From positions 5,258,501-5,322,500 of the forward strand of contig NC_008786.1 of assembly GCF_000015565.1 (NCBI RefSeq): DNA of 64,000 nt, given 5' to 3'. Shown one piece after another: positions 1-64,000 of the stretch. The translations under genes were made by a program, and so were the position numbers. The DNA is from Verminephrobacter eiseniae EF01-2. Its GTDB lineage: Bacteria; Pseudomonadota; Gammaproteobacteria; Burkholderiales; Burkholderiaceae_C. The notes beneath the pieces were generated by a model, which saw only the letters and a list, made by a program, of their open reading frames with translations, searched no databases and was not told where the DNA came from. The number at the start of each line of letters is the position of its first letter. Position 1 is the stretch's first letter.

Positions 1-503
1 AGCCCGGCTTTGCGCGGCGCGACCCGGACTTTCTGGCGCTGCTGGTGGGCAACCACATTCTGGGCGGAGGCGGTTTTGTCTCGCGCCTGACCCACGAGGT
101 GCGTGAACGGCGCGGCCTGAGCTACAACGTCTACAGCTACTTTGCCGCCGGTCTGCACGCCGGCGCCTTCACCGTGGGCCTGCAAACCCGCCCCGACCAG
201 GCCGCCGAGGCCGTCGGGATCGCGCGCGAAGTGATCGCCCGCTTTGTCGCCGACGGCCCCACCGAGGCCGAATTGCGCGCCGCCAAAGACCAGCTGATCG
301 GCGGCTTTGCGCTGCGCATCGACAGCAACGAAAAACTGCTGGGCAATGTGGCCAACATCGCCTGGAACGACTTGCCGCTCGATTACCTGGAGCAATGGTC
401 GAGCCAGGTGCAGGCCCTCACCGTCGCCGACGTGCGCGCCGCAATGGCCCGCAAACTGCAACCCGGGCGCATGGTGACCGTGGTGGTCGGTGGCCGGCCA
501 TGA
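1..503 (+). CDS. M16 family peptidase, C-terminal part (gene cut by window edge)
   Basis: Reading from base 3, the open frame gives about 166 residues ending in VVVGGRP. The stretch GGGGFVSRLTHEVRERRGLSY is typical of the C-terminal half of M16 (pitrilysin/insulinase-like) proteins. In proteobacteria such genes often come in pairs, a zinc-binding subunit and a partner lacking the HxxEH site. The zinc motif would lie upstream, so which one this is cannot be told. The stop overlaps the rsmD start by 4 bp (ATGA), so the two are probably co-transcribed. The family assignment is firm; catalytic status is unknown. Confidence 0.85.
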   Translation, partial: PGFARRDPDFLALLVGNHILGGGGFVSRLTHEVRERRGLSYNVYSYFAAGLHAGAFTVGLQTRPDQAAEAVGIAREVIARFVADGPTEAELRAAKDQLIGGFALRIDSNEKLLGNVANIAWNDLPLDYLEQWSSQVQALTVADVRAAMARKLQPGRMVTVVVGGRP

Positions 504-679
504 GCGCCGCACGGCCGCCCGAAGGCGCTCATACCGTAGCCGAAGGCGAAGGTGCTCCATCCTTCGCCGCACGGCCGCCCGAAGGCACTCATACCGCAGC
601 CGAAGGCGAAGGTGCCTCATCGATCGCCGCACGGCCGCCCGAAGGCGCTCATACCGCAGCCGAAGGCGGAGGCTCTCCA
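500..679 (+). repeat. 60-bp in-frame repeat array, 3 copies, in rsmD
   Basis: The copies start at about 500, 560 and 620, and a diverged fourth begins at 680. Each unit starts (ATG/GTG)AGCGCC and carries GGCGCTCAT about 24 bases on, so the first half can fold as a 9-bp hairpin (ATGAGCGCC against GGCGCTCAT). The period is exactly 60 bases, so reading frame is kept. The same unit occurs in cobQ (16939-17298) and inverted at 43731-43790. Confidence 0.95.
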
Positions 680-1456
680 GTGCGCCGCGCCACGCCGCGC
701 CGGCGGGCCCTGCCCGGTGGCCGCCCGGGCCAGGCCCCTGCTGCCACAGGCAGCAGGCCAAAGGTTCCTGCCGCAGACCGCAAATCGACGGCACCGGCCA
801 AAGGCCGCAAACCAGGCGCTGCACCGGCCAAAGGCCGTCCACCCGGCGCCACCTCCGATGCCCCCGGCGTCATCCGCATCATCGGCGGGCGATGGAAGCG
901 CACCCGCTTGCCCGTGGCCCGCCACCCCGGCCTGCGCCCCACGCCCGAGCGCGTGCGTGCCGCCTTGTTCAACTGGCTCGGGCAGGACCTGGCTGGCTGG
1001 CGCTGCCTGGATGCCTTTGCCGGCACCGGCGCGCTGGGCCTGGAAGCCGCCTCGCGTGGCGCGGCGGCGGTGCAGTTGATCGACAGCGACGCCGCGCTGG
1101 TGGCCCGGTTGCACGGCCTGCAGCAGCGCCTGCAAGCCGGCGCTGCAGATGAACGGCACCTGCCGGCCTGCGCCCTGCAGATACGGCGCGGCGATGGCAT
1201 CGCCGCGCTGCGCCAGGCGGCGCCCGCCAGCATCGATCTGGTGCTGCTCGACCCGCCGTTCGACAGCGCGCTGTTCGAGCCGGCGCTGCAATGCGCAGCC
1301 CGGGCCGTGGCGGCGACTGGCTTCGTCTACCTGGAGGCGCCCCGCGCCTGGAGCGACGCGCAACTGGCCCCGCTCGGGCTGGTGCTGCAGCGCCATCTGA
1401 AAGCCGGCGCGGTGCACGCGCACCTGCTGCGCCCCGGCCCCGCAGGCCCTGCATAA
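500..1456 (+). CDS. rsmD: 16S rRNA (guanine(966)-N2)-methyltransferase RsmD with a repeat-derived N-terminal extension
   Basis: RsmD methylates G966 of 16S rRNA using SAM. The core begins near residue 118 (IRIIGGRWKR), with the SAM-binding motif FAGTGALGLEAASRG near residue 172 and the catalytic motif DPPF near residue 250. The protein is 318 residues, far longer than the usual 180-200, because about 120 residues precede the core. The first 60 residues are three copies of a 20-residue unit of the type SAARPPEGAHTAAEGEGA; an Ala/Pro/Lys-rich linker follows. The chosen ATG overlaps the upstream stop and is itself the first codon of the repeat. A start nearer the core is possible, since no strong ribosome binding site marks either. 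Confidence 0.9.
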   Translation: MSAARPPEGAHTVAEGEGAPSFAARPPEGTHTAAEGEGASSIAARPPEGAHTAAEGGGSPVRRATPRRRALPGGRPGQAPAATGSRPKVPAADRKSTAPAKGRKPGAAPAKGRPPGATSDAPGVIRIIGGRWKRTRLPVARHPGLRPTPERVRAALFNWLGQDLAGWRCLDAFAGTGALGLEAASRGAAAVQLIDSDAALVARLHGLQQRLQAGAADERHLPACALQIRRGDGIAALRQAAPASIDLVLLDPPFDSALFEPALQCAARAVAATGFVYLEAPRAWSDAQLAPLGLVLQRHLKAGAVHAHLLRPGPAGPA

Positions 1457-1524
1457 TGCGCGCACGCGGCCCGGCAGCGGCCAGCGCCCGATTGCGCCGC
1501 CCCACAGGAAGGAGACAAGCAGCC

Positions 1525-2028
1525 ATGGCCCAGAACCTGCTCGCCGTTTACCCCGGCACCTTCGACCCGATCACGCTAGGCCATGAAGACGTGGTGCGCA
1601 GGGCCACCCAGTTGTTCGAGCGCGTGATCGTGGCCGTGGCGGCGGGCCATCACAAAAAGACCTTGTTTGCGCTCGACGAGCGCATCGAGATGGTGCGCGA
1701 CGCAGTCAAGAACTACCCCCGGGTGCAGGTGGAGAGCTTCGCCGGCCTGTTGCGCGATTTCGTGGTCGCGCGCGGCGGCAAAGCCATGGTGCGCGGCCTG
1801 CGCGCCGTGACCGACTTCGACTACGAATTCCAGCTCGCCGGCATGAACCGCAGCCTGATGCCCCAGGTCGAGACCGTGTTCCTCACCCCCGGCGACAAGT
1901 ACCAGTTCATCAGCAGCACCTTCGTGCGCGAAATCGCCGCGCTCGGCGGCGAGGTGCACAAGTTCGTCTCGCCAGCCGTGCAGGAACGCCTGCAAGCCAA
2001 AGTACGCAGCCAGGCAGCGCAGGAGTGA
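1525..2028 (+). CDS. coaD: Phosphopantetheine adenylyltransferase
   Basis: CoaD transfers AMP from ATP to 4'-phosphopantetheine, the penultimate step of coenzyme A synthesis. The 167-residue protein has the nucleotidyltransferase signature YPGTFDPITLGH (residues 9-20, with TxGH) and the C-terminal ISSTFVRE motif near residue 127. Length is normal for the family. The start at 1525 is preceded by a strong ribosome binding site (AGGAAGGAG, 1506-1514). The rsmD-coaD order is common in betaproteobacteria and supports both calls. Confidence 0.97.
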   Translation: MAQNLLAVYPGTFDPITLGHEDVVRRATQLFERVIVAVAAGHHKKTLFALDERIEMVRDAVKNYPRVQVESFAGLLRDFVVARGGKAMVRGLRAVTDFDYEFQLAGMNRSLMPQVETVFLTPGDKYQFISSTFVREIAALGGEVHKFVSPAVQERLQAKVRSQAAQE

Positions 2029-2038
2029 TGTTTGCCCC

Positions 2039-3283
2039 ATGTCCAGTCTGTTCTCGCCCGCCCAATGCTGGTCTTTGGCCGACCGGTTCGCAACCCCGCT
2101 GTGGGTGTATGACGCAGCCACCATCGTCGAGCGCATCGCCCGGCTGTCCCGGTTCGACACCATCCGCTTTGCGCAAAAAGCCTGCTCGAACATCCACATC
2201 CTTGCGCTGATGCGCGCGCAGGGCGTGCTGGTCGATGCGGTCTCGCGCGGCGAGATCCTGCGGGCGCTGGCCGCCGGCTACCAGACCGGCGCCCAGCCCG
2301 CGCAGATCGTCTTCACCGCCGACCTGTTCGACGCCGCCACGCTGGCCTGCGTCATCGAGCATCGCGTGCCGGTGAACGCCGGCTCGATGGACATGCTGCA
2401 CCAGCTAGGCCCGCGCTCGCCCGGCCACGCGGTATGGCTGCGCATCAACCCCGGCTTTGGCCATGGCCACAGCCACAAGACCAACACCGGCGGCGAACAC
2501 AGCAAGCACGGCATCTGGCACACCGACCTGCCGGCCGCGCTCGCCGCCATCAGGCAGCATGGCCTGGACCTGGTGGGCCTGCACATGCATATCGGCTCGG
2601 GCGTGGACTACCGCCACCTGGCGCAGGTCTGCGACGCCATGGTGGCGCTGGTGCGCGGCGTGCGCGCGGCAGGGCATGATCTGCGGGCGATATCGGCCGG
2701 CGGCGGCCTGTCTGTCCCGTACCGCAGCGGCGACCCGGTGGTCGACACGGCGCATTACCACGGCCTGTGGGAAGCGGCGCGCCAGCAGGCCCAGGCCATC
2801 ATCGGCCACCCGCTGACGCTGGAGATCGAGCCGGGCCGCTATTTGGTGGCCGAATCGGGCGTGCTGCTCGCTGCGGTGTGCGCGACCAAGCAGGTGGGCA
2901 GCAACCACTTCGTGCTGCTCGACGCGGGCTTCAATGAACTGCTGCGCCCCTCGATGTACGGCAGCTACCACGCGATGAGCCTGCTGCGGCGCGACGGCGC
3001 CAGCGCCGCCGGGCGCCCCACCGTGGTGGCCGGCCCGCTGTGCGAAGCGGGCGACGTATTCACGCAAAGCGGCGACGGCCTGGTGCTGCCACGCGACCTG
3101 CCCCCCGCCGAGGTGGGCGACCTGCTGCTCATCCATGACACCGGGGCCTACGGCGCGACCATGTCCTCCAACTACAACACCCGCCCCCTGAGCGCCGAAG
3201 CGCTGGTCGAAGGCGCCCAGGCCCGGCTCATCCGCCGCCGCCAGACGGTCGACGAACTGCTGGCGCTGGAACGGGGGCTTTGA
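2039..3283 (+). CDS. lysA: Diaminopimelate decarboxylase
   Basis: LysA is a PLP enzyme converting meso-diaminopimelate to L-lysine. The 414-residue sequence has the PLP lysine in FAQKACSN (K47), HMHIGSG near residue 181, EIEPGR near 260 and CEAGD near 335, the fold-type III decarboxylase set. Carboxynorspermidine decarboxylase is related but shorter and less similar over these motifs, so LysA is preferred. It starts 10 bases after the coaD stop. No lysR-type regulator lies beside it. Confidence 0.9.
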   Translation: MSSLFSPAQCWSLADRFATPLWVYDAATIVERIARLSRFDTIRFAQKACSNIHILALMRAQGVLVDAVSRGEILRALAAGYQTGAQPAQIVFTADLFDAATLACVIEHRVPVNAGSMDMLHQLGPRSPGHAVWLRINPGFGHGHSHKTNTGGEHSKHGIWHTDLPAALAAIRQHGLDLVGLHMHIGSGVDYRHLAQVCDAMVALVRGVRAAGHDLRAISAGGGLSVPYRSGDPVVDTAHYHGLWEAARQQAQAIIGHPLTLEIEPGRYLVAESGVLLAAVCATKQVGSNHFVLLDAGFNELLRPSMYGSYHAMSLLRRDGASAAGRPTVVAGPLCEAGDVFTQSGDGLVLPRDLPPAEVGDLLLIHDTGAYGATMSSNYNTRPLSAEALVEGAQARLIRRRQTVDELLALERGL

Positions 3284-3596
3284 GCACCCCCTCGAGCATC
3301 CCTTTGCGCGCCCGTTCCAGGCCCGCGCCACCACGTTGGACACAGCGGCGCAGGCCAGCGCGCACCACGGTGGGCTGGCCGACGATGCCGGCGCGCCGCC
3401 GATGAGCGGGGTTGGTGCGCAGAACCGGCAGCGCAGGCAGGCGCACGCGCCCCAAGCCCCAAGACGGCTCTGGCATGTATGTTGCGCGCGCTGCTGCGGG
3501 CAGGGCTTTCCTTGGCTCATGCCCGGTCAGGGGCACCATGCCCGCGCCAAAGTGCTGTCGTGCGGCGTCTTTCATTCACTCCAGCGGAGTTTCCCG
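3284..3596. other. Intergenic stretch without recognised gene
   Basis: These 313 bases separate lysA from the binding-protein gene. No open frame here resembles a known family, and no riboswitch or obvious terminator was seen. Confidence 0.5.
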
Positions 3597-4643
3597 ATGG
3601 GCATTTCCACCCCTGTGCGGGTATCTTGCGGCGCCAGCGGGCCGGCGGGCTGGACCCGCCGGCTGTTCAAACCCTTGCTCAGCCTGGTGCTCGCCGCCGC
3701 TGCAAGCGCTGCGTCCGGCGCCGGTCCGGCGCGCATGAAGATCGGCACCACGGTCTGGATCGGCTACGGGCCTTTTTACGTGGCCGAGGCGCTGGACCTG
3801 TACAAGAAGCACAACCTGCAGGTATCGCTGCAGGTGTTCAGCGATCCGGCGCTGATTGCGTCCGCGATTGCCAGCGGTGCGATCGACGGCGGCACGCTGA
3901 CCTATGACCAGGTGATCGGCCAAGTGGCCGCAGGCCGGGCCCAGAAAGTGGTGCTGCCGATCGATTACTCCAACGGCGGCGACGCCATCGTGGCCGACAA
4001 GACCATTGCCAGGCTGGCCGACTTCAAGGGCCAAAAAATCGGCTTCAACCCCTTGTCGCCGTCCGACTTTCTGCTGACCTATGCCCTGAAGACGGCCGGT
4101 CTGACGGACAAGGACATCACCCCCGTCAGCATGACGCCCGAAAGCGTGCCTGCGGCGATGGCCTCCGGCCAGATGTCCATCGGGGTGACCTATGAGCCCA
4201 GCCTGTCGCAGATCCTCGGCCAGGGCGGCGGCAAGAAATTCAAGGTGGTTTTTTCCTCCAGGGAAACGCCGGGCCTGATTGCCGATGTGCTGGTGTTCGA
4301 CGACAAAACCATACAGGCCAGGCCGGCCGAGATTTCCGCCATCATCGGGGCCTACCTCGATGGCCTGGCGTACATGAAGGCCAAACCGGACGATGCCGCC
4401 AAGATCATTGGCAAGTTCATGGGCGTGACGCCCAAGCAGGTCAAGGAACAGCTCTCCGGCGTGTACAACATCCCGATGGCTGAAATGCCCAAGGCTTTCG
4501 CCAAATCCGCAGACACCACCTCCTACTACGGCAGTGCCGAGGTGATCGGCAAACTGCTGCTGGACAAGGGCCAGATCAAGGCCATTCCTGCGATCGAGGC
4601 CACGATGGACGCGCGGTTCGTGACGGCCCTGACGAAAAAGTGA
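3597..4643 (+). CDS. NitT/TauT-type ABC transporter substrate-binding protein
   Basis: This 348-residue protein has a basic N-terminus and a hydrophobic stretch (about residues 24-44) ending in an Ala-rich cleavage region, so it should be exported. The mature part begins MKIGTTVWIGYGPFYVAEALDLY, typical of the SsuA/TauA/NMT1-like binding proteins for sulfonates, nitrate, thiamin precursors or other small organic compounds. No permease or ATPase gene is next to it; instead it is followed by a broken desaturase and a creatininase relic, so it may be the remnant of a larger transport/catabolic cluster. The substrate cannot be read from the sequence. Confidence 0.8.
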   Translation: MGISTPVRVSCGASGPAGWTRRLFKPLLSLVLAAAASAASGAGPARMKIGTTVWIGYGPFYVAEALDLYKKHNLQVSLQVFSDPALIASAIASGAIDGGTLTYDQVIGQVAAGRAQKVVLPIDYSNGGDAIVADKTIARLADFKGQKIGFNPLSPSDFLLTYALKTAGLTDKDITPVSMTPESVPAAMASGQMSIGVTYEPSLSQILGQGGGKKFKVVFSSRETPGLIADVLVFDDKTIQARPAEISAIIGAYLDGLAYMKAKPDDAAKIIGKFMGVTPKQVKEQLSGVYNIPMAEMPKAFAKSADTTSYYGSAEVIGKLLLDKGQIKAIPAIEATMDARFVTALTKK

Positions 4644-4699
4644 GCCGGGTTGCCAAACCATTGCCATTGCCAAGGCCAGGCCCGGACGCATTCCGCCGG

Positions 4700-5915
4700 A
4701 TGGAGACCCACGCCATGCCATCCATCTACCGCCATCCCGATGGCGTCTGGCCCAACACCCTGGCGCTGGCCGCCACGCTGCTGACTTACCCGGCGGGCCT
4801 GGGTCTGCTGCTGGTGCCCGGCATGGGCTGGGCGCTGGCGTGCAATGCGCTGGGCCTGTTCCTGCTGGTGCTGAGCCTGGTGTCGCGTCACCGATCATCT
4901 GTCGGTCTGCGCTGGCCATCGAAGCGCATCGCGGCGTTGCATCGCTTGCCAATACAGCTCGGTATGGGCTGCGCGATGCGCCTTGCGCTGCGCTCCGATG
5001 GCGGCGCGCAGCCTGCGACATCTGATCCGTGACGCGACACTAGTCTGTTCCGCCTATTTCATCCACGAGTTTGCGCACCAGACGATTTTCAGGAGCGCGC
5101 AGGCGAATGCCCGCTGGGGCCTGCTGATGGGTTGGTTGAACGGCAGTTGTTTTGCGCGTTTCGACGACCTGCGGCGCAAGCACATGCGCCACCATCTGGA
5201 GCGGGCCGATGTTCTGACGTTCGATGCCAAGGGATTTTTGCTGCGCTCACCGGCGTGGTTGCGCCGCACCGTCGTGGCACTGGAGTGGGCTTACTTCCCT
5301 GCGGTCGAGTACCTGATGCGCGCCTTCGTGATCCTGATGCCGTTTCGCGCGGGCGGCACGGCGTCTGCGCGCCTGCGTATCGTGGCCATCGCGCTGCTGC
5401 GGCTGGCGGCGCTGGCGCTGCTGGCCATCGCCTCGCCCAAGGCGCTGCTGCTGTATTGCCTGGCGGTTCTGATCTTCATCACCGTGCTGCGCTTTGCCGA
5501 CTGCTTTCAGCACACCTACGACGCCTATCCGATCCTGGACGACAGGCCCTTGCCGCAAGACAAGATACGCGACCGCGACTATGGGCAGGCGCATACGTTC
5601 ACCGATGTGGCGGGCGTTTCCGACGCATGGGGCCATGCCCTGCTGAACATGGTGTGGCTGAACTTCGGTTTCCACAACGCGCACCACGAACGCCCCACCG
5701 TGCCCTGGCACCGTTTGCCGGCCTACCACCGCACGCTGTACCGGCCAGACCATGCACAGGTGATTACCGTGGGCGAGTTGCTGCACAGCTTTCATGCCAA
5801 CCGCATCCGGCGCATTTTTGCGCAAGACTACGGCCAGGTGGGGCCGTTCGGCACACCGGGCCGGGCCGATCGCTTCGTGGGCGCCGTCGGCGTCTCATTT
5901 CTGACGGCGGTTTGA
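4700..5915 (+). pseudogene. Fatty acid desaturase-type gene interrupted by a MITE-like element
   Basis: The N-terminal part (4700-4880) encodes hydrophobic segments in one frame. The rest (5044-5915) continues in another frame with the three histidine boxes of membrane desaturases/hydroxylases: HEFAHQ, RRKHMRHH and HNAHHERP. A 159-bp element at 4881-5039 splits them and introduces a stop at 5030-5032. Joining CTGG (4877-4880) directly to base 5044 restores an uninterrupted frame reading LSLVCSAYF, so the gene was intact before insertion. The start may be 4700 or 4715. The substrate class (lipid or small molecule) is unknown. Confidence 0.85.
4881..5039 (+). mobile_element. MITE-like element, copy A (159 bp)
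   Basis: The ends are inverted repeats: TGTCGCGTCACCGATCA at the left, and the right end read on the other strand is TGTCGCGTCACGGATCA. About 24 bp can be paired with a few mismatches. It is flanked by CTGG and CTAG, which fits a 4-bp target duplication of type CTRG. There is no transposase frame inside. It is nearly identical to the copies at 6045, 13941 and 15443 and has the same orientation as the copy at 13941. Confidence 0.9.
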
Positions 5916-5916
5916 C

Positions 5917-6559
5917 ATGACCTGCCGCCATCGCGTGCTGCTGCCGACGGCTGCCGTTGCCTGGCCGGCGAAGGTGGCGCAACGGGCTTTACGAGAACCA
6001 ATGGTTTTTGATCGAAGGCATCGACCTGGGCCTGCGCGACCTGGTGTCGCGTCATCGGTCAGATGTCGCAGGCTGCGCGCAGCCATCGGAGCGCAGCGCA
6101 AGGCGCAGCGCGCAGCCCATACCGAGCGTATTGGCAAGCGATGCAACGCCGCGATGCGCTTCGATGGCCAGCGCAGACCGACAGATGATCGGTGACGCGA
6201 CACCAGAGCCGCAGCCGGCATTGCAGGTCATGCGGCTGGAGTACTGGGACTTTTTGACAGCCGCCACGCTGGCCGATGTGTTCCCGGACGGCTTTCCCGG
6301 CTTTGCGCTGGAACATGCGGCAGTGATAGAAACGTCGCTGATGCTGCACTACCATCCGTCGCTGGTGCGCACCGACCTGATCCCGGACGAGCCGCCGGCC
6401 GACTTCCCGCCCTACGACCTGTACCCGACGCCCAAGGACTGGGTGCCGCCGTCCGGTGTGTTGTCATCCGCCAAGGGTGCCAGCGCAGAAAAAGGCCAGC
6501 GCATGGCGCATGAACTCGCGCAGCGCATGGCGGCGGCCGTGGCCCGGGCATTGCGCTGA
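5917..6559 (+). pseudogene. Creatininase (creatinine amidohydrolase) relic carrying a MITE-like element
   Basis: Three pieces match the Pseudomonas creatininase family as I recall it: RVLLPTAAV (5917 onward), NGLYENQWFLIEGIDLGLRDL (about 5978-6043) and VMRLEYWDF through FALEHAAVIETSLMLHYHP to PPYDLYPTPKDW and the C-terminus (6229-6559). The N-terminal third and roughly 80-90 residues between the first two pieces are missing, and those pieces are in different frames. The metal-ligand histidine of the family motif NGHYEN is Leu here. Element B (6045-6202) sits between pieces two and three. The enzyme cannot be functional. It follows the desaturase stop by one base. Confidence 0.75.
6045..6202 (-). 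mobile_element. MITE-like element, copy B (158 bp)
   Basis: Same family as copy A, in the opposite orientation, flanked by CTGG and CCAG. It lies inside the creatininase relic. With a 4-bp duplication the insertion adds 162 bp, a multiple of three, and no stop occurs in the host frame, so an open frame runs through it. Confidence 0.9.
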
Positions 6560-6660
6560 TCGCGTTTTCCCCGGTGACCCCGCTCCCCACGGACGAGGGG
6601 ATACGCGGGGATACGAGGGCCAAGGGGGATGTGCATGGCCCGTGCCGCTGGCGCGGTGCC

Positions 6661-7473
6661 TCACTGCACCACGCCCTTGTAGAACATATAGGCCGCCAGG
6701 GCGAACAGCAGCGACGCGAAAACCCGCTTGAGCTGCCGCACCGGCAGCTTGTGCGCGGCCTTGGCGCCCAGCGGGGCCGTGAACACGCTGCAGGCGGCGA
6801 TCACCGCCAGGGCCGGCAGCCAGATGTAGCCCAGCGATGCGGCGGGCAGTCCGCTGATGTGCTGTCCGCTGATCACATAGCCCAGCACGTTCGCCAACGC
6901 AATCGGAAATCCGAGCGCGGCACTGCTGGCCACCGCGTTGTGGATCGGCACGTTGCACCAGGTCATGAAGGGCACGCTGACAAAACCGCCGCCGGCGCCG
7001 ACCAGGCCCGACAGAAACCCGATCACGCCGCCTGCGGCCACCTGGCCCGCAGCGCCCGGCAGATGGCGCGTGGGGGCGGGCTTTTTGTCCAGAAACATCT
7101 GCGTGGCCGAGAAACTGACGAACAGGGCAAAAAAGATCGCCAGAAAGGCGCCCTTGAGCAACGCAAACACGCCCAGGCTGGCGCCCAGGCCCCCCAGCAC
7201 GATGCCGGGCGCCAGTCGTCGGACGATGTCCCAGCGCACCGCGCCGCGCCGGTGGTGGGCACGCACGCTGGAGATCGATGTGAACACGATGGTGGCCATC
7301 GAGGTCGCAATCGCCATCTTCACCGCCAGGTCGGGCGCCACCTGTTGCGTGCCCAGTATGTAGGTCATGAACGGCACCATCAACATGCCGCCGCCAATGC
7401 CCAGCAGGCCCGCCAGAAAGCCCGTGACAAGGCCGAGCACACCGAGTTCAACGATCAGCAGAGGGTCCAGCAT
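6661..7473 (-). CDS. TauE/SafE-family membrane transporter (DUF81)
   Basis: The 270-residue protein is almost wholly hydrophobic. It has two related glycine-rich halves: GFLAGLLGIGGGMLMVP near residue 18 and GFLSGLVGAGGGFVSVP near residue 150. This duplicated pattern is diagnostic of the TauE/SafE sulfite/organosulfur exporter family; about eight membrane spans are expected. The ATG at 7471-7473 begins right before the first span; no good Shine-Dalgarno precedes it. It is a single gene, convergent with the creatininase relic. The transported anion is unknown. Confidence 0.88.
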   Translation of the reverse strand: MLDPLLIVELGVLGLVTGFLAGLLGIGGGMLMVPFMTYILGTQQVAPDLAVKMAIATSMATIVFTSISSVRAHHRRGAVRWDIVRRLAPGIVLGGLGASLGVFALLKGAFLAIFFALFVSFSATQMFLDKKPAPTRHLPGAAGQVAAGGVIGFLSGLVGAGGGFVSVPFMTWCNVPIHNAVASSAALGFPIALANVLGYVISGQHISGLPAASLGYIWLPALAVIAACSVFTAPLGAKAAHKLPVRQLKRVFASLLFALAAYMFYKGVVQ

Positions 7474-7776
7474 GGTGCAAGGAAGGTGGGAAGGATGAAA
7501 CGCTGCGCCAGCCGTGCCGGCGCGCAAATGGCTGCATATGAGGCGGCATATGAAACCGGGCATGGACCCGCACATGAATCCACGCGCGCGAGCGCCGGGG
7601 CGGCGTTGCAAATCCTTGCGGCGCCTCTTGCGGCGCCTGGAGGCAGCGGGCAGCGCCAGGATTTGCGCGCTGCCCCGACACGAAGCGCATCGATTTCATT
7701 GTGTGCAGCCATTTTCCGGACGGCACACAGGCCGGCGGCGCAGCCGTGGCCGGGGGTGCGGTGGCAGGGATATGAA
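7474..7776. other. Intergenic stretch without recognised gene
   Basis: This lies between tauE-like and the 6S RNA gene. It holds short direct duplications (GGCGCCTCTTGC type near 7620-7640; GCATATGA-type near 7535-7555) and nothing recognisable as coding. Confidence 0.5.
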
Positions 7777-7951
7777 GGTGTCTGCGAATACCACCAGGCC
7801 CTCATCCCGAACCGGGGGTTCAGGTGGGCGAGGGCAGCCCGGCGTTGGGTTCATCTGACGCGAGATGATCACGCTCACCGGGCAATGTACCAAGCCCGGG
7901 CTCGATGAGCATTGGTTCAAGGAAATATAAAGCCCGGCGGCTTCGCAGACA
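7777..7951 (-). ncRNA. ssrS: 6S RNA
   Basis: On the minus strand the 5' end TGTCTGCGAAGCCGCC pairs with 3' GGTGGTATTCGCAGACA, forming the long closing stem. Internal arms include CCTTGAACC, and CACCTGAACC followed by GGTTCGGG, the pattern of proteobacterial 6S RNAs. The length is about 175 nt. 6S RNA binds the sigma-70 holoenzyme and damps transcription in stationary phase. Location downstream of zapA on the same strand is the usual betaproteobacterial (and E. coli-like) arrangement. Confidence 0.85.
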
Positions 7952-7956
7952 GCGCC

Positions 7957-7962
7957 ATTGTA
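7957..7962 (-). promoter_or_regulatory. Probable -10 box of 6S RNA
   Basis: The minus strand reads TACAAT about six bases before the inferred 5' end of 6S RNA. No convincing -35 match was seen at 17 bp. Confidence 0.5.
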
Positions 7963-8082
7963 GGCTCGTCGCTCCGTGGCGCGCGCTACCGTGCATCCAC
8001 TGCGTCGTGCAAGGCGGCGGCGCCTGCCGCCAGGCACGCTGCGCAATCGGCTTTGCCAGGCCGCTGGCGATGCGGGGATGAT

Positions 8083-8463
8083 TCACAACAACCGGCTGTC
8101 GGCCGCCAGGGCCTGGTCCAGCCGCCGGACCAGCATTTGCAGGTGGTGCTGCTCATCGTCTGCGGGCAGAAGGCTTGCCGGCCGTGCCGTGGCGCCCGCT
8201 GCCGGGGCGATGGTTTGCCGGGTGGCTGGCGCCCCGGATTTGCCGGCGGCTGGCGCTGCCGCCTCGCGGTCGGCAATGGCGAAGGCCAGGTTCAGTGCGG
8301 CCAGCACGGCAATGCGTTCGCGGGAGCGGACTTTGCCCGCATCGCGGATGCGCGTCATCGCGCTATCGACGCGCTCGACCGCATCGAGCAAGCGGCCCTC
8401 GTGGCCCTCGGGGCAACTGAGCAGGTAGCTCTGCTGCAATATCTGCACCTCGATTTGCTTCAT
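8083..8463 (-). CDS. zapA: Cell division protein ZapA
   Basis: ZapA binds FtsZ and bundles its filaments at the division site. The 126-residue protein begins MKQIEVQILQQSYLLSCPEG, the characteristic ZapA N-terminal domain, with the helix RLLDAVERVDSAMTRIRDAGKV and then the coiled-coil region. An Ala/Pro-rich insertion (about residues 72-98) separates the last helix. Its ATG overlaps the stop of the upstream small coiled-coil gene (ATGA), so the two form an operon, followed by 6S RNA. Confidence 0.9.
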   Translation of the reverse strand: MKQIEVQILQQSYLLSCPEGHEGRLLDAVERVDSAMTRIRDAGKVRSRERIAVLAALNLAFAIADREAAAPAAGKSGAPATRQTIAPAAGATARPASLLPADDEQHHLQMLVRRLDQALAADSRLL

Positions 8464-8684
8464 TTGGCTTCTTTCGTGCGGGACGGGGCGGCGGGCAGGC
8501 GTTCGAGCAGGGCGTCGACCCGTGCGCGCGCAGCGTTCAGGCGCGATTTGAGCGCGTCCCGCTCCTGCGTCAGCGCGGCCACCTGCTCGGCCAGCAGCGC
8601 ATTGGTGCGGCGCAACTCCGCATGGCGCAGCAGCAGGCGCTCAACCCGCTCGGCGATCTGGTCGATGGTGAATGGGGCTGCCAT
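8460..8684 (-). CDS. Small coiled-coil protein of the ZapA operon (TIGR02449/DUF904-like)
   Basis: This is a 74-residue protein with a heptad-rich helix: QIAERVERLLLRHAELRR then ALLAEQVAALTQERDALKSR. Such short coiled-coil proteins sit directly upstream of zapA in many betaproteobacteria and resemble ZapB in size and shape. A role in divisome assembly is inferred from position only. The ATG at 8682-8684 was chosen because the coiled coil starts just after it; the frame is open farther upstream. Confidence 0.75.
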   Translation of the reverse strand: MAAPFTIDQIAERVERLLLRHAELRRTNALLAEQVAALTQERDALKSRLNAARARVDALLERLPAAPSRTKEAK

Positions 8685-8707
8685 ATGGCTTGTACTGGGG
8701 ATTTTCG

Positions 8708-8713
8708 ATTGTA
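8708..8713 (-). promoter_or_regulatory. Probable -10 box of the zapA operon
   Basis: The minus strand reads TACAAT, 24 bases upstream of the small coiled-coil gene. The -35 region is weak. Confidence 0.35.
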
Positions 8714-8755
8714 GGGTGGTTACGGGTTGTGAACAGTCGCGCAAGCCGTACACTC

Positions 8756-8976
8756 GGTGCCGTTGGTGCTCGCGGTGTGGTTCACATGCCGCAGTTCAAC
8801 GGGAAGCAGGAAGGTGCCGTCGTCATCCACGGCGCACCCGGCCTGCGCTGCCCCCGCAACGGTCAGCGGACGAATCATCCGATTCCCTCCCCCATCCATA
8901 CGCCACTGTGTGCCTTGGCAAACCAAGCGCATGGGAAGGCTTGGGGGGGTGTTCCGCCAGCCCGGATACCGGCCAA
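8756..8976 (+). promoter_or_regulatory. Cobalamin (B12) riboswitch upstream of btuB
   Basis: Conserved blocks are visible in order: CGGGAAGCAGGAAGGTGCC, then CCTGCGCTGCCCCCGCAACGG followed by GTCAGCGGACG, the central CCACTGTGTG, CGCATGGGAAGG, and the 3' B12 box GCCAGCCCGGATACCGGCC. Their order and spacing match the cobalamin riboswitch class. It ends about 115 bases before the btuB start. Adenosylcobalamin binding would be expected to reduce btuB expression. Confidence 0.93.
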
Positions 8977-9090
8977 CATGGTGGCTGCGCGCGCCCCGGT
9001 GCATTCGTGCGCCGGGTGTTCGGCAAGCCGTATCACCCAAATGCTGGCGGGGAAGCCGGCGCGGGTCGTTTGTTGTCTGTGACGATTGCC

Positions 9091-10965
9091 ATGAATATCC
9101 GTTCCCTGCCTGCGTGCCTGCGCCCCTGTGCGCTGGCCGTTCTTGCCGTCGGCGCCGGCCAGATGCTCCATGCCCAAGGACTGCCCGACACACCAGGGCT
9201 TGCACCGGGGCTGGCCGCGCCCGCGCTGCAAGATACCGTGGTCAGCGCCACGCGCACCGAGCAGCCCTTGTCCGACCTGGTGGCCGACCTGTCCATCATC
9301 GAGCGCGAAACCATCGAGCGCAGCGGTTTGACCGGTGTGGCCGACCTGCTGGCGCGCCTGCCTGGCGTGGAGATGGCGCGCAACGGCGGAATCGGCGGTG
9401 CCGGCAGCGTTTTCCTGCGCGCTGCCGACTCGCGCCACACGGCGGTTTTCATCGATGGCGTGCGGGTGGACTCGCAAACCACGGGCGGGGCGCAATGGGA
9501 GCTGATCCCGCTGGCGCAGATCGACCGCATCGAAGTGCTGCGCGGCCCGGCCGCCGCTGTCTATGGCTCGGACGCGATCGGCGGGGTGATACAGCTTTTC
9601 ACCCGCAAAGGGGAAGGCCCGGCCAAGCCGTATGTGGGCCTGGGCCTGGGCAACCTGGGCAGCCGCATGTTTGACACCGGCATCAGCGGCAGCGCCGGGC
9701 AGGACGGCGCGTTCGGCTACACGCTCGGGCTGGCGCGCGACAGCAGCGCCGGCTTCGACGCCAAGACCGGCGTCGCCCACAACCCGGACCGCGACGACTA
9801 CCGCAGCACCTCCGGCCACGCCCGGCTGGGTTGGCGCATCGATGCCCGGCACCATGTCGATGCCACGCTGCTGGCCAACCGCATGGATGCGGGCTATGAC
9901 GAGTACAGCGCCGCCCCCCCCGTGGACGACCGCAGCCTGGGCCGCCTGCGCACGGCCGGGCTGACCTGGGCGGCGCAATGGTCCGGGGCTTACGGCACGC
10001 GCCTGTCGGTCAGCGATGCGCTCAGCCGTTACGCGAGCGCGCCAACCCCCTATCTGGCCGAGACCAGGCTGCGCGGCTACCTCTGGCAAAACGATTACCG
10101 CCGGGGCGCGCACCGCTTCAGCGCCGCGCTGGAGCGCCGTGAAGACGCGCTGCAAAACGGCCCCATCGACCGCAGCCGCGCGCAGGATGCGCTGGCGCTG
10201 GGCTATGGCTTGAGCACCGGGCGGCACACCGTGCAACTGAACCTGCGCCACGATGGCGACAGCGACTTCGGCAGCAGCAGCACCGGCAGCGCCGCCTATG
10301 GCTACGCCCTGGACGCCCACTGGCGCGCCACCGCCTCGCTGGGCAGCGCCTTTCGGGCGCCCACCCTGTACCAGCGCTTTAGCGCCTACGGCCTGCCCAC
10401 CTTGCAGCCCGAGCGCAGCCGCAACATCGAACTGGGTCTGCGCTACGGCCAGGGCCGCAGCAGCTTCTCGCTGCTGGCCTACCGCAACCGGCTGCGCAAC
10501 CTGATCGCGTTCGCCGAGGCGGGCCCCTGTGCCTCGTCCCATGGCTGCTACGCCAACAGGACGCGCGCGCAATACCAGGGGCTGACCCTGGCCGGCGCCT
10601 TGCCGCTGTCGGGCTGGCAACTGCACGGCGCGCTGGACTTGCAAAATCCGCGCGACCCGGATACTGGCCGGCAACTGGCGCGCCGGGCCAGACGCCATGC
10701 CACGCTGGGCGCCGACACGCGCCTGGCCGACTGGAGCGTGGGCGCCGAGGTGCAGGCCTCGGGCCGGCGCTTCGACAACGCCGCCAACACCAAGGTGCTG
10801 GGGGGCTATGCGCTGCTGAACCTGTACGCCAGCACCCGCATCGCCCGCGACTGCACGCTGCTGGCACGCATCGACAACCTGGCCGACAAAGACTACCCAC
10901 TGGCCCGCAGCTACGCCACGCCCGGCCGCACGCTGTATGTCGGTGTGAAATGGGCCGCGCAATGA
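9091..10965 (+). CDS. btuB: TonB-dependent vitamin B12 outer-membrane receptor BtuB
   Basis: This 624-residue outer-membrane receptor has a signal peptide (about residues 1-29) and a TonB box region DTVVSATRTEQ near residue 47. The plug domain contains LPGVEMARNGGIGGAGSVFLR, VFIDGVRVD and IEVLRGPAAAVYGSDAIGGVI, and a long beta-barrel ends in an aromatic-containing strand (YVGVKWAAQ). Substrate is assigned from the B12 riboswitch immediately upstream and the btuFCD genes downstream. The start ATG is the one directly before the signal peptide; the frame is open far upstream through the riboswitch, which is not coding. Confidence 0.93.
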   Translation: MNIRSLPACLRPCALAVLAVGAGQMLHAQGLPDTPGLAPGLAAPALQDTVVSATRTEQPLSDLVADLSIIERETIERSGLTGVADLLARLPGVEMARNGGIGGAGSVFLRAADSRHTAVFIDGVRVDSQTTGGAQWELIPLAQIDRIEVLRGPAAAVYGSDAIGGVIQLFTRKGEGPAKPYVGLGLGNLGSRMFDTGISGSAGQDGAFGYTLGLARDSSAGFDAKTGVAHNPDRDDYRSTSGHARLGWRIDARHHVDATLLANRMDAGYDEYSAAPPVDDRSLGRLRTAGLTWAAQWSGAYGTRLSVSDALSRYASAPTPYLAETRLRGYLWQNDYRRGAHRFSAALERREDALQNGPIDRSRAQDALALGYGLSTGRHTVQLNLRHDGDSDFGSSSTGSAAYGYALDAHWRATASLGSAFRAPTLYQRFSAYGLPTLQPERSRNIELGLRYGQGRSSFSLLAYRNRLRNLIAFAEAGPCASSHGCYANRTRAQYQGLTLAGALPLSGWQLHGALDLQNPRDPDTGRQLARRARRHATLGADTRLADWSVGAEVQASGRRFDNAANTKVLGGYALLNLYASTRIARDCTLLARIDNLADKDYPLARSYATPGRTLYVGVKWAAQ

Positions 10966-11048
10966 AGATCACGACAGCGCCGCGCTGCCCGCCCAAAGCG
11001 CGCAGCCTGGCTGGGCGCGGCCCGGCGCGGCGGCCGATGCAAGTGCGC

Positions 11049-11102
11049 GCGCTGCCCGCGCTGCCCGCGCTGCCCGCGCTGCCCGCGCTGCCCGCGCTGC
11101 GG
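11049..11102 (+). repeat. 9-bp tandem repeat (GCGCTGCCC)n
   Basis: Five exact units and one variant lie between btuB and btuF. They end about 15 bases before the btuF start. Confidence 0.95.
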
Positions 11103-11116
11103 CAGCACCCGTGCCG

Positions 11117-12052
11117 ATGAACCCGGCCCCTGTGCGCCGCCTGCGGGCCATGGCGCTGCTGGCCGTGGCACTGCTGGCCGTGTCTGCTCTGGCGCGGGCG
11201 CAGCCGGTGCAGATCGAGGACGACCGGGGCCGCCTGGTGTCGCTGCCGCGCCCGCCGCAGCGCATCGTGAGCCTGCTGCCTTCGCTGACCGAAAGCCTGT
11301 GCGCGCTGGGGCAATGCCAGCGCATCGTCGGGGTCGACCGCCATTCCAACTGGCCCGAGGCCGTGACCGGCAAACTGCCCCGCCTGGGCAGCGGTCTGGA
11401 CCCCGGCATCGAAGCCGTCGTCGCGCTGCGGCCCGACGTGGTGCTGCTGGCCGGCAGTTCGCGCGCCAGCGAGCGGCTCCAGGCGCTGGGCCTGGCCGTG
11501 GTGGCGCTGGAGCCCAAGACCCACGCCGATGTGCACCGGGTGCTGGGCCTGGTCAGCGACCTGCTCGGCGTGCCGCGCGCGCAAGGGTCCGACCGGCTGT
11601 GGCGCGAGATCGATGCCGGCATACAGGCAGCGGCCCAATCGCTGCCGCCCCGGGCCAGGAACGCGCGCGTGTATTTCGAGGCCGGCCGTGGGCCTTATGC
11701 GGCGGGCGCGGCCTCGTTCATCGGCGAGACGCTGACCCGGCTGGGTGCGCGCAATGTGGTGCCGGCCGCGCTCGGACCATTCCCGCGCCTGAACCCGGAG
11801 TTCGTGCTGCGCGCCGACCCCGACATCATCATGATCGGCAGCCGCGGCATGCAGGCCATGCTGTCGTACCCCGGCTGGGCCGGCCTGCGCGCCGTCCGCG
11901 AGCAACGCATCTGCGTCTTCAGCCCGGGCCAGTCCGACATGCTGGTGCGCCCCGGCCCGCGCATGGCCGAGGCGGCCCGCATCATGGCCCGCTGCCTGGC
12001 CGACAAAGCGCATGGGGCGCACGGAGCGCACGAGGCGCACGAGGCTCGATAG
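11117..12052 (+). CDS. btuF: Cobalamin ABC transporter periplasmic binding protein BtuF
   Basis: The 311-residue protein has a cleavable signal peptide (MALLAVALLAVSALARAQ region). It then reads RIVSLLPSLTESLCALG, followed by RLGSGLDPGIEAVVALRPDVV, typical of the class III (helical backbone) binding proteins of BtuF/FecB type. It delivers cobalamin to BtuCD. The last residues are a short His-Ala-rich run (GAHGAHEAHEA) encoded by 9-bp repeats. The ATG at 11117 is used; GTG at 11111 is also possible. The stop shares one base with the btuC start. Confidence 0.9.
   Translation: MNPAPVRRLRAMALLAVALLAVSALARAQPVQIEDDRGRLVSLPRPPQRIVSLLPSLTESLCALGQCQRIVGVDRHSNWPEAVTGKLPRLGSGLDPGIEAVVALRPDVVLLAGSSRASERLQALGLAVVALEPKTHADVHRVLGLVSDLLGVPRAQGSDRLWREIDAGIQAAAQSLPPRARNARVYFEAGRGPYAAGAASFIGETLTRLGARNVVPAALGPFPRLNPEFVLRADPDIIMIGSRGMQAMLSYPGWAGLRAVREQRICVFSPGQSDMLVRPGPRMAEAARIMARCLADKAHGAHGAHEAHEAR
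12011..12046 (+). repeat. 9-bp degenerate tandem repeat at the 3' end of btuF
   Basis: Units of the type GCGCACGAG, four copies with substitutions, encode the C-terminal Ala-His run of BtuF. Confidence 0.75.
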
Positions 12053-13122
12053 TGCAGACCAACGCCAACCCGCAGACCGCTGCGGCCCGGCCGGCATCGG
12101 GTGCCACCCCGCCGCCGGGCGCAACCCACCAGCGCGCGCTGCGCTGTGGCGCCTGGCTGCTGCTGGCCAGCGCGCTGCTGGCGCTGTGCGGCGCCAGCGT
12201 GGGCAGCACCGGTTGGGACAGCCTGCTGCACCTCGGCGACGACCCCGTGGCCTGGCAGATCCTGTGGAGCATCCGCCTGCCGCGCACGCTCGGCGCGTGG
12301 CTGGCCGGGGCGCTGCTGGGCCTGGCCGGCGCCGTCGCGCAGGGGCTGTTTCGCAACCCGCTGGCCGACCCGTACCTGCTCGGCAGCGCCTCGGGCGCGG
12401 CGCTGGGCGCGGCCGTGGCGCTGGCGCTGCTGGGCGTATCCCCGGTGGCGCCGCAGTGGCTGGCGCGCATCGGCATCACCGGCATGGCCTTCGTCGGGGC
12501 TGCCGGGGCCGTGCTGCTGACGCTGCTGCTGGCCCGGGGCGTGCAGCACCCGCTGCGCCTGCTGCTGGCCGGCGTGATCGTCGGCGTGGTGCTGGGGGCG
12601 CTGCGCGAATTGCTGCAGTTGGCATCGCCCGACATCCTGCAAGCCATGCAGGCGTTCACGCTGGGCAGCACGGCCTTCGTCGGCGCGCCGGCCTGCGTGC
12701 TGATGGCGCTGGCCTGGGTCTCGTGCGCGGCGCTGGCCTGGATGCTGGCGCGCGCGCTCGACGGCCTGACGCTGGGCGAGGCCACGGCCGCCAGCCTGGG
12801 CCTGCCGCTGCTGCCGATGCGCGCCGGGCTGGTGGCTGCGCTGGCGCTGGCCACCGGCACGGCGGTGGCGCAGACCGGGCTGATCGCCTTCGTCGGGCTG
12901 GCGGCGCCGCACCTGCTGCGCTCCATCGTGCGCGTGACGCACGCGCGGCATATCCTGCTGTCCAGCCTGATGGGCGCCGTGCTGCTGCTGGCCGCCGACA
13001 TCCTGGCGCGCTGGCTGCTGGCGCCGCAGGAACTGCCGGTGGGCGTGCTCACGGCGGCGCTGGGCGGCAGCTACCTGCTGTGGCTGATGCACCGGCGCAG
13101 CACGCAAGGCGCAGGGCCATGA
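12052..13122 (+). CDS. btuC: Cobalamin ABC transporter permease BtuC (FecCD family)
   Basis: The 356-residue protein has about ten hydrophobic spans. FecCD hallmarks are IRLPRTLGAWLAGALLGLAGAV near residue 80, then RNPLADPYLLGSASGAALGA, GATAASLGLP (the L-loop contacting the ATPase) and GLIAFVGLAAPHLLR near residue 280. It forms the cobalamin channel with BtuD. GTG at 12052 overlaps the btuF stop by one base, and its stop overlaps btuD (ATGA), so translation is coupled through btuF-C-D. Confidence 0.92.
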   Translation: MQTNANPQTAAARPASGATPPPGATHQRALRCGAWLLLASALLALCGASVGSTGWDSLLHLGDDPVAWQILWSIRLPRTLGAWLAGALLGLAGAVAQGLFRNPLADPYLLGSASGAALGAAVALALLGVSPVAPQWLARIGITGMAFVGAAGAVLLTLLLARGVQHPLRLLLAGVIVGVVLGALRELLQLASPDILQAMQAFTLGSTAFVGAPACVLMALAWVSCAALAWMLARALDGLTLGEATAASLGLPLLPMRAGLVAALALATGTAVAQTGLIAFVGLAAPHLLRSIVRVTHARHILLSSLMGAVLLLAADILARWLLAPQELPVGVLTAALGGSYLLWLMHRRSTQGAGP

Positions 13123-13940
13123 AGAACCCGATCGCCCTTGGCGCCAGCCAACTGAGCGCCCGCATCGGCGCCCGGCAGATCCTGCACGGCATCGACCTGC
13201 AACTGCCCGCCGGGCGCTGGACCAGCATCGTCGGCCCCAATGGCGCCGGCAAATCGACGCTGCTCAAAGCGCTGGCCGGCCTGTTGCCACGGGCCGCAGT
13301 GCAGGGCCGGGTGCAACTGCTGGGCCGGGCGCTGGCGCAAATCCCGGCGCGCGAGCGCGCCCGGCAGTTGGCCTGGCTGGGGCAAGGCGAAGGCGTCACC
13401 GACGAGTTGACCAGCTACGACATCGCCATGCTCGGCCGCCTGCCGCACCAGGCTTGGCTGGCCCCGCCCGGCCCGGCCGACCATGCTGCGGTGGAGCAGG
13501 CACTGCGCGCCACGCAGGCCTGGGACTGGCGCCAGCGCCCGCTGTCGCAGCTCTCGGGCGGCGAACGCCAGCGCGTGCTGCTGGCCCGCGCGCTGGCCGT
13601 GCAGGCCCCAGTGCTGCTGCTCGACGAACCGCTGGCCAACCTGGACCCGCCGCACCAGACCGACTGGCTGCACACCATGCGCACACTGGTCGCCGCCGGC
13701 ACCACGGTGGTCAGCGTGCTGCACGAGGTCTCGCTGGCGCTGCAAGCCGACGACATGGTGCTGATGGCCGCAGGCCGCGTGCTGCACCAAGGCCGTTGCA
13801 CCGCGCCCGCCACCCATGCCGCGCTCGAACAGGTGTTCGGGCAGCGCATCCTGGTGCGGCATTTGCAAGGGATGTGGCTGGCATTGCCGGCGCTCGGGGG
13901 CGGGCAATATACCCCTCCAGACACACCGCCGGGCGTTTAG
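13119..13940 (+). CDS. btuD: Cobalamin ABC transporter ATPase BtuD
   Basis: This is a 273-residue ABC ATPase with Walker A GPNGAGKST near residue 38, signature LSGGERQRV near 145, Walker B VLLLDEPLANLD near 165, and the switch His in VLHEVSLAL. The subfamily is that of FecE/BtuD, matching the FecCD permease before it. The stop TAG (13938-13940) overlaps the 4-bp flank of MITE copy C, so the last few residues may have been altered by that insertion. Confidence 0.9.
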   Translation: MKNPIALGASQLSARIGARQILHGIDLQLPAGRWTSIVGPNGAGKSTLLKALAGLLPRAAVQGRVQLLGRALAQIPARERARQLAWLGQGEGVTDELTSYDIAMLGRLPHQAWLAPPGPADHAAVEQALRATQAWDWRQRPLSQLSGGERQRVLLARALAVQAPVLLLDEPLANLDPPHQTDWLHTMRTLVAAGTTVVSVLHEVSLALQADDMVLMAAGRVLHQGRCTAPATHAALEQVFGQRILVRHLQGMWLALPALGGGQYTPPDTPPGV

Positions 13941-14098
13941 TGTCGCGTCACGGATCATCTGTCGGTCCGCGCTGGCCATCGAAGCGCATCGCGGCGTTGC
14001 ATCGCTTGCCAATACGCTCGGTATGGGCTGCGCGATGCGCCTTGCGCTGCGCTCCGATGGCTGCGCGCAGCCTACGACATCTGATCCGTGACGCGACA
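13941..14098 (+). mobile_element. MITE-like element, copy C (158 bp)
   Basis: Same family and orientation as copy A, flanked by TTAG and CTAG. It begins at the first base after the btuD stop codon. The left end reads TGTCGCGTCACGGATCA, a perfect inverted match to its right end. Confidence 0.9.
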
Positions 14099-14165
14099 CT
14101 AGTCTTCGGCGCGCTGCATGTCCATCGGGAGCGTGCAACGATCCGCAGGGCGCAAGGAGGCTGAA

Positions 14166-14508
14166 ATGTCAAAGGCCCCGCCCGCCCCATCGCAGCAGCG
14201 ACACACGCCCAGCGTTGCACGCCATCTGGCGCAGAAAAAGCAGGCCGAGGCACTGCCCGACCTGGAGCGCCGCAAGGAACTTGGCCATGACCTGTCCCTG
14301 GCGCGCCTGGCCAAGAGCGTCTGCCCAGGCTGTGAGCGCCCGACCGACCTGAAGAATGAGCAGATCGATTTTTGCCCGCACTGCGGCATCAGCCTGTTTC
14401 ACCGCTGCGGGCAGTGCAGCGCTCGCAAGAGCGCTTTTGCACGCTATTGCACGCTTTTGCCATGCCTGTGGAACAGGGGCGAGTGGGGCAGCCGCCTTGC
14501 TTGGCTGA
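14166..14508 (+). pseudogene. Zinc-ribbon protein gene, frameshifted near its 3' end
   Basis: A strong ribosome binding site (AAGGAGG, 14154-14160) precedes the ATG at 14166. The product has a charged N-terminus (LAQKKQAEALPDLERRKELG) and then zinc-binding cysteine pairs CPGC, CPHC and CGQC. The final expected pair CHAC lies one frame over (14458-14469), followed by a natural stop at 14506-14508. Between them a 10-bp unit (type ACGCTTTTGC) occurs three times at about 14434-14463; one extra copy would explain the shift. Function is unknown; its place between btuD and cobO suggests a link to cobalamin or metal handling. In the present frame the product would be extended and lack the last ligand pair. 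Confidence 0.65.
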
Positions 14509-14736
14509 TCATGCCGGCCCGCGCTGCGGCCAGAGGCTTTTGCAAAGCACACCGCCGCCGATGTGGAAAAATGGCGCAAAGTGGCCAGCGGCGCAACAAT
14601 CCGGCCCGATGGACCGCGACCGGCAGCGCCGGGAAAACTCCCCCGCTGCCGTGCACGCACAAGGCCGGCGGATCCACCGGTTTCAGCCGGCCGACGGCGG
14701 CTGAAAAAAGACCATCCCCCGCAGAAAGCACTTCCC

Positions 14737-15306
14737 ATGCAGATCGAATCCCCTCCCACCGAAAAGCACCATGCAAAAGCCACCGGCGAGCGCCGCGGGC
14801 TGCTCATCGTCAACACCGGCGACGGCAAGGGCAAGAGCACGGCGGCCTTTGGCCTGGCGCTGCGGGCCCATGGCCGGGGCAAGGCGGTGAAGATTTACCA
14901 GTTCATGAAGGTGCCCACGGCGCGCTTTGGCGAGCACCGCTCGTTCGAGAAAATCGGCATTGCCATCGAAGGTCTGGGCGACGGCTTCAGTTGGCAGAGC
15001 AAGGACCTGGAGCACTCGGCCCAGTTGGCCCGCGACGGCTGGGACAAGGCGCGCGCGGCCATCGTGTCGGGCGCGTACTTCCTGGTGGTGCTCGACGAGA
15101 TCACCTACCCGCTGATCTACGGCTGGCTGCCGCTCGATGACGTGCTGCAAACGCTGCGCGAACGCCCGCGCGATGTGCACCTGTGCCTGACCGGTCGCCG
15201 CTGCCCGCCCGAGATCATCGCGCTGGCGGACACCGTGACCGAGATGAAAATGGTCAAGCACGCATTCGATGCCGGCATTCCCGCGCAGCGCGGCATCGAA
15301 GATTGA
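14737..15306 (+). CDS. cobO: Cob(I)yrinic acid a,c-diamide adenosyltransferase
   Basis: CobO/BtuR moves the adenosyl group of ATP onto reduced corrinoid cobalt. The 189-residue protein has the P-loop [14 protein letters not shown] near residue 25 and [10 protein letters not shown], as well as [15 protein letters not shown] near residue 118, the CobO/CobA/BtuR signature set. Length is typical. It sits between the B12 uptake genes and cobQ, consistent with salvage of imported corrinoids. Confidence 0.95.
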
Positions 15307-15442
15307 AGCCGCGCCATGCCCGGGCATCGACATCGACATCGGCATTGCGCCTGCGCCGGCCTGGCGGCTGCGCCGCCCCGCGCCGGCCCGCTGGCCATGC
15401 GGCGTGCCGCGCGTATCGGCCCGCCGTGGGCCTTGACCCTGG

Positions 15443-15601
15443 TGTCGCGTCACCGATCAGATGTCGTAGGCTGCGCGCAGCCATCGGAGTGCAGCGCAAG
15501 GCGCATCGCGCAGCCCATACCGAGCTGTATTGGCAAGCGATGCAACGCCGCGATGCGCTTCGATGGCCAGCGCAGACCGACAGATGATCGGTGACGCGAC
15601 A
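15443..15601 (-). mobile_element. MITE-like element, copy D (159 bp)
   Basis: Same family as copy A, opposite orientation, flanked by CTGG and CTAG. It lies in the gap between cobO and cobQ. It shares the one-base-longer ACAGCT variant with copy A, whereas copies B and C lack that base. Confidence 0.9.
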
Positions 15602-15672
15602 CTAGTGCCCGTGGCGGCTGCGCGCCAACGGCGGCGGGCCGGCGCGCTGCCGGCGCCGACCCGGGTGCGCGC

Positions 15673-17559
15673 ATGACCGCGCCCGGGGGTCGCCCGCTGG
15701 CCCGTTGCGTGATGGTGCTGGGCACCAGCAGCGGCGCGGGCAAGAGCTGGCTGGCCACGGCGCTGTGCCGCTGGTACAGCAACCAGGGGCTCAAGGTGGC
15801 GCCCTTCAAGGCGCAGAACATGAGCAACAACGCCCGGGTGGTGCCCGGCCCGGGCGGCGCGATGGGCGAGATCGGATCGGCGCAGTACTTCCAGTCGCTG
15901 GCCGCCCGCGCCGCGCCCGAGGTGCGCATGAACCCGTTGCTGCTCAAGCCCGAGACCGACACGCGCAGCCAGGTCGTGCTGCTGGGGCAGGTGCATGCCG
16001 ACCTGGGCGCGCTGCCCTGGCGCGGCCGCAGCGCCAGGGTCTGGCCGCAGATCGCCGCTGCGCTGGATGCGCTGCGCGCGCAAAACGATGTGCTGGTCAT
16101 CGAGGGCGCAGGCTCGCCCGCCGAGATCAACCTGTATGCCAGCGACATCGTGAACCTGCGCGTGGCGCGCCATGCCGCTGCCCGCTGCCTGTTGGTGACC
16201 GACATCGACCGGGGCGGCGCGTTTGCGCACCTGTACGGCACCTGGGCGCTGCTGCCCGAGGCCGATCGCCGCTCGATCTGCGGCTTTGTGCTCAACAAGT
16301 TTCGCGGCGATGCCGCCCTGCTCGACCCGGCGCCGCAGATGCTGCAAGCGCTGACCGGCGTGCCCACCGTGGCCACCATTCCGATGCAATGGCAGCATGG
16401 CCTGCCGGAAGAAGACGGCATGTCCGACGAACGCAGCCAGGGCGTCGGCGCCGTGCACACCACCGTGGCCGTGGTGGCCTGCCCGCGCATCAGCAACCTC
16501 GACGAATTCCAGCCGCTCAGAAACCTGCCCGGCGTGCGCCTGCTGTGGGCGCGCAGCCCCGCCGATCTGGCCGGGTTGCGGGCCACGGACTGGGTCATCC
16601 TGCCCGGCTCCAAGGCCACCGCCGCCGATCTGGCCTGGCTGCGCGCGCAAGGTCTGGACCAGGCCATCGCCACCCATGCCGCGCAGGGCGGCATGGTGCT
16701 GGGCATCTGTGGCGGGCTGCAAATGCTGGGCGAGGCCCTGATCGACAGCGCCGGCATAGACGGCAACGCGCCGGGCCTGGGCCTGCTGCCGCTGGTCACC
16801 CGCTTCGAGCCGGCCAAGACCGTGCGCCGCACCCGGGTCCGCTTTCCCGCACTGCAAGGCGCCTGGGCCGCGCTATCGGGCCTGCAGGCCAGTGGCTACG
16901 AAATCCACCACGGGCAGACCGTCCTGCATCCGGCTGCCATGAGCGCCGCCCGGCCGCCCGAAGGCGCTCATACCGCAGCCGCAGGCGAAGGTATTCCAGT
17001 GACCGCCGCCCGGCCGCCCGAAGGCGCCCATACCGCAGCCGTAGGCGAAGGTATTCCAGTGACCGCCGCCCGGCCGCCCGAAGGCGCTCGCACCGCAGCC
17101 GCAGGCGAAGGTATTCCAGTGACCGCCGCGCTGTCGCCCGAAGGCGCTCATACCGCAGCCGTAGGCGCAGGTATTCCAGTGAGCGCCGCCCGGCCGCCCG
17201 AAGGCGCTCATACCGTAGCCGCAGGCGCAGGTATTCCAGTGACCGCCGACCGGCCGCCCGAAGGCGCTCATACCGCAGCCGCAGGCGAAGGTATTCCAGT
17301 GAGCGCCGGCGGCGGCCTGGCGCGCGAGCTGATCCCCGGCCTGGCCTGGCAAAACGGCGCCGGCAATGTGCTGGGCCTGTATCTGCACGGACTGCTGGAA
17401 GACCCCGCAGCGCTGCAAGCCCTGTTTGGCCGCGCTGGCGCAGCCGCCTTGCCGACCCCGGACGCCATGTTCGACGGCCTGGCCCGCACCGTCGATGCCT
17501 GCTTTGCGCCGGGCGTTTTGCAGGCGTTGATCGCACCCGGGCCAGCGCCTGCCGCCTGA
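15673..17559 (+). CDS. cobQ: Cobyric acid synthase with a 120-residue repeat insertion
   Basis: CobQ amidates adenosylcobyrinic acid a,c-diamide to adenosylcobyric acid using glutamine and ATP. The N-terminal synthetase domain has VLGTSSGAGKS near residue 15 and PFKAQNMSNN near 48. The GATase domain has the nucleophile Cys in LGICGGLQMLG near residue 345, YEIHHGQT near 412 and the catalytic His in LGLYLHGLLED near 570. Length is 628 residues against about 490 usual. The excess is six 20-residue repeats (about residues 423-542) placed between two conserved GATase segments. Because frame and all motifs are kept, the enzyme may still work. Confidence 0.93.
   Translation: MTAPGGRPLARCVMVLGTSSGAGKSWLATALCRWYSNQGLKVAPFKAQNMSNNARVVPGPGGAMGEIGSAQYFQSLAARAAPEVRMNPLLLKPETDTRSQVVLLGQVHADLGALPWRGRSARVWPQIAAALDALRAQNDVLVIEGAGSPAEINLYASDIVNLRVARHAAARCLLVTDIDRGGAFAHLYGTWALLPEADRRSICGFVLNKFRGDAALLDPAPQMLQALTGVPTVATIPMQWQHGLPEEDGMSDERSQGVGAVHTTVAVVACPRISNLDEFQPLRNLPGVRLLWARSPADLAGLRATDWVILPGSKATAADLAWLRAQGLDQAIATHAAQGGMVLGICGGLQMLGEALIDSAGIDGNAPGLGLLPLVTRFEPAKTVRRTRVRFPALQGAWAALSGLQASGYEIHHGQTVLHPAAMSAARPPEGAHTAAAGEGIPVTAARPPEGAHTAAVGEGIPVTAARPPEGARTAAAGEGIPVTAALSPEGAHTAAVGAGIPVSAARPPEGAHTVAAGAGIPVTADRPPEGAHTAAAGEGIPVSAGGGLARELIPGLAWQNGAGNVLGLYLHGLLEDPAALQALFGRAGAAALPTPDAMFDGLARTVDACFAPGVLQALIAPGPAPAA
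16939..17310 (+). repeat. 60-bp in-frame repeat array, 6 copies, in cobQ
   Basis: Units start at 16939, 16999, 17059, 17119, 17179 and 17239, with a truncated seventh at 17299. Each encodes a peptide of type SAARPPEGAHTAAAGEGIPV. Copies differ by a few substitutions only. It is the same family as in rsmD. Confidence 0.97.
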
Positions 17560-17726
17560 TCCTGCGCTGCCATCGGCCTGCGCGCTGCGCCCGGCACAGG
17601 CCAGGCGGTAGCCAGCATCGGATGTCCGACCGGTTCGGCGCCGGACTTCATTGGAGAATCAGGCGTGCAGCGTCTTGGGCGCCATATCCGGCGCAGTCGG
17701 CACGGTGTCGCCGCGCATCGGCCCGG

Positions 17727-18596
17727 TCAGGCCGGGACGAACAGCGCCGGGTCCACCATGGTGCGGTTGAGCACCACGCTCCAATGCAGGTGCGGGCCGG
17801 TCACGCGGCCAGTGGCGCCCACGGCGCCCAGGTGCTGGCCGGTTTGCAGCACATCGCCACGCTGCACATCGATGGCGCTCAGATGGCACACCATGCTCAG
17901 CAGGCCCTGGCCGTGGTCCAGCCAGACCGTGTTGCCGTTGAAGAAATAGTCCCCCGTGTCGATCACGCGCGCAAGCAGCGGCGCCGCAATCGATGTGCCC
18001 GTGGCGGCGGCAATGTCCATGCCGCTGTGCGGACTGCGCGCTTGCCCGTTGAACACGCGCCGCAGCCCGAACGAGCCAGAGCGCGGCCCCGGCACCGGCG
18101 CCTGCATGCGCAGTGACGGCGCGGCGCGGCCCGCAGGCTGCTCGGTGAACGTGGCAATCACCAGCGCCTGGTGCGCGCGCTCGCGCTGGTGGCGCGCCAG
18201 GTCTTCGGGCGACAGGTCCACCATGCGCGGCGGCACCGTCAGGTGCTGCTGCGGGTACTGCTTGGTGCCTATGGTGTAGGGTAGCGGCCGGCTGCCGGCG
18301 CCATCGGCGCCATCTGCTTGCACGCTGATGCACGCCGGCCCCGGCGGCGCCGCCAGCGCAATGCCCACCACCGCAGTCCACGCGCTGGCATCGCCTTGCA
18401 CCAGCACCGGCACATCCAGATGGCCCTGGCGCTGGTGCGCGACAGGCCGTGCGGCGCCAGCGCCCAGCGCCAGGCGCGCCACGCCGCCGGGCACCGGCAG
18501 CGCCTGCGGCCACACAGCAGCGGGCGGCGGCGTGGCGCCAAGGTCCAGCGCCAGCAAGCTGCCGGTGCCAGCCAACGCAGCACGGCGGTTCATCAT
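17727..18596 (-). CDS. M23 family metallopeptidase, exported
   Basis: The 289-residue protein starts MMNRRAALAGTGSLLALDLGA, an export signal. The C-terminal LytM domain shows SFGLRRVFNGQARSPHSGMDI (first zinc ligands His and Asp) and VTGPHLHWSV (HxH), the complete M23 zinc site, so it should be an active peptidoglycan endopeptidase or hydrolase. The central GTKQYPQQHL...RHQRERAHQALV part is common to this M23 subgroup. Its ATG overlaps the stop of the upstream ligase gene by 4 bp. Confidence 0.9.
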   Translation of the reverse strand: MMNRRAALAGTGSLLALDLGATPPPAAVWPQALPVPGGVARLALGAGAARPVAHQRQGHLDVPVLVQGDASAWTAVVGIALAAPPGPACISVQADGADGAGSRPLPYTIGTKQYPQQHLTVPPRMVDLSPEDLARHQRERAHQALVIATFTEQPAGRAAPSLRMQAPVPGPRSGSFGLRRVFNGQARSPHSGMDIAAATGTSIAAPLLARVIDTGDYFFNGNTVWLDHGQGLLSMVCHLSAIDVQRGDVLQTGQHLGAVGATGRVTGPHLHWSVVLNRTMVDPALFVPA

Positions 18597-20377
18597 GGCG
18601 TTTTCACTTCCCGCAGTTCAGGGTATTTTTCTTCTTGGCGGCGCAGGGCAGCCACTGCGGCGCGGTAGTAATACGGCCCGTATATTCCCCGGATGATCTT
18701 CATTTGCCGGCTCGCCTCCTGCGGCCGGCCATTGAGCCCCAGCGCCAGCGCGTAGCGCAATGTGAGCGAGCCATAAGGAAAGCGCAGCGCGACCTTGCGC
18801 AGGTTCTGCATCTCCTGCGCAGTCATGCCTCTTTTGGCCTCTTGCCGGGCCGCATCGAGCATGCTGCCCAGCTGCGAAAGCAGCCAGATATGCTCAGGCG
18901 GCCGGTAATCGGCAGGGGTCTTGCCAATGCGCAGATTCTCGAAGCGCACGACGCGAAAATCTTCCTCTATCTGCATGTACTCATGGACTGCGTAGCAACC
19001 CAGCGCAAACCATGCACCGAGAAAAACGCCAAAGAACCGCCGTGGCATCACGGCCGGGGCCGCATCTTTCCACGCGGCCTCGACGATCCCGGCCATCAGC
19101 CCCGCAGCCAGCAGAAAATACGAATAGGCAAACGGATACTCCAGCAGGCTATGGATGGCAATGGGGAGCAGGCAGGCCATCGCGTACAGCGGATTGACCT
19201 GCCTGAGGGCATGGATGCGCGACAAAAACCAGTAGATGCCGGCCAAGGTCAGGGCCAAACCCACGGGAATGCCATTCCAGGCCATCAAATCGAGCACCAC
19301 ATTGTGCGCATAGCTCAGGGACAGCGAGCCTGGCGAATCGAGGGGGCTGGCCATCTGCGCCGTGGCGGTCTGATTCCAGCCATACCCGACCCAGGGCGAC
19401 TCCAGAATGCCGCCCCATACCTGCCGCCAGATAAAAAACCGCCCGTTGTCGCGCAGCAGGCTCAGACTGCGCCCCTCGTCCATCAGCAATGCGGCATGAA
19501 CCCAAGGCAATGCCTGCAAGGCCAGCAGAAAGCACAGCAGCCAGCCGACCGCATGCCAAGGGCGAATGCGCGTTGCGGCGCGATGGCTTTTCCAGACGAA
19601 CAGCGGCACCACGACCAAGGCGCTCAATATCCCGGCGCGCGATTGCGTCAGCACCAAGACCAGTGTCAAAAATCCTGTGGCGCAGAGCAAGCCTGTGGCG
19701 CCAATGCGTTTGCGCTCATAGGTCCAGGCCAGCGCCGCAATACCCATCAGCAGCAGGCTGGCCAGTTGATTGGGCTGGCCCATATTGCCCATCGCGCGGT
19801 CCCCGACATCGGTCTGCACCACATATATTCCCAGCGGTTCTTGCAGATTCAGCCATTGCAGCAGGCCAATGGCCGCAGAAACCAGGGCCACAAAACCGAT
19901 GACAAGAAAAACCGGGGCCAGGCTCTGCAGCGCATCGGCTGCGTCGCGCGCATAGGCATAACCCAGTGCAACGGCAACGGCCAGCGCGCACAGGTACAGG
20001 GAAACGATGACGGCATCCCCGGCAAACAGCGATATGCCGGCAAACCACTGCAACCACGGCAGCGTGGCCAAAATGACCAGCCCCCAAGCCAGTCGCGGGA
20101 CGATGAGGCCCCCCCTGTCTCTTTGCGCGTCGGGGACGACCCACCTGCTTGCGGCCAGCAGGCCAATACCCAGCAGCGCCAGCGATTCGGCAGGAAAATT
20201 GAGCCACGGCCGGTTATGGTCATAAGACAACCAGGCCCAGGCGAAAACGAGAATGCCAAAGGCATGCAAAAGGGAGGCGGGCATCGACCTGAAGGAGGTC
20301 ATTCCATTGACGGGCATCCGCCTGTTCCAGCGTGGCATGGGTTGAAGATGGGTCTGAGACGGATAGGGGTTGATCAT
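18593..20377 (-). CDS. O-antigen-ligase/PglL-type polytopic membrane protein (probable pilin glycosyl ligase)
   Basis: This is a 594-residue protein with about twelve membrane spans. The Wzy_C/O-antigen ligase region includes MGNMGQPNQLASLLLMGIAAL and LTQSRAGILSALVV, and a large loop contains WRQVWGGILESPWVGYGWNQ. The soluble C-terminal part (PPEHIWLLSQLGSM onward) resembles the Wzy_C_2 region of PglL/TfpO oligosaccharyltransferases. Position directly downstream of two type IV pilin genes supports a role in pilin O-glycosylation; general O-antigen ligase remains possible. The start is uncertain: ATG at 20377 is used, GTG at 20398 is also in frame, and neither has a clear ribosome binding site. 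Confidence 0.75.
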   Translation of the reverse strand: MINPYPSQTHLQPMPRWNRRMPVNGMTSFRSMPASLLHAFGILVFAWAWLSYDHNRPWLNFPAESLALLGIGLLAASRWVVPDAQRDRGGLIVPRLAWGLVILATLPWLQWFAGISLFAGDAVIVSLYLCALAVAVALGYAYARDAADALQSLAPVFLVIGFVALVSAAIGLLQWLNLQEPLGIYVVQTDVGDRAMGNMGQPNQLASLLLMGIAALAWTYERKRIGATGLLCATGFLTLVLVLTQSRAGILSALVVVPLFVWKSHRAATRIRPWHAVGWLLCFLLALQALPWVHAALLMDEGRSLSLLRDNGRFFIWRQVWGGILESPWVGYGWNQTATAQMASPLDSPGSLSLSYAHNVVLDLMAWNGIPVGLALTLAGIYWFLSRIHALRQVNPLYAMACLLPIAIHSLLEYPFAYSYFLLAAGLMAGIVEAAWKDAAPAVMPRRFFGVFLGAWFALGCYAVHEYMQIEEDFRVVRFENLRIGKTPADYRPPEHIWLLSQLGSMLDAARQEAKRGMTAQEMQNLRKVALRFPYGSLTLRYALALGLNGRPQEASRQMKIIRGIYGPYYYRAAVAALRRQEEKYPELREVKTP

Positions 20378-20624
20378 CACGGGGATGGTAACCAACACGG
20401 ACGGGGGCCGGCCGCAGACGAAGGCACCCCCAACCCGGCCACCATGGCAATGGCCGCCTCTGGCCGATCACCGTGCTTCACAGCGTTGCCATGCGCTGAC
20501 CAATCGCATGGCAAGCCACTTTGCCGAGATGGTTGAGTAGATCGCATCTCAAACCCCAAACCCACGGCCCGCTGCTCGCGTTGGCGGGAACAACCGCTCG
20601 CAGACGGTGGCGCTGAAAGCGCAT

Positions 20625-20650
20625 AAAAAAGCGGCCGAAGCCGCTTTTTA
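20625..20650 (-). terminator. Rho-independent terminator of pilin gene 1
   Basis: The minus strand has a 10-bp stem AAAAAGCGGC/GCCGCTTTTT with a TTCG loop and a T run, 15 bases after the pilin stop. Confidence 0.9.
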
Positions 20651-20665
20651 TGGACAACACGAGAA

Positions 20666-21210
20666 TCAGGTACTAGCGGGTGCGCGGCACGAACCGGGCA
20701 AGTACTTGGTGGGAATACCGTTAGTTATGCCGGGACCGCAGAGCCAAGCGACTACATTCGTGCCCAACGCAGGTTGCAAGCAAGTCGTAAAAGTGGTTTG
20801 ATCGCTTGCCGCGCAGGGAGACAATATGATGGTTTTATCATCGATCGCGGTTCCGAGATTTCGCATCGTCACAGTCACACGGCCACCACCTGCATTGCCA
20901 GCGTTGGATGCGGAGGTTGCCACCGACTTCACGTACTTGGTGCTGGAGACATCCGATATTTCACAGCCCCAGCCATTGTCTCCGATGACCGCGTTGGAGG
21001 CTGCGGATTGGATCACTTCGGTGATGGTGGTGCGACACGCTGATCCGGCCAGAATGCCCTCGGATACCCTGGCGCGCTTGGTGTAGTCCTGGTAGGTCGG
21101 CAAAGCGACGGATGCCAAGATACCGATGACCGCAACCACGATCATCAGTTCAATCAGGGTGAAACCCTGCTGGCCCGTCCTGAGAGAGAGAGAGAGAGAG
21201 AGCGCTTCAT
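20666..21210 (-). CDS. Type IV pilin (pilin 1), phase-variable, currently out of frame
   Basis: From the start ATG at 21208-21210 (ribosome binding site AAGGGGA upstream) the frame reads MKR, then runs through a (CT)10C tract and stops soon after. The pilin proper is in another frame: [30 protein letters not shown], then [22 protein letters not shown] and a C-terminal disulfide loop. Removal of one CT unit gives [15 protein letters not shown] as leader, joined in frame to FTLIEL. The repeat therefore encodes only leader residues removed by prepilin peptidase. The mature part is close to pilin 2 (21900-22439). In this sequence the gene is OFF; an assembly error in the repeat cannot be excluded. 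Confidence 0.85.
21182..21202 (-). repeat. (CT)10 dinucleotide tract in the pilin 1 leader codons
   Basis: There are 21 bases of alternating G and A on the plus strand (CT on the coding strand), eight bases after the start ATG. Ten units put the gene out of frame; nine units would put it in frame. Confidence 0.97.
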
Positions 21211-21277
21211 CATCAAAAATCCCCTTAAAGTCAAGAGTTACGAAAGAAAAGAAAGTTTACGCGCACTCAAGGGGCCG

Positions 21278-21293
21278 AGCAATTGTCATGCCT
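21278..21293 (-). promoter_or_regulatory. Sigma-54 promoter of pilin 1
   Basis: The minus strand reads AGGCATGACAATTGCT, with GG and GC separated by ten bases. It matches the sigma-54 consensus TGGCACG-N4-TTGC at most positions, about 70 bases upstream of the start. PilR/sigma-54 control is standard for pilA. Confidence 0.75.
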
Positions 21294-21858
21294 GCATCAA
21301 TGACCGCGTGATCTCGTGCCTGATGTCATGAATGGGCCATGCATAGGCCATGAATGGGCAGGGTTTGTGCGCCGGCGCTTACCTTTTTGTTCTTCATAAA
21401 CAGGCTGCGCAGACCATTGGCACAGGGGCGCACGATGATCGCAAGCCCCCTGTCACACTGTGGCGCTGGCTTTGCCCGCGCTGTGCAGGAAAGCCCCGCC
21501 GCTGCTGCCTGCGGGGTGGTGCCCGGAGGCGCTTGCCGGATCACAGGCCCGGCCCGCTGTGCGAGGAGCCGCGCCGCGCAAGGGTTTGGCGGGGGGGGCT
21601 TTGGTTTGGGTTGATCTGCACCCGCAGGCCGGGCAAAACCTGGCAATCCCGGTGATATCTGTCCATGCGCCGGTCAGCGGGGGATCACGGTGGCGCGGCT
21701 CCAGCGGTTGATCGCCTGGCCTGTGCATCGCCCACGGGGAGCAGGTCAGAGCGCCACCGCCACCTGTGGCTCGGGTGTTGGCCCATACCCTGACGCTTGT
21801 CGCCGCGCCGGGAAACTGCTTTGCCCACTGCGGATGCCGGTGCAGGCCCCATGCACAT
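21294..21858. other. Upstream region between the two pilin genes, no gene seen
   Basis: About 560 bases with no convincing frame. There is a direct repeat CATGAATGGGC (near 21328 and 21349). PilR-type activator sites would be expected in this stretch, upstream of the sigma-54 promoter. Confidence 0.4.
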
Positions 21859-21884
21859 AAAAAAAGCGGCCGAAGCCGCTTTTT
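21859..21884 (-). terminator. Rho-independent terminator of pilin gene 2
   Basis: Same 10-bp stem, TTCG loop and T run as after pilin 1, 16 bases beyond the pilin 2 stop. The duplication of the pilin gene evidently included its terminator. Confidence 0.9.
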
Positions 21885-21899
21885 GGAATGGCACGAGAA

Positions 21900-22439
21900 T
21901 CAACTGGTACCACTGGCAGGAGTGCGGCACGAACCGGGCAAGTACTTGATGGAAACACCGTTGCTCAAGCCGGGACCGCAGAGCCAAGTGGCCACATTCC
22001 CGCCCAATGCAGGTTGTTTGCATTCCCCCAAAGTGGCTTGCGTGCTTTCCGAGCAGGGAGCCAGCACGATGGTTTTTTCATCGACGCCATCTCCGATATT
22101 TCGCATCGTCACCGTCACGACGGCGCCGCCTGTATTGCCAGCGTTGGTTGCGGCGGTCGTGACCGACTTCACGTACTTGGTGCTGGAGGTCTCCGATATT
22201 TCACAGCCCCAGCCATTGGCTCCGATGATCGCGTTGGAGGCTGCGGATTGGATCACTTCGGTAATGGTGGTGCGACAGGCCGAGCCGGCCAGAATGCCCT
22301 CGGATACCTTGGCGCGCTTGGTGTAGTCCTGGTAGGCCGGCAAGGCCACGGAAGCCAGGATGCCGATGATCGCAACCACGATCATCAGCTCGATCAAGGT
22401 GAAACCTTGTTGACTCTTGGGGCTGGAATAGCGCTTCAT
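21900..22439 (-). CDS. pilA: Type IV pilin, intact (pilin 2)
   Basis: This is a 179-residue prepilin: leader [12 protein letters not shown], then [24 protein letters not shown] with Glu at mature position 5, an alpha helix ([22 protein letters not shown]), and a Cys-containing C-terminal region. The ATG at 22437-22439 follows a good ribosome binding site (GGGAGG). Mature pilin subunits assemble into type IV pili for adhesion, twitching and DNA uptake. It is a close paralogue of pilin 1 with a normal leader in place of the CT tract. The symbol is by family resemblance; assembly genes are elsewhere. Confidence 0.93.
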
Positions 22440-22478
22440 GGAAACCTCCCGATGTAATTTGCAAATGCGCCGGGTTTG

Positions 22479-22494
22479 CGCAACTGCCATGCCG
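22479..22494 (-). promoter_or_regulatory. Sigma-54 promoter of pilin 2
   Basis: The minus strand reads CGGCATGGCAGTTGCG, GG-N10-GC, about 40 bases upstream of the start codon. It has the same layout as the pilin 1 promoter. Confidence 0.75.
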
Positions 22495-23178
22495 GTTGCC
22501 CATGGTCGCGATGTAATTCTTTGTTCTGTTATTTATTGATTCCTGCGTAAATTTCTGTCTGGTGAATCATTGATTCGGCTGCAAGCATTTGTGCCAATGC
22601 GGCCTTACTGCCCGGGTCTTCATGCGCTCTGCACCCCGAAGGCGTCACCGAAGAATGGGTGATACGCCGACCCCGGCGGAATTTGTCCAGTGCACCCCAA
22701 GTCAGGCTTTTGAACTGGACACTCCCCTGCGCGTGCCGTTCGCCGACCATATCCACCGGTTCCATATCAACCGGTTGCCTGGCGCTGCGGCCCAGGATGG
22801 TGATCCTGCGCCGAGACATAGTGCATGGCCGGGCCGATCCACCTGGCTTGTCGTTGCGGCTTGCGGCCCGATGGCATCGAATGGGATCAGGTCGGTGACA
22901 GCGACAACAGCGACAAGGCCGACTGGCAAGCTGCTTGGCGCAGCCTTTGGCCTGCCCCACAGTCCGCTCTACGGGCAGGCCATCGCATCACGCTGAGGAT
23001 CACGCCATGCAAAGCACTCCCGGGTGGGGTCGTAAGCCGCAAGCGCCGAAATTTCCGCTGGCCGTCCCCGGCATGCGCCCATCCCTGGCCCTATCGGCGC
23101 TGCGCGCCAATCCCCGATTTGAAGGCGGCACCCGGGCGCTCGTCGAGATCGACACCCGCCAGGTTCGACGGACAGACG
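22495..23178. other. Unassigned 680-bp region between pilin 2 and the FHA gene
   Basis: Several open frames exist on both strands but none resembles a family I know. An inverted repeat GTCCAGT (22685-22691) and ACTGGAC (22714-22720) encloses 22 bases. This could be the end of a degenerate insertion element, but no transposase motif is visible. Confidence 0.4.
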
Positions 23179-23889
23179 TCAGCCGTGCTCGAACCGCATT
23201 TCGGTGCCGGCCAGTTGGAGCCGGTCACCGTTTTTCAGCGGCACGGGCGTCGTTCCTATCAACGCCCCGTTGAGCTGCGGCATGTCGGGGCCTTCGACAT
23301 GGGCCAGCACGAAGTCCTGCTGCCGCTTGGTGATGGAGGCGATGGCGACGCCCGGTTTGCCAATGGTGGTCACTACTTTCTGCAAGGCCACGGTGCGCCC
23401 GGCTGCGGCGCCCGAGATGACACGGATGAGGGCGCTGGCAGAGGCCAAAGCCGGGGCGGCGGGAGTGGCCGGGGCCGTTGGGGCGGTTGGGGCGATCGGT
23501 GCAGCCGGGGCGGCCTTTGCGGCCGGCGCGGGCAGCGGCGCTGCGCCTGAGTTGCCGAGCTTGGCGAACGATGTCTTGTCGTAGCTGCGGTCTCCGGCTC
23601 TCTGCACGAAGCGGATTTTGTACTTGCCCAGTTCCACCGTGTCGCCGTTGCGCAGTGCCTGGCGTTTGATGGCCTTGGCGTTGACGTAGGTGCCGTTGGT
23701 GCTGCCGAGGTCTTCGATCTCCACGCCCTGGCTCGCCATGTCCATGTGGATCACGGCATGCTCTCCGCTGACGGCAAGGTGATCGATCGCGATGTCGTTG
23801 TACGGGCGCCGCCCCAGCGTGGTCCGCTCTTTGGTCAGTTGTACTTCCCTGACGACGACCCCGTCGATTGAAACGATCATTCTGGGCAT
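23179..23889 (-). CDS. FHA-domain protein
   Basis: The 236-residue protein has an N-terminal forkhead-associated domain: TTLGRRPYNDIAIDHLAVSG, then EDLGSTNGTYVN, giving the GR, SxxH-like and TNG motifs that bind phosphothreonine. An Ala/Pro linker (about residues 116-145) joins a second, diverged FHA-like domain (TTIGKPGVAIASITKRQQDF, then LNGALIG and LKNGDRLQLAG). There is no signal peptide. FHA proteins read Ser/Thr-kinase signals; no kinase or phosphatase gene is nearby, so the partner is unknown. The start is the ATG before MIVSIDG. Confidence 0.88.
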   Translation of the reverse strand: MPRMIVSIDGVVVREVQLTKERTTLGRRPYNDIAIDHLAVSGEHAVIHMDMASQGVEIEDLGSTNGTYVNAKAIKRQALRNGDTVELGKYKIRFVQRAGDRSYDKTSFAKLGNSGAAPLPAPAAKAAPAAPIAPTAPTAPATPAAPALASASALIRVISGAAAGRTVALQKVVTTIGKPGVAIASITKRQQDFVLAHVEGPDMPQLNGALIGTTPVPLKNGDRLQLAGTEMRFEHG

Positions 23890-24279
23890 GATCCATATCC
23901 TGATGTGGTGAATGGCTGTGGTTCGGACCCTGCGGGCGACCCCCGGTATCTGGGTCCTGTCCGGGCCTTGCGCGGGTTGGGCGATGTCTGCGACGATCGA
24001 ATCCGGGGTGTGTTGCAAATCCTCACGATAATACCATCTACCATCCGCGCCACCGGTCCGATGGCATTGTTGCCATCTCCCGGCGCTGCGGTGGTCTGTC
24101 TCTGGTTTGTCTCTGGCTTGGCGCCGATCCCGGTGGCTTGGTCGTTTTCACGGACTTATCCATGATCCATGCATCGGGACGGCCGACGGCGGCGCAAGCG
24201 CCGTTTGCATCGGCGGTGACGGTCGTGCGCCGTGGCCGGGACTGCGCTGCGCATCAGCCGCAGCGCAGTCCCGGCGCAT
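23890..24279. other. Intergenic region between the FHA gene and sppA
   Basis: 390 bases with no recognised gene. It contains the long hairpin at 24236-24274. Confidence 0.5.
24236..24274 (-). terminator. Long hairpin just after sppA, possible transcription end
   Basis: A perfect 16-bp stem (CCGGGACTGCGCTGCG with its complement) and 7-base loop begin 5 bases past the sppA stop. There is no T run, so termination would be rho-dependent, or the hairpin protects the mRNA 3' end. Confidence 0.5.
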
Positions 24280-25251
24280 TCAGCGCAATGGCGCCCCGGC
24301 AACGGACAGCGATTTCATGATGCCCACGCCCAGTGCGGTGCCAAAGCGTTTGGCCAGGAGCTCGAAGCGCTTGGCCAGGAGCTCGGCCACGTTCTCACGG
24401 CGGGTGTAGTCGATGATGTCTTCGGCCTTGACCACTTCGCGCGCCACGTAATCGAGGTTGCCCAGTTTGTCGGCCAGGCCCATTTCAACGGCCTGCTGGC
24501 CGGTCCAGAACAGGCCGCTGAAGGTGTCCGAGGAGGTGCTCTTGAGGCGCTCTGCGCGTCCGGCTTTGACTGCGGCGATGAACTGCTGGTGGATCTGGTC
24601 GAGCATGGTCTGCGCGTAGGCGCGCTGTTTGTCGGTCTGCGGGCTGAAGGGGTCGAGAAAGCCTTTGTTCTCGCCGGAGGTCAGCAGGCGGCGTTCCACG
24701 CCCAGTTTTTCCATGGTGCCGGTGAAGCCGAAGCCATCCATCAGCACGCCGATGCTGCCGACGATGCTGGCTTTGTCGACATAGATGTCATCGGTGGCGG
24801 CGGCAATGTAGTACGCCGCCGAGGCGCAGGTTTCTTCGACCACGGCGTAGATCGGCTTGTTGTGCTTGGCTTTCAGGCGCCGGATTTCGTCGTTGATGAT
24901 GCCGGCCTGCACCGGGCTGCCGCCGGGCGAGTTGATCAGCAGCACCAGGGCTTGGGAGCCGTCGTTTTCCAGCGCGCTGCGCATCGCTGCGACGACGAAT
25001 TCGGCACTGGCGCCGGCGCCGGCGGCAATCTCGCCCTTGATGTCGACCATGGCCGTGTGCGGCGCGCTTTTGCTGATGCCCGGCACGGTCTGGCGCAGCG
25101 TCACAAACGCGATGCTGGCCATCAGCACCAGCCAGGCGAGCCGAAAGAAGGTTCTCCAGCGGCGGATGCTGCGTTGTTCGTTGAGGGTTGCAAAGGCCAG
25201 CTTTTCCAGCGTGGCGCGCTCCCAGCCGGGTTCATGCGATGAATCGCTCAC
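24280..25251 (-). CDS. sppA: S49-family signal peptide peptidase SppA (short form)
   Basis: This is a 323-residue membrane-anchored serine protease. One hydrophobic span (about residues 33-53) is followed by the periplasmic S49 domain: ALVLLINSPGGSPVQ, the nucleophile region EETCASAAYYIAAA, and SIVGSIGVLMDGF before the catalytic-lysine region (TMEKLGVERR). It degrades cleaved signal peptides and other membrane fragments. GTG at 25251 is used because AGGAG lies about ten bases before it. The C-terminus carries a tandem duplication (ELLAKRF twice) from a 21-bp repeat. Confidence 0.92.
   Translation of the reverse strand: MSDSSHEPGWERATLEKLAFATLNEQRSIRRWRTFFRLAWLVLMASIAFVTLRQTVPGISKSAPHTAMVDIKGEIAAGAGASAEFVVAAMRSALENDGSQALVLLINSPGGSPVQAGIINDEIRRLKAKHNKPIYAVVEETCASAAYYIAAATDDIYVDKASIVGSIGVLMDGFGFTGTMEKLGVERRLLTSGENKGFLDPFSPQTDKQRAYAQTMLDQIHQQFIAAVKAGRAERLKSTSSDTFSGLFWTGQQAVEMGLADKLGNLDYVAREVVKAEDIIDYTRRENVAELLAKRFELLAKRFGTALGVGIMKSLSVAGAPLR
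24344..24385 (-). repeat. 21-bp tandem duplication in sppA
   Basis: Two 21-bp units differing at one base encode ELLAKRF twice near the C-terminus. Confidence 0.95.
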
Positions 25252-25282
25252 AAAATGGCTCCTGAAGAGAGGGGGGGCTTGT

Positions 25283-25663
25283 TCAGAACGCTGCGGGTTG
25301 CAGGTCGTGTGCAGTATGCCAGCGCACCAGGCCGGCATTTTCCGACAGCGCAATTTTTATCAGGCCGCCCCGGCAGGGGCCGCCGGCGCACCGGCCCGTG
25401 CCGGGATGGTATGCCGCGCCATGGGTGGCGCACAGCAGCCATTGGCCGGTGCCGTCGAAGAAACGCCCGGGCTGGTAGTCCAGTTCCATGGCCACATGGG
25501 TGCAGCGGTTCAGATAGGCATGGGCCTGGCCCCGGTAACGGATGGCAAAGGCGCGGCAGGTCCGGCCTGCGTAGCGCACGTCGAACGCCAGCGCCAGGCC
25601 GCCATCGACGAGGTCGGCACTGTGGCACAGGGCGATGGCGGTTTCGGCAAGGGGGTCGTTCAT
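25283..25663 (-). CDS. Rieske [2Fe-2S] ferredoxin-like protein
   Basis: The 126-residue protein has the two Rieske ligand pairs NRCTH near residue 54 and LLCATHG near residue 78, holding a 2Fe-2S cluster through two Cys and two His. It is a free-standing small Rieske domain, not an oxygenase. It ends 31 bases before sppA and starts 42 bases after the HAD gene, so it probably belongs to the rluC-HAD-Rieske-sppA operon, a common betaproteobacterial order. Electron partners are unknown. Confidence 0.88.
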   Translation of the reverse strand: MNDPLAETAIALCHSADLVDGGLALAFDVRYAGRTCRAFAIRYRGQAHAYLNRCTHVAMELDYQPGRFFDGTGQWLLCATHGAAYHPGTGRCAGGPCRGGLIKIALSENAGLVRWHTAHDLQPAAF

Positions 25664-25705
25664 CGCGCGCGGGGCGGGGGGCGGGGGCGGGGTTTGGCGG
25701 CGGTT

Positions 25706-26383
25706 TCAGGCTTCTTGCAGCAGCCAATCGTGCAGTTCGCGCACCGAGCGGGCGACGAACAACGGGGCCAGCGTCTGGAATGCTTCGGGCCCATGGGCGC
25801 CGTAGCTCACCCCCACGCTGGCGCAGCCCGCGTTGACGGCCATTTGCAGGTCGTGGGTGGTGTCGCCGATCAGCAACAGGCGCTGCGGCGCCACGTCGAA
25901 TTCGGCCATCAGTTCTTGCAGCATCAGCGGGTGCGGCTTGCTGGCGGTCTGGTCGGCGGTGCGCGAGCCGTCGAATACTCCCCGCAGGGCCACCGAGTGC
26001 AGGGCTTCGTCAAGCCCGCGCCGGCTTTTGCCGGTGGCCACGGCCAGCAGGTGGCCGCGCTGGCGCAGGTCGGCCAGCAGGGGCGCGACGCCGTCGAACA
26101 GGCTCAGGTCATCCTGGTGCCGGGCGTAGTGAAAGCGGTAACGCTGGCCCAGGTCGTGGTGCTTTTCGGGCGGCACGTCCGGCGCCGCGTGGACCAGGGC
26201 CTGCATCAGCCCCAGGCCGATCACGTAGGTTGCGGCTTTGTCGCTGGGCACGGTGCCGCCGACATCGCGCACCGCCGCTTGTATGCAGCGCGCGATGATG
26301 GCCGTGGAGTCGTACAGGGTGCCGTCCCAGTCGAAGGCGATCAGATCGAAGCGGCGCGGGCGGGTGGTGTTGGTGGCGGGCAT
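25706..26383 (-). CDS. HAD-superfamily hydrolase, phosphoglycolate phosphatase-like
   Basis: This 225-residue HAD phosphatase has motif I FDWDGTLYDS near residue 17, motif II ATGKS near residue 117, the Lys of motif III in SKPHPLML near 149 and motif IV LIGDTTHDLQMA near 172. The alpha-helical cap is of the Gph/PGMB type. The substrate is not certain; in betaproteobacteria this gene follows rluC as here. The start gives ten residues before the core. Confidence 0.85.
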   Translation of the reverse strand: MPATNTTRPRRFDLIAFDWDGTLYDSTAIIARCIQAAVRDVGGTVPSDKAATYVIGLGLMQALVHAAPDVPPEKHHDLGQRYRFHYARHQDDLSLFDGVAPLLADLRQRGHLLAVATGKSRRGLDEALHSVALRGVFDGSRTADQTASKPHPLMLQELMAEFDVAPQRLLLIGDTTHDLQMAVNAGCASVGVSYGAHGPEAFQTLAPLFVARSVRELHDWLLQEA

Positions 26384-26392
26384 GGGGTGCGT

Positions 26393-27397
26393 TCACGGGG
26401 GATTGACGAGATCGGCCAGTTCGGGCGCCAACTCGGCATGCAGGGCGACAGGCTCGCCCGAAGCGGGGTGCTTGAACTGTAACCGCCAAGCATGCAAAAA
26501 CATGCGCTTGAGACCCTGCTTTTGCATGCGCTTGTTGAGCTCGAAATCCCCGTATTTGTCGTCCCCCGCGATGGCATGCCCCTGGCTGGCCAGGTGCACG
26601 CGGATCTGGTGCGTGCGGCCGGTCTTGATCGTCACCTCCAGCAGTTGCAGCGCGGGCAGGCCCGCGCGCGCGGGCCAACTGCCGCGCGGCCGGACCAGGG
26701 TGATGGAGCGCATGCCGTGCGGGTCGTCGGCCGTGGTCACACGCACGCGGCGCTCGCCGTCGGCTTGCAGGTATTTGTGCAGCGGCAGGTCGATGACCCT
26801 TTGGTGCGCCGGCCAGGCGCCCGCCACCAGTGCCAGATAGGTCTTGCCGGTCGTGCGCGCGCGCAACTGCGCTTGCAGATGCGTGAGCGCGGAGCGCTTT
26901 TTGGCCACCAGCAAGATGCCCGAGGTTTCGCGGTCGAGCCGGTGCACCAGTTCCAGAAATGGGGCGTCCGGCCGGGCCTGGCGCAGTTGCTCGATCACGC
27001 CAAAGCTGACGCCGCTGCCGCCATGCACGGCCACGCCTGCGGGTTTGTCGATGGCGATCAGGTGTTCGTCTTCCCAAAGGATGGGAAACTCCCGCGCCGG
27101 CGCCGGGTGTTCGGCCTTTTGGGCCACGGCGTCGGAGATGCGCAGCGGCGGCAGGCGCACCATGTCGCCTGCCTGCACGCGGGTGTCGGCGTGTGCCCGG
27201 CCCTTGTTGATGCGCACCTGGCCGCTGCGGATGATGCGGTAGACATGGGTCTTGGGCACGCCCTTGAGCTGGCGCAGCAAAAAATTGTCGAGCCGCTGGC
27301 CTGCGCTGGCGCCGTCGACCTGCACCAGGCGGGCCGCCACAGGACTTGCGGGGACACTGCGGTCGGAGGGCGGTTTGGCCCCTATAATGCGTTTCAC
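26393..27397 (-). CDS. rluC: 23S rRNA pseudouridine(955/2504/2580) synthase RluC
   Basis: The 334-residue protein has an S4 RNA-binding domain (GQRLDNFLLRQLKG, near residues 33-46) and the RluA-type catalytic motif HRLDRETSGILLVAKK near residue 148, with the catalytic Asp. A LysR/RluD assignment is less likely because the gene is divergent from rne, the usual rluC neighbourhood. The start codon is GTG at 27395-27397, and the rne upstream region begins at once. Confidence 0.93.
   Translation of the reverse strand: MKRIIGAKPPSDRSVPASPVAARLVQVDGASAGQRLDNFLLRQLKGVPKTHVYRIIRSGQVRINKGRAHADTRVQAGDMVRLPPLRISDAVAQKAEHPAPAREFPILWEDEHLIAIDKPAGVAVHGGSGVSFGVIEQLRQARPDAPFLELVHRLDRETSGILLVAKKRSALTHLQAQLRARTTGKTYLALVAGAWPAHQRVIDLPLHKYLQADGERRVRVTTADDPHGMRSITLVRPRGSWPARAGLPALQLLEVTIKTGRTHQIRVHLASQGHAIAGDDKYGDFELNKRMQKQGLKRMFLHAWRLQFKHPASGEPVALHAELAPELADLVNPP
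27383..27388 (+). promoter_or_regulatory. Possible -10 box for rne
   Basis: A perfect TATAAT lies inside the first codons of the divergent rluC. The -35 position has no good match, so this is tentative. Confidence 0.3.
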
Positions 27398-27999
27398 CTG
27401 CGCGTTTGCTATGTAAGTGGTTGATTTTTCTGGAGTTTAGTCTACGCAACCCTTGCACTGGCGCAGGCCGGTCGATGCCAGCGGGCGTCGTGCGCGCAGA
27501 TTGCAGGCTCGATGCCTGCGATGGCCTACACGCCGAACGGCGGGCTGACAGATTGAAACACTGATACGGAATCCCCCAAGTTGGCGCCTGCCCTGTCCCG
27601 GAGCAGCCGGCCAACGGATCAAAGCGAGCATGTGGTGGTCGATGGCATGGATGGTGACCTTGTGGCAGTGGCTATGGCCCCTGGCTGCTCGCCCGCATCC
27701 GGCCCCGGCGGCCTTGCCAGCAGCGCACGCCGCCGCCATCGGCAGCAACACTGCGCCGCTCGCCATCATCCACGCGCCCCTGCCTTTGCCCGCCGCGCCA
27801 GCGCTCGGCAGGTGCCGGGCAGCCCCGGTCGTTCCTTTCGCTTTCGTTTTGATGCGTCAGTCCACACATGCCCGGCTCTTGCCGTGCCTGTCATCTGGTT
27901 GTTAATGGTTTGAACTGTGGGCAGCAGCCCGCGCAGCCCTGCCCCTTCGTGGCCTGGCTGCACCGCTGCCGCCCGCGACACACAGCAAGGAATCGCATC
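27398..27999 (+). promoter_or_regulatory. Long leader region of rne
   Basis: About 600 bases separate rluC and rne with no recognised gene. Long 5' untranslated regions that mediate autoregulation by RNase E are known in other proteobacteria. That this one works so is inference from position and length. Confidence 0.4.
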
Positions 28000-30900
28000 A
28001 TGAAGCGGATGCTCATCAACGCCACGCAGCCCGAAGAACGGCGCCTGGCCATCGTCGACGGACAAAAGCTGCTCGACTACGAAATCGAGATCGAGGGGCG
28101 CGAACAGCGCAAGGGCAACATCTACAAAGCCGTGGTCACGCGCATCGAGCCTTCGCTGGAAGCCTGTTTCGTCGACTACGGTGAAGACCGCCACGGCTTT
28201 TTGCCGTTCAAGGAGATAGCGCGCAGCTACTTCAGCCCCGGCGCCGCGCCCGGCCAGGCGCGCATCAACGAAGTGATCAAGGAGGGCCAGGAACTGCTGG
28301 TGCAGATCGAAAAGGAAGAGCGCGGCAACAAGGGCGCGGCGCTGACCACCTTTGTCTCGCTGGCCGGCCGTTATGTGGTGCTGATGCCGAACAACCCCCG
28401 TGGCGGCGGCGTTTCGCGCCGCATCGAGGGTGAAGACCGCGCCGAGCTCAAGGAGGCGATGGACCAGCTCGAATACCCCGGCGGCATGAGCATCATCGCG
28501 CGCACCGCCGGCATTGGCCGCAGCGCGCCCGAATTGCAGTGGGACCTGAACTACCTGCTCAAATTGTGGAACGCGATCGACGGCGCGGCCCAGAGCGGCA
28601 AGGGCGCCTTCCTGATCTACCAGGAATCGAGCCTGGTGATCCGCGCGATCCGCGACTACTTCAACAACGACATCGGCGACATCCTCATCGACACCGACGA
28701 CATCTACGAGCAGGCGCAGCAGTTCATGGCGCATGTGATGCCCGAGCATGCCGCCCGCGTCAAGCGCTACCGCGACGCGGCCGCGCTGTTCAGCCGCTTT
28801 CAGATCGAGCACCAGATCGAATCGGCCTACGCCCGCACCGTGCAACTGCCCTCGGGGGGCGCCATCGTGATCGACCACACCGAAGCGCTGGTGTCGGTGG
28901 ACGTGAACTCGGCCCGCGCCATCAAGGGCGGCGACATCGAGGACACCGCCACCCGCACCAACCTGGAAGCCGCCGACGAAGTGGCGCGCCAGATGCGCTT
29001 GCGCGATTTGGGCGGCCTGATCGTGATCGACTTCATCGACATGGAGGAAAGCAAGAACCGCCGCGAAGTGGAAAACCGCCTGCGCGAGGCATTGCGCCAA
29101 GACCGCGCGCGCGTGCAGTTCGGCACCATCAGCAAGTTCGGCCTGATGGAGATGAGCCGCCAGCGCCTGAAGCCCGCGCTCGCCGAGGGCTCGTCCATCC
29201 CCTGCCCGCGCTGCGGCGGCTCGGGCCATATCCGCGACACCGAATCTTCGGCGCTGCAAATCCTGCGCATCATCCAGGAAGAATCGATGAAGGACAACAC
29301 CGCCGCCGTGCACTGCCAGGTGCCGGTGGAAGTGGCCTCGTTCCTGCTCAACGAAAAGCGCACCGAGATCGCCAAGATCGAGTTCAGGCAGCGCGTGAGC
29401 GTGCTGATGGTGCCGAACAAGACACTGGAAACCCCGAACTACCGCCTGGAGCGCTTGAAGCACGACGACCCGCGCCTGGACCATATCGAAGCCAGCTACA
29501 AGCTCGCCGAAGAAGTGCAAGACCCCACCGCCGTGACACGCCGCTCGCAAGAGCCGACCAACAAGCAGACCCCGGTCATCAAAGGCGTGCTGCCCGACGC
29601 CCCGGCCCCGGCCCCAATACCGGCTCCGGCTCCGGCCCCGGCTGCACAATCCCGCCCCGAAAGCGCAGCCTTGCCACCGCCGGGCGGCCAGCGGCCCGCT
29701 GCCCCGGCGCCCGTGGCTGGCGCAGCGCAAGAGCCGGGCTTTCTGACCTGGCTCAAGAGCGTGCTCGGCTTTGGCACCGCGCCAGCGCCAACGCCCGCAG
29801 CGGCCACGACAGGCCGCAGCGAACCCCGGCGCGATGGCCGCAGCGCCGAAGGCCGTGGCCGCCGTGGCGAGCGCACACCCCGCGATGCCGAGGGCCGCCC
29901 ATCCCGTGATGCCGAAGGCCGCACACCCCGTGATGCCGACAACCGCGCAGCGCGCAATACCAATACCGCGCGTGACGCCGAAGGCGCAGGCCGCGAAGGC
30001 CGGGCGGTCCGTGAAGGCCGCAATGCCCGCGACGGTGGCCGTGGCCGCCGCTCTGCGGTGCCGGATGGCGCGCCACGCCAGCAGACCGCCGACGCCAGCA
30101 GTGACGGCAGCGCAGCGCCGGTGGAAGGACTGAACGGCCAGCACATCGGCAACGGCGCGCCGGCCCAACCACAGCGCGGCCCGCGCCACGAGCGTGCTGA
30201 GCGTGCTGAGCGTGCTGAGCGTGCTGAGCGCGGCGAGCGTGTCGAAGGCCGTGCCGAGCGCGGCGCTGCCGCGCCAGAAGGCGCCGGCGCCGGCCGTTTT
30301 CCCGACACGCTGCCGCTGGCCGCGCTGCCCGATCTGGACCTGAGCAGCAGCCCCGTCACGCTGCACGGAAACGATGTCGACGGCACCGATGGCGGCGCCC
30401 CCGGCAGCGAAGACCCGCAGCGCCGCGAGCGCCGTTCGCGTGACCGCTACGGCCGCTACCGGCGCGATCGCCGTGATCGCCATGAGCCAGGCCCGCGCGA
30501 CGCCGCCACCGACGCCGAGGCCGACGCGCCAGCGCCGATGGATGCCGACCCCGCAGCCGCGCCCGCGCAGGACGAGTCCCCGCGCCGCAGCTACTTCAGC
30601 GCCGCCACGCCGGCGCCGGCCAGCGCAGCACCGGTGGCCCCGGTCCCGGCGCCTGACGAGGCCGTGATGGCCGCCCCGGTGACCGCCGTCGCTGCTGCGC
30701 CGGCGCTGGCCGAGGCGGACATTGCCGTGCCGGTCGCGCCCATTGCGCCAATTGCGCCAATTGCGCCAATTGCGCCCATTGCGCCGGTTGCGCCAGTGGC
30801 TGCCGTCCCGGTCACCCCGGCCACCCCTGCGGCAACCCCGGTCGCGCATACCCTGCCCCGGGTTCAGTCCTTCACGCTGCCCATCGATGAGTTGCAGCAG

Positions 30901-31116
30901 GTCGCCGCCACCTCGGGCCTGCAATGGGTGAACTCCGACGCCGACAAGATCGCTGCCGTCCAGGCGGCGATTGCCGCTGAGCCTGCGCCGATCCGCGTGC
31001 CGCGTGAGCGGATGCCGGTGCCGGAGCCAGACGATGGCCCGCTGGTGCTGGTGGAAACCCGCCGCGACCTGTCGGCGCTCACCCTGCCCTTCGAGGCGCA
31101 ACCGCCTGCGGCCTGA
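28000..31116 (+). CDS. rne: Ribonuclease E
   Basis: This is a 1038-residue endoribonuclease. The catalytic half has the S1 domain (GNIYKAVVTRIEPSLEACFVDYG, near residue 38) and the magnesium-binding Asp regions VSVDVNSAR and LIVIDFIDME. The zinc-link CPRCGGSG is near residue 402, at almost the same position as in E. coli. The remaining half is low-complexity and Arg/Ala/Pro-rich, as expected of the degradosome scaffold. It includes repeats of Ala-Glu-Arg and of Ala-Pro-Ile built from 9-bp units. The ATG at 28000 follows an AAGGA ribosome binding site. Confidence 0.95.
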   Translation: MKRMLINATQPEERRLAIVDGQKLLDYEIEIEGREQRKGNIYKAVVTRIEPSLEACFVDYGEDRHGFLPFKEIARSYFSPGAAPGQARINEVIKEGQELLVQIEKEERGNKGAALTTFVSLAGRYVVLMPNNPRGGGVSRRIEGEDRAELKEAMDQLEYPGGMSIIARTAGIGRSAPELQWDLNYLLKLWNAIDGAAQSGKGAFLIYQESSLVIRAIRDYFNNDIGDILIDTDDIYEQAQQFMAHVMPEHAARVKRYRDAAALFSRFQIEHQIESAYARTVQLPSGGAIVIDHTEALVSVDVNSARAIKGGDIEDTATRTNLEAADEVARQMRLRDLGGLIVIDFIDMEESKNRREVENRLREALRQDRARVQFGTISKFGLMEMSRQRLKPALAEGSSIPCPRCGGSGHIRDTESSALQILRIIQEESMKDNTAAVHCQVPVEVASFLLNEKRTEIAKIEFRQRVSVLMVPNKTLETPNYRLERLKHDDPRLDHIEASYKLAEEVQDPTAVTRRSQEPTNKQTPVIKGVLPDAPAPAPIPAPAPAPAAQSRPESAALPPPGGQRPAAPAPVAGAAQEPGFLTWLKSVLGFGTAPAPTPAAATTGRSEPRRDGRSAEGRGRRGERTPRDAEGRPSRDAEGRTPRDADNRAARNTNTARDAEGAGREGRAVREGRNARDGGRGRRSAVPDGAPRQQTADASSDGSAAPVEGLNGQHIGNGAPAQPQRGPRHERAERAERAERAERGERVEGRAERGAAAPEGAGAGRFPDTLPLAALPDLDLSSSPVTLHGNDVDGTDGGAPGSEDPQRRERRSRDRYGRYRRDRRDRHEPGPRDAATDAEADAPAPMDADPAAAPAQDESPRRSYFSAATPAPASAAPVAPVPAPDEAVMAAPVTAVAAAPALAEADIAVPVAPIAPIAPIAPIAPIAPVAPVAAVPVTPATPAATPVAHTLPRVQSFTLPIDELQQVAATSGLQWVNSDADKIAAVQAAIAAEPAPIRVPRERMPVPEPDDGPLVLVETRRDLSALTLPFEAQPPAA
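30190..30243 (+). repeat. 9-bp tandem repeat (GAGCGTGCT)n in rne
   Basis: Four exact and two variant units encode the ERA-type run in the RNase E scaffold region. Confidence 0.95.
30733..30795 (+). repeat. 9-bp tandem repeat (ATTGCGCCA)n in rne
   Basis: About seven units, three or four exact, encode the IAP run in the RNase E scaffold region. Confidence 0.95.
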
Positions 31117-31144
31117 TGCCTGGCCGGTCGTTCTTCCGACAATG

Positions 31145-31167
31145 GCTCTGCGGCGACCCCGCAGAGC
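31145..31167 (+). terminator. Terminator-like hairpin after rne
   Basis: The stem GCTCTGCGG/CCGCAGAGC has a 5-base loop and lies 29 bases past the rne stop. It is followed by GCTTTA, a weak T tract. Confidence 0.5.
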
Positions 31168-31209
31168 GCTTTACCGATCTGCTGGCCCATCTTTCACCCC
31201 CGGCTCCCG

Positions 31210-31992
31210 ATGCTGTTGCTGCTGTCCCCCGCCAAATCGCTGGACTACGCCACGCCCTTGCCTGAAGGCTGGCCGCATTCCACGCCTTGTTTCATCGCGC
31301 AGTCCAGCGCGCTGATCGCGTTGCTGCGCAGCCGGTCGCCGCAGCAGATCGCTGCGCTGATGCAGCTGAGCGCGCCGCTGGCGGCGCTCAATGCCGAGCG
31401 CTACCAGGCCTGGCAGCCGCGTTGCAGCGCCAGCAACTCGCGCCAGGCGCTGCTGGCTTTCGACGGCGATGTCTACGAGGGCTTGCAGGCGCGCACGCTG
31501 AGCGCGCCGGATCTGGACTGGGCGCAGCAGCATCTGGCCATCCTCAGTGGTCTGTACGGCGTGTTGCGCCCGCTGGACCGGATACAGCCCCACCGGCTGG
31601 AGATGGGCACGCGCCTGGCCACTGCGGCCGGCGGCAACCTCTACCAGTTCTGGGGCCGCCAGATTGCCGAGCATCTGAACCACCGGCTGCATGACGACCC
31701 CGACCCGGTGCTCGTCAACCTCGCGTCGCAGGAATACTTCAAGGCGGTAGACCGCAAAGCGCTCAACGCGCGCGTGGTCGAATGCGTGTTCGAGGACTTC
31801 AAGGGCGGCGCCTACAAGATCATCAGCTTTTATGCCAAGCGCGCCCGGGGCCTGATGGCGCGCCACGCGATCACCCACCGCCTGAGCCGGCCCCGGCAGC
31901 TCGAAGGCTTTGGGCTTGGCGGCTATGCCTATGCCCCGGCAGCATCCGACCCCGAGCGCCTGGTGTTCCGGCGCAAGTCGCCCGCTGCCTGA
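31210..31992 (+). CDS. yaaA: Peroxide stress protein YaaA (UPF0246)
   Basis: The 260-residue protein begins MLLLLSPAKSLDY and contains AFDGDVYEGLQA, LSGLYGVLRPLDRIQPHRLEMG, NLASQEYFKAVD and DFKGGAYKIISFYAKRARG, all family signatures. In E. coli YaaA limits free intracellular iron and DNA damage under hydrogen peroxide. It is a single gene; upstream is the rne hairpin. Confidence 0.95.
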   Translation: MLLLLSPAKSLDYATPLPEGWPHSTPCFIAQSSALIALLRSRSPQQIAALMQLSAPLAALNAERYQAWQPRCSASNSRQALLAFDGDVYEGLQARTLSAPDLDWAQQHLAILSGLYGVLRPLDRIQPHRLEMGTRLATAAGGNLYQFWGRQIAEHLNHRLHDDPDPVLVNLASQEYFKAVDRKALNARVVECVFEDFKGGAYKIISFYAKRARGLMARHAITHRLSRPRQLEGFGLGGYAYAPAASDPERLVFRRKSPAA

Positions 31993-32114
31993 AGCGCGGC
32001 GCGCGCGGCCATTGAACCGAAAGCCGGTGCTGGCGCATGTCCTGCCTGTGCCCATAGCGGCAAAAAAATGAAGCATCCGCAGCCGCGCAACCACCACCCA
32101 TGCAGGGGCAGGCC

Positions 32115-32960
32115 ATGAACCCGCCAGAGTCATCGCCGTTGGGCAAGGCCTCCGCCTGTGTCGACCAGTACGACGCCACGCTGCTGTTTCCGATAGCGCG
32201 CGCGGACCAGCGGGCCGAGCTTGGCATCAGCGGCGCGGCGCCCTTTTTCGGGGCCGACCTGTGGACGGCGTTCGAGCTGTCCTGGCTCAATCAGCGCGGC
32301 AAGCCGCAGGTGGCGCTGGCCCATATCACCGTGCCCTGCGAGACGCCCCGGATCGTGGAGAGCAAGTCCTTCAAGCTCTACCTGAACAGCTTTTCCAACA
32401 CCCGCTTTGCCGATGCCGCGCAGGTGCAGGCGCGCATCCGTGCCGATGTCAGTGCCGCCGTCTGGCGCGGGGCGGCCAGCGCGGGCAGCGTCGGCGTGAC
32501 GCTGCTGGGCCCGGACCGGTTCGCGCAGGAGCTGATGCAAGAGCTCGATGGCCTGAGCCTGGACCGGCTGGACGTGCAATGCACGCAGTACCAGCCCGCG
32601 CCCGAACTGCTGAGCGCACAGCACGACGCCGCCCCCGTGTCCGAGCGGCTGACCAGCCAACTGCTCAAGAGCAACTGCCCGGTCACGGGCCAGCCCGACT
32701 GGGCCAGCGTGCAGATCGCCTACCGCGGCCCGCCGATCGACCAGGAAGGGCTGCTGCAGTATCTGGTGAGCTTTCGCAACCACAGCGGATTCCACGAGCA
32801 ATGCGTCGAGCGCATCTTCATGGACCTGTGGACGCGCTGCCAGCCCATCGAACTGACCGTCTACGCGCGCTACACGCGCCGTGGCGGCCTGGACATCAAC
32901 CCGCTGCGCACCAGCCACCCGCAGGGCCTGCCGCGCAACATGCGCACGGCGCGGCAATGA
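32115..32960 (+). CDS. queF: NADPH-dependent 7-cyano-7-deazaguanine reductase
   Basis: QueF reduces preQ0 to preQ1 in queuosine biosynthesis. The 281-residue protein is the long, two-domain form: the preQ0-binding [12 protein letters not shown] motif is near residue 83 and the catalytic Cys in [11 protein letters not shown] is near residue 192. ATG 32115 is preferred to ATG 32100 because GGGCAGG lies just before it. Confidence 0.95.
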
Positions 32961-33098
32961 GACGGACCGGCGCATGGGCCAGGTACATGGGCCAGACGCA
33001 TGGGCCATCCCCCGGTGAACTAAAATCGCCCCTCCAAGGGCCGCCGACGCCCAGGCTCCTTTTGTGGCCTGCGCCAGCGTTGCCGACGAAAGGCCTCC

Positions 33099-34220
33099 AT
33101 GACCTCTGTCCCCACTCCCGTGCCCATCTCGCCGGTGCAAGACATCGTCGCCGAGATGCGCGCCGGGCGCATCGTCATCCTGGTGGATGAGCAAGAGCGC
33201 GAAAACGAAGGCGACCTGGTGCTGGCCGCCGACCATGTCACGCCCGAGGCGATCAACTTCATGGCGCGCTTCGGCCGCGGCCTGATCTGCCTGACGCTCA
33301 CGCGCGAGCGCTGCGAGTTTCTCCACCTGCCGCCGATGGCCGCGCGCAACGGCACGGTGTACAGCACGGCCTTCACGGTCTCCATCGAAGCGGCCGAAGG
33401 GGTGACCACCGGCATCTCTGCGGCCGACCGCGCCCGCACCGTGCAGGTGGCCGTGGCCCCGGGCAGCCGGGCCAGCGATCTGGTGCAACCGGGCCATATC
33501 TTTCCGTTGCAGGCGGTCGATGGCGGCGTGCTGATGCGTGCCGGCCATACCGAGGCCGGCTGCGATCTGGCCGGCATGGCCGGTTGCAGCCCGGCGGCGG
33601 TGATCTGCGAGATCATGAAGGACGACGGCACCATGGCCCGCCTGCCCGATCTGCAAGCCTTCGCCGCCGGGCATGGCCTGAAGATCGGCACCATTGCCGA
33701 CCTGATCGAGTACCGCAGCCGCAATGAATCGCTGGTGCAAAAGGTGGGCAGCCGCGCACTGCAAACGGCCTACGGCGAGTTCACCGTCCACGCCTTTCGC
33801 GACCAGCCCAGCCAGGCCGTGCACCTGGCGCTGGTCAAGGGGCAGTGGAGCGCCGACGAGGTGGTGCCGGTGCGCGTGCACGAGCCGCTGTCGGTGCTCG
33901 ACGCGCTCGGAGGCAACCGCTCCATGCACTCCTGGGATCTGAACACCGGCCTGCAATACCTGGCCGCCCAGGGCAAGGGCGTGGCCGTGCTGCTCAACTG
34001 CGGCGAAAGCGCCGAGCAGTTGCTGGCCCAGTTCGAAGGCCGGGCGCGCGCCGCCCAGGCCCCCGAACGCGGTCGCATGGATCTGCGCACCCACGGCGTG
34101 GGCGCGCAGATCCTGCGCGAATGCGGCGTGCACCGGATGGCGCTGATGGGCCAACCCCGGCGCATGCCGAGCATGGCCGGCTACGGGCTGGAGATCACCG
34201 GCTTCATCCCCAAGGAATGA
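33099..34220 (+). CDS. ribBX: 3,4-dihydroxy-2-butanone 4-phosphate synthase fused to a degenerate GTP cyclohydrolase II domain
   Basis: The N-terminal RibB domain (residues 1 to about 205) is complete: [27 protein letters not shown], and [17 protein letters not shown]. It makes the four-carbon unit of riboflavin from ribulose 5-phosphate. The second half aligns with RibA, but where active RibA has the zinc cysteines (C..GDxxxSxxCDC) this protein has [23 protein letters not shown], with no cysteines. It should lack cyclohydrolase II activity, as described for RibBX proteins. A separate ribA must exist elsewhere. It overlaps ribH by 4 bp. Confidence 0.9.
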
Positions 34221-34687
34221 ACATGTTCGGCGCAGACAAAGGCACGGCAGACCGGCTCGACGGCAAGAAACTGCACATCGGCATCGTGCAAGCCCGCTTC
34301 AACAGCGGCATCACCAACGCGCTGGCAGCGGCCTGCTGCGCCGAACTGCTGGCGCTGGGCGTGCAAGACAAGCACATCATGCAGGTGCAGGTGCCCGGCG
34401 CGCTCGAAATCCCCGTGGCCCTGCAAGCCATGGCCGAGCGCAACCACTACGACGCGCTGATCGCGCTGGGCTGCATCATCCGTGGCCAGACCTACCACTT
34501 CGAGCTGGTGGCCAACGAATCGGGCGCCGGCGTGACGCGGCTGGCGCTCGACTACCAAATCCCGATCGCCAACGCCATCATCACCGTCGAGAACCTCGAG
34601 CAGGCCATTGCCCGCCAGAGCGAAAAGGGCGCCGACGCCGCCCGCGTGGCGGTGGAAATGGCCAATTTGCTGGACGCGCTGTCATGA
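34217..34687 (+). CDS. ribH: 6,7-dimethyl-8-ribityllumazine synthase
   Basis: RibH condenses the RibB product with the ribitylaminouracil intermediate. The 156-residue protein has [25 protein letters not shown], and the active-site region [16 protein letters not shown]. Start ATG 34217 overlaps the ribBX stop; ATG 34223 is the alternative. Its end overlaps nusB by 4 bp, forming the classic ribB-ribH-nusB operon. Confidence 0.96.
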
Positions 34688-35214
34688 GCACGAACCACGA
34701 CGCCGCGCCGGCTGACGCTCGACCGCCCCCGGCAGCGCGCGCCAAGGCCATCGGCGGGCGCGGGCCGGGCGCGCGCCTGCCCCGCAGCCGCGCGCGCGAA
34801 TTCGCGCTGCAGGCGCTGTACCAGCACCTGGTGGGCGGCAACGATGCGGCGGACATCGACGAATTCACGCGCGGCCTGGCCGGTTTTCACAAGGCCGATG
34901 CGGCGCATTACCAGACCCTGCTGCATGGCTGCATCGGCGCGGCAGCGGACATCGATGCGCTGATCGTCCCGCTGCTGGACCGCCAGTTGATCGCCATCTC
35001 GCCGATAGAGCGCGCCACGATGTGGATCGGCGTGTACGAATTTCAGCATTGCCCGGACGTGCCCTGGCGCGTGGTGCTCAATGAATGCATCGAACTGGCC
35101 AAGGAATTTGGCGGCACCGACGGCCACAAGTACGTCAACGCCATGCTCAACGCTCTGGCGCCGCGTCTGCGCGCCGCCGAAGTGGCGGCCGACAGGGCCA
35201 GGGCAGCGCCCTGA
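34684..35214 (+). CDS. nusB: Transcription antitermination factor NusB
   Basis: The 176-residue protein has the NusB helical core from [16 protein letters not shown], through [16 protein letters not shown], to [29 protein letters not shown]. NusB with NusE binds boxA RNA for rRNA antitermination. An Ala/Arg-rich N-terminal extension of about 35 residues is not conserved. Confidence 0.95.
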
Positions 35215-35313
35215 GCGAGACCCGAGCCGCCCGGGCCGGATGCGCTGCGCATCGGCCCGGGCCACGTTGCGCCCTGCAAGAATCGCCAGCACCTCTTTTT
35301 TGAAACGACGCCG

Positions 35314-36021
35314 ATGAACTCCCAAGACATGTCCATCATCTCCCTGATGCTGCACGCCAGTTGGATGGTGCAACTCGTGCTGCTGCTGCTGCTGAGCGTG
35401 TCGATCGCCAGTTGGGCGGCGATCTTGCGCAAGCTGTTTGCGCTGGCGCGCATCAAAGCCCTGAACGAGGAATTCGAGCGCGAATTCTGGTCCGGCGCCA
35501 GCCTGAACGACCTGTACGCCAACGCCACCCGCAACGCCAGACAGGCCGGCCCGATGGAGCGCATCTTTGCCAGCGGCATGCGCGAGCACCAAAAACTGCG
35601 CGAGCGCCGCATCGCCGACCCCGGCACCCTGCTCGACGGCGCGCGCCGCGCGATGCGCGCGAGCTTTCAGCGCGAGATGGATGTGGTCGAATCCAGCCTG
35701 TCGTTCCTGGCCTCGGTAGGCTCGGTGTCGCCGTATGTGGGCCTGTTTGGCACGGTGTGGGGCATCATGCACGCCTTCACCGGCTTTGCCGGCATGGCGC
35801 AGGTGACGCTGGCCACGGTGGCCCCCGGCATTGCCGAAGCCCTGGTGGCCACGGCCATCGGCCTGTTTGCCGCGATTCCGGCGGTGATCGCCTACAACCG
35901 CTTTGCACGCGACATCGACCGCGTGGCCACGCACCAGGAGACCTTCATCGAGGAGTTCTCCAACATCCTGCAACGCAATCTGGGCGCCCATGTCGCCCAT
36001 GCCGCAGCCCCGGGCCACTGA
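35314..36021 (+). CDS. tolQ: TolQ, inner-membrane proton channel subunit
   Basis: This is a 235-residue MotA/TolQ/ExbB protein with three spans: an N-terminal one near residues 16-38, and two near 130-155 and 165-190 containing ASVGSVSPYVGLFGTVWGIMHAF and ATVAPGIAEALVATAIGLFAAIPAVIAYN. It forms the motor with TolR that energises TolA during envelope constriction. TolQ rather than ExbB is chosen because tolR and tolA follow. Confidence 0.93.
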   Translation: MNSQDMSIISLMLHASWMVQLVLLLLLSVSIASWAAILRKLFALARIKALNEEFEREFWSGASLNDLYANATRNARQAGPMERIFASGMREHQKLRERRIADPGTLLDGARRAMRASFQREMDVVESSLSFLASVGSVSPYVGLFGTVWGIMHAFTGFAGMAQVTLATVAPGIAEALVATAIGLFAAIPAVIAYNRFARDIDRVATHQETFIEEFSNILQRNLGAHVAHAAAPGH

Positions 36022-36040
36022 GCACAGGAAAACCGCCGCC

Positions 36041-36463
36041 ATGCCTGCCATCGCCACCCGCGGCCGAGGCCGCCGTACCATCAACGAGATCAACATGGTG
36101 CCGTTCATCGACGTGATGCTGGTGCTGCTGATCATCTTCATCGTGACGGCCCCCATGTTCACCCCGGGCATGATCGGCGTGCCCCGCGTGGGCCAGAGCA
36201 TGAACCCGCCCAAAGTGGTGGCGCAGCTCATCGTCCACCGGGACGGCGCGCTCCAGTGGCGCACCGCCCAAGCCACGCTGCGCCTGAGCCTGCGCGAGAT
36301 CGGCGCTGCCGCCGTGCGCTGGCAAGCAGACCAGGGGCCGGACAGCGCCGTGCTCATCAGCGCCGACAAAGGCGTGCAATACGATACCGTGGTCAAGGCC
36401 ATGGATGCGCTGCAAAAAGCCGGCGTGCAACGGGTCGGACTGCTCGTGCAGCAAGGCGGTTGA
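36041..36463 (+). CDS. tolR: TolR, inner-membrane motor subunit
   Basis: The 140-residue protein has a short basic N-terminus, INEINMVPFIDVMLVLLIIFIV with the proton-path Asp in the single membrane span, and a periplasmic ExbD-type domain ending in RVGLLVQQ. It lies 19 bases after tolQ. Confidence 0.93.
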   Translation: MPAIATRGRGRRTINEINMVPFIDVMLVLLIIFIVTAPMFTPGMIGVPRVGQSMNPPKVVAQLIVHRDGALQWRTAQATLRLSLREIGAAAVRWQADQGPDSAVLISADKGVQYDTVVKAMDALQKAGVQRVGLLVQQGG

Positions 36464-36494
36464 ACCGAACCCGCCCCGTGTAGCTCAGACGCCC

Positions 36495-37403
36495 ATGCAT
36501 GCCCACGACGACCGCGACCAGTTTGCCCCGCCCCGCCCGCCGGCGCATCTGCGCGCAATCGTGCTGTCCGTGCTGGTGCATGCGCTGCTGATTGGCGCGC
36601 TCACCTGGGGCGTGCACTGGAAAAGCAGCACCAACCCGCCCGCCGTCACCGCCGAACTATGGGCGGCTGCGCCCCGGCAGGCCGCCGTCGAACCCGCCGC
36701 GCCGCCAGCAGTGCCGCCAGTAGTCCCGCCAGTAGCGCCGGCTGCGGCGCCCACGGCACGGCCGGACACGGCGCCCGCAGCGCAGCCCCCCGACACGCGC
36801 GTGGCCGACATCGCCATCGAACGCGAGAAAAAGCGCCAAGAACGCGAGCGCCAGGAAGCGCAGCGCCGCGAGCGCCTGCAAAAGAAAAAAGAAGCCGAGC
36901 AGCGCGCAAAGCAGTTGGCCGAACAGGAAAAGCAGAAGAAACTCGCGCAAGACAAGCTCCGGGCCGAGCAAGCCGCCAAGAGCAAAGCGCAGGCACAGGC
37001 ACAGGCACAGGCACAGGAGCAGGAGCAACGACTGGCCCGGCAGCGCGAGGACAATCTGCGGCGCCTGCAAGGACTGGCCGGGGCCAGCGGGGGTGACAAT
37101 GGCGCCGCCTTGCGCAGCGCCGGCCCGCCAGGCCCCTCGGGCAGCTACAGCGCCAAGGTCAGCGCCAGGGTCAGGCCAAACATCGTGTACCCCGACGCCA
37201 TCGCGGGCAACCCGCGCGCCGAGGTCGAAGTGCGTCTGTCGCCCGACGGCACCATCGTCGGCAAACGGCTGCTGCAACCGAGCACCAGCAAAGCCTGGGA
37301 TGACGCCGTGCTGCGGGCGCTGGACAAAACCGAAACGCTGCCGCGCGATGTGGACGGACGGGTGCCCCCGTCATTGGTCATCGGATTCCGGCCGCAGGAC
37401 TGA
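36495..37403 (+). CDS. tolA: TolA, envelope-spanning protein
   Basis: The 302-residue protein has one N-terminal span (AIVLSVLVHALLIGALTW, residues 21-38), a Pro/Ala stretch, and a long charged helix rich in Lys, Glu, Gln and Ala (about residues 100-190). The C-terminal TonB/TolA-like domain reads YPDAIAGNPRAEVEVRLSPDG. It links the TolQR motor to Pal and TolB. No tolB or pal follows within this window; the next gene is divergent in function and on the other strand. A 6-bp repeat (GCACAG type) lies in the helix near 36990-37018. Confidence 0.9.
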   Translation: MHAHDDRDQFAPPRPPAHLRAIVLSVLVHALLIGALTWGVHWKSSTNPPAVTAELWAAAPRQAAVEPAAPPAVPPVVPPVAPAAAPTARPDTAPAAQPPDTRVADIAIEREKKRQERERQEAQRRERLQKKKEAEQRAKQLAEQEKQKKLAQDKLRAEQAAKSKAQAQAQAQAQEQEQRLARQREDNLRRLQGLAGASGGDNGAALRSAGPPGPSGSYSAKVSARVRPNIVYPDAIAGNPRAEVEVRLSPDGTIVGKRLLQPSTSKAWDDAVLRALDKTETLPRDVDGRVPPSLVIGFRPQD

Positions 37404-37651
37404 GCGCCTGGGGGCTACCCGGGTGGGGGCGACGAAATGCCGCGTTGCGCGGTCATCGGCCAGACCGCGCGGCGCGCAGTCCATCGGGGCATCGGGGCTG
37501 GCACCGGGCCGAAGCCGCCGCCAGCGGGGCGAGAATGCGCCGTCAGCAGGCAGCGGGTGCGCGCCGATGCCCGGGTGACAGGACTGGATGCGCGCCCTTG
37601 GGCGCACAGGACCGGATATGCGCCCGCATCGGCGCACGGGCAAAAGACGGC

Positions 37652-37906
37652 TTACTTCGCTGCCGTCTTGCCGAAACGGTTGCGAAAGCGCTCCACGCGG
37701 CCGCCCATGTTGTCCACCGACTTTTGCGTGCCGGTGTAAAAAGGGTGCGACTCGGAGGATGTATCGAGCTTGTACAGCGGATATTCCTTGCCCTCGAAGG
37801 TCTCGGTTTCCTTGGTGTTCGCGCACGAACGGGTGACAAACTTGAAGCCGTTGGACAGGTCCGAAAACAAGACTTCGCGGTAGTTGGGGTGAATGCCTTC
37901 TTTCAT
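37652..37906 (-). CDS. rpmE2: 50S ribosomal protein L31 type B
   Basis: This 84-residue protein begins [20 protein letters not shown] and contains [22 protein letters not shown] and [22 protein letters not shown], the type B L31. It lacks the four zinc cysteines of type A, so it can replace the zinc-bound form when zinc is scarce. Zur control is common for this gene, but no operator could be confirmed here. Confidence 0.95.
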
Positions 37907-38088
37907 CGTCGATTCCCTTGGGGGTCAAATGCGCCTAGCCGTGCCAAACCCGGTGCAACCTTTGCGCCGTAGAGCATTTGGCATACTTGGGCCGCAGAAA
38001 AAGCCCCCGACTATAGCCTGTGGGCCGGGGCCTGTCATCAGCCATTGAACCGACGGCCAGCGCAAGCGGGCATTTCAGGACTCCCTCG

Positions 38089-39030
38089 ATGAAAGCATGG
38101 ATTGGCGTCATTTTCTTGTCCGTCGCCACACTGGCATGCGCGCAGGACAAACCCGCAGCCGGTGTCACCGAGGTCATCGTTGCCTATTCGGCCGGCGGTG
38201 GTGTCGATCTGATGGCGCGCGCCTTTGCGCGCCAGGCCGCGCGCATGAGCGGACAGAACTGGGTCGTGACCAACCGCGACGGCGCTGCCGGCATCATCGG
38301 TTTTGCGGCGCTCGCGCGCGCCGCGCCCCATGGCCAGACCCTGGCGTTCTCGCCGGCCTCTCCGATCACCCATGCGCCCTTGCTTTTCAAGACCATGCCG
38401 TACCGCAATGAACAGCTCGAGCCGGTATGCCAGGTGTTTGAAAACATCTTCACCATTGCCGTGCGCGCCGACTCTCCGATCCAGACCCTGCAGGATCTGA
38501 CGGCGCGCGCCCGGGCCGCCCCCGGAAAACTGGTCTACGGCCATGCCGGCAACGGCTCTGTGCCGCATCTGGGCGTTGCGGCCGTGGCCAAGGCGCTGGG
38601 GGTGCCATTCAATCCGGTGGCCTTCAAAGGCGATTCGGCGGTGCTGGCGCAGTTGCTCGGCGGCCATCTGGACTTCGCTGCGCCGGCCATTGCCTCGATC
38701 GCGGGCAAAGGTCTGCGTGTGCTGGCGCTGCTGTCCGACAGGCGCCACCCCTTGCTGCCCGAGGCCCCATCGCTGGCCGATCTGGGCTACCCCGCAGTGA
38801 CCCCGGGTCTGAACGGCCTCTTTGCCCCGGCCGCAACCCCGCCCGCGACGCTCGCCCGAATCCAGGGGCTGTGCCAGAAGGTGGTGGCGTCTGACGGCTT
38901 CCGGCAGGCCGCGCTGGGACTGCACCAGGTGCCGGCCTACCTCGATGCAGCGCAGTTCAAGGCCCGCATCCTGCGCACTTACCAAGCCAACGCCGAACTG
39001 TTGCCCCACCTCGACCTGGAAAGGCACTGA
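38089..39030 (+). CDS. Bug/TctC-family periplasmic solute-binding protein
   Basis: The 313-residue protein has a signal peptide (MKAWIGVIFLSVATLACAQ) and tripartite-tricarboxylate receptor motifs: VIVAYSAGGGVDLMARAFA near residue 29 and YGHAGNGSVPHLGVAA near residue 150. No membrane subunits (tctA, tctB) are beside it. A cupin gene begins two bases after its stop, so the pair is one operon. The ligand is probably a carboxylate; which one is unknown. Confidence 0.9.
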   Translation: MKAWIGVIFLSVATLACAQDKPAAGVTEVIVAYSAGGGVDLMARAFARQAARMSGQNWVVTNRDGAAGIIGFAALARAAPHGQTLAFSPASPITHAPLLFKTMPYRNEQLEPVCQVFENIFTIAVRADSPIQTLQDLTARARAAPGKLVYGHAGNGSVPHLGVAAVAKALGVPFNPVAFKGDSAVLAQLLGGHLDFAAPAIASIAGKGLRVLALLSDRRHPLLPEAPSLADLGYPAVTPGLNGLFAPAATPPATLARIQGLCQKVVASDGFRQAALGLHQVPAYLDAAQFKARILRTYQANAELLPHLDLERH

Positions 39031-39032
39031 AG

Positions 39033-39566
39033 ATGACACTCCCCCCGATTCGCCGGGTCGTCACCGGCATCAACCCGCAAGGCGAGTCCGCATTCATCGA
39101 GGACGGGCCTGCTCCCGCAGTGCGCATGGTGCCGCAGCGCCCCGGCTATCGCGTGACCAATCTGTGGTGCACCGGCGCAGCGCCAGCCCCCGTGGACGCT
39201 GCCGACGCCATTGCCGGGCACCAGGGCGTAGCGCCGGCCAAGGGCGGCACCGTGCTGCGCATCATCGACTTCCCGCCCGAGCCGCAGGACCCGCAAGCGC
39301 TCGAACACATGCTGCAAGCCACCTTCGCCAGCATGTACCGCGACGCACGACATGCGCCGCGCGCCGGCGAGCATCCCGGCATGCACTGCACGCGCACCGT
39401 GGACTATGCGCTGATGCTGGAAGGCGAGTTGCTGGCCATCATGGAAAGCAGTCAGACCACGCTGCGCGCGGGCGATGTGCTGATCCAGCGCGGCACCCGC
39501 CACGCATGGGCCAACCGTTCGGGCCGCCCGGCGCGCATTGCCTTCGTTTTGGTCGATGGCCTCTGA
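39033..39566 (+). CDS. Cupin-domain protein
   Basis: The 177-residue protein's C-terminal half is a single cupin: HCTRTVDYALMLEGELLAIM, then GDVLIQRGTRHAWANRSGRPARIAFVLVD, giving the two cupin motifs with potential metal ligands. The first half is family-specific and not recognised. Such Bug-cupin pairs occur in carboxylate or aromatic-acid catabolic clusters. The reaction is unknown. Confidence 0.8.
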   Translation: MTLPPIRRVVTGINPQGESAFIEDGPAPAVRMVPQRPGYRVTNLWCTGAAPAPVDAADAIAGHQGVAPAKGGTVLRIIDFPPEPQDPQALEHMLQATFASMYRDARHAPRAGEHPGMHCTRTVDYALMLEGELLAIMESSQTTLRAGDVLIQRGTRHAWANRSGRPARIAFVLVDGL

Positions 39567-39589
39567 TGCGCCGCCCCGCCAATGGACGA

Positions 39590-39865
39590 CCCATGGGGAC
39601 TGCGCATGGCCTGTGCCGCCCTGCAAATGACGGCGCATGGCACCGCGCCTTGCGCGCCAGGGCGGCGTTGCCCATCCTCGCCAGACACAGGCAGGGGTCT
39701 CTCGGGGCAGCCGCCGGTCTTGACCGATAGCGGCGTGGCCCGTTCGATGCCGCCCGCAGGCCCGTGCTGGCGCTGCACGGTCTGCATGTCGAAAGAGCAG
39801 GTCCGGCAGCGGCTTGGCCGGCAGGGCCTCGATGGCAGCCAGCGACCAGGGGTCCGGCGGCAGCG
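39590..39865 (-). pseudogene. Relic of biotin synthase (bioB), 5' part only
   Basis: On the minus strand one frame reads WSLAAIEALPAKPLPDLLF and the next frame FDMQTVQRQH...LSVKTGGCPE, resembling the BioB N-terminus (WxxxxIEALFxLPFxDLLFRAQxVHR, LSIKTGGCPEDCxYC). The CxxxCxxC iron-sulfur motif is broken after its first Cys, frames shift at least twice, and the rest of the roughly 330-residue enzyme is missing. The match is from memory of the family. Confidence 0.5.
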
Positions 39866-40059
39866 GCGCTGCGCTGCGGCGTTGCAGTGCCCCGGGTTGG
39901 GCCGGTGTGCCAGAAGACATGGTGCGCGGGGTCGCACGACGCGCCGCGCAAAAGCCGGCGCGCTGCGATCGCTGCTGCGCAGGCGGCGGCGGGGATTTTC
40001 CGGCAGCGATTGCCCCCCATGCGTCCCTCATGCGCCCGGGGCCCCCGGGGCCAGCGGCC

Positions 40060-41136
40060 TCAATCGGCGTAGATGCCGGCCTTGCGTATCACCGGCCCCC
40101 AGCGGGCGATCTCGGCTTCCAGGTGGGTCTTGAGTCCTTCGGGCGTGATCTTGTCGGCAGGCGGTATGTCCGAGCTCAGGTCTGCCAAACGCTGTTTCAC
40201 CACCGGGTCTTGCAAGGCAAAGCGCAGCGCGGTGTTGAGCTTTTTCAATGCCTCGGGTGGTGTGCCCTTGGGGGCGTACAGGCCGTGCCAGACTTTGACA
40301 TCGAAGCCCTTGAGGCCCTGCTCATCGAGCGTGGGCACGTTCGGCAGCGCCGTCAGCCGCCGGGGCACGGTGACGCCGAACACCTTGACGCGGGCGTCCC
40401 TGATCAGCGGGACGGTTTGCGTGGTCTGGTCGCACAGCAGGTCTACCTGCCCGCCCAGCAGGTCGTTCATCGCCGGGCCTGTGCCTTTGTAGGGCACGGT
40501 GGTCAGCTCGATGCCGATCTGGCTCATGAACAGCAGGCCGCACAGGTGCGAGACGGCGCCCAGTCCGGCATTGGCCAGCGCGACCTTGTCCTGGTTGGCC
40601 CTGATGTAGGCCAGCAGTTCCTGCAGGTTGTTGGCCGGAAAGTCCCTGCGCCCCAGCAGGGTCATCGGCACATCCAGCACCTGGCCGATGTACTCGAAGT
40701 CCTTGAGCGGGTCGAACGCGAGCTTTTTGTACAGCGCGGGCGCAGTGGACATGCCCATGTGGTGCAGGAACACCGTGTTCCCGTTGGCGGGCGCGCGCGC
40801 CACCTTGGTGGTCGCAATGGTGCCGCCTGCGCCGACGGTGTTGTCCACCAGCACCGGCTGGCCCAGGGATTTGCCCATAGGGATGGCCAACATGCGGGCC
40901 ACCACATCGGTCGGGCCGCCTGCGGCGAACGGAATCACCAGGGTCACGGGTTTATCCGGCCACACCGTCTGGGCGCCCGCGCCGGTGTGCAGCGCCCAAG
41001 TGGCGGCCAGGGCGCAGGCCAGGGCCGCCAGACCAGGCCGGCAGCCGGGGGTTTTCCGGTCGATGCACGCCATGCGCCGGTGTTGGCGCATCGGTGATGA
41101 GGCTCGTGCGGTCAGCCGGAGAGCGAGGAAATTCAT
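40060..41136 (-). CDS. Bug/TctC-family periplasmic solute-binding protein
   Basis: The 358-residue frame contains an export signal near residues 33-55 (LAALACALAATWALHTGAGAQ) and the receptor motifs PVTLVIPFAAGGPTDVVARML, DNTVGAGGTIATTKVARA and VPYKGTGPAMNDLLGGQVDLL. The N-terminus is longer than usual. ATG 41136 has GGAG just before it, while ATG 41073 would give a normal 337-residue preprotein. It is the last gene of the itaconate-type cluster in transcription order. Confidence 0.88.
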   Translation of the reverse strand: MNFLALRLTARASSPMRQHRRMACIDRKTPGCRPGLAALACALAATWALHTGAGAQTVWPDKPVTLVIPFAAGGPTDVVARMLAIPMGKSLGQPVLVDNTVGAGGTIATTKVARAPANGNTVFLHHMGMSTAPALYKKLAFDPLKDFEYIGQVLDVPMTLLGRRDFPANNLQELLAYIRANQDKVALANAGLGAVSHLCGLLFMSQIGIELTTVPYKGTGPAMNDLLGGQVDLLCDQTTQTVPLIRDARVKVFGVTVPRRLTALPNVPTLDEQGLKGFDVKVWHGLYAPKGTPPEALKKLNTALRFALQDPVVKQRLADLSSDIPPADKITPEGLKTHLEAEIARWGPVIRKAGIYAD

Positions 41137-41253
41137 GACGACTCCATTCCATGGTGGTTCAGCGGTTTGCAAGTTCCAGGTTCACCCGATGCAGCGGTGA
41201 CGGCGCCTGCCGTGGCTTGCCCCTGGCCGAGAAAGTGCCCGCACCCAAGCGCC

Positions 41254-41307
41254 GCATCAGGTGCGTCAGGTGCGTCAGGTGCGTCAGGTGCGTCAGGTGC
41301 CCCAGGT
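41254..41307 (-). repeat. 9-bp tandem repeat (GCGTCAGGT)n
   Basis: Six units, four of them exact, lie in the 283-bp gap between the CitE-like and Bug genes. Confidence 0.95.
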
Positions 41308-41419
41308 GCATCCACCCGATCGGTGATGTTTTGCGGGGCGCAGAAAAGGGCGCAGGCAACGCGCATCAGGATCATTGTGCAGGGGGTTCGGGGCTGCGCC
41401 GGAGCGGCGAGACGGGCGG

Positions 41420-42289
41420 TCATGCCTGGCGCCGCAAGGTCTGGCGCGCCAGCGCGATGACGGGCGCATCGACCATGCGGCCATCGACCACGCAGACCCC
41501 GCCGCCGGCCGCCTCGGCGGCGGCCAGCACGCGCCGGGCCCAGTCGCATTCCCGGGCGCCGGGGGCGAATGCGGCATGGACCACGGCAATCTGCGCCGGA
41601 TGGATGCACAGCTTGGCGGCAAAACCGAAGCGCCGGCTGCGCGCTGTGTCCTGCGTCAGCGCCGCTGCATCGTCCCGGGCGGTCGTCACGCCATCGATCG
41701 GTGGCGCCAGCGCGGCGCGGCGCGAGGCCAGCACCATGGCCCAGCGCAGCGGGGCCAACTCGGCCTGCTCCGGGCCGCAGGCCATGCCCAGATCGGCCTG
41801 CAAGTCGATGTCGCCCAGCGCCAGGCGCAGCACCCGGGGGGCGGCTGCCAGCGCGTCGAGCGCCGCCGCGCCCTCGGCGCTTTCGACCAGCGGCAGCAGC
41901 GCGGCGCCAGGGCAGGCCTGGGCCAGGGCCGCCAGGTCCCGCGCCTGCTCTGCCTTGGCCAGCATCAGCGCGGCCAGCCCATCGGCGACCAAGGCGCGCG
42001 CCAGCGCCACGTCGGCTCGATGCCAGGGCGTGCCGGCGCCGTTGATCCGCAGCACCAGCCGGGCGCGGTCCGGCGCGGCGATGCTGGCCCAGACTGGTTG
42101 CAATGCGCTGCGCGCGCCATCGCGCTGCGGCGGCGCAATCGCGTCTTCCAGGTCGATGATCACCGCATCGGCGCCGCTGGCCAGCGCCTTGGGCAGGCGG
42201 TCGGGGCGGTTCGCCGGCACGAAGAGGAAGCTGCGCGCCTCGGCCAGCGCCGGCGCCGGGCCGGTCGGGGCCATGCCTGCGTGGGTCAT
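41420..42289 (-). CDS. ccl: CitE-like HpcH/HpaI-family lyase (probable citramalyl-CoA lyase)
   Basis: This 289-residue protein has RSFLFVPANRPDRLPKALASGADAVIIDLEDAI (carboxylate- and metal-binding start of the CitE fold), LLPLVESAEG and GFAAKLCIHPAQI. The family cleaves malyl-, citramalyl- or citryl-CoA. In the itaconate pathway Ccl splits (S)-citramalyl-CoA into pyruvate and acetyl-CoA, and the neighbouring CoA transferase, hydratase, PrpD-like and acyl-CoA dehydrogenase genes point there. Its ATG overlaps the PrpD stop by 4 bp. The substrate is inferred. Confidence 0.75.
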   Translation of the reverse strand: MTHAGMAPTGPAPALAEARSFLFVPANRPDRLPKALASGADAVIIDLEDAIAPPQRDGARSALQPVWASIAAPDRARLVLRINGAGTPWHRADVALARALVADGLAALMLAKAEQARDLAALAQACPGAALLPLVESAEGAAALDALAAAPRVLRLALGDIDLQADLGMACGPEQAELAPLRWAMVLASRRAALAPPIDGVTTARDDAAALTQDTARSRRFGFAAKLCIHPAQIAVVHAAFAPGARECDWARRVLAAAEAAGGGVCVVDGRMVDAPVIALARQTLRRQA

Positions 42290-43659
42290 GCCTGCGGCTC
42301 CAATGCCAGCAAACGGCCCACCACCGGCCATTGGGCCAGTTGCCACAGCGACTCCAGCGCGCGCTGCATGGCGGCGCTGCTCACGCCGCCATGGTCGGCC
42401 AGGCGCAACGCCTTGGCGCTGATTTCGGCGCGGCTCAGGCTGTTGCCCGGGTCGCCCTTGGGCTCGTCGACCCGGCCGTTCAGCACCCGGCCGTCGCGGG
42501 TGTGCACCGTGACCTTGCCGATCCAGCGGCGCGGGTAGGCGCTGTCGACCTCGGCGTCCAGCGCCATCTCTACCTTGTCGCGCAGGGCCTGGGTGGCCGC
42601 GCTCAGGAAATGCGCATCGAATTCACCCAGGCCCGCTTGCCCGTACTGCGCCACCAGGGCCAGCACGGTGCCCATCGAAAATTTGCTCTGGTGCACCGTG
42701 GCCGGCTGCAGCACCGGGCCGAGCACGTCGATGGCGCCCTGGTGCACATGGGCCACCACGCGCGCCAAGTCCTGCGCCTGGAGTTGCTGCTGCTGCATCA
42801 CTTGCAGCAATGCGTCGGCGGCCGGATGGGTGTGGCGGCAGCAGGCGTGGTATTTGAATGAGGTCTCGGCGGTGGCCCAGCGGCTGCCCAGGCCGTCCGT
42901 CAGGCTCTCGGGCCGGGCGTCCTGCGTCATGCCGGCGGCCATGCCCTGCGGGCCTTGCAAGATATCGGCCGCGCCGGTGAAGCCGTCTTTGGCCAGGTAG
43001 GCCGCCATCAGGCCCGCGCCCGCCGCATGCGCGGTGTGCAGTTGCTTGCTGTCGGCTGCGGTGCGCAGGAATTCCCACAGCCCGGCCGATTGCGTGCCGG
43101 CAGAGCCTAGCGCATCGCGCATCTGCGCCGCGTCCAGCCGGAGCAACCGGCCCACGGCCGCCGCCGCTGCCAGCGTGCCGGCCGTGCCCGTGGTGTGGAA
43201 CACCTTGTAGTGCGTTCGGCCCAGAAACTCGCCCACCCGGATGCCCACCTCGTAACCGGCGACGCAGGCCAGCAGCAGTTCTTGCCCGCTGGCCCCAATG
43301 GCCTGCGCCACCGCCAGCGCGGGCGGGAACACCACGGTCGCCGGGTGGAACACCGAGCCGTTGTGCACATCGTCCTGCTCGGCCACATGCGATGCGGCGG
43401 CGTTGATCATCGCGGCGGCATGGGGGCTGGTGCTGGCGCGGCGGGCGATGACTTCGCCGGGGCCGGTGGCCGGCCCCATTGCCAGCGCAAAGCGGGCGAT
43501 GCTGGCCACGGGCCGCGCACGATGGCCGGCGACGGCCGAGCCGAACCAGTCGACGAGCAGGTCTTCGGTGCGGCGCAGCACGGCCGGCGGGATGTCTTTC
43601 AGGCGCAGCCCGGCAGCAAAAGCGGCCAACTCGGCGGTGCGCGACGCATGGGCAGTCAT
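42286..43659 (-). CDS. MmgE/PrpD-family protein
   Basis: The 457-residue protein has the family fold: VDWFGSAVAGHRARPV, ASHVAEQDDVHNGSVFHPATVVFPPALA, then FKYHACCRHTHPAADALL. Characterised members are 2-methylcitrate dehydratase, cis-aconitate decarboxylase and iminodisuccinate epimerase. In Pseudomonas aeruginosa a member sits inside the itaconate cluster without an essential assigned step. The start after the open upstream frame was chosen at the ATG before THASRTAELAAFAAGL-like sequence (43657-43659). Confidence 0.85.
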   Translation of the reverse strand: MTAHASRTAELAAFAAGLRLKDIPPAVLRRTEDLLVDWFGSAVAGHRARPVASIARFALAMGPATGPGEVIARRASTSPHAAAMINAAASHVAEQDDVHNGSVFHPATVVFPPALAVAQAIGASGQELLLACVAGYEVGIRVGEFLGRTHYKVFHTTGTAGTLAAAAAVGRLLRLDAAQMRDALGSAGTQSAGLWEFLRTAADSKQLHTAHAAGAGLMAAYLAKDGFTGAADILQGPQGMAAGMTQDARPESLTDGLGSRWATAETSFKYHACCRHTHPAADALLQVMQQQQLQAQDLARVVAHVHQGAIDVLGPVLQPATVHQSKFSMGTVLALVAQYGQAGLGEFDAHFLSAATQALRDKVEMALDAEVDSAYPRRWIGKVTVHTRDGRVLNGRVDEPKGDPGNSLSRAEISAKALRLADHGGVSSAAMQRALESLWQLAQWPVVGRLLALEPQA

Positions 43660-43730
43660 AGGGGGTTTCGGCAGGTGTGGTCGATGAAAGGGTCGCAACG
43701 CATCCGTGCGGGGCATGTGCCGGCGTTCAC

Positions 43731-43790
43731 TGGAGCACCTGCGCTTTCGGCTGCGGTATGAGCGCCTTCGGGCGGCTGTGCGGCGATCAT
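43731..43790 (-). repeat. Single inverted copy of the 60-bp repeat
   Basis: Read on the minus strand it begins ATGATCGCCGCACAGCCG and ends GGTGCTCCAGTG, one unit of the rsmD/cobQ repeat family. It lies between the PrpD-like and Bug genes, so the unit also exists outside genes. Confidence 0.9.
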
Positions 43791-43812
43791 GGGGCTGCCC
43801 GGCGCATGCCGG

Positions 43813-44805
43813 CTAATCCACCCGGGCGCCGGTGGCTTTCACCACGGCGGCCCAGCGGGTGATCTCGCGCTCCAGGTGCGCTTGCAGCGCCTCGGGCGTG
43901 GAGCCTACGGGTTCGTAGCCGCCAGCGGCCAACTGTGCTTGCAGCGGCGGCTGGCGCAGCGCGCTGGCGATCGCGCGGCTCAGGCGCTGCGTGATGTCCG
44001 CTGGCGTGCCGGCCGGGGCGATCAGCGCGTACCAGCCGGTCACGTCGAAACCGGCGATGCCCTGCTCCTGCACCGTCTTTACCTCGGGCGCCAGCGCCGA
44101 GCGTTCGGCGCTGGTGACGGCCAGCGCGTGCATGCGCCCGCTGCGGATATGCGGCATGGAGGTGGAGATGCTGTCGAAGGTCAGATCGATGTCGCCCGCC
44201 AGCATCGCATTGACCACGCCGGCGCTGCCCTTGTAGGGCACATGCGTCATCTCGATGGCGCAGAGGCTGCTGAAGTACTCGGCCGCCAGGTGCCCGGTGT
44301 TGCCGTTGCCGGCCGAGCCGAAGCTGAGCTGGCCAGGGGCGGCCTTGGCGGCCTGGATCAGTTCCTGGATGTTCCTGGCGCGCAGCTTGCTGCTGGCCGC
44401 GACGACCATCGGCAGGTTGGCCAGCAGCGACACGGGCACGAAGTCCTTGCGCGTGTCGTAGGGCAGCTTGGGGTAGAGGCTGTCGTTGATCGCATGGGCG
44501 GCCAGCACCATCAGCAGCGTGTAGCCGTCGGGTTTGGCGCGTGCCACGTAGTGCGAGGCCAGCGTGCCGCCGGCGCCGGGTTTGTATTCGAGCACCACCG
44601 GCTGGCCGAGTTGCTGCTGCAGTTGCGCGGCCAGCGGCCGGCCCAACAGGTCGGCGCTGCCGCCGGGCGGGTACGGAATCACCAGTTGTATCGGCTTGGC
44701 GGGCCAGGCGTCGGCGGCAGGGGCGGTCGATGCGAGAAGGGCGCCGCCGGCCAGGGCCAGGCAGGCCAGCAGGGCGCGGCGCGGCCGCAAACGGCGAGGG
44801 GACAT
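43813..44805 (-). CDS. Bug/TctC-family periplasmic solute-binding protein
   Basis: This 330-residue preprotein has signal peptide LLACLALAGGALLASTAPAADA and receptor motifs PIQLVIPYPPGGSADLLGRPL, EYKPGAGGTLASHYVARAKPDG, SFGSAGNGNTGHLAAEYF and VPYKGSAGVVNAML. It is encoded in the same direction as the CoA transferase and PrpD-like genes. The ligand may be an itaconate-type dicarboxylate, by context only. Confidence 0.9.
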   Translation of the reverse strand: MSPRRLRPRRALLACLALAGGALLASTAPAADAWPAKPIQLVIPYPPGGSADLLGRPLAAQLQQQLGQPVVLEYKPGAGGTLASHYVARAKPDGYTLLMVLAAHAINDSLYPKLPYDTRKDFVPVSLLANLPMVVAASSKLRARNIQELIQAAKAAPGQLSFGSAGNGNTGHLAAEYFSSLCAIEMTHVPYKGSAGVVNAMLAGDIDLTFDSISTSMPHIRSGRMHALAVTSAERSALAPEVKTVQEQGIAGFDVTGWYALIAPAGTPADITQRLSRAIASALRQPPLQAQLAAGGYEPVGSTPEALQAHLEREITRWAAVVKATGARVD

Positions 44806-45342
44806 GGCGGGCTTTTCGTCGTGCAGTAAGGAGTTGCGAGCGCGCAGCACCGGCCGGGCGCCCGGGTCGTCTGGCAGGGCGCGCAGATGTCCGACCGAGG
44901 GCGCCAGCGGCGCCACGACCACGCCGGCGCGCAACGCGCCGGGGAAGGCCGGCAAGTCCCCGACCGGGGTGCCGGCACAGGGGGCCGCCATGCCGCCAGG
45001 GCGCAGGCCGTGGCGTTGCCGGCCCAGGGCCACGCGCTCGATGGTCATGCGCAGGGCCAGGCGCAAAGCCACGCGCAGGGGGTGCAGCCCGGGCGCTGCC
45101 TGTCCGGCACCGAAGGCGGTGGCGGCAGGGCTACGCCCGGCCTGCGCCGCCTGCACCGCCTGTAGCGCCTGTGGCGCGGTCAGCCGGGGCCGCGAACCGC
45201 AGGGCCGGGACAGCAGGGACGCGGTATTTTCTGGCATGGCATCCGGGAGAGGGAGCGCAGACAGGCGGGCCTATCGGATCTATCGGATCTATCGGATCTA
45301 TCGGATCTATCGGATCTATCGGATCTATCGGACCTATCGGGC
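44806..45342. other. Intergenic region holding a 9-bp repeat, no recognised gene
   Basis: 537 bases between two Bug genes. Open frames here are GC-driven and resemble nothing known. The 45272-45343 repeat lies at its right end. Confidence 0.5.
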
Positions 45343-45343
45343 C
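45272..45343 (-). repeat. 9-bp tandem repeat (TATCGGATC)n
   Basis: There are eight units, six exact and two with one or two changes. The last unit ends on the stop codon of the Bug gene at 45343. Confidence 0.97.
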
Positions 45344-46395
45344 TATTCGAGCGACAGCCCTGCGGCCTTGACGATCCGGGCCCAGTGCTTGCGCTCCTGC
45401 GCGATGAAGGCGTCGTACTCGGCCGGCGTCTGGCCGCCGGGCACGCCGCCGAGGCCGGCCCAGCGCTGGAGCACCTCGGGCGTCTGCATTGCCTTGCGCG
45501 CGGACTGCTGCAGGCGCTCGATCATTGCATCGGGCGTGCCGGCCGGCGCCAGCAGGCCGAACCAGGCGGTCACCTGCATCGGCACGCCGGCCTCGGCCAT
45601 CGTCGGCACCTCGGGCAATTGCGCCGAGCGTGTGGCGCTGGTGATGGCCAGTGCGCGGAACTTGCCGGCCTTGATGTGGGGCATGGAACTGGGCAGGTTG
45701 TCGATCACGAAGTCCACCTGCTGGCCCAGCAGCGCGGTCACGGCGGGCGCGGCGCCGGAAAAGGGCACCAGCGTGATCTCGATGCCGGTCTTTTGGCGGA
45801 ACATTTCGCAAGACATGTGCGACGACTGGCCGACGCCCGAGGTGGCCACGTTCAGGCGGCGCGTCCTGGCCAAGGCCAGCAGTTCGGGCACGCTGCGCAC
45901 CGGCGAGTCGGCATGGACCACCAGGACGTTGGGCACGGAGATCACGTTGGTGATGCCGCGCAGGTCGCTCTCCTTGTAGCTGAGCTGTTTGTAGAGGCTG
46001 AAATTGATCGCCACCGGCCCGATGTTGCCCATCAGCAGCGTATGGCCGTCGGGCTTGGCGCGCGCCACTTGCGCGGTGCCGATGCTGCCGCCCCCGCCGC
46101 CCTTGTTCTCGACCACGACCGGGACTCCGAGGTCCTTGCCCATGGGACCGGCCAGCACGCGGGCCACGATGTCGGTGGTGCCGCCGGCCGCTGCCGGCAC
46201 GACGATGGTGATCGGCCGCTCCAATGGCTCCAACGGCACGCCCTGCGCGCTGGCCGGCAATGCCGCGAGAAGCGCTGGCGCAATGATGGTCAGCACGGCC
46301 AGCACGGTCAGCGCCAGGCGCTGGCGGCCAGCGCGCAGGGGCCGAGCCGCGTGCGCCGATCGGCACCGGCAAAGTGTCGTGAATGAAAAAGTCAT
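45343..46395 (-). CDS. Bug/TctC-family periplasmic solute-binding protein
   Basis: The 350-residue preprotein has an export signal near residues 27-51 and receptor motifs PITIVVPAAAGGTTDIVARVL, ENKGGGGGSIGTAQVARAKPDG and VPFSGAAPAVTALLGQQVDF. It lies directly downstream of the CoA transferase gene (156-base gap), second of two Bug receptors inside the catabolic cluster. No TctA/TctB genes are present in the window. Confidence 0.9.
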   Translation of the reverse strand: MTFSFTTLCRCRSAHAARPLRAGRQRLALTVLAVLTIIAPALLAALPASAQGVPLEPLERPITIVVPAAAGGTTDIVARVLAGPMGKDLGVPVVVENKGGGGGSIGTAQVARAKPDGHTLLMGNIGPVAINFSLYKQLSYKESDLRGITNVISVPNVLVVHADSPVRSVPELLALARTRRLNVATSGVGQSSHMSCEMFRQKTGIEITLVPFSGAAPAVTALLGQQVDFVIDNLPSSMPHIKAGKFRALAITSATRSAQLPEVPTMAEAGVPMQVTAWFGLLAPAGTPDAMIERLQQSARKAMQTPEVLQRWAGLGGVPGGQTPAEYDAFIAQERKHWARIVKAAGLSLE

Positions 46396-46551
46396 GGGTT
46401 GCAGTTGCAGGCTCGGGGGTCGGCTACGGCGGCCGCGCGCCATGCGGGCAGACCACCATGGGTGCGGGCGCAGCGTTGGCGGGGGCCATGGTTCATCGCT
46501 GGCGATCGTTGTGCGGGTGTTTTGCTGGCGCTCACCGGATCGGCCCATGGC

Positions 46552-47733
46552 TCAGATCGCGGCCTGCGCGCGCAGCCTGGCCAGGCTGCCGGTGTCGTGG
46601 CCGAGCGCGCGCAGTATCGCCTCGGTGTGTTGGCCCACGGCGGGCACCGGGTCCATGCGGTAGTCGAACCGGTTGTTGCGCCCCGGCGGCAGCAGCGCCG
46701 GCACCTGGCCGGCAGGCGTTGGCACGTCCTGCCAGCGCCCGCGCGCGGCCAGTTGCGGGTGCGCCCACAGGCCCGCCATGTCGTTGACGCGGGCGTTGGC
46801 AATCTGCGCCTGGTCCAGGCGCGCCATCACCTGCGCGCTGCCCAGGCTGGCGAAGGCTTGCTCGATGATGGCTTGCAGCGCGGCGCGGTGCTCGCTGCGC
46901 CGCGCGTTGGTGTCGAAGCGCGGGTCGCTGGCGCACTGGGCATCTTGCAGCACCAGCGTGCAAAACAGTTGCCACTCGCGCTCGTTTTGCAGGCCCAGCA
47001 TCACGCTGCCACCGTCGCCCGTGGCGAACGGCCCATAGGGGTAGATGCTGGCATGGGCGGCGCCTGCGCGCGGCGGTGGCGCTGCGCCCTGGTAGGCGTA
47101 GTACATCGGGTAGCCCATCCATTCGCCCAGCGCTTCGAGCATCGACAGGTCGATATGCGCGCCCTGCCCGGTTTTGCCGCGCTGCAGCAGCGCTGCCAGG
47201 ATGCTGCTGTAGGCGTACATGCCGGCGGCGATGTCGGCCACCGAGTTGCCGGCCTTGGCGGGCGCGTCCGGGCTGCCGGTCACCGACAAGAAACCGGCCT
47301 CGCTCTGGATCAGCAGGTCGTAGGCTTTTTTGTCGCGGTACGGGCCGTCGGCGCCGTAGCCCGAGATGTCGCAGACGATCAGGCGCGGATGGTCGGCCTG
47401 CAAGGCGGCGTAAGACAGCCCCAGGCGCGCAGCGGCGCCGGGTGCCAGGTTTTGCACCAGCACGTCGGTCTGGGCCAGCAGTTGGCGCAATGCGGCCAGC
47501 GCCTCGGGGTGCTTCAGATCGAGGGTCAGGCTTTCTTTGGAGCGGTTGGTCCAGACGAAGTGCGAGGACATCCCGTTCACCCGCGTGTCATAAGCGCGGG
47601 CGAAGTCGCCGCTGCCCGGGCGCTCGACCTTGATGACGCGCGCGCCCAGGTCGGCGAGTTGGCGCGTGCACAGCGGGGCGGCGATGGCATGCTCGAGCGC
47701 TACCACGGTGATGCCATCGAGGGGGCGGGTCAT
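46552..47733 (-). CDS. ict: CaiB/BaiF-family (class III) CoA transferase, probable itaconate CoA transferase
   Basis: This 393-residue protein has the class III hallmarks LDGITVVALEHAIAAPLCTRQLADLGARVIKVERP at the start, and the catalytic Asp in SVADIAAGMYAYSSILAALL near residue 170, followed by KTGQGAHIDLSMLEAL. Such enzymes move CoA between carboxylic acids. In P. aeruginosa the equivalent Ict activates itaconate with succinyl-CoA. The assignment here is from the full gene set, not from diagnostic residues. Confidence 0.78.
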   Translation of the reverse strand: MTRPLDGITVVALEHAIAAPLCTRQLADLGARVIKVERPGSGDFARAYDTRVNGMSSHFVWTNRSKESLTLDLKHPEALAALRQLLAQTDVLVQNLAPGAAARLGLSYAALQADHPRLIVCDISGYGADGPYRDKKAYDLLIQSEAGFLSVTGSPDAPAKAGNSVADIAAGMYAYSSILAALLQRGKTGQGAHIDLSMLEALGEWMGYPMYYAYQGAAPPPRAGAAHASIYPYGPFATGDGGSVMLGLQNEREWQLFCTLVLQDAQCASDPRFDTNARRSEHRAALQAIIEQAFASLGSAQVMARLDQAQIANARVNDMAGLWAHPQLAARGRWQDVPTPAGQVPALLPPGRNNRFDYRMDPVPAVGQHTEAILRALGHDTGSLARLRAQAAI

Positions 47734-47744
47734 CGCGGCCCCTT

Positions 47745-48917
47745 TCAGAACGACCGCGGCAGCCCGAGCACATGCTCGGCCACGTAGGCGTAGATCAGGT
47801 TGGTGGAGATCGGCGCCACCTGGTACAGCCGCGTCTCGCGGAACTTGCGCTCCACGTCGTATTCGCAGGCAAAGCCAAAGCCGCCGTGGTATTGCAGGCA
47901 CACATTGGCCGCCTCCCAACTGGCCTTGGCCGCCAGGTATTTGGCCATGTTCGCCTGCGCGCCGCAGCTTTGCTGCGCGTCGAACAGCGCGCACGCCTGC
48001 CAGCGCATCAGGTTGGCGGCCTCCAGCTCGATGTAGGCCTGGGCAATCGGAAACTGCACGCCCTGGTTCTGCCCGATGGGGCGGCCAAACACGTTGCGCT
48101 CTTTGGCGTAGCGGGTGATGCGGTCTATGAACCAGTAGCCGTCGCCTATGCACTCGGCGGCGATCAGCGTGCGCTCGGCGTTCAGGCCGTCGAGGATGTA
48201 GCGAAAGCCCTGGCCCTCCTGGCCGATCAGGTTCTCGGCCGGGATCTCCAGGTTCTCGAAGAATAGTTCGTTGGTCTCATGGTTGACCATGTTGGGAATC
48301 GGCCGCACGGTCATGCCGCTCTTTTCGGCCTGGCGCAGATCGACCATGAAGATCGACATGCCCTCGCTTTTCCTGGCCACCTCGGCCAGCGGCGTGGTGC
48401 GCGCCAGCAAAATCATCCAGTCCGAATGCTGCACGCGGCTGATCCACACCTTCTGGCCGTTGACCAAGTACCGGTCGCCCTTTTTCACGGCGCTGGTCTT
48501 GATTTTGGTGGTGTCGGTGCCGGTGCCGGGCTCGGTCACGCCCATCGATTGCAAGCGCCACTCGCCACGGGCGATGCGGGGCAGGTACAGCTCCTTTTGC
48601 GCCCTGGAGCCATGGCGCAGCAGCGTGCCCATGTTGTACATCTGGCCATGGCAGGCGCCGGAGTTGCCGCCGCTGCGGTTGATCTCTTCCATGATCACCG
48701 AAGCCTCGGTCAGCCCCAGGCCGGAGCCGCCGTACTCCTGCGGAATCAGCGCGGCCATCCAGCCGGCCTTGGTGAGCGCGGCGACGAAGGCTTCGGGGTA
48801 GGCCCGCTGCGCGTCGGCCTGGCGGTGGTATGCATCGGGAAACTCGGCGCACAGTGCGCGCACGGCGTCGCGGATGTCCTGGTATTTGTCCGGGGGGGCG
48901 TGGTGGCTGGTCGTCAT
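47745..48917 (-). CDS. Acyl-CoA dehydrogenase family protein
   Basis: This 390-residue flavoprotein has PQEYGGSGLGLTEASVIMEEI, QSMGVTEPGTGTDTTKIKTSA (FAD/substrate region) and QYHGGFGFACEYDVERKFRE. The last takes the place of the usual catalytic-Glu region near residue 365. It starts between ich and ict, with short gaps on both sides. An acyl-CoA dehydrogenase occupies the same place in the Pseudomonas itaconate cluster, where its step is not settled. Confidence 0.88.
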   Translation of the reverse strand: MTTSHHAPPDKYQDIRDAVRALCAEFPDAYHRQADAQRAYPEAFVAALTKAGWMAALIPQEYGGSGLGLTEASVIMEEINRSGGNSGACHGQMYNMGTLLRHGSRAQKELYLPRIARGEWRLQSMGVTEPGTGTDTTKIKTSAVKKGDRYLVNGQKVWISRVQHSDWMILLARTTPLAEVARKSEGMSIFMVDLRQAEKSGMTVRPIPNMVNHETNELFFENLEIPAENLIGQEGQGFRYILDGLNAERTLIAAECIGDGYWFIDRITRYAKERNVFGRPIGQNQGVQFPIAQAYIELEAANLMRWQACALFDAQQSCGAQANMAKYLAAKASWEAANVCLQYHGGFGFACEYDVERKFRETRLYQVAPISTNLIYAYVAEHVLGLPRSF

Positions 48918-48956
48918 GGCGGTTGGCCAATGGCAAGTGCGGCGGGCGGCGTCGGG

Positions 48957-50006
48957 TCAGGCCAGCGTGGCCAGGCCCTGCATGGTCAGCCAGCCTTCAT
49001 GGTCCTGGGCCCACAGGTTGATACGGCGGCTGCCGTCGCGGCTGACACGGCGGCTGCCGTCGCCGTCGGCGCTGCAACCATCGGCCTCGGGCTGGCCGTT
49101 CAGGCGCAGCGGGTTCAGGTCGAACGCCGGCCGCACGGCCCTGAACTCGAAGCGGGCGAGCCGGGCCTCGGGCATTTCGCGGCGCAGCAGGTCCAGCAGC
49201 AGCGTGGCGATCAGCGGGCCATGCACGATCAGGCCGGGGTAGCCTTCGACCGCGTTCGCATAGCGGCGGTCGTAATGGATGCGGTGGCCGTTGAAGGTCA
49301 GCGCCGAGTAGCGAAACAGCAGCACCTCGTCGGGCAGCAACTCGCGCTGCCAGGCTGCACCGGCAGGGGCCGCCTGGGGTGCGGGCTGCGGGTCGCCGGG
49401 CCGGGCGGCGCTGCGGTAGACGATGTCATGCTCTTCGGTCAGTGCCAGGCCGGCGGCGTTGTGCAGCTCATGGCGCAGCAGCACGAACAGCAGGTCGCCG
49501 ATGCGGCCCGTCTTGTGGCTGACCGAGGCGATGCACGAGCGGCGCTCGACCGCATCGCCCACGCGCAGCGGATTGCCGGCCTGCCAGTGCAGGCGCCCGC
49601 CCGCCCACATGCGCCGGGGCAGCGGCACCGGGGGCAAAAAGCCGCCCCGGCGCGGGTGGCCGTCAGGGCCGATCTCGCTGTGCCTGGACTGCGGCAGAAA
49701 GTACAGCCAGTGCCACAGCGGCGGCAGCACGCTGCCGGGCACAGGCTCGGGGTCTGCGCGGTCCAAGGTGGCAGACAGGCCGCGCACCGGAGCGGCGTGG
49801 AGCATGTCGCTGCGCACCTCGGTACGCCCTTGCCAGCGTTGCAGATGCGCCAATTCGGTGGCGTCGATGGGGCGCAGGTCAGGGCTGGCGCCGGCCGCGC
49901 CGGGGGCAAGGTTGGCGCCGGCCCCTGCGGGATGGGAGGTGATACCGACCCCTGCGGGGCGGAGGGTGGTGCCGAGCGCTGCGGGGTCGGGTGGATCGGC
50001 TGTCAT
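48957..50006 (-). CDS. ich: MaoC/FAS1-type hydratase (probable itaconyl-CoA or mesaconyl-C4-CoA hydratase)
   Basis: In this 349-residue double hot-dog protein the C-terminal half has SALTFNGHRIHYDRRYANAVEGYPGLIVHGPL, the hydratase-2 motif with the catalytic Asp/His region. The N-terminal half has WHWLYFLPQSRHSEIGPDGHP, seen in mesaconyl-C4-CoA and itaconyl-CoA hydratases. It would make citramalyl-CoA for the CitE-like lyase. The first 40 residues are repeat-derived (27-bp units), so the true core begins near residue 45. It is first in the operon by transcription order. Confidence 0.78.
   Translation of the reverse strand: MTADPPDPAALGTTLRPAGVGITSHPAGAGANLAPGAAGASPDLRPIDATELAHLQRWQGRTEVRSDMLHAAPVRGLSATLDRADPEPVPGSVLPPLWHWLYFLPQSRHSEIGPDGHPRRGGFLPPVPLPRRMWAGGRLHWQAGNPLRVGDAVERRSCIASVSHKTGRIGDLLFVLLRHELHNAAGLALTEEHDIVYRSAARPGDPQPAPQAAPAGAAWQRELLPDEVLLFRYSALTFNGHRIHYDRRYANAVEGYPGLIVHGPLIATLLLDLLRREMPEARLARFEFRAVRPAFDLNPLRLNGQPEADGCSADGDGSRRVSRDGSRRINLWAQDHEGWLTMQGLATLA
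49889..49990 (-). repeat. 27-bp degenerate tandem repeat at the 5' end of the hydratase gene
   Basis: There are about three to four units with a CCTGCGGGG core every 27 bases. They encode the Gly/Ala/Pro-rich N-terminus. The period is three times nine. Confidence 0.7.
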
Positions 50007-50303
50007 GGGGCCATGATCGCCCGGACGCGCCGTGCGCACAATCACGCATTGCAAGACAGAGCCTTCCGTTTTCCCGAAGGCCCAAGGCTCCGCCGGGGCG
50101 CCTGTGCACGGGCGCTGGCCGACGCGCCTGGACGGCGTGCCGCGTCCACCAGCCTGACCCAGGCCCGGGGTGGACGCGGGGTGGACGGGGTGAAAAACCA
50201 CGCCTGCTCCTTGGGTGACAAGCAGGCTTGCATTTTGAAAACCATTGCGTCACACTGCGGCCTGAAATCTCGGGTTAACCCGTGGTTTCTGAAAGGTGTG
50301 TTG

Positions 50304-50714
50304 ATGCTCAAGGCTGTAGCCACCCGGGTGCGCAGGGGTTTTTGGAGTGTTGCGGGTGTTTCGTTGTTCGTGCTGTCTTTGGCGGCGGTGCAGGCCCGCC
50401 AATCCCCGTCCACCGACGGGATCGCCAGTTCCATCACATTGGCCGAGTTGCCGCCCCAGGGGCGCGAGACTTATGCGCAGATTCGCACGGGAGGGCCTTT
50501 CGCGCATGCCAAGGACGGGACGGTCTTTGGCAATCGCGAGCGGCTGCTGCCCGCCAACCAGCGGGGCTACTACCGTGAATACACCGTCAGAACACCAGGA
50601 CTGCGCGACCGGGGAGCCCGGCGCATCGTCTGTGGCGGCAGCAGGCCCCGGATACCGGATGCCTGCTACTACACCAGTGACCACTACGCCAGTTTTCGCG
50701 AGATTGTCGAGTAA
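50304..50714 (+). CDS. Secreted barnase-like ribonuclease (N1/T1 family)
   Basis: The 136-residue protein has signal peptide SVAGVSLFVLSLAAVQA. The barnase fold follows: DGTVFGNRERLLP, then YYREYTVRTPG (catalytic Glu), RGARRIVCGG (catalytic Arg) and YYTSDHYASFREI (catalytic His), so all three catalytic residues are present. Family members are guanyl-preferring RNases, toxic in the cytoplasm. The barstar gene 134 bases downstream would protect the producer. Confidence 0.9.
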   Translation: MLKAVATRVRRGFWSVAGVSLFVLSLAAVQARQSPSTDGIASSITLAELPPQGRETYAQIRTGGPFAHAKDGTVFGNRERLLPANQRGYYREYTVRTPGLRDRGARRIVCGGSRPRIPDACYYTSDHYASFREIVE

Positions 50715-50848
50715 GTCCGGCCACAGTACACGCAGACCAGACGCCCCCCGGTGGCGCGCCCCACGAGCAAATCACCCATTCGCACAGGCGGCATCCCGCC
50801 GCCTTGCGAATGGCCGCAAGTTCTTGATAAAGAAAGAGTAGCGCACAG

Positions 50849-51412
50849 ATGCAGACGCCACTTTGTAAAGACCTGGATACGCCGTTGCGTAAGGATCTGA
50901 ACATGCCATTGTGCAGCGGCTTGGAAACGCCGCTGCACCCCCAGACGCCGCTGCGCGTCCACCCGGAGACACCGTTGCGTGTCCATTCGGAAACACCGCT
51001 GCGTGCTCACCAGGAAACGCCACTGCGTGGCGTGCGCACCAACATCGTGCAGTCGATTCGCGCCTTCCGCGTGCAGGACTTGCAAGATGCCGCCACTGTC
51101 ATGGGCCAGCATTTCCTGTACGCCAACCTGGCCCATGCGCAGTCCAAGCAGGATGTGCTCGACCTGATTGCCGGGCAATTCATCTTCCCGGCGCATTTCG
51201 GCAAGAACTTTGATGCGCTGTACGACTGCATGACCGAGCCATTGCATCAATCGGGCCAGCAGCCCGGTTTCATCGTGGTGCTCGAGCAGATTCCGGCCAC
51301 CGGCAAGTTCGACAAGGAGGCGCGCGAGCAGTTGCTCGATGTCTTTCGCGACGCTGCCGACTACTGGGGCGACCGAAAGATCCCGTTCCGGTGTTTCTAT
51401 TCTTTTCTGTAG
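50849..51412 (+). CDS. Barstar-family RNase inhibitor with an N-terminal octapeptide repeat
   Basis: The last 90 residues (of 187) are barstar: DLIAGQFIFPAHFGKNFDALYDCMTEPL, then FIVVLEQIP and FRDAADYWGDRKIPFRCFYSFL. It should plug the active site of the upstream RNase. The first 60 residues are about eight units of an 8-residue repeat (type ETPLRVHP), unknown in ordinary barstars of about 90 residues. The start may lie inside the repeat. The pair forms an RNase-inhibitor module. Confidence 0.88.
   Translation: MQTPLCKDLDTPLRKDLNMPLCSGLETPLHPQTPLRVHPETPLRVHSETPLRAHQETPLRGVRTNIVQSIRAFRVQDLQDAATVMGQHFLYANLAHAQSKQDVLDLIAGQFIFPAHFGKNFDALYDCMTEPLHQSGQQPGFIVVLEQIPATGKFDKEAREQLLDVFRDAADYWGDRKIPFRCFYSFL
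50852..51037 (+). repeat. 24-bp tandem repeat in the barstar gene
   Basis: Units encode TPL(R/C/H) followed by four variable residues. There are seven or eight copies, one shortened to six codons. Confidence 0.85.
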
Positions 51413-51606
51413 CCCGTTCTGCATCCACCAGCCAAGCAGAACGGGCGAACGAGGCGAACGGCACCCCGGCGGTCGCGGGCACGGCAGTCGATGCCGACCC
51501 CACCGAGAAAATGCCCACCCACAAGCTCGTCGATGTGTCCCCGTTGGCGCTGCGCATGAGCAGCCCCTTCAACGCCGATTACTGGCTCAGCGCTGCATGA
51601 CAGCCA

Positions 51607-52461
51607 TCATGCGCCAGCGCATGGTGGGTCTTTACCGTCAGCGATCCATCGATGCGCTTCCCGGGCCAGGTCCAGATACTCCTGGACCGGCACTTCCTCG
51701 GCGCGGCGCCGGGTGTCGAAGCGGCCTGCGTACTGGTGCGCGTCGAGCCAGCGCCCGAGCGTGTGGTGCAGCAGCTTGCGCCGCTGGCTGAAGGCCAACT
51801 GCACCAGTTCTTCGAGCATCGGCCTGGACACGGCGGCAGGCTGCGCGTGCGGCAGCATGCGCACCACGGCGCTGTCCACGCGCGGCGGCGGCGCGAAGCT
51901 CGCGGGCGGCACATGCAGCAGTTTCTCCATTGCATAGCGCCATTGCAGCATCACCGACAGGCGCCCGTAGTCGCTGCCGCCTGGCTTGGCCACCATGCGC
52001 TCGACCACTTGCTTTTGCAGCATGAAGTGCTGGTCTTCGATGGCCGACCCATGCGCGAGCAGGTGAAACAAGATGGGTGTGGAGATGTTGTAGGGCAGGT
52101 TGCCGACCACGCGCAGCCTCGTGGGTGGCGTGGGTGGCGTGGCGCGCAGCGTCTGCGCGAGCGCCGTGAAATCGACCCGCAGCACATCGGCCTGGATCAC
52201 CTGCAGGTGCGCATGCCGGCGCAGCCGCAGTGCCAGGTCGCGATCGAGCTCGATCACCGTCAGCCGCCCCAGGCGCTCGACCAGCGGCTGCGTCAGCGCT
52301 GCCAGGCCGGGGCCGATCTCGACCATGGGCTGGCCCGGCTGCGGCGCAATCGCCTGCACGATGGCGTCGATGATGCGCTGATCGGTCAGGAAATGCTGGC
52401 CCAAGCGCTTGCGCGGTCTATGCCGCCCTGCGGCCCGGGCCGGTTCAGCGGGGCGGGTCAC
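51607..52461 (-). CDS. rsmA: 16S rRNA (adenine(1518/1519)-N6)-dimethyltransferase
   Basis: KsgA/RsmA dimethylates A1518 and A1519 of 16S rRNA. The 284-residue protein has [10 protein letters not shown] near residue 18, the SAM motif [15 protein letters not shown] near residue 46, and the catalytic [11 protein letters not shown] near residue 120. The GTG start at 52461 overlaps the surA end by 17 bases. The order lptD-surA-ksgA is conserved in proteobacteria. Confidence 0.96.
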
Positions 52462-53893
52462 GGTATTCCACGTAAGCGCGCGCGCGCAGGTCCTGCGTCC
52501 AACTGATGTAGGCCTGGTCGAGCTTTTTCTCGCGCACGGCCTGGCGCGCCATGTCGCGCTGCTCGCGCGCAGTCAGACTGGCCTGGCGCCGCTCGAGCAA
52601 CTCGATCAGGTGCACGCCAAAGCGTGTCACCAGCGGTGCGCTGATGTCGCCCGGCTGCAGGGCTTGCAGGGCTTGCTCGAACTCGGGCACATACTGGCCC
52701 GGGTTGGCCCAGCCCAGGTCGCCGCCCTTTTTGGCGCTGCCGTCGTCCTGCGAATGCTCACGCGCCAATGCCGCAAAGTCGGCCTGGCCGGCCAGCACGC
52801 GGCGGCGATAGTCGGCCAGACGCTCGGCCGCTGCGGTTTCGGACATCCGGGGGCCGGTGCGCAGCAGGATATGGCGGGCATGGCTTTGCAGCACCGTTGC
52901 CGGCTGGCCGGCGATGACGCGCTGCTCCACCTTGAGCAGGTGAAAGCCCGCCGGCGAGCGCACCGGGCCGACCAGGCTGCCCACTGGCAGGCCCCGGGTC
53001 GAGCTCACGAACAGTTCGGGGTAGCGATCGACCGGGCGCAGGCCCAGCATGCCGCCAGCGCGCTGGCCCTCGGGGGCGTCGGAAAATTCGCGCGCCACCG
53101 TGGCAAAGTCGGCGCCGGAGCGCAGCCGCTCGGCGGCCTGCTGCGCCCGTGCCCGCCGCTCGGCCACCTGCGCCGGGGTGGCGTCCTCGGGCACCAGCAC
53201 CAGGACATGGCCCAGGTTGATTTCCATGGGCTTGGCCTGCGCGCCTGCTGGCGGCTCCGCGTGCAGGTACTGGTCGATGTCCTGCTCCGAGACTTGCACC
53301 CGCGCATCGACCTCGCGCTCGCGCAGACGCTGTTCGAGCAGTTGGTCGCGCAGTTCTGCGCGAAAGCGCTCCTTGCCGATGCCGTCGCGCTCCAGGCGCG
53401 CGTAGAACTGTTCGAGCGTCATGCCGTTTTGGCGCGCCACGCCTTGCTCGGCCTGTGCGAGCGCAAAATCGTCCACCCTGATGCCGCTCTCGCGCGCCTG
53501 CTGCAACTGCACGCGCTCCAGGATCAGGCGTTCGAGCACTTCATGCGCGAGCCACTCGCGCGACGGCATGCTGGCGCCCTGCCGGGCGATTTGCGCCTCG
53601 GCCCGCACCAGACGGGAACGCACTTCGTTGTTGGTCACCGGCTCGGAGTTGACCACGGCGACGATGAAATCCGCCCAGCCGGTGGCGCTGCTGTCCCGGC
53701 CGGCCTGCGGCGCCGACGCGGCCATCGTTGCCGGCGTTGCCGGCGCTATCGTTGCGGCCGGCGCAGGCAGCGTCAATCCTTGGCCCTGCGGCGTCGCCGG
53801 CAGGCGCAGGCCCTGCGCGGTGGCGCCTGGCGCGGTCAGGCCCGCCAAGCTGGCAAGGACCAGGGCAAAGGCACGGTGATCACGATGGTTCAT
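52445..53893 (-). CDS. surA: Periplasmic chaperone and peptidyl-prolyl isomerase SurA
   Basis: The 482-residue protein has signal peptide [17 protein letters not shown] and a SurA N-terminal domain ([15 protein letters not shown], then LIERVQL-like [15 protein letters not shown]). Two parvulin domains follow: HVLVLVP...[18 protein letters not shown] and HILLRTG...[18 protein letters not shown]. It escorts outer-membrane proteins, LptD among them, to the Bam complex. It lies four bases after lptD on the same strand. Confidence 0.95.
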
Positions 53894-53897
53894 GGCG

Positions 53898-56468
53898 TTA
53901 GTCGTAGTTGCTGAAACGGCTGGGCGTCGTCATCTGCTCGCGCAGGTTCCGGTAGCCCGGCACATTTTGCTTGAAGCTGTCCAGCGGGCTTGCGCCCAGG
54001 CTCAGCCGCGACAGGCCCAGGAATTCGATCTGGAACAGCAATCGGGCGTTGGCGCTGGTCAGGCCGCTTTGCAGGCGCTCGATCAGCACGCGGCCGATCC
54101 AGCAGCAGCCGTCGTATTCCAGGCCCGCCACGGTGTCCACCAGGCGGCGGTCATGCAGGCTGTAATTGAGCCGGCCGACGCTGTACCAGCGCCCGCCGCC
54201 CTGGCCCCGGCCCGGGCCCAGGTTCAGACCTTTGTCGCCCCACAGGTCATTGAGCGGCCATTGCCAGCCGACATCGATCTGCTCGCTGGTGCCGCGCTGC
54301 AGGCGGTAGGCGGCGCTGACGGTGCGGTAGCTGCCGGGGCTGTAGTGCGCGCCCAGCGTCGTGCGGATCGAGCGGCGGGTCTTGGGGTTGTACTGCACCG
54401 TGGAGTCCAGGCCCCAGCCGGGCGTCCAACTGATGCCCGCGCCCAGCAGCAGGTCGGACAGGCGCTCGCTGACCTGCGGGTCGCCGGGCAGGGTCACCTT
54501 TTGGTCGGAAAAACGCAGGCGCTGGGCAATGCCCAGGCGCGCAGCCTCGGCCCCGGTGTCCGGCGCCAGCAGGCGTGTGCTCAGGCCCAGCGTGAGCAGA
54601 TGGTTGTCGGCCAGGCGGTCGTTGCCCCCGAAAGCGTTTTCGGTGTAGACCGTGGCGAAGTTGAAATCGTTGGCCGCCGTGTCATACACCGGCAACCGGC
54701 TCTGGTCGCGGTAGGGCGTGTAGGTGTAGAAGGCCCGGGGCTCGAGCGTCTGCAGGAAGTTGCGGCCCAGGTAGGCGGCGCCGCGCTCGAACACCAGACC
54801 GCTGTCCAGGCTGAACGTGGGCAGCGCGCGGCTGGCCGAGCGCGCGCCATCGACCAGCGGCGCGTCGAACTGGTAGCGCGTGGCATGCCACTGCAGCCGG
54901 GGCGTGATGAAGCCCTGCGGCGCCAGGAATGGCCGGCTGATCTGCGCGAGCGCATAGCTGCGGTTGGCGTTGGGCTGGCCGGTGAGCGCGCGCGCGGCCT
55001 CGAAGCGCGTGGCGTCGAGCTCCAGGCTGGCGTCCAGGCCGCCGCCCAGCCGGGTCGGCGCATAGCGCCATTGCAACTGCGGCATGCGGTCGTATGGCGG
55101 CACGATGGGCGCCGTCACGTCTTGCAGCGTCTGCCACTGGAGCGTGCGCAGCGTGGCCGACATGTCATTGCGCGCCCATGACAGCACGGCGTCGGCCGGC
55201 AGCAGGCGCTGGCGCAGCGATGTGGCGACCCGGCTGAAGTCGCGCCAGTAGTTGTCATCGCTGACCCGGTAGAGGCCCAGGCTCAGGCCCAGCGCGCCGA
55301 TGCCGGTGTCCCAACGGCCCTGGTGCTGGCCCGACAAGCTCCAGCGCGAGCGCTGGCGCAGCCGGTCGTAGGGCATCAGGTCGGTGTTGATCTGCCCATG
55401 GTAGCTCGGCTCCAGATAGCGCCATTCGAGGCCCAGGCTGGCGCCGCGTTCGGTCATCAGCGCCGCATTCAGCGTGGCATCGCGGTTGGGCGCGATGTTC
55501 CAGTAGTAGGGCTGCGAATAGCTCAGGCCATCGCGGCGGTCGAGCCCGACGGTGGGCGGCAGCAGGCCGGACTTGCGCTGGTCCGATAACGGAAAGCTGA
55601 TGTGGGGAATGGGCAGCAAGGGCCAGCCCTTGAACTCCAGCACCGCATCGTCTGCGCTGCCGACTTGCTGCGCTTCGTCGATATGCAAGGTGGCGGCGCG
55701 CAGCAGCCAGTCGGGCTGCGAGGCCAGGTCACGGCGCTCGCAGGTCGTATAGGTCGCGTTGTGCACCACCGACCGATCGCGGTCGAGAAAGTCGACCCGC
55801 GTGGCCGTCCCATGCGCCTGCGTGGCCAGAAAACGGTAGCGCACATCGTCGAAGAACCCCTGGAAAGTCTCCACCTGCAACTGCAGCGTCTGGCCCTCGT
55901 ACAGATTGCCGGCGCGGTTCAGGCGCACCCGGCCCCGGGCCCGGGCCAGATCTTCGGGCCGGCGGTAGTCCAACTGGTCGGCGCGGATCACGGTATCGCC
56001 ACGGCGCAGCGCGGCATCGCCTTCGACGAGCGTGTGCAGATCGGTCTGGCCGCTGATGCGATCGCCCTGGACGAAAACCGGCAGTTGGGGCTGCAGCGCC
56101 TGCGGGATTTTCTCTTGCAACCGGGGCGTGGTGCGCAGGTCGGGCGGGACTGGCGCGGTGGATGGGGTGGATGGGGTAAGCGGGGCGGGCGGCGCCGGTT
56201 CCTGTGCCGGCGCACCGGGCGGCACGACGCAGCAGGCCAGCGCCAGCGCGCAGGCTCGCGCACGGGCCTGTGCAAGGCGCACCAGGGGCTGCACGGACAG
56301 GGGCTTGCAGCGTGGCGCGGGGAGCGGCAAAGGAAAGGACACGAAGGCAGCGACGGGAAAAGCAACGCCCCATGGCAGCACCCCATGGCGTCGAGAGCGC
56401 CGAGATCGCCGGGAGCGTGAAAAGCGCCGGGAGCGCCGGGGACTGGTTTGTAAAATCGGATTATCCAT
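53898..56468 (-). CDS. lptD: LPS-assembly outer-membrane protein LptD
   Basis: This long protein has a periplasmic OstA domain (VFVQGDRISGQTDLHTLVEGDA, then RADQLDYRRPEDLARARGRV) and a large beta-barrel with CERRDLASQPDWLLRA and the C-terminal YDGCCWIGRVLI cysteines used for its disulfides. It inserts LPS in the outer leaflet with LptE. The frame opens at 56468, giving 856 residues, but the first 58 are Arg/Ser-rich and repeat-derived. GTG at 56294, just before LVRLAQARARACALALACCV, is the more likely start since a signal peptide follows directly. Confidence 0.92.
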   Translation of the reverse strand: MDNPILQTSPRRSRRFSRSRRSRRSRRHGVLPWGVAFPVAAFVSFPLPLPAPRCKPLSVQPLVRLAQARARACALALACCVVPPGAPAQEPAPPAPLTPSTPSTAPVPPDLRTTPRLQEKIPQALQPQLPVFVQGDRISGQTDLHTLVEGDAALRRGDTVIRADQLDYRRPEDLARARGRVRLNRAGNLYEGQTLQLQVETFQGFFDDVRYRFLATQAHGTATRVDFLDRDRSVVHNATYTTCERRDLASQPDWLLRAATLHIDEAQQVGSADDAVLEFKGWPLLPIPHISFPLSDQRKSGLLPPTVGLDRRDGLSYSQPYYWNIAPNRDATLNAALMTERGASLGLEWRYLEPSYHGQINTDLMPYDRLRQRSRWSLSGQHQGRWDTGIGALGLSLGLYRVSDDNYWRDFSRVATSLRQRLLPADAVLSWARNDMSATLRTLQWQTLQDVTAPIVPPYDRMPQLQWRYAPTRLGGGLDASLELDATRFEAARALTGQPNANRSYALAQISRPFLAPQGFITPRLQWHATRYQFDAPLVDGARSASRALPTFSLDSGLVFERGAAYLGRNFLQTLEPRAFYTYTPYRDQSRLPVYDTAANDFNFATVYTENAFGGNDRLADNHLLTLGLSTRLLAPDTGAEAARLGIAQRLRFSDQKVTLPGDPQVSERLSDLLLGAGISWTPGWGLDSTVQYNPKTRRSIRTTLGAHYSPGSYRTVSAAYRLQRGTSEQIDVGWQWPLNDLWGDKGLNLGPGRGQGGGRWYSVGRLNYSLHDRRLVDTVAGLEYDGCCWIGRVLIERLQSGLTSANARLLFQIEFLGLSRLSLGASPLDSFKQNVPGYRNLREQMTTPSRFSNYD
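56392..56442 (-). repeat. 9-bp degenerate tandem repeat upstream of lptD
   Basis: Five units of type CGGGAGCGC lie between the likely lptD start and the amgK start. Confidence 0.7.
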
Positions 56469-57660
56469 GAGCCACCCCCCCGCCCCCCCATCTCCCCCCG
56501 CCTCCTGCGGCCCGACCACGGACGCGGCGCTGGCCACCTCCTCGGCACCGTCGACCTCATCGTCGGCTGCACCGCCGACCCCGCCGGTCACCTGGCCCGA
56601 TCCCGCCCGCAAGGCCGCCTTCGAGACCTGGCTGGCCCGCCAGACCGCCCCCTGGCAATTGCTGCCCGCCACGCTGCGCCCGGCCTCGGTCGATGCCAGT
56701 TTCCGGCGCTATCTGCGCATCGACAGCGCCACCGGCGCCAGCCGCATCGTGATGGATGCGCCCCCGGACAAGGAGAACTGCCAGCCCTTCGTGCAGGTGC
56801 AGGGCCTGATGGCGGCGGCGGGCCTGAACGTGCCGCAGATACTGGACTGGGACGCGCCCGGCGGCTTCATGCTGCTGTCCGACCTGGGGCCGCAGACCTT
56901 GATCGAACGACTGCACCCTGACCACCCCCAGGCGGCCTGCGACTGGTACCGCCAGGCCAGCGATGTGCTGCTGGCCTGGCAACAGTCCTCCCGGCCGGAT
57001 GTGCTGCCGGCCTACGACCACACCTTGCTGCGCCGCGAACTGGCGCTGTTTCCCGACTGGTACCTGGCCCGGCACCGCGCGGTGACGCTCGACGCACAGC
57101 AACGGCAAACGCTGGCCAGCGCCTTCGACGCCATCGTGGCCGACAACCTGGCCGCCCCCCGGGTCTATGTCCACCGCGACTTCATGACGCGCAACCTGAT
57201 GCCCCCCACGGCCGGCACGGGCGAGCAGCGGCTGGGCGTGCTGGACTTTCAGGACGCCGTCTACGGCCCCATCACCTACGACATTGCCAGCCTGCTGCGC
57301 GACGCCTTCATCAGTTGGGAGGAGGAGTTCGTCATCGACATCACCGTGCGTTACTGGGAGAAGGCGCGCAAAGCCGGCCTGCTGGGCGCGCGCAGCGCCA
57401 GCGGCTGGGGCGAGGACTTTGGCGCGTTCTACCGCAGCGTCGAATGGATGGGCCTGCAGCGCCACCTGAAGATCGCCGGCATCTTCGCCCGCCTGACCCT
57501 GCGCGACGGCAAGCCCCGCTACCTGGCCGATACGCCGCGCTTCATCGGCTACATCCGCGCCAGCGCCCACCGCTACCGGCAGCTCGGGCCGCTGCTGAAG
57601 ATGCTCGACCAGATCGAAGGCACGGAGCCGGTCACGGGCCTGGCGTATGGCCGGGTATAG
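56467..57660 (+). CDS. amgK: Aminoglycoside phosphotransferase-family sugar kinase AmgK
   Basis: The 397-residue kinase has an Ala/Pro/Ser-rich first 45 residues, then ATLRPASVDASFRRYLRI, the Brenner-type motif VYVHRDFMTRNLM (catalytic Asp) near residue 237 and VLDFQDAVYGPITYDIASLL (metal-binding Asp). AmgK phosphorylates N-acetylmuramic acid/GlcNAc at the anomeric position in cell-wall recycling. The usual partner murU is not adjacent; rsmE follows. It is divergent from lptD, the normal arrangement. The first ATG shares CATG with the widest lptD frame. Confidence 0.85.
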   Translation: MSHPPAPPSPPASCGPTTDAALATSSAPSTSSSAAPPTPPVTWPDPARKAAFETWLARQTAPWQLLPATLRPASVDASFRRYLRIDSATGASRIVMDAPPDKENCQPFVQVQGLMAAAGLNVPQILDWDAPGGFMLLSDLGPQTLIERLHPDHPQAACDWYRQASDVLLAWQQSSRPDVLPAYDHTLLRRELALFPDWYLARHRAVTLDAQQRQTLASAFDAIVADNLAAPRVYVHRDFMTRNLMPPTAGTGEQRLGVLDFQDAVYGPITYDIASLLRDAFISWEEEFVIDITVRYWEKARKAGLLGARSASGWGEDFGAFYRSVEWMGLQRHLKIAGIFARLTLRDGKPRYLADTPRFIGYIRASAHRYRQLGPLLKMLDQIEGTEPVTGLAYGRV

Positions 57661-57735
57661 CGCTGGCACGATGCGGCATCGCATCGGCCACCGGCGCATG
57701 TCCGGTACTGCGCAGGAAGCGGCGCATGGCTTGGC

Positions 57736-58557
57736 ATGACCCCGATGCCGCGCTTTCACTGCCCCAGTCCATTGGCCACGGGCGCCGAGCTCGACCTGCC
57801 GGCCCGCGTGGCGCGCCATGTGCAGGTGCTGCGCTTGCAGCCGGGCGACGGCATCACGCTGTTCCATGGCGGCCAGGGCGGCGAGTTTGACGCCACCGTG
57901 CTGCGCATGGGCCGCAGCGACGTGCGCGTGCAACTGGGTGCCCACCACCGCATCGAGCGCGAAGCCCCCCGGGCCGTGCACCTGCTCGCCGGCATCATGG
58001 CCAACGAGCGCATGGACTGGCTGGTGGAAAAAGCCACCGAACTGGGCGCCGCCAGCATCACGCCGCTGCTGACCGAGCGCAGCGTGCTCAAGCTCAGGGG
58101 CGAGCGCGCCGACAAGAAAATCGCCCACTGGCAGGCCGTGGCCGTGGCCGCCTGCGAGCAATGCGGGCGCAACCGCGTGCCCCCGGTGCACCCGGCCACG
58201 GCCCTGGCGCACTGGGTGCGCGCCCAGGCGGCGGCCTGCGTCCAGCAAACTGCGCTGCGCCTGCTGCTGGCGCCAGGCCCCGGCGCCGCACCGCTGCACA
58301 GCGCTGCGGCGGCCGATCGCGGCCTGCGGCCTGCGGCCGATCGCGACGAACGCCCCCTGTACATCCTCTCAGGCGCCGAAGGCGGTCTGAGCAGCGCCGA
58401 GCAAGACCTGGCCCGGCAGCACGGTTTTACCCCCGTCACGCTAGGCCCGCGCGTGCTGCGCGCCGAAACCGCAGCGCTGGCGGCGCTGGCGGCCCTCACG
58501 CTGGCCAGCCTCAGCCCTTCAATGCCAGCGTGGAAATGCCCGGAACCGCCGCAATGA
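57736..58557 (+). CDS. rsmE: 16S rRNA (uracil(1498)-N3)-methyltransferase
   Basis: RsmE is a SPOUT methyltransferase acting on U1498. The 273-residue protein has the N-terminal PUA-like domain (RHVQVLRLQPGDGITLFHGGQGG), ANERMDWLVEKATELGAASITPLLTERSV and the knot motif YILSGAEGGLSSAEQD...LGPRVLRAETAALAAL. The knot normally ends near residue 255. The last residues overlap the convergent TRAP gene by 47 bases. Starts at 57736 or 57745. Confidence 0.93.
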   Translation: MTPMPRFHCPSPLATGAELDLPARVARHVQVLRLQPGDGITLFHGGQGGEFDATVLRMGRSDVRVQLGAHHRIEREAPRAVHLLAGIMANERMDWLVEKATELGAASITPLLTERSVLKLRGERADKKIAHWQAVAVAACEQCGRNRVPPVHPATALAHWVRAQAAACVQQTALRLLLAPGPGAAPLHSAAAADRGLRPAADRDERPLYILSGAEGGLSSAEQDLARQHGFTPVTLGPRVLRAETAALAALAALTLASLSPSMPAWKCPEPPQ

Positions 58558-60469
58558 CCACGACCCCGGCCAGCAAGGCCAGCAGGTAAGGCCAAATCGA
58601 GCGCAAGGCTTCATCCGGCTTGACCTCGCCGATACGGCAGGCAATATAGAACCCGACCCCTATCGGGGGCATCATCAGCCCGACGTTCATCGCGCAGACG
58701 ATCACCATCGAGTAGTGGACATCATGGATGCCGAGCTTTCTGGCCATCGGATACATGATGGGCGCCAGCAGCAGCACGGCCGGCAGACCTTCGAGCAAAC
58801 AGCCCAGCACCAAAAAGAGCACCATGGTGAGCGCCAGGAACGCCATCTGGCCGCCAGGAATGGCCGTCATCCAGGGGGACAACTGCTGGACGATGCCGCT
58901 TTGGGTAATCGTCCAGGACAGCGCCGAAGCGGCGCCCAGGATCAGCAAGATGGCGCCGGACAGTGCGACTGTCTCGACCAGCATCGCGTAGAACCTGCGC
59001 GCGCCAATGCCGCCGTACATCACCTGCCCCGTCAGCAGCGCGTACAGCACGGCGATGGTCGAGACCTCGGTCGCAGTGGCCACTCCGCCGCCGACCGCGC
59101 TGCGGATCAGAAACGGCAGCAGCAGCGCCGGCGCCGCCACCAGCAGGCTCTGCCCGATCACCTTCGGCGACGCCCGGCGCCGGTGCGGCGCCCGCTCGTT
59201 TCTGGCCTTCCAGCGTGCCAGCGCCATCAGGGAAAGCAGCAGCACCAGCGCCACCACGAAGCCGCTCTGGAACAGCCCGGCAATCGACACCCCGGCCACG
59301 GAACCGAGCACGATCAGCACAATGCTCGGCGGCACCGTGTCGGCCATGGCTGCGCCTGTGGCCAGCAAGGCCACCATCTCGCCGGGCTTGTTCCCGCGGC
59401 GCTTCATCTCGGGAAACAGCGCTGGCGCGACGGTGGCCATGTCCGAGACCTTGGAGCCGGAGATGCCGGAGACGATGAACAGCGAGCCCAGCAGGACATA
59501 CGACATCCCGGCCTTCAGATGCCCGATCAGTGCCCCCAGGAACTCCACGATGGCCTTGCCCATGCCGGTGGCGTCGAGAATGCAGCCGAGCAGCACGAAG
59601 ATCGGCACCGACACCAGGATCAGGCTGGACATGCCCTCGTCCATGCGGCCGACCACGATCAGCAACGGCACCTGCGTCGTGAATGCCAGTTGGCCGATGG
59701 CGCCCAGGCCAAAGCAAAAGGCGATGGGCACCCCGGCCAGCAGGCACAAGAGCACCACCCCCACCAGGAAGATCAGCATGCTCCAGTTGCCGAGAGCGGC
59801 CAGCGCCGGGCGCGCCCCGTACAAAGCGGCCACCACGGCGATGACCACGGCAGCGGTTCCCAGCAGCACCTTGGCGGGGACGGTGCGCACCGCGTAGGCC
59901 AACACGATCAGCAGCATGGCGGCAAAACCGAAGGGAATGGCCGCCACCCGGAATGTGTTGGGCAGATCCAGCGCCGGCGTCCGGATGAGCCACTCTTGCT
60001 GTGCGTATTCGCATGCCGACGGCAGCAAGACGATCAGAAAAGCCAGCATCGCACACAGCGCGAACGCGCGCACCGTGGCGTGCACGGTGCCAGAGAGTTG
60101 GTCGACGAACAGGCCCAGGCGCAGGTGCTCGTTGCGGTGCATGGCCAGTGCCGTTCCCATCATGCACAGCCAGATGAACGACATCGAGACGATCTCGTCG
60201 ATCCAGACAATCGGGCTGGAGAACAGATAACGGGACAGGACGGCGGTCAAAAGCAGGGCCATGATGACCAGCATCAGCCCCGCAGAGGCCCACTCCAGAG
60301 GGACTATCAGCCAGGGCAGCGCGCGCGGGTGGCCGGCGCGGTCGGGCGGGCCGATGGGCAAGGAGGCGTCTGACGGCGCAGCGGAACTGCCGCCTGACGG
60401 TGCAGGGGAGCCGCCTGACGGTGCAATGGAACTGCCGCCTGACGGCGCGGGGGAACGGCCTGTCGACAT
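58511..60469 (-). CDS. TRAP transporter fused small and large membrane subunits (DctQM)
   Basis: This is a 652-residue fusion. A DctQ-like part with four spans (about residues 50-210, with SMSFIWLCMMGTALAMHRNEHLRLG) is joined to a DctM part of about twelve spans (PIFVLLGCILDATGMGKAIVEF, then LLATGAAMADTVPPSIVLIVLGSVAG and MNVGLMMPPIGVGFYIACRI). It imports organic acids with sodium or proton symport, using the binding protein encoded 28 bases upstream. The first 40 residues are a Ser/Ala/Pro/Gly repeat (SGGSxAPSGG type). Confidence 0.92.
   Translation of the reverse strand: MSTGRSPAPSGGSSIAPSGGSPAPSGGSSAAPSDASLPIGPPDRAGHPRALPWLIVPLEWASAGLMLVIMALLLTAVLSRYLFSSPIVWIDEIVSMSFIWLCMMGTALAMHRNEHLRLGLFVDQLSGTVHATVRAFALCAMLAFLIVLLPSACEYAQQEWLIRTPALDLPNTFRVAAIPFGFAAMLLIVLAYAVRTVPAKVLLGTAAVVIAVVAALYGARPALAALGNWSMLIFLVGVVLLCLLAGVPIAFCFGLGAIGQLAFTTQVPLLIVVGRMDEGMSSLILVSVPIFVLLGCILDATGMGKAIVEFLGALIGHLKAGMSYVLLGSLFIVSGISGSKVSDMATVAPALFPEMKRRGNKPGEMVALLATGAAMADTVPPSIVLIVLGSVAGVSIAGLFQSGFVVALVLLLSLMALARWKARNERAPHRRRASPKVIGQSLLVAAPALLLPFLIRSAVGGGVATATEVSTIAVLYALLTGQVMYGGIGARRFYAMLVETVALSGAILLILGAASALSWTITQSGIVQQLSPWMTAIPGGQMAFLALTMVLFLVLGCLLEGLPAVLLLAPIMYPMARKLGIHDVHYSMVIVCAMNVGLMMPPIGVGFYIACRIGEVKPDEALRSIWPYLLALLAGVVVIAAVPGISTLALKG
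60365..60460 (-). repeat. 21/24-bp alternating tandem repeat at the 5' end of dctQM
   Basis: Units start with CCGCCTGACGG and alternate in spacing between 21 and 24 bases, so the superperiod is 45 bases. Frame is kept. Confidence 0.75.
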
Positions 60470-60497
60470 GGTGCGGTCTTGCTTTCCCCCGGCCCTG

Positions 60498-61511
60498 TCA
60501 GGCCAGTTGGCCGCTGTGGCGCTCCAGAACGGCCCAGGCGTCGTGGCCAAACTTGGCTTTCCATTCGCCATAGAAACCGGCCTGGCGCAGACGGCTGCGG
60601 AAGCTGTCGGTCTTGACCATGTTGAAGACCATGCCCTTGTCGCTCAGGGATTTTTGCAGTCTCGCGTTCAGCGCCGCGACATCGGCCCGCTGCTTGAGGG
60701 CCGCCCCATCGATGTGCCTGGCAAGCAGGGCCCGCAACTCGTCCGGCAGGCGCTCCCAGGCACGGCGGTTGGCCAGGAACCAGAAGCCATCCCACATGTG
60801 GTTGGTCATCGAGCAGTATTTCTGCACCTCGTAGAGCTTGGCGGTCTCGATGACCGCCAGCGGGTTCTCCTGCCCATCGACCACCTTGGTCTGCAAGGCC
60901 GAGTACACCTCGGCGAAGTTGATCGAGGCCGGGGACGAATCGAAGGCTTTGAACAGCGAAGTCCACATCGGCGAGACCGGCACCCGGATCTTGAAGCCCT
61001 TGAGGTCATCGGCGCTGTGGATGGGCTTGCCCGACGAGGTGATCTGGCGGAACCCGTTGTCCCAGATATGCTCCATCACCACCAGGCCAGACTTGCCGAT
61101 CTCCTTGCGGACATGGCCGCCAAGCTCGCCGTCCAGCGCCTTCCAGACGCTGTCGTAATCGGCAAAGATGAAACCCAGCCCGGTAATGGCCGCACCGGGC
61201 ACCAGGGTGGACAAAATCAGCCCCGACAAGGTGAAAAACTCGATGCCGCCGGCACGCAACTGGCTCAGCATATCGGTGTCGTTGCCCAACTGATTGGCCG
61301 GGAAGACTTGAATGTCGACGCGCCCCTTGCTTTCTGCCAGGACGGCCGCCGCCATCTCCTTGGCGCGCAGGTTCATCGGATGGGTCGCCGGCAGATTGTT
61401 CGCGTACTTGTATGTGAACTCGGCCTTTTGGGCGAAGGCGCGCTCGATGACGCCGGGTAGCGCTACGACAGCCGCTGTGCTGCGAAGAAGGGTGCGGCGC
61501 GCGATGGCCAT
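60498..61511 (-). CDS. TRAP transporter substrate-binding protein (DctP family)
   Basis: The 337-residue protein starts MAIARRTLLRSTAAVVALPGV, with a twin-arginine-like signal. The mature part has YANNLPATHPMNLRAKEMAAAV, IQVFPANQLGNDTDMLSQLRAG, the ligand-binding Arg in GFKIRVPVSPMW and the signature VDGQENPLAVIE. It lies upstream of the fused DctQM gene. The ligand is probably a carboxylic acid; the exact one is not readable. Confidence 0.92.
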   Translation of the reverse strand: MAIARRTLLRSTAAVVALPGVIERAFAQKAEFTYKYANNLPATHPMNLRAKEMAAAVLAESKGRVDIQVFPANQLGNDTDMLSQLRAGGIEFFTLSGLILSTLVPGAAITGLGFIFADYDSVWKALDGELGGHVRKEIGKSGLVVMEHIWDNGFRQITSSGKPIHSADDLKGFKIRVPVSPMWTSLFKAFDSSPASINFAEVYSALQTKVVDGQENPLAVIETAKLYEVQKYCSMTNHMWDGFWFLANRRAWERLPDELRALLARHIDGAALKQRADVAALNARLQKSLSDKGMVFNMVKTDSFRSRLRQAGFYGEWKAKFGHDAWAVLERHSGQLA

Positions 61512-61568
61512 GGTGCTCTCCTGGGGGGTGTTGGGGATGTGGGGGGTTACCGATTGTCGCGCAGGCGC

Positions 61569-62366
61569 TCAGCCGGGCGCGCCCATGCGCCGGCGCAGCG
61601 TGGGCAGGCCCACCCCGGCGGCATCGAACCCGCCATCGACGGCCAGCACCTGGCCATTGATGAAACTGGCCTCATCGCTGCACAGAAAGCCCACGGTCCG
61701 GGCCATCTCCTGAACCGTCCCGTAGCGCCCCAGCGGAATGGCGTCGTAGTAGTCGCTGCGCAGGGCAACGCTGTGCACCAGCTTGGCCATTTCGGTTTCC
61801 ACCGGCCCGGGGGCGATCGCGTTGACGCGCACCCCGACATTGCCAAGTTCCACGGCGTATTGCCGGGTCAAATGGATCAGCGCGGCCTTGCTGGTTCCAT
61901 AGGCCACGCGCAAGGTGCTGGCGCGCAGGCCGGAGATCGAGGCAATGTTCACGATGGCGCCGCCTTGGCCCTGCGCCATCAGCGCGCCAAAAGCCTGCGT
62001 GCACAGGAAAGCCCCGTCCAGGTTGGTGGCCATCACCGAGCGCCATTGGGCAAAGGAGATCTCTGCGCAGGGCTTGAAAATGGCCACCCCCGCGTTGTTG
62101 ACCAGGGCGTTGACCTGCCCGAAGCGGGCCATCACCTGCCCGGTGGCGCGTTGCACCTGCGCCGGGTCGGAGACATCGCAGTGGATGCCGATCAGCCCCT
62201 GTGCCGGGGCCATCTCTGCCAGCGCGCTGTCCAGCGTTGGCCCGTCGATGTCCAGCAGGGCGACCTGGTAGTGATGATGCAAAAACCATTCACCGATGGC
62301 GCGCCCGATGCCGCGAGCGCCTCCGGTGACCACAGCGACGCGGGGCTTGGATGGGATGTCGTTCAT
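61569..62366 (-). CDS. Short-chain dehydrogenase/reductase
   Basis: This 265-residue classical SDR has the NAD(P)-binding TGGARGIGRAIGE near residue 16, the NNAGVAIFKP motif near 90, the catalytic Ser in NIASISGLRAS, and YGTSKAAL (YxxxK) near 158. The Asp at the end of strand two (ALLDID) suggests NAD preference. It lies between the TRAP and Liv genes on the same strand, so it may act on a transported hydroxy- or keto-compound. ATG 62366 is chosen; the frame is open to 62396. Confidence 0.88.
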   Translation of the reverse strand: MNDIPSKPRVAVVTGGARGIGRAIGEWFLHHHYQVALLDIDGPTLDSALAEMAPAQGLIGIHCDVSDPAQVQRATGQVMARFGQVNALVNNAGVAIFKPCAEISFAQWRSVMATNLDGAFLCTQAFGALMAQGQGGAIVNIASISGLRASTLRVAYGTSKAALIHLTRQYAVELGNVGVRVNAIAPGPVETEMAKLVHSVALRSDYYDAIPLGRYGTVQEMARTVGFLCSDEASFINGQVLAVDGGFDAAGVGLPTLRRRMGAPG

Positions 62367-62453
62367 GAGGGGTTGACGGATGGGTGGATGAATCATGCAG
62401 ACGGGGAAAAACGGGCGCAGGCGGGCCGGCGTCGGTTGACGCGGCGCTTTGCA

Positions 62454-63185
62454 TCACACCCCCAGGTACTGCGCCAATCGTTCCGGCTGCGCCTGCAGTG
62501 CTGCCGAACTGCCCGCGAACACCACCTGGCCCTTGACCAGGATGATGTTGCGGTCGGTGATCTGCGTGACCTGTCTCCAGTTCTTGTCGACGATCACGCT
62601 GCTGATGCCGCTGGCCTTGATCAGGCTGCAGATGCGCCAGATCTCGTGGGCGATCAGCGGGGCCAGGCCCTCGGTGGCCTCGTCGAGGATGAGCACATCG
62701 GGGTTGGTCATCAGCGCGCGGCCTATGGTCAGCATTTGCTGCTCGCCGCCGCTGAGCTGCTGGCCGCCATGGCCCAGGCGCTGCGCCAGACGCGGGAAGG
62801 TTTGCAGCACGCGCTCACAGTTCCAGTCGCACTGGCCCCGTGTGCCGGCGCGGGCGGCCATTTGCAGGTTTTCGAGCACGCTGAGGTTGCCGAAGATGCC
62901 CCGGCCTTCGGGCACGTAGGCGATGCCCCGGCGCGCGATTTCATAGGTCGGCCGGCCGGTCATGTCGCGGCCTGCGATAAGCACGCTGCCCGAGCGCGGC
63001 CGGACCAGCCCCATCAGCGACTTGAGCAAGGTGCTTTTGCCCATGCCGTTGCGGCCCATCAGGCCAATGGTCTCGCCTGCGCCGACGCACAGGTCCACGC
63101 CATGCAGGATATGGCTGTTGCCGTAGAAGCTGTGGATGCCACGGGCCTCGATCCATGGCATGCCCTGGGGCTTGGTCTGGCTCAT
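62454..63185 (-). CDS. livF: Branched-chain amino acid-type ABC transporter ATPase LivF
   Basis: The 243-residue ATPase has Walker A GRNGMGKST near residue 44, signature LSGGEQQML near 145, Walker B VLILDEATEGLAPL and the LivF-type GIAYVPEGRGIFGNLSV. The Q-loop/switch His is replaced in VDKNWRQV, where the usual residue after the Walker B strand is His (VEQN-type in LivF), so this fits LivF. It starts two bases after livG. Confidence 0.9.
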   Translation of the reverse strand: MSQTKPQGMPWIEARGIHSFYGNSHILHGVDLCVGAGETIGLMGRNGMGKSTLLKSLMGLVRPRSGSVLIAGRDMTGRPTYEIARRGIAYVPEGRGIFGNLSVLENLQMAARAGTRGQCDWNCERVLQTFPRLAQRLGHGGQQLSGGEQQMLTIGRALMTNPDVLILDEATEGLAPLIAHEIWRICSLIKASGISSVIVDKNWRQVTQITDRNIILVKGQVVFAGSSAALQAQPERLAQYLGV

Positions 63186-63187
63186 CT

Positions 63188-63961
63188 TCAGTGGTCTTGC
63201 CCGAGGTAAGCGGTCTGCACCGCCGCGTCGGCGCGCACCTGGGCCGGTGTGCCATGGGCGATGACCTGGCCATTGACCATCACCGTGATCTGCTCGGCGA
63301 GCGCAAACACGGCATCCATGTCGTGCTCCACGAGCATGATGGCATGGGCGGGTTTGAGGTCTTGCAGCAGTTGCACCATGCGTTCGGCCTCGGCCACACC
63401 CATGCCGGCCAGGGGTTCATCGAGCAGCAGCACCTGCGGCTCGGTGGCCAGGGTCATCGCGATCTCCAACTGCCGCTGCTCGCCGTGGCTCAGCGTGCCG
63501 GCGCTGGCGTTGCGCCGGTCCTTCAGGCCCGCCAGCTCCATGACGCTTGCGACCCGTTCGCCGATGGCCCTGTTCTTGATCGTGTCCCGGCGCGTATCGG
63601 CGCACCAATGCAGCGGGTTCCAGGGTTGCTGCGCAGCGCGCGACTGGGCCGCCAAGCGTATGTTTTCATGCACCGTGAACGGCAAAAAGAGGTTCACCTT
63701 CTGGTAGCTGCGCCCCAGGCCCTGGCGCGCGATGCGTTCGGGCGCCCAGCCCGTCACGTCGGTGCTGCCCAGTTGCACCTGGCCCGAGGTGGGGGGCATC
63801 TCGCCCGAGAGCAGGTTGGTCAGGGTGGACTTGCCGGCGCCGTTGGGGCCGATCACGGCATGTATGCAGCCGCGCCACAGTTGCACCGACACGCCATTGA
63901 CGGCGGCCAGTCCGCCGAAGCGCCGGGTCAGTTGGTGCGCGCGCAGCAGCACTTCAGCCAT
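63188..63961 (-). CDS. livG: Branched-chain amino acid-type ABC transporter ATPase LivG
   Basis: The 257-residue ATPase has Walker A GPNGAGKST near residue 38, LSHGEQRQLEIAM as signature, Walker B VLLLDEPLAGMG, switch His in LVEHDMD and LivG-type IARQGLGRSYQKVNLFLPFTVHENI. It works with LivF, the permeases LivH/LivM and a binding protein. Substrates of this family include amino acids, amides and aromatic acids. Confidence 0.92.
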   Translation of the reverse strand: MAEVLLRAHQLTRRFGGLAAVNGVSVQLWRGCIHAVIGPNGAGKSTLTNLLSGEMPPTSGQVQLGSTDVTGWAPERIARQGLGRSYQKVNLFLPFTVHENIRLAAQSRAAQQPWNPLHWCADTRRDTIKNRAIGERVASVMELAGLKDRRNASAGTLSHGEQRQLEIAMTLATEPQVLLLDEPLAGMGVAEAERMVQLLQDLKPAHAIMLVEHDMDAVFALAEQITVMVNGQVIAHGTPAQVRADAAVQTAYLGQDH

Positions 63962-64000
63962 GCCCCGGCCCCTGTGACTGCTGCGGCCCGGCGCTCCGCT
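63954..64000 (-). CDS. livM: Possible C-terminus of LivM permease (cut by window edge)
   Basis: Overlapping the livG start by 8 bases, a frame reads SAGPQQSQGPGHG and stops at 63954-63956. A polar tail of this sort overlapping livG suits LivM, the usual upstream gene, but only 14 codons are visible. Confidence 0.4.
   Translation of the reverse strand, partial: RSAGPQQSQGPGHG

What the first reader, a model, noticed from the sequence alone, without database searches (positions are those of the whole stretch)
21182..21210. Type IV pilin switched off by a (CT)10 tract in its leader codons
The tract lies eight bases after the ATG. Ten units give a premature stop, nine units give a normal prepilin ending QQG/FTLIEL. 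The repeat codes only for leader residues removed by prepilin peptidase, so the mature pilin is unaffected by unit number. This is the layout of a contingency (phase-variable) gene, which for a major pilin leader is uncommon. A second, constant pilin lies next to it.
Basis: partly seen in the sequence, partly recalled or inferred. Interest (0 to 1): 0.9.

Follow-up and report, generated by a model that had tools for sequence, protein, structure and literature searches.

The report
Repeat-switched pilin in earthworm symbiont
A duplicated pilus-subunit gene, most likely from the earthworm symbiont Verminephrobacter eiseniae, carries a (CT)10 stutter in the part of its code that is cut off the finished protein; related database proteins imply other repeat numbers that leave the gene readable, so it looks like a genetic on/off switch, seen here in the off position.

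Summary
Observation confirmed. On the minus strand (CT)10 (21 nt, 21182-21202) starts 8 bases after the first of two ATGs; translation stops after 19 codons. The rest of a type IV pilin frame (20666-21163) is intact. A tract-free pilin (21900-22439), 84% identical in DNA over 559 bp, lies beside it.

New evidence: three database proteins share the leader MMKR(SL)nRTGQQG with lengths 14, 18 and 20 residues, exactly those computed for 6, 12 and 15 CT units, all in frame. The 15-unit one has a mature pilin identical to this one (165/165). So repeat number appears to vary while the mature protein does not. Their DNA could not be read; the repeats are inferred from protein, and only in-frame alleles are visible.

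The tract is far beyond chance. (GA)>=7 occurs at one other place in the genome: (GA)27, splitting a DUF1631 gene. None of 40 prepilin sites in 29 fetched loci of relatives has a CT run; six of six relatives read in detail have one pilin, not two, beside PglL, though tandem pilins occur in other relatives.

Best reading: a slipped-strand contingency gene, Opa-like in layout, on a duplicated type IVa pilin, OFF in this assembly. Switching within a clone is untested.

The parts
21182..21202 (-). C(TC)10 dinucleotide tract in leader codons of the second pilin
   Evidence: one of two (GA)>=7 places in the genome
21208..21213 (-). tandem start codons ATG ATG of the leader
   Evidence: sequence
21154..21213 (-). 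short frame read at ten units: 19 codons and stop (OFF product)
20666..21163 (-). intact mature-pilin frame of the tract gene, FTLIEL... to stop (165 codons)
   Evidence: PF00114 at E 5e-14 for the part from the internal ATG
21900..22439 (-). tract-free paralogous pilin, leader [13 protein letters not shown]
   Evidence: PF00114 and PF07963; 84% DNA identity over 559 bp
20625..20649 (-). GC-rich hairpin followed by T-run downstream of the tract pilin (terminator-like)
   Evidence: sequence; shared with the other copy in the alignment
21860..21884 (-). same hairpin downstream of the tract-free pilin
   Evidence: sequence
18593..20398 (-). PglL-type O-oligosaccharyltransferase gene downstream of the pilins
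   Evidence: PF11846, PF04932, PF15864 PglL_A; V. eiseniae EF01-2 PglL listed beside a pilin in PMC3643930 Table 1 (passage)

Best explanation
This is a phase-variable (contingency) type IVa pilin gene. The pilin gene beside PglL was duplicated in the lineage of Verminephrobacter eiseniae. One copy has a plain leader; the other has a CT run in its leader codons. Slipped-strand mispairing during replication adds or removes CT units. Unit numbers divisible by three keep the prepilin frame open and change only the length of the leader, which prepilin peptidase removes, so the assembled pilin is the same whatever the in-frame number. Other numbers stop translation early. In this assembly (ten units) the gene is OFF and pili would be built from the tract-free pilin alone. 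When ON it would add or substitute a second pilin that differs mainly in its C-terminal half, changing pilus composition rather than presence. Shown here: the tract, its effect on the frame, the intact mature frame, in-frame leaders of three other lengths in other records (as protein), one pilin instead of two in the six relatives read. Inferred: reversible switching in a clone, expression and processing of the ON form, and any effect on the pilus.
For: Frame and tract. Length-variant records: of 173 pilin proteins listed by two searches, three have an (SL)n leader and all three read MMKR(SL)nRTGQQG; lengths 14, 18, 20 match 6, 12, 15 units. P0001 (15 units) is identical to the window over all 165 mature residues. 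Mature frame intact, and against the paralogue dN/dS is 0.07 in codons 1-28 and 0.17 in 29-60, i.e. selected at least in the assembly helix. Tract unique in context: 0 of 40 prepilin sites in 29 loci of relatives and 0 of 101 in 80 genome-contig loci have a CT run of 4 or more units within 60 bases upstream. Length is over the 8-unit dinucleotide cut-off used for phase-variable tracts in PMC5953494 (passage). Prepilin peptidase gene present (PF06750); functional type IV pili in this species (PMC4212676, PMC3975124, passages).
Against: No DNA for the variant alleles and no population data from one strain. In-frame-only visibility biases the sample. P0002 has odd residues in the conserved helix (FPLIELMS) and no listed contig, so it may hold errors; the provenance of P0001 is given as '-'. 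Leaders of 14-20 residues are long: 123 of the 173 listed pilins have 8, and processing is untested. dN/dS near 0.9 in codons 101-165 fits diversification but also relaxed constraint. A mutS gene is present, so no high slippage rate is implied. In Neisseria, PMC5953494 found no length changes at dinucleotide tracts (passage).
Confidence: 0.82

Rival explanations
1. Decaying duplicate: the second pilin is a redundant copy knocked out by a repeat expansion and on its way to loss; length changes are mutational noise without use.
For: Closed frame in this assembly; an intact paralogue next door could cover its function; dN/dS 0.89 in codons 101-165.
Against: Three other records have the same leader in frame, one with an identical mature protein; the mature frame has no other lesion; strong constraint in codons 1-60; the tract leader also sits before diverged mature pilins (P0002, P0040), so it has outlasted their divergence.
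Confidence: 0.1
2. Sequencing, cloning or assembly slip: the real strain has an in-frame number and the gene is simply ON.
For: Dinucleotide runs are slippage-prone in cloning and PCR; every other allele seen is in frame (6, 12, 15).
Against: The other alleles differ from each other, so length varies in any case; only in-frame alleles can appear as full-length proteins. An error here would change the present state, not the kind of locus.
Confidence: 0.15
3. Leader-length tuning: repeat number mainly adjusts processing or translation efficiency through leader length, with OFF states a by-product.
For: In-frame alleles with three leader lengths; such long leaders are uncommon among the 173 listed pilins.
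Against: Two of three unit numbers close the frame, so single-unit slippage from an open state makes OFF cells; nothing here tests processing.
Confidence: 0.06

Closest known systems
Neisseria opa genes (CTTCT repeats)
   Same: Coding repeat that switches a surface protein by frame. That the opa repeat lies in signal-peptide codons, so the mature protein is unchanged, is recalled; PMC5953494 passages give the CTTCT tract governing opa expression.
   Different: Dinucleotide instead of pentanucleotide; a prepilin leader instead of a Sec signal peptide; no sequence kinship.
Neisseria pilE/pilS pilin variation
   Same: ON/OFF states of a type IV major pilin by frameshift; pilE frameshift variants acquired from silent copies (PMC4877100, passages); some pilS copies contain poly-C and other repeats that could switch pilE (PMC5953494, passage).
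   Different: There the frameshift comes in by recombination from silent copies or lies in the mature part; here the repeat is in the leader of a full gene with its own start. Exchange between the two copies here is only hinted at (P0005, P0261).
Neisseria pilC and pgl phase-variable genes
   Same: Repeat-switched genes acting on type IV pili (PMC5953494, passages).
   Different: Accessory or glycosylation genes, not the pilin itself.
Streptococcus gallolyticus pil1 GCAGA leader peptide
   Same: Repeat number in a short leader reading frame controls a pilus (PMC3894217, passages).
   Different: A separate regulatory peptide acting by transcription attenuation on a sortase pilus; here the repeat is inside the pilin gene.
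Pseudomonas stutzeri pilAI/pilAII
   Same: Two closely related pilin genes; [quoted passage not shown]
   Different: No repeat switch that I know of (recalled); the paper itself was not seen, and one search found no paper in the library.

Membership tests
Simple-sequence-repeat contingency locus | Tract longer than chance and over the usual mutability cut-off (dinucleotide >=8 in PMC5953494) | tested here: met
   10 units; about 4e-7 expected per genome; sample maximum 6
Simple-sequence-repeat contingency locus | Unit number decides whether the frame is open | tested here: met
Simple-sequence-repeat contingency locus | Otherwise intact gene | tested here: met
   165-codon mature frame without a stop; PF00114
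Simple-sequence-repeat contingency locus | Unit number differs between isolates | tested here: met
   6, 12 and 15 inferred from proteins P0040, P0002, P0001 against 10 here; DNA not seen, isolates not named
Simple-sequence-repeat contingency locus | Reversible high-frequency change within a clone | not testable with these tools
   needs colony sequencing
Type IVa pilin | Prepilin cleavage site G/FTLIE and Pilin domain | tested here: met
   PF00114 for the window frame; P0001, the in-frame allele, carries PF07963 and PF00114; PilE chains are the best PDB matches, E 7e-18
Type IVa pilin | Short leader (usually under about 10 residues; recalled) | tested here: not met
   in-frame leaders of 14, 18, 20 residues; 123 of 173 listed pilins have 8. 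A usual rather than an absolute trait
Type IVa pilin | Assembled into pili | not testable with these tools
   needs mass spectrometry or microscopy
pilE/pilS-type antigenic variation | Silent copies that donate segments to an expressed copy | tested here: inconclusive
   two full pilin copies in the genome, the six other matches cover only the N-terminal part; mosaic proteins P0005 and P0261 could be exchange or assembly chimeras

The most novel reading that the evidence does not exclude
A mutualistic, vertically transmitted earthworm symbiont uses a repeat switch in a duplicated type IV pilin to keep some cells with one-subunit pili and others with two-subunit pili, hedging between tasks such as embryo colonisation and DNA uptake. 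The tract-free copy guarantees piliation; the switched copy, whose C-terminal half has diverged fastest, is a reversible modulator (for example a competence brake, as P. stutzeri PilAII is recalled to be). The second dinucleotide tract, (GA)27 in DUF1631, would make this a small phasome outside pathogens.
Probability: 0.3. Interest if true: 0.75.

Novelty: new variant of a known kind. Interest (0 to 1): 0.62.

Why it matters
Repeat-switched genes are best known from pathogens of mucosal surfaces. A frame switch in the cleaved leader of a type IV pilin itself did not turn up in the literature searches made (listings, with passages read from a few papers), and the two papers that hold both 'Verminephrobacter' and 'phase variation' do not concern it (passages). 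The host is a genetically tractable mutualist whose type IV pili matter for embryo colonisation and for natural transformation (PMC3975124, PMC4212676, passages), so what stochastic pilus switching is good for outside immune evasion could be tested directly.

Tried and rejected
Alternative start codon: no ATG, GTG, TTG or CTG opens the pilin frame upstream at ten units; one ATT directly abuts AAGGGG. Expression from an ordinary alternative start was rejected.

Sigma-54 promoters: 9-of-11 matches lie upstream of both pilins (21279-21293 and 22480-22494), but 19 such matches occur on the minus strand of the window and 23 on the plus strand. rpoN is present. Not used as evidence.

(GA)27 as a second proven switch: it splits a DUF1631 gene (two Pfam pieces). 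In 41 of the 46 relatives searched, the best match lies in one open frame of 802-931 codons; the other five have 458, 597, 747, 766 and 767, and in G030, G018 and G027 the best match is partial or a distant paralogue; here the frame is 488. The three nearest database proteins start at the ATG behind the tract (P0122, P0123) or inside the tract (P0121), so no full-length in-frame allele was seen and a genuinely split gene is not excluded. Side observation only.

Duplication as a special feature: tandem pilins are not rare; 8 of the 29 fetched relatives' loci show two or more. Only six relatives, picked from the best matches, were read in full.

Other repeats: (GCAACAG)8 in the 400-kb sample lies between two long frames. 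CT runs of 9-12 units in three relatives (G069, G024, G008) showed no prepilin-like sequence in the frames printed.

P. stutzeri pilAII literature: no paper in the library. A structure prediction was not run: the family is plain from sequence.

Full report
Identity of the genome. The window is C2:5258501-5322500 of a two-contig genome of 5,597,943 bases whose large contig has 5,566,749 bases. From recall these are the sizes of Verminephrobacter eiseniae EF01-2 (chromosome CP000542 plus a plasmid), nephridial symbiont of the earthworm Eisenia fetida. In keeping with that: the entry 'V. eiseniae EF01-2, PglL, context pilin' in PMC3643930 (passage), a 93%-identical DUF1631 protein named V. eiseniae (P0122), and a same-genus genome (G030) whose pilin is letter for letter P0018, named V. 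aporrectodeae. The tools give the window's genome no name; the identification is mine.

What is there. On the minus strand a tandem ATG ATG (21213-21208) opens a leader that runs into C(TC)10 (21202-21182) and, at this length, ends at a stop (21156-21154) after [19 protein letters not shown]. Out of phase with it lies ...[42 protein letters not shown]..., a complete pilin to the stop at 20666 (PF00114). No ATG, GTG, TTG or CTG opens that frame upstream. Every third unit number opens it from the ATG, and the tract lies wholly in codons before the cleavage glycine.

Is it chance? A first-order model of the genome expects about 4e-7 runs of (GA)10; the longest dinucleotide run in a 400-kb sample was 6 units, seen three times. 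In the whole genome (GA)>=7 is found at two places: here, and as (GA)27 some 26 kb away, 4.8 kb left of the window, inside a DUF1631 gene.

Other alleles. The strongest evidence comes from the protein search. Two searches listed 173 different pilin proteins, the best 120 rows of 7,697 and of 7,991 hits. Three have an (SL)n leader, and all three read MMKR(SL)nRTGQQG: P0001 with n=5, P0002 with n=4, P0040 with n=2. Their leaders of 20, 18 and 14 residues have exactly the lengths computed for 15, 12 and 6 CT units. P0001's mature part is identical to the window's over 165 residues, so the same pilin occurs with ten units, closed, and, by inference, fifteen, open. P0002 (82% identical; 148 of 176 aligned residues) and P0040 (60%) have diverged mature pilins behind the same leader. 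Out-of-frame alleles would not appear as full-length proteins, so the sample is biased to ON. P0002 has unusual residues in the conserved helix and no listed contig, and P0001's source is given as '-'.

Neighbourhood and history. The tract pilin is a duplicate: 84% DNA identity over 559 bp to the pilin at 21900-22439, from just behind the tract to the shared terminator-like hairpin, with no similarity found upstream. In six of six relatives' loci read in full (V. aporrectodeae-like G030 and five others), one pilin lies between an FHA-domain-like gene (homologue of 23179-24018; domain name by my reading) and PglL. Tandem pilins do occur elsewhere: 8 of 29 fetched relatives' loci show two or more. 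In a tree of mature pilins the two window pilins group with P0001, P0002, P0003, P0005 and P0261 (97/92), with P0040 just outside (91/87, below the tree tool's own 95/80 mark). As P0040 has the tract leader, either that leader predates the split of the two window pilins or exchange between copies has blurred their history. P0005 and P0261 join the tract-free leader to bodies largely of the tract type, which suggests exchange unless they are assembly chimeras. Between the two window copies dN/dS is 0.52 overall: 0.07 in codons 1-28, 0.17 in 29-60, 0.62 in 61-100 and 0.89 in 101-165. The assembly helix is constrained; the C-terminal part diverges almost freely, by diversification or by relaxed constraint.

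How rare. None of 40 prepilin sites in 29 loci from relatives, and none of 101 sites in 80 genome-contig loci, has a CT run of four or more units in the 60 bases upstream; one of the latter has (GC)5. Plain (GA)8 occurs in 4 of 47 genomes of the genus, this one included; at the three other places no prepilin-like sequence was seen in the frames printed.

Mechanism. Slipped-strand mispairing at the CT run would toggle the second pilin. A prepilin peptidase gene is present (PF06750); whether leaders of 14-20 residues are processed is untested. mutS is present, so a general mutator state is not implied. Type IV pili of V. eiseniae are real and important: pilBC mutants lack visible pili and cannot colonise embryos, and pilBC and pilT mutants are significantly reduced in transformation (PMC4212676, PMC3975124; passages only). 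In PMC4212676 'phase varia' does not occur and 'pilA' occurs once, in a reference; in PMC3975124 'phase' does not occur. With the tract-free pilin always readable, switching would change pilus composition rather than presence. That step is inference.

Known kinds. It works like opa: a coding repeat that switches a surface protein (PMC5953494, passages; the signal-peptide position of the opa repeat is recalled). It differs from pilE/pilS recombination, although some pilS copies carry repeats that could switch pilE and pilE frameshift variants are known (PMC4877100, passages), from pilC and pgl switching, and from the GCAGA attenuator of S. gallolyticus (PMC3894217, passages). PMC5953494 notes that dinucleotide tracts mediate phase variation in various Gram-negatives but saw no length change at them in Neisseria. 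In the searches run (mostly seen as listings) I found no report of a dinucleotide switch in a type IV pilin's own leader and none on phase variation in Verminephrobacter. The library lacks most subscription papers; I did not see the primary genome and colonisation papers, so this is no proof of novelty.

Verdict. It is a new variant of a known kind, in an unexpected host and gene. Switching itself remains to be shown.

Noticed in passing
L049:9682-9735 (G000:C2:5253682-5253735), about 4.8 kb left of the window: (GA)27 inside a DUF1631 gene: the N-terminal piece runs off frame behind the tract and the C-terminal piece starts at an ATG just behind it, whereas 41 of 46 relatives have one long frame. 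A second possible contingency locus.
   Followed up: partly
Database proteins P0005 and P0261: Mosaic pilins: leader of the tract-free pilin joined to a body largely of the tract-pilin type; possible exchange between the tandem pilins, or assembly chimeras.
   Followed up: partly
window 15673-17559: The cobyric-acid-synthase-like frame contains a run of near-identical units (AARPPEGAHTAAAGEGIPVT...), and similar units occur in a frame of L133 (1584-4997). Possibly the dispersed palindromic repeat VeiPR1 named in PMC3975124 (passage); that link is a guess.
   Followed up: no
L133:1131-1186 (G000:C2 about 941131): (GCAACAG)8 heptanucleotide run between two long frames, in the 400-kb sample.
   Followed up: partly
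L151, L152 (genomes G024, G008): CT/GA runs of 11-12 units at what looks like the same locus in two relatives, ahead of a short frame MSIQAINVRNQFKG... seen in L152; possibly a promoter- or leader-region repeat.
   Followed up: no
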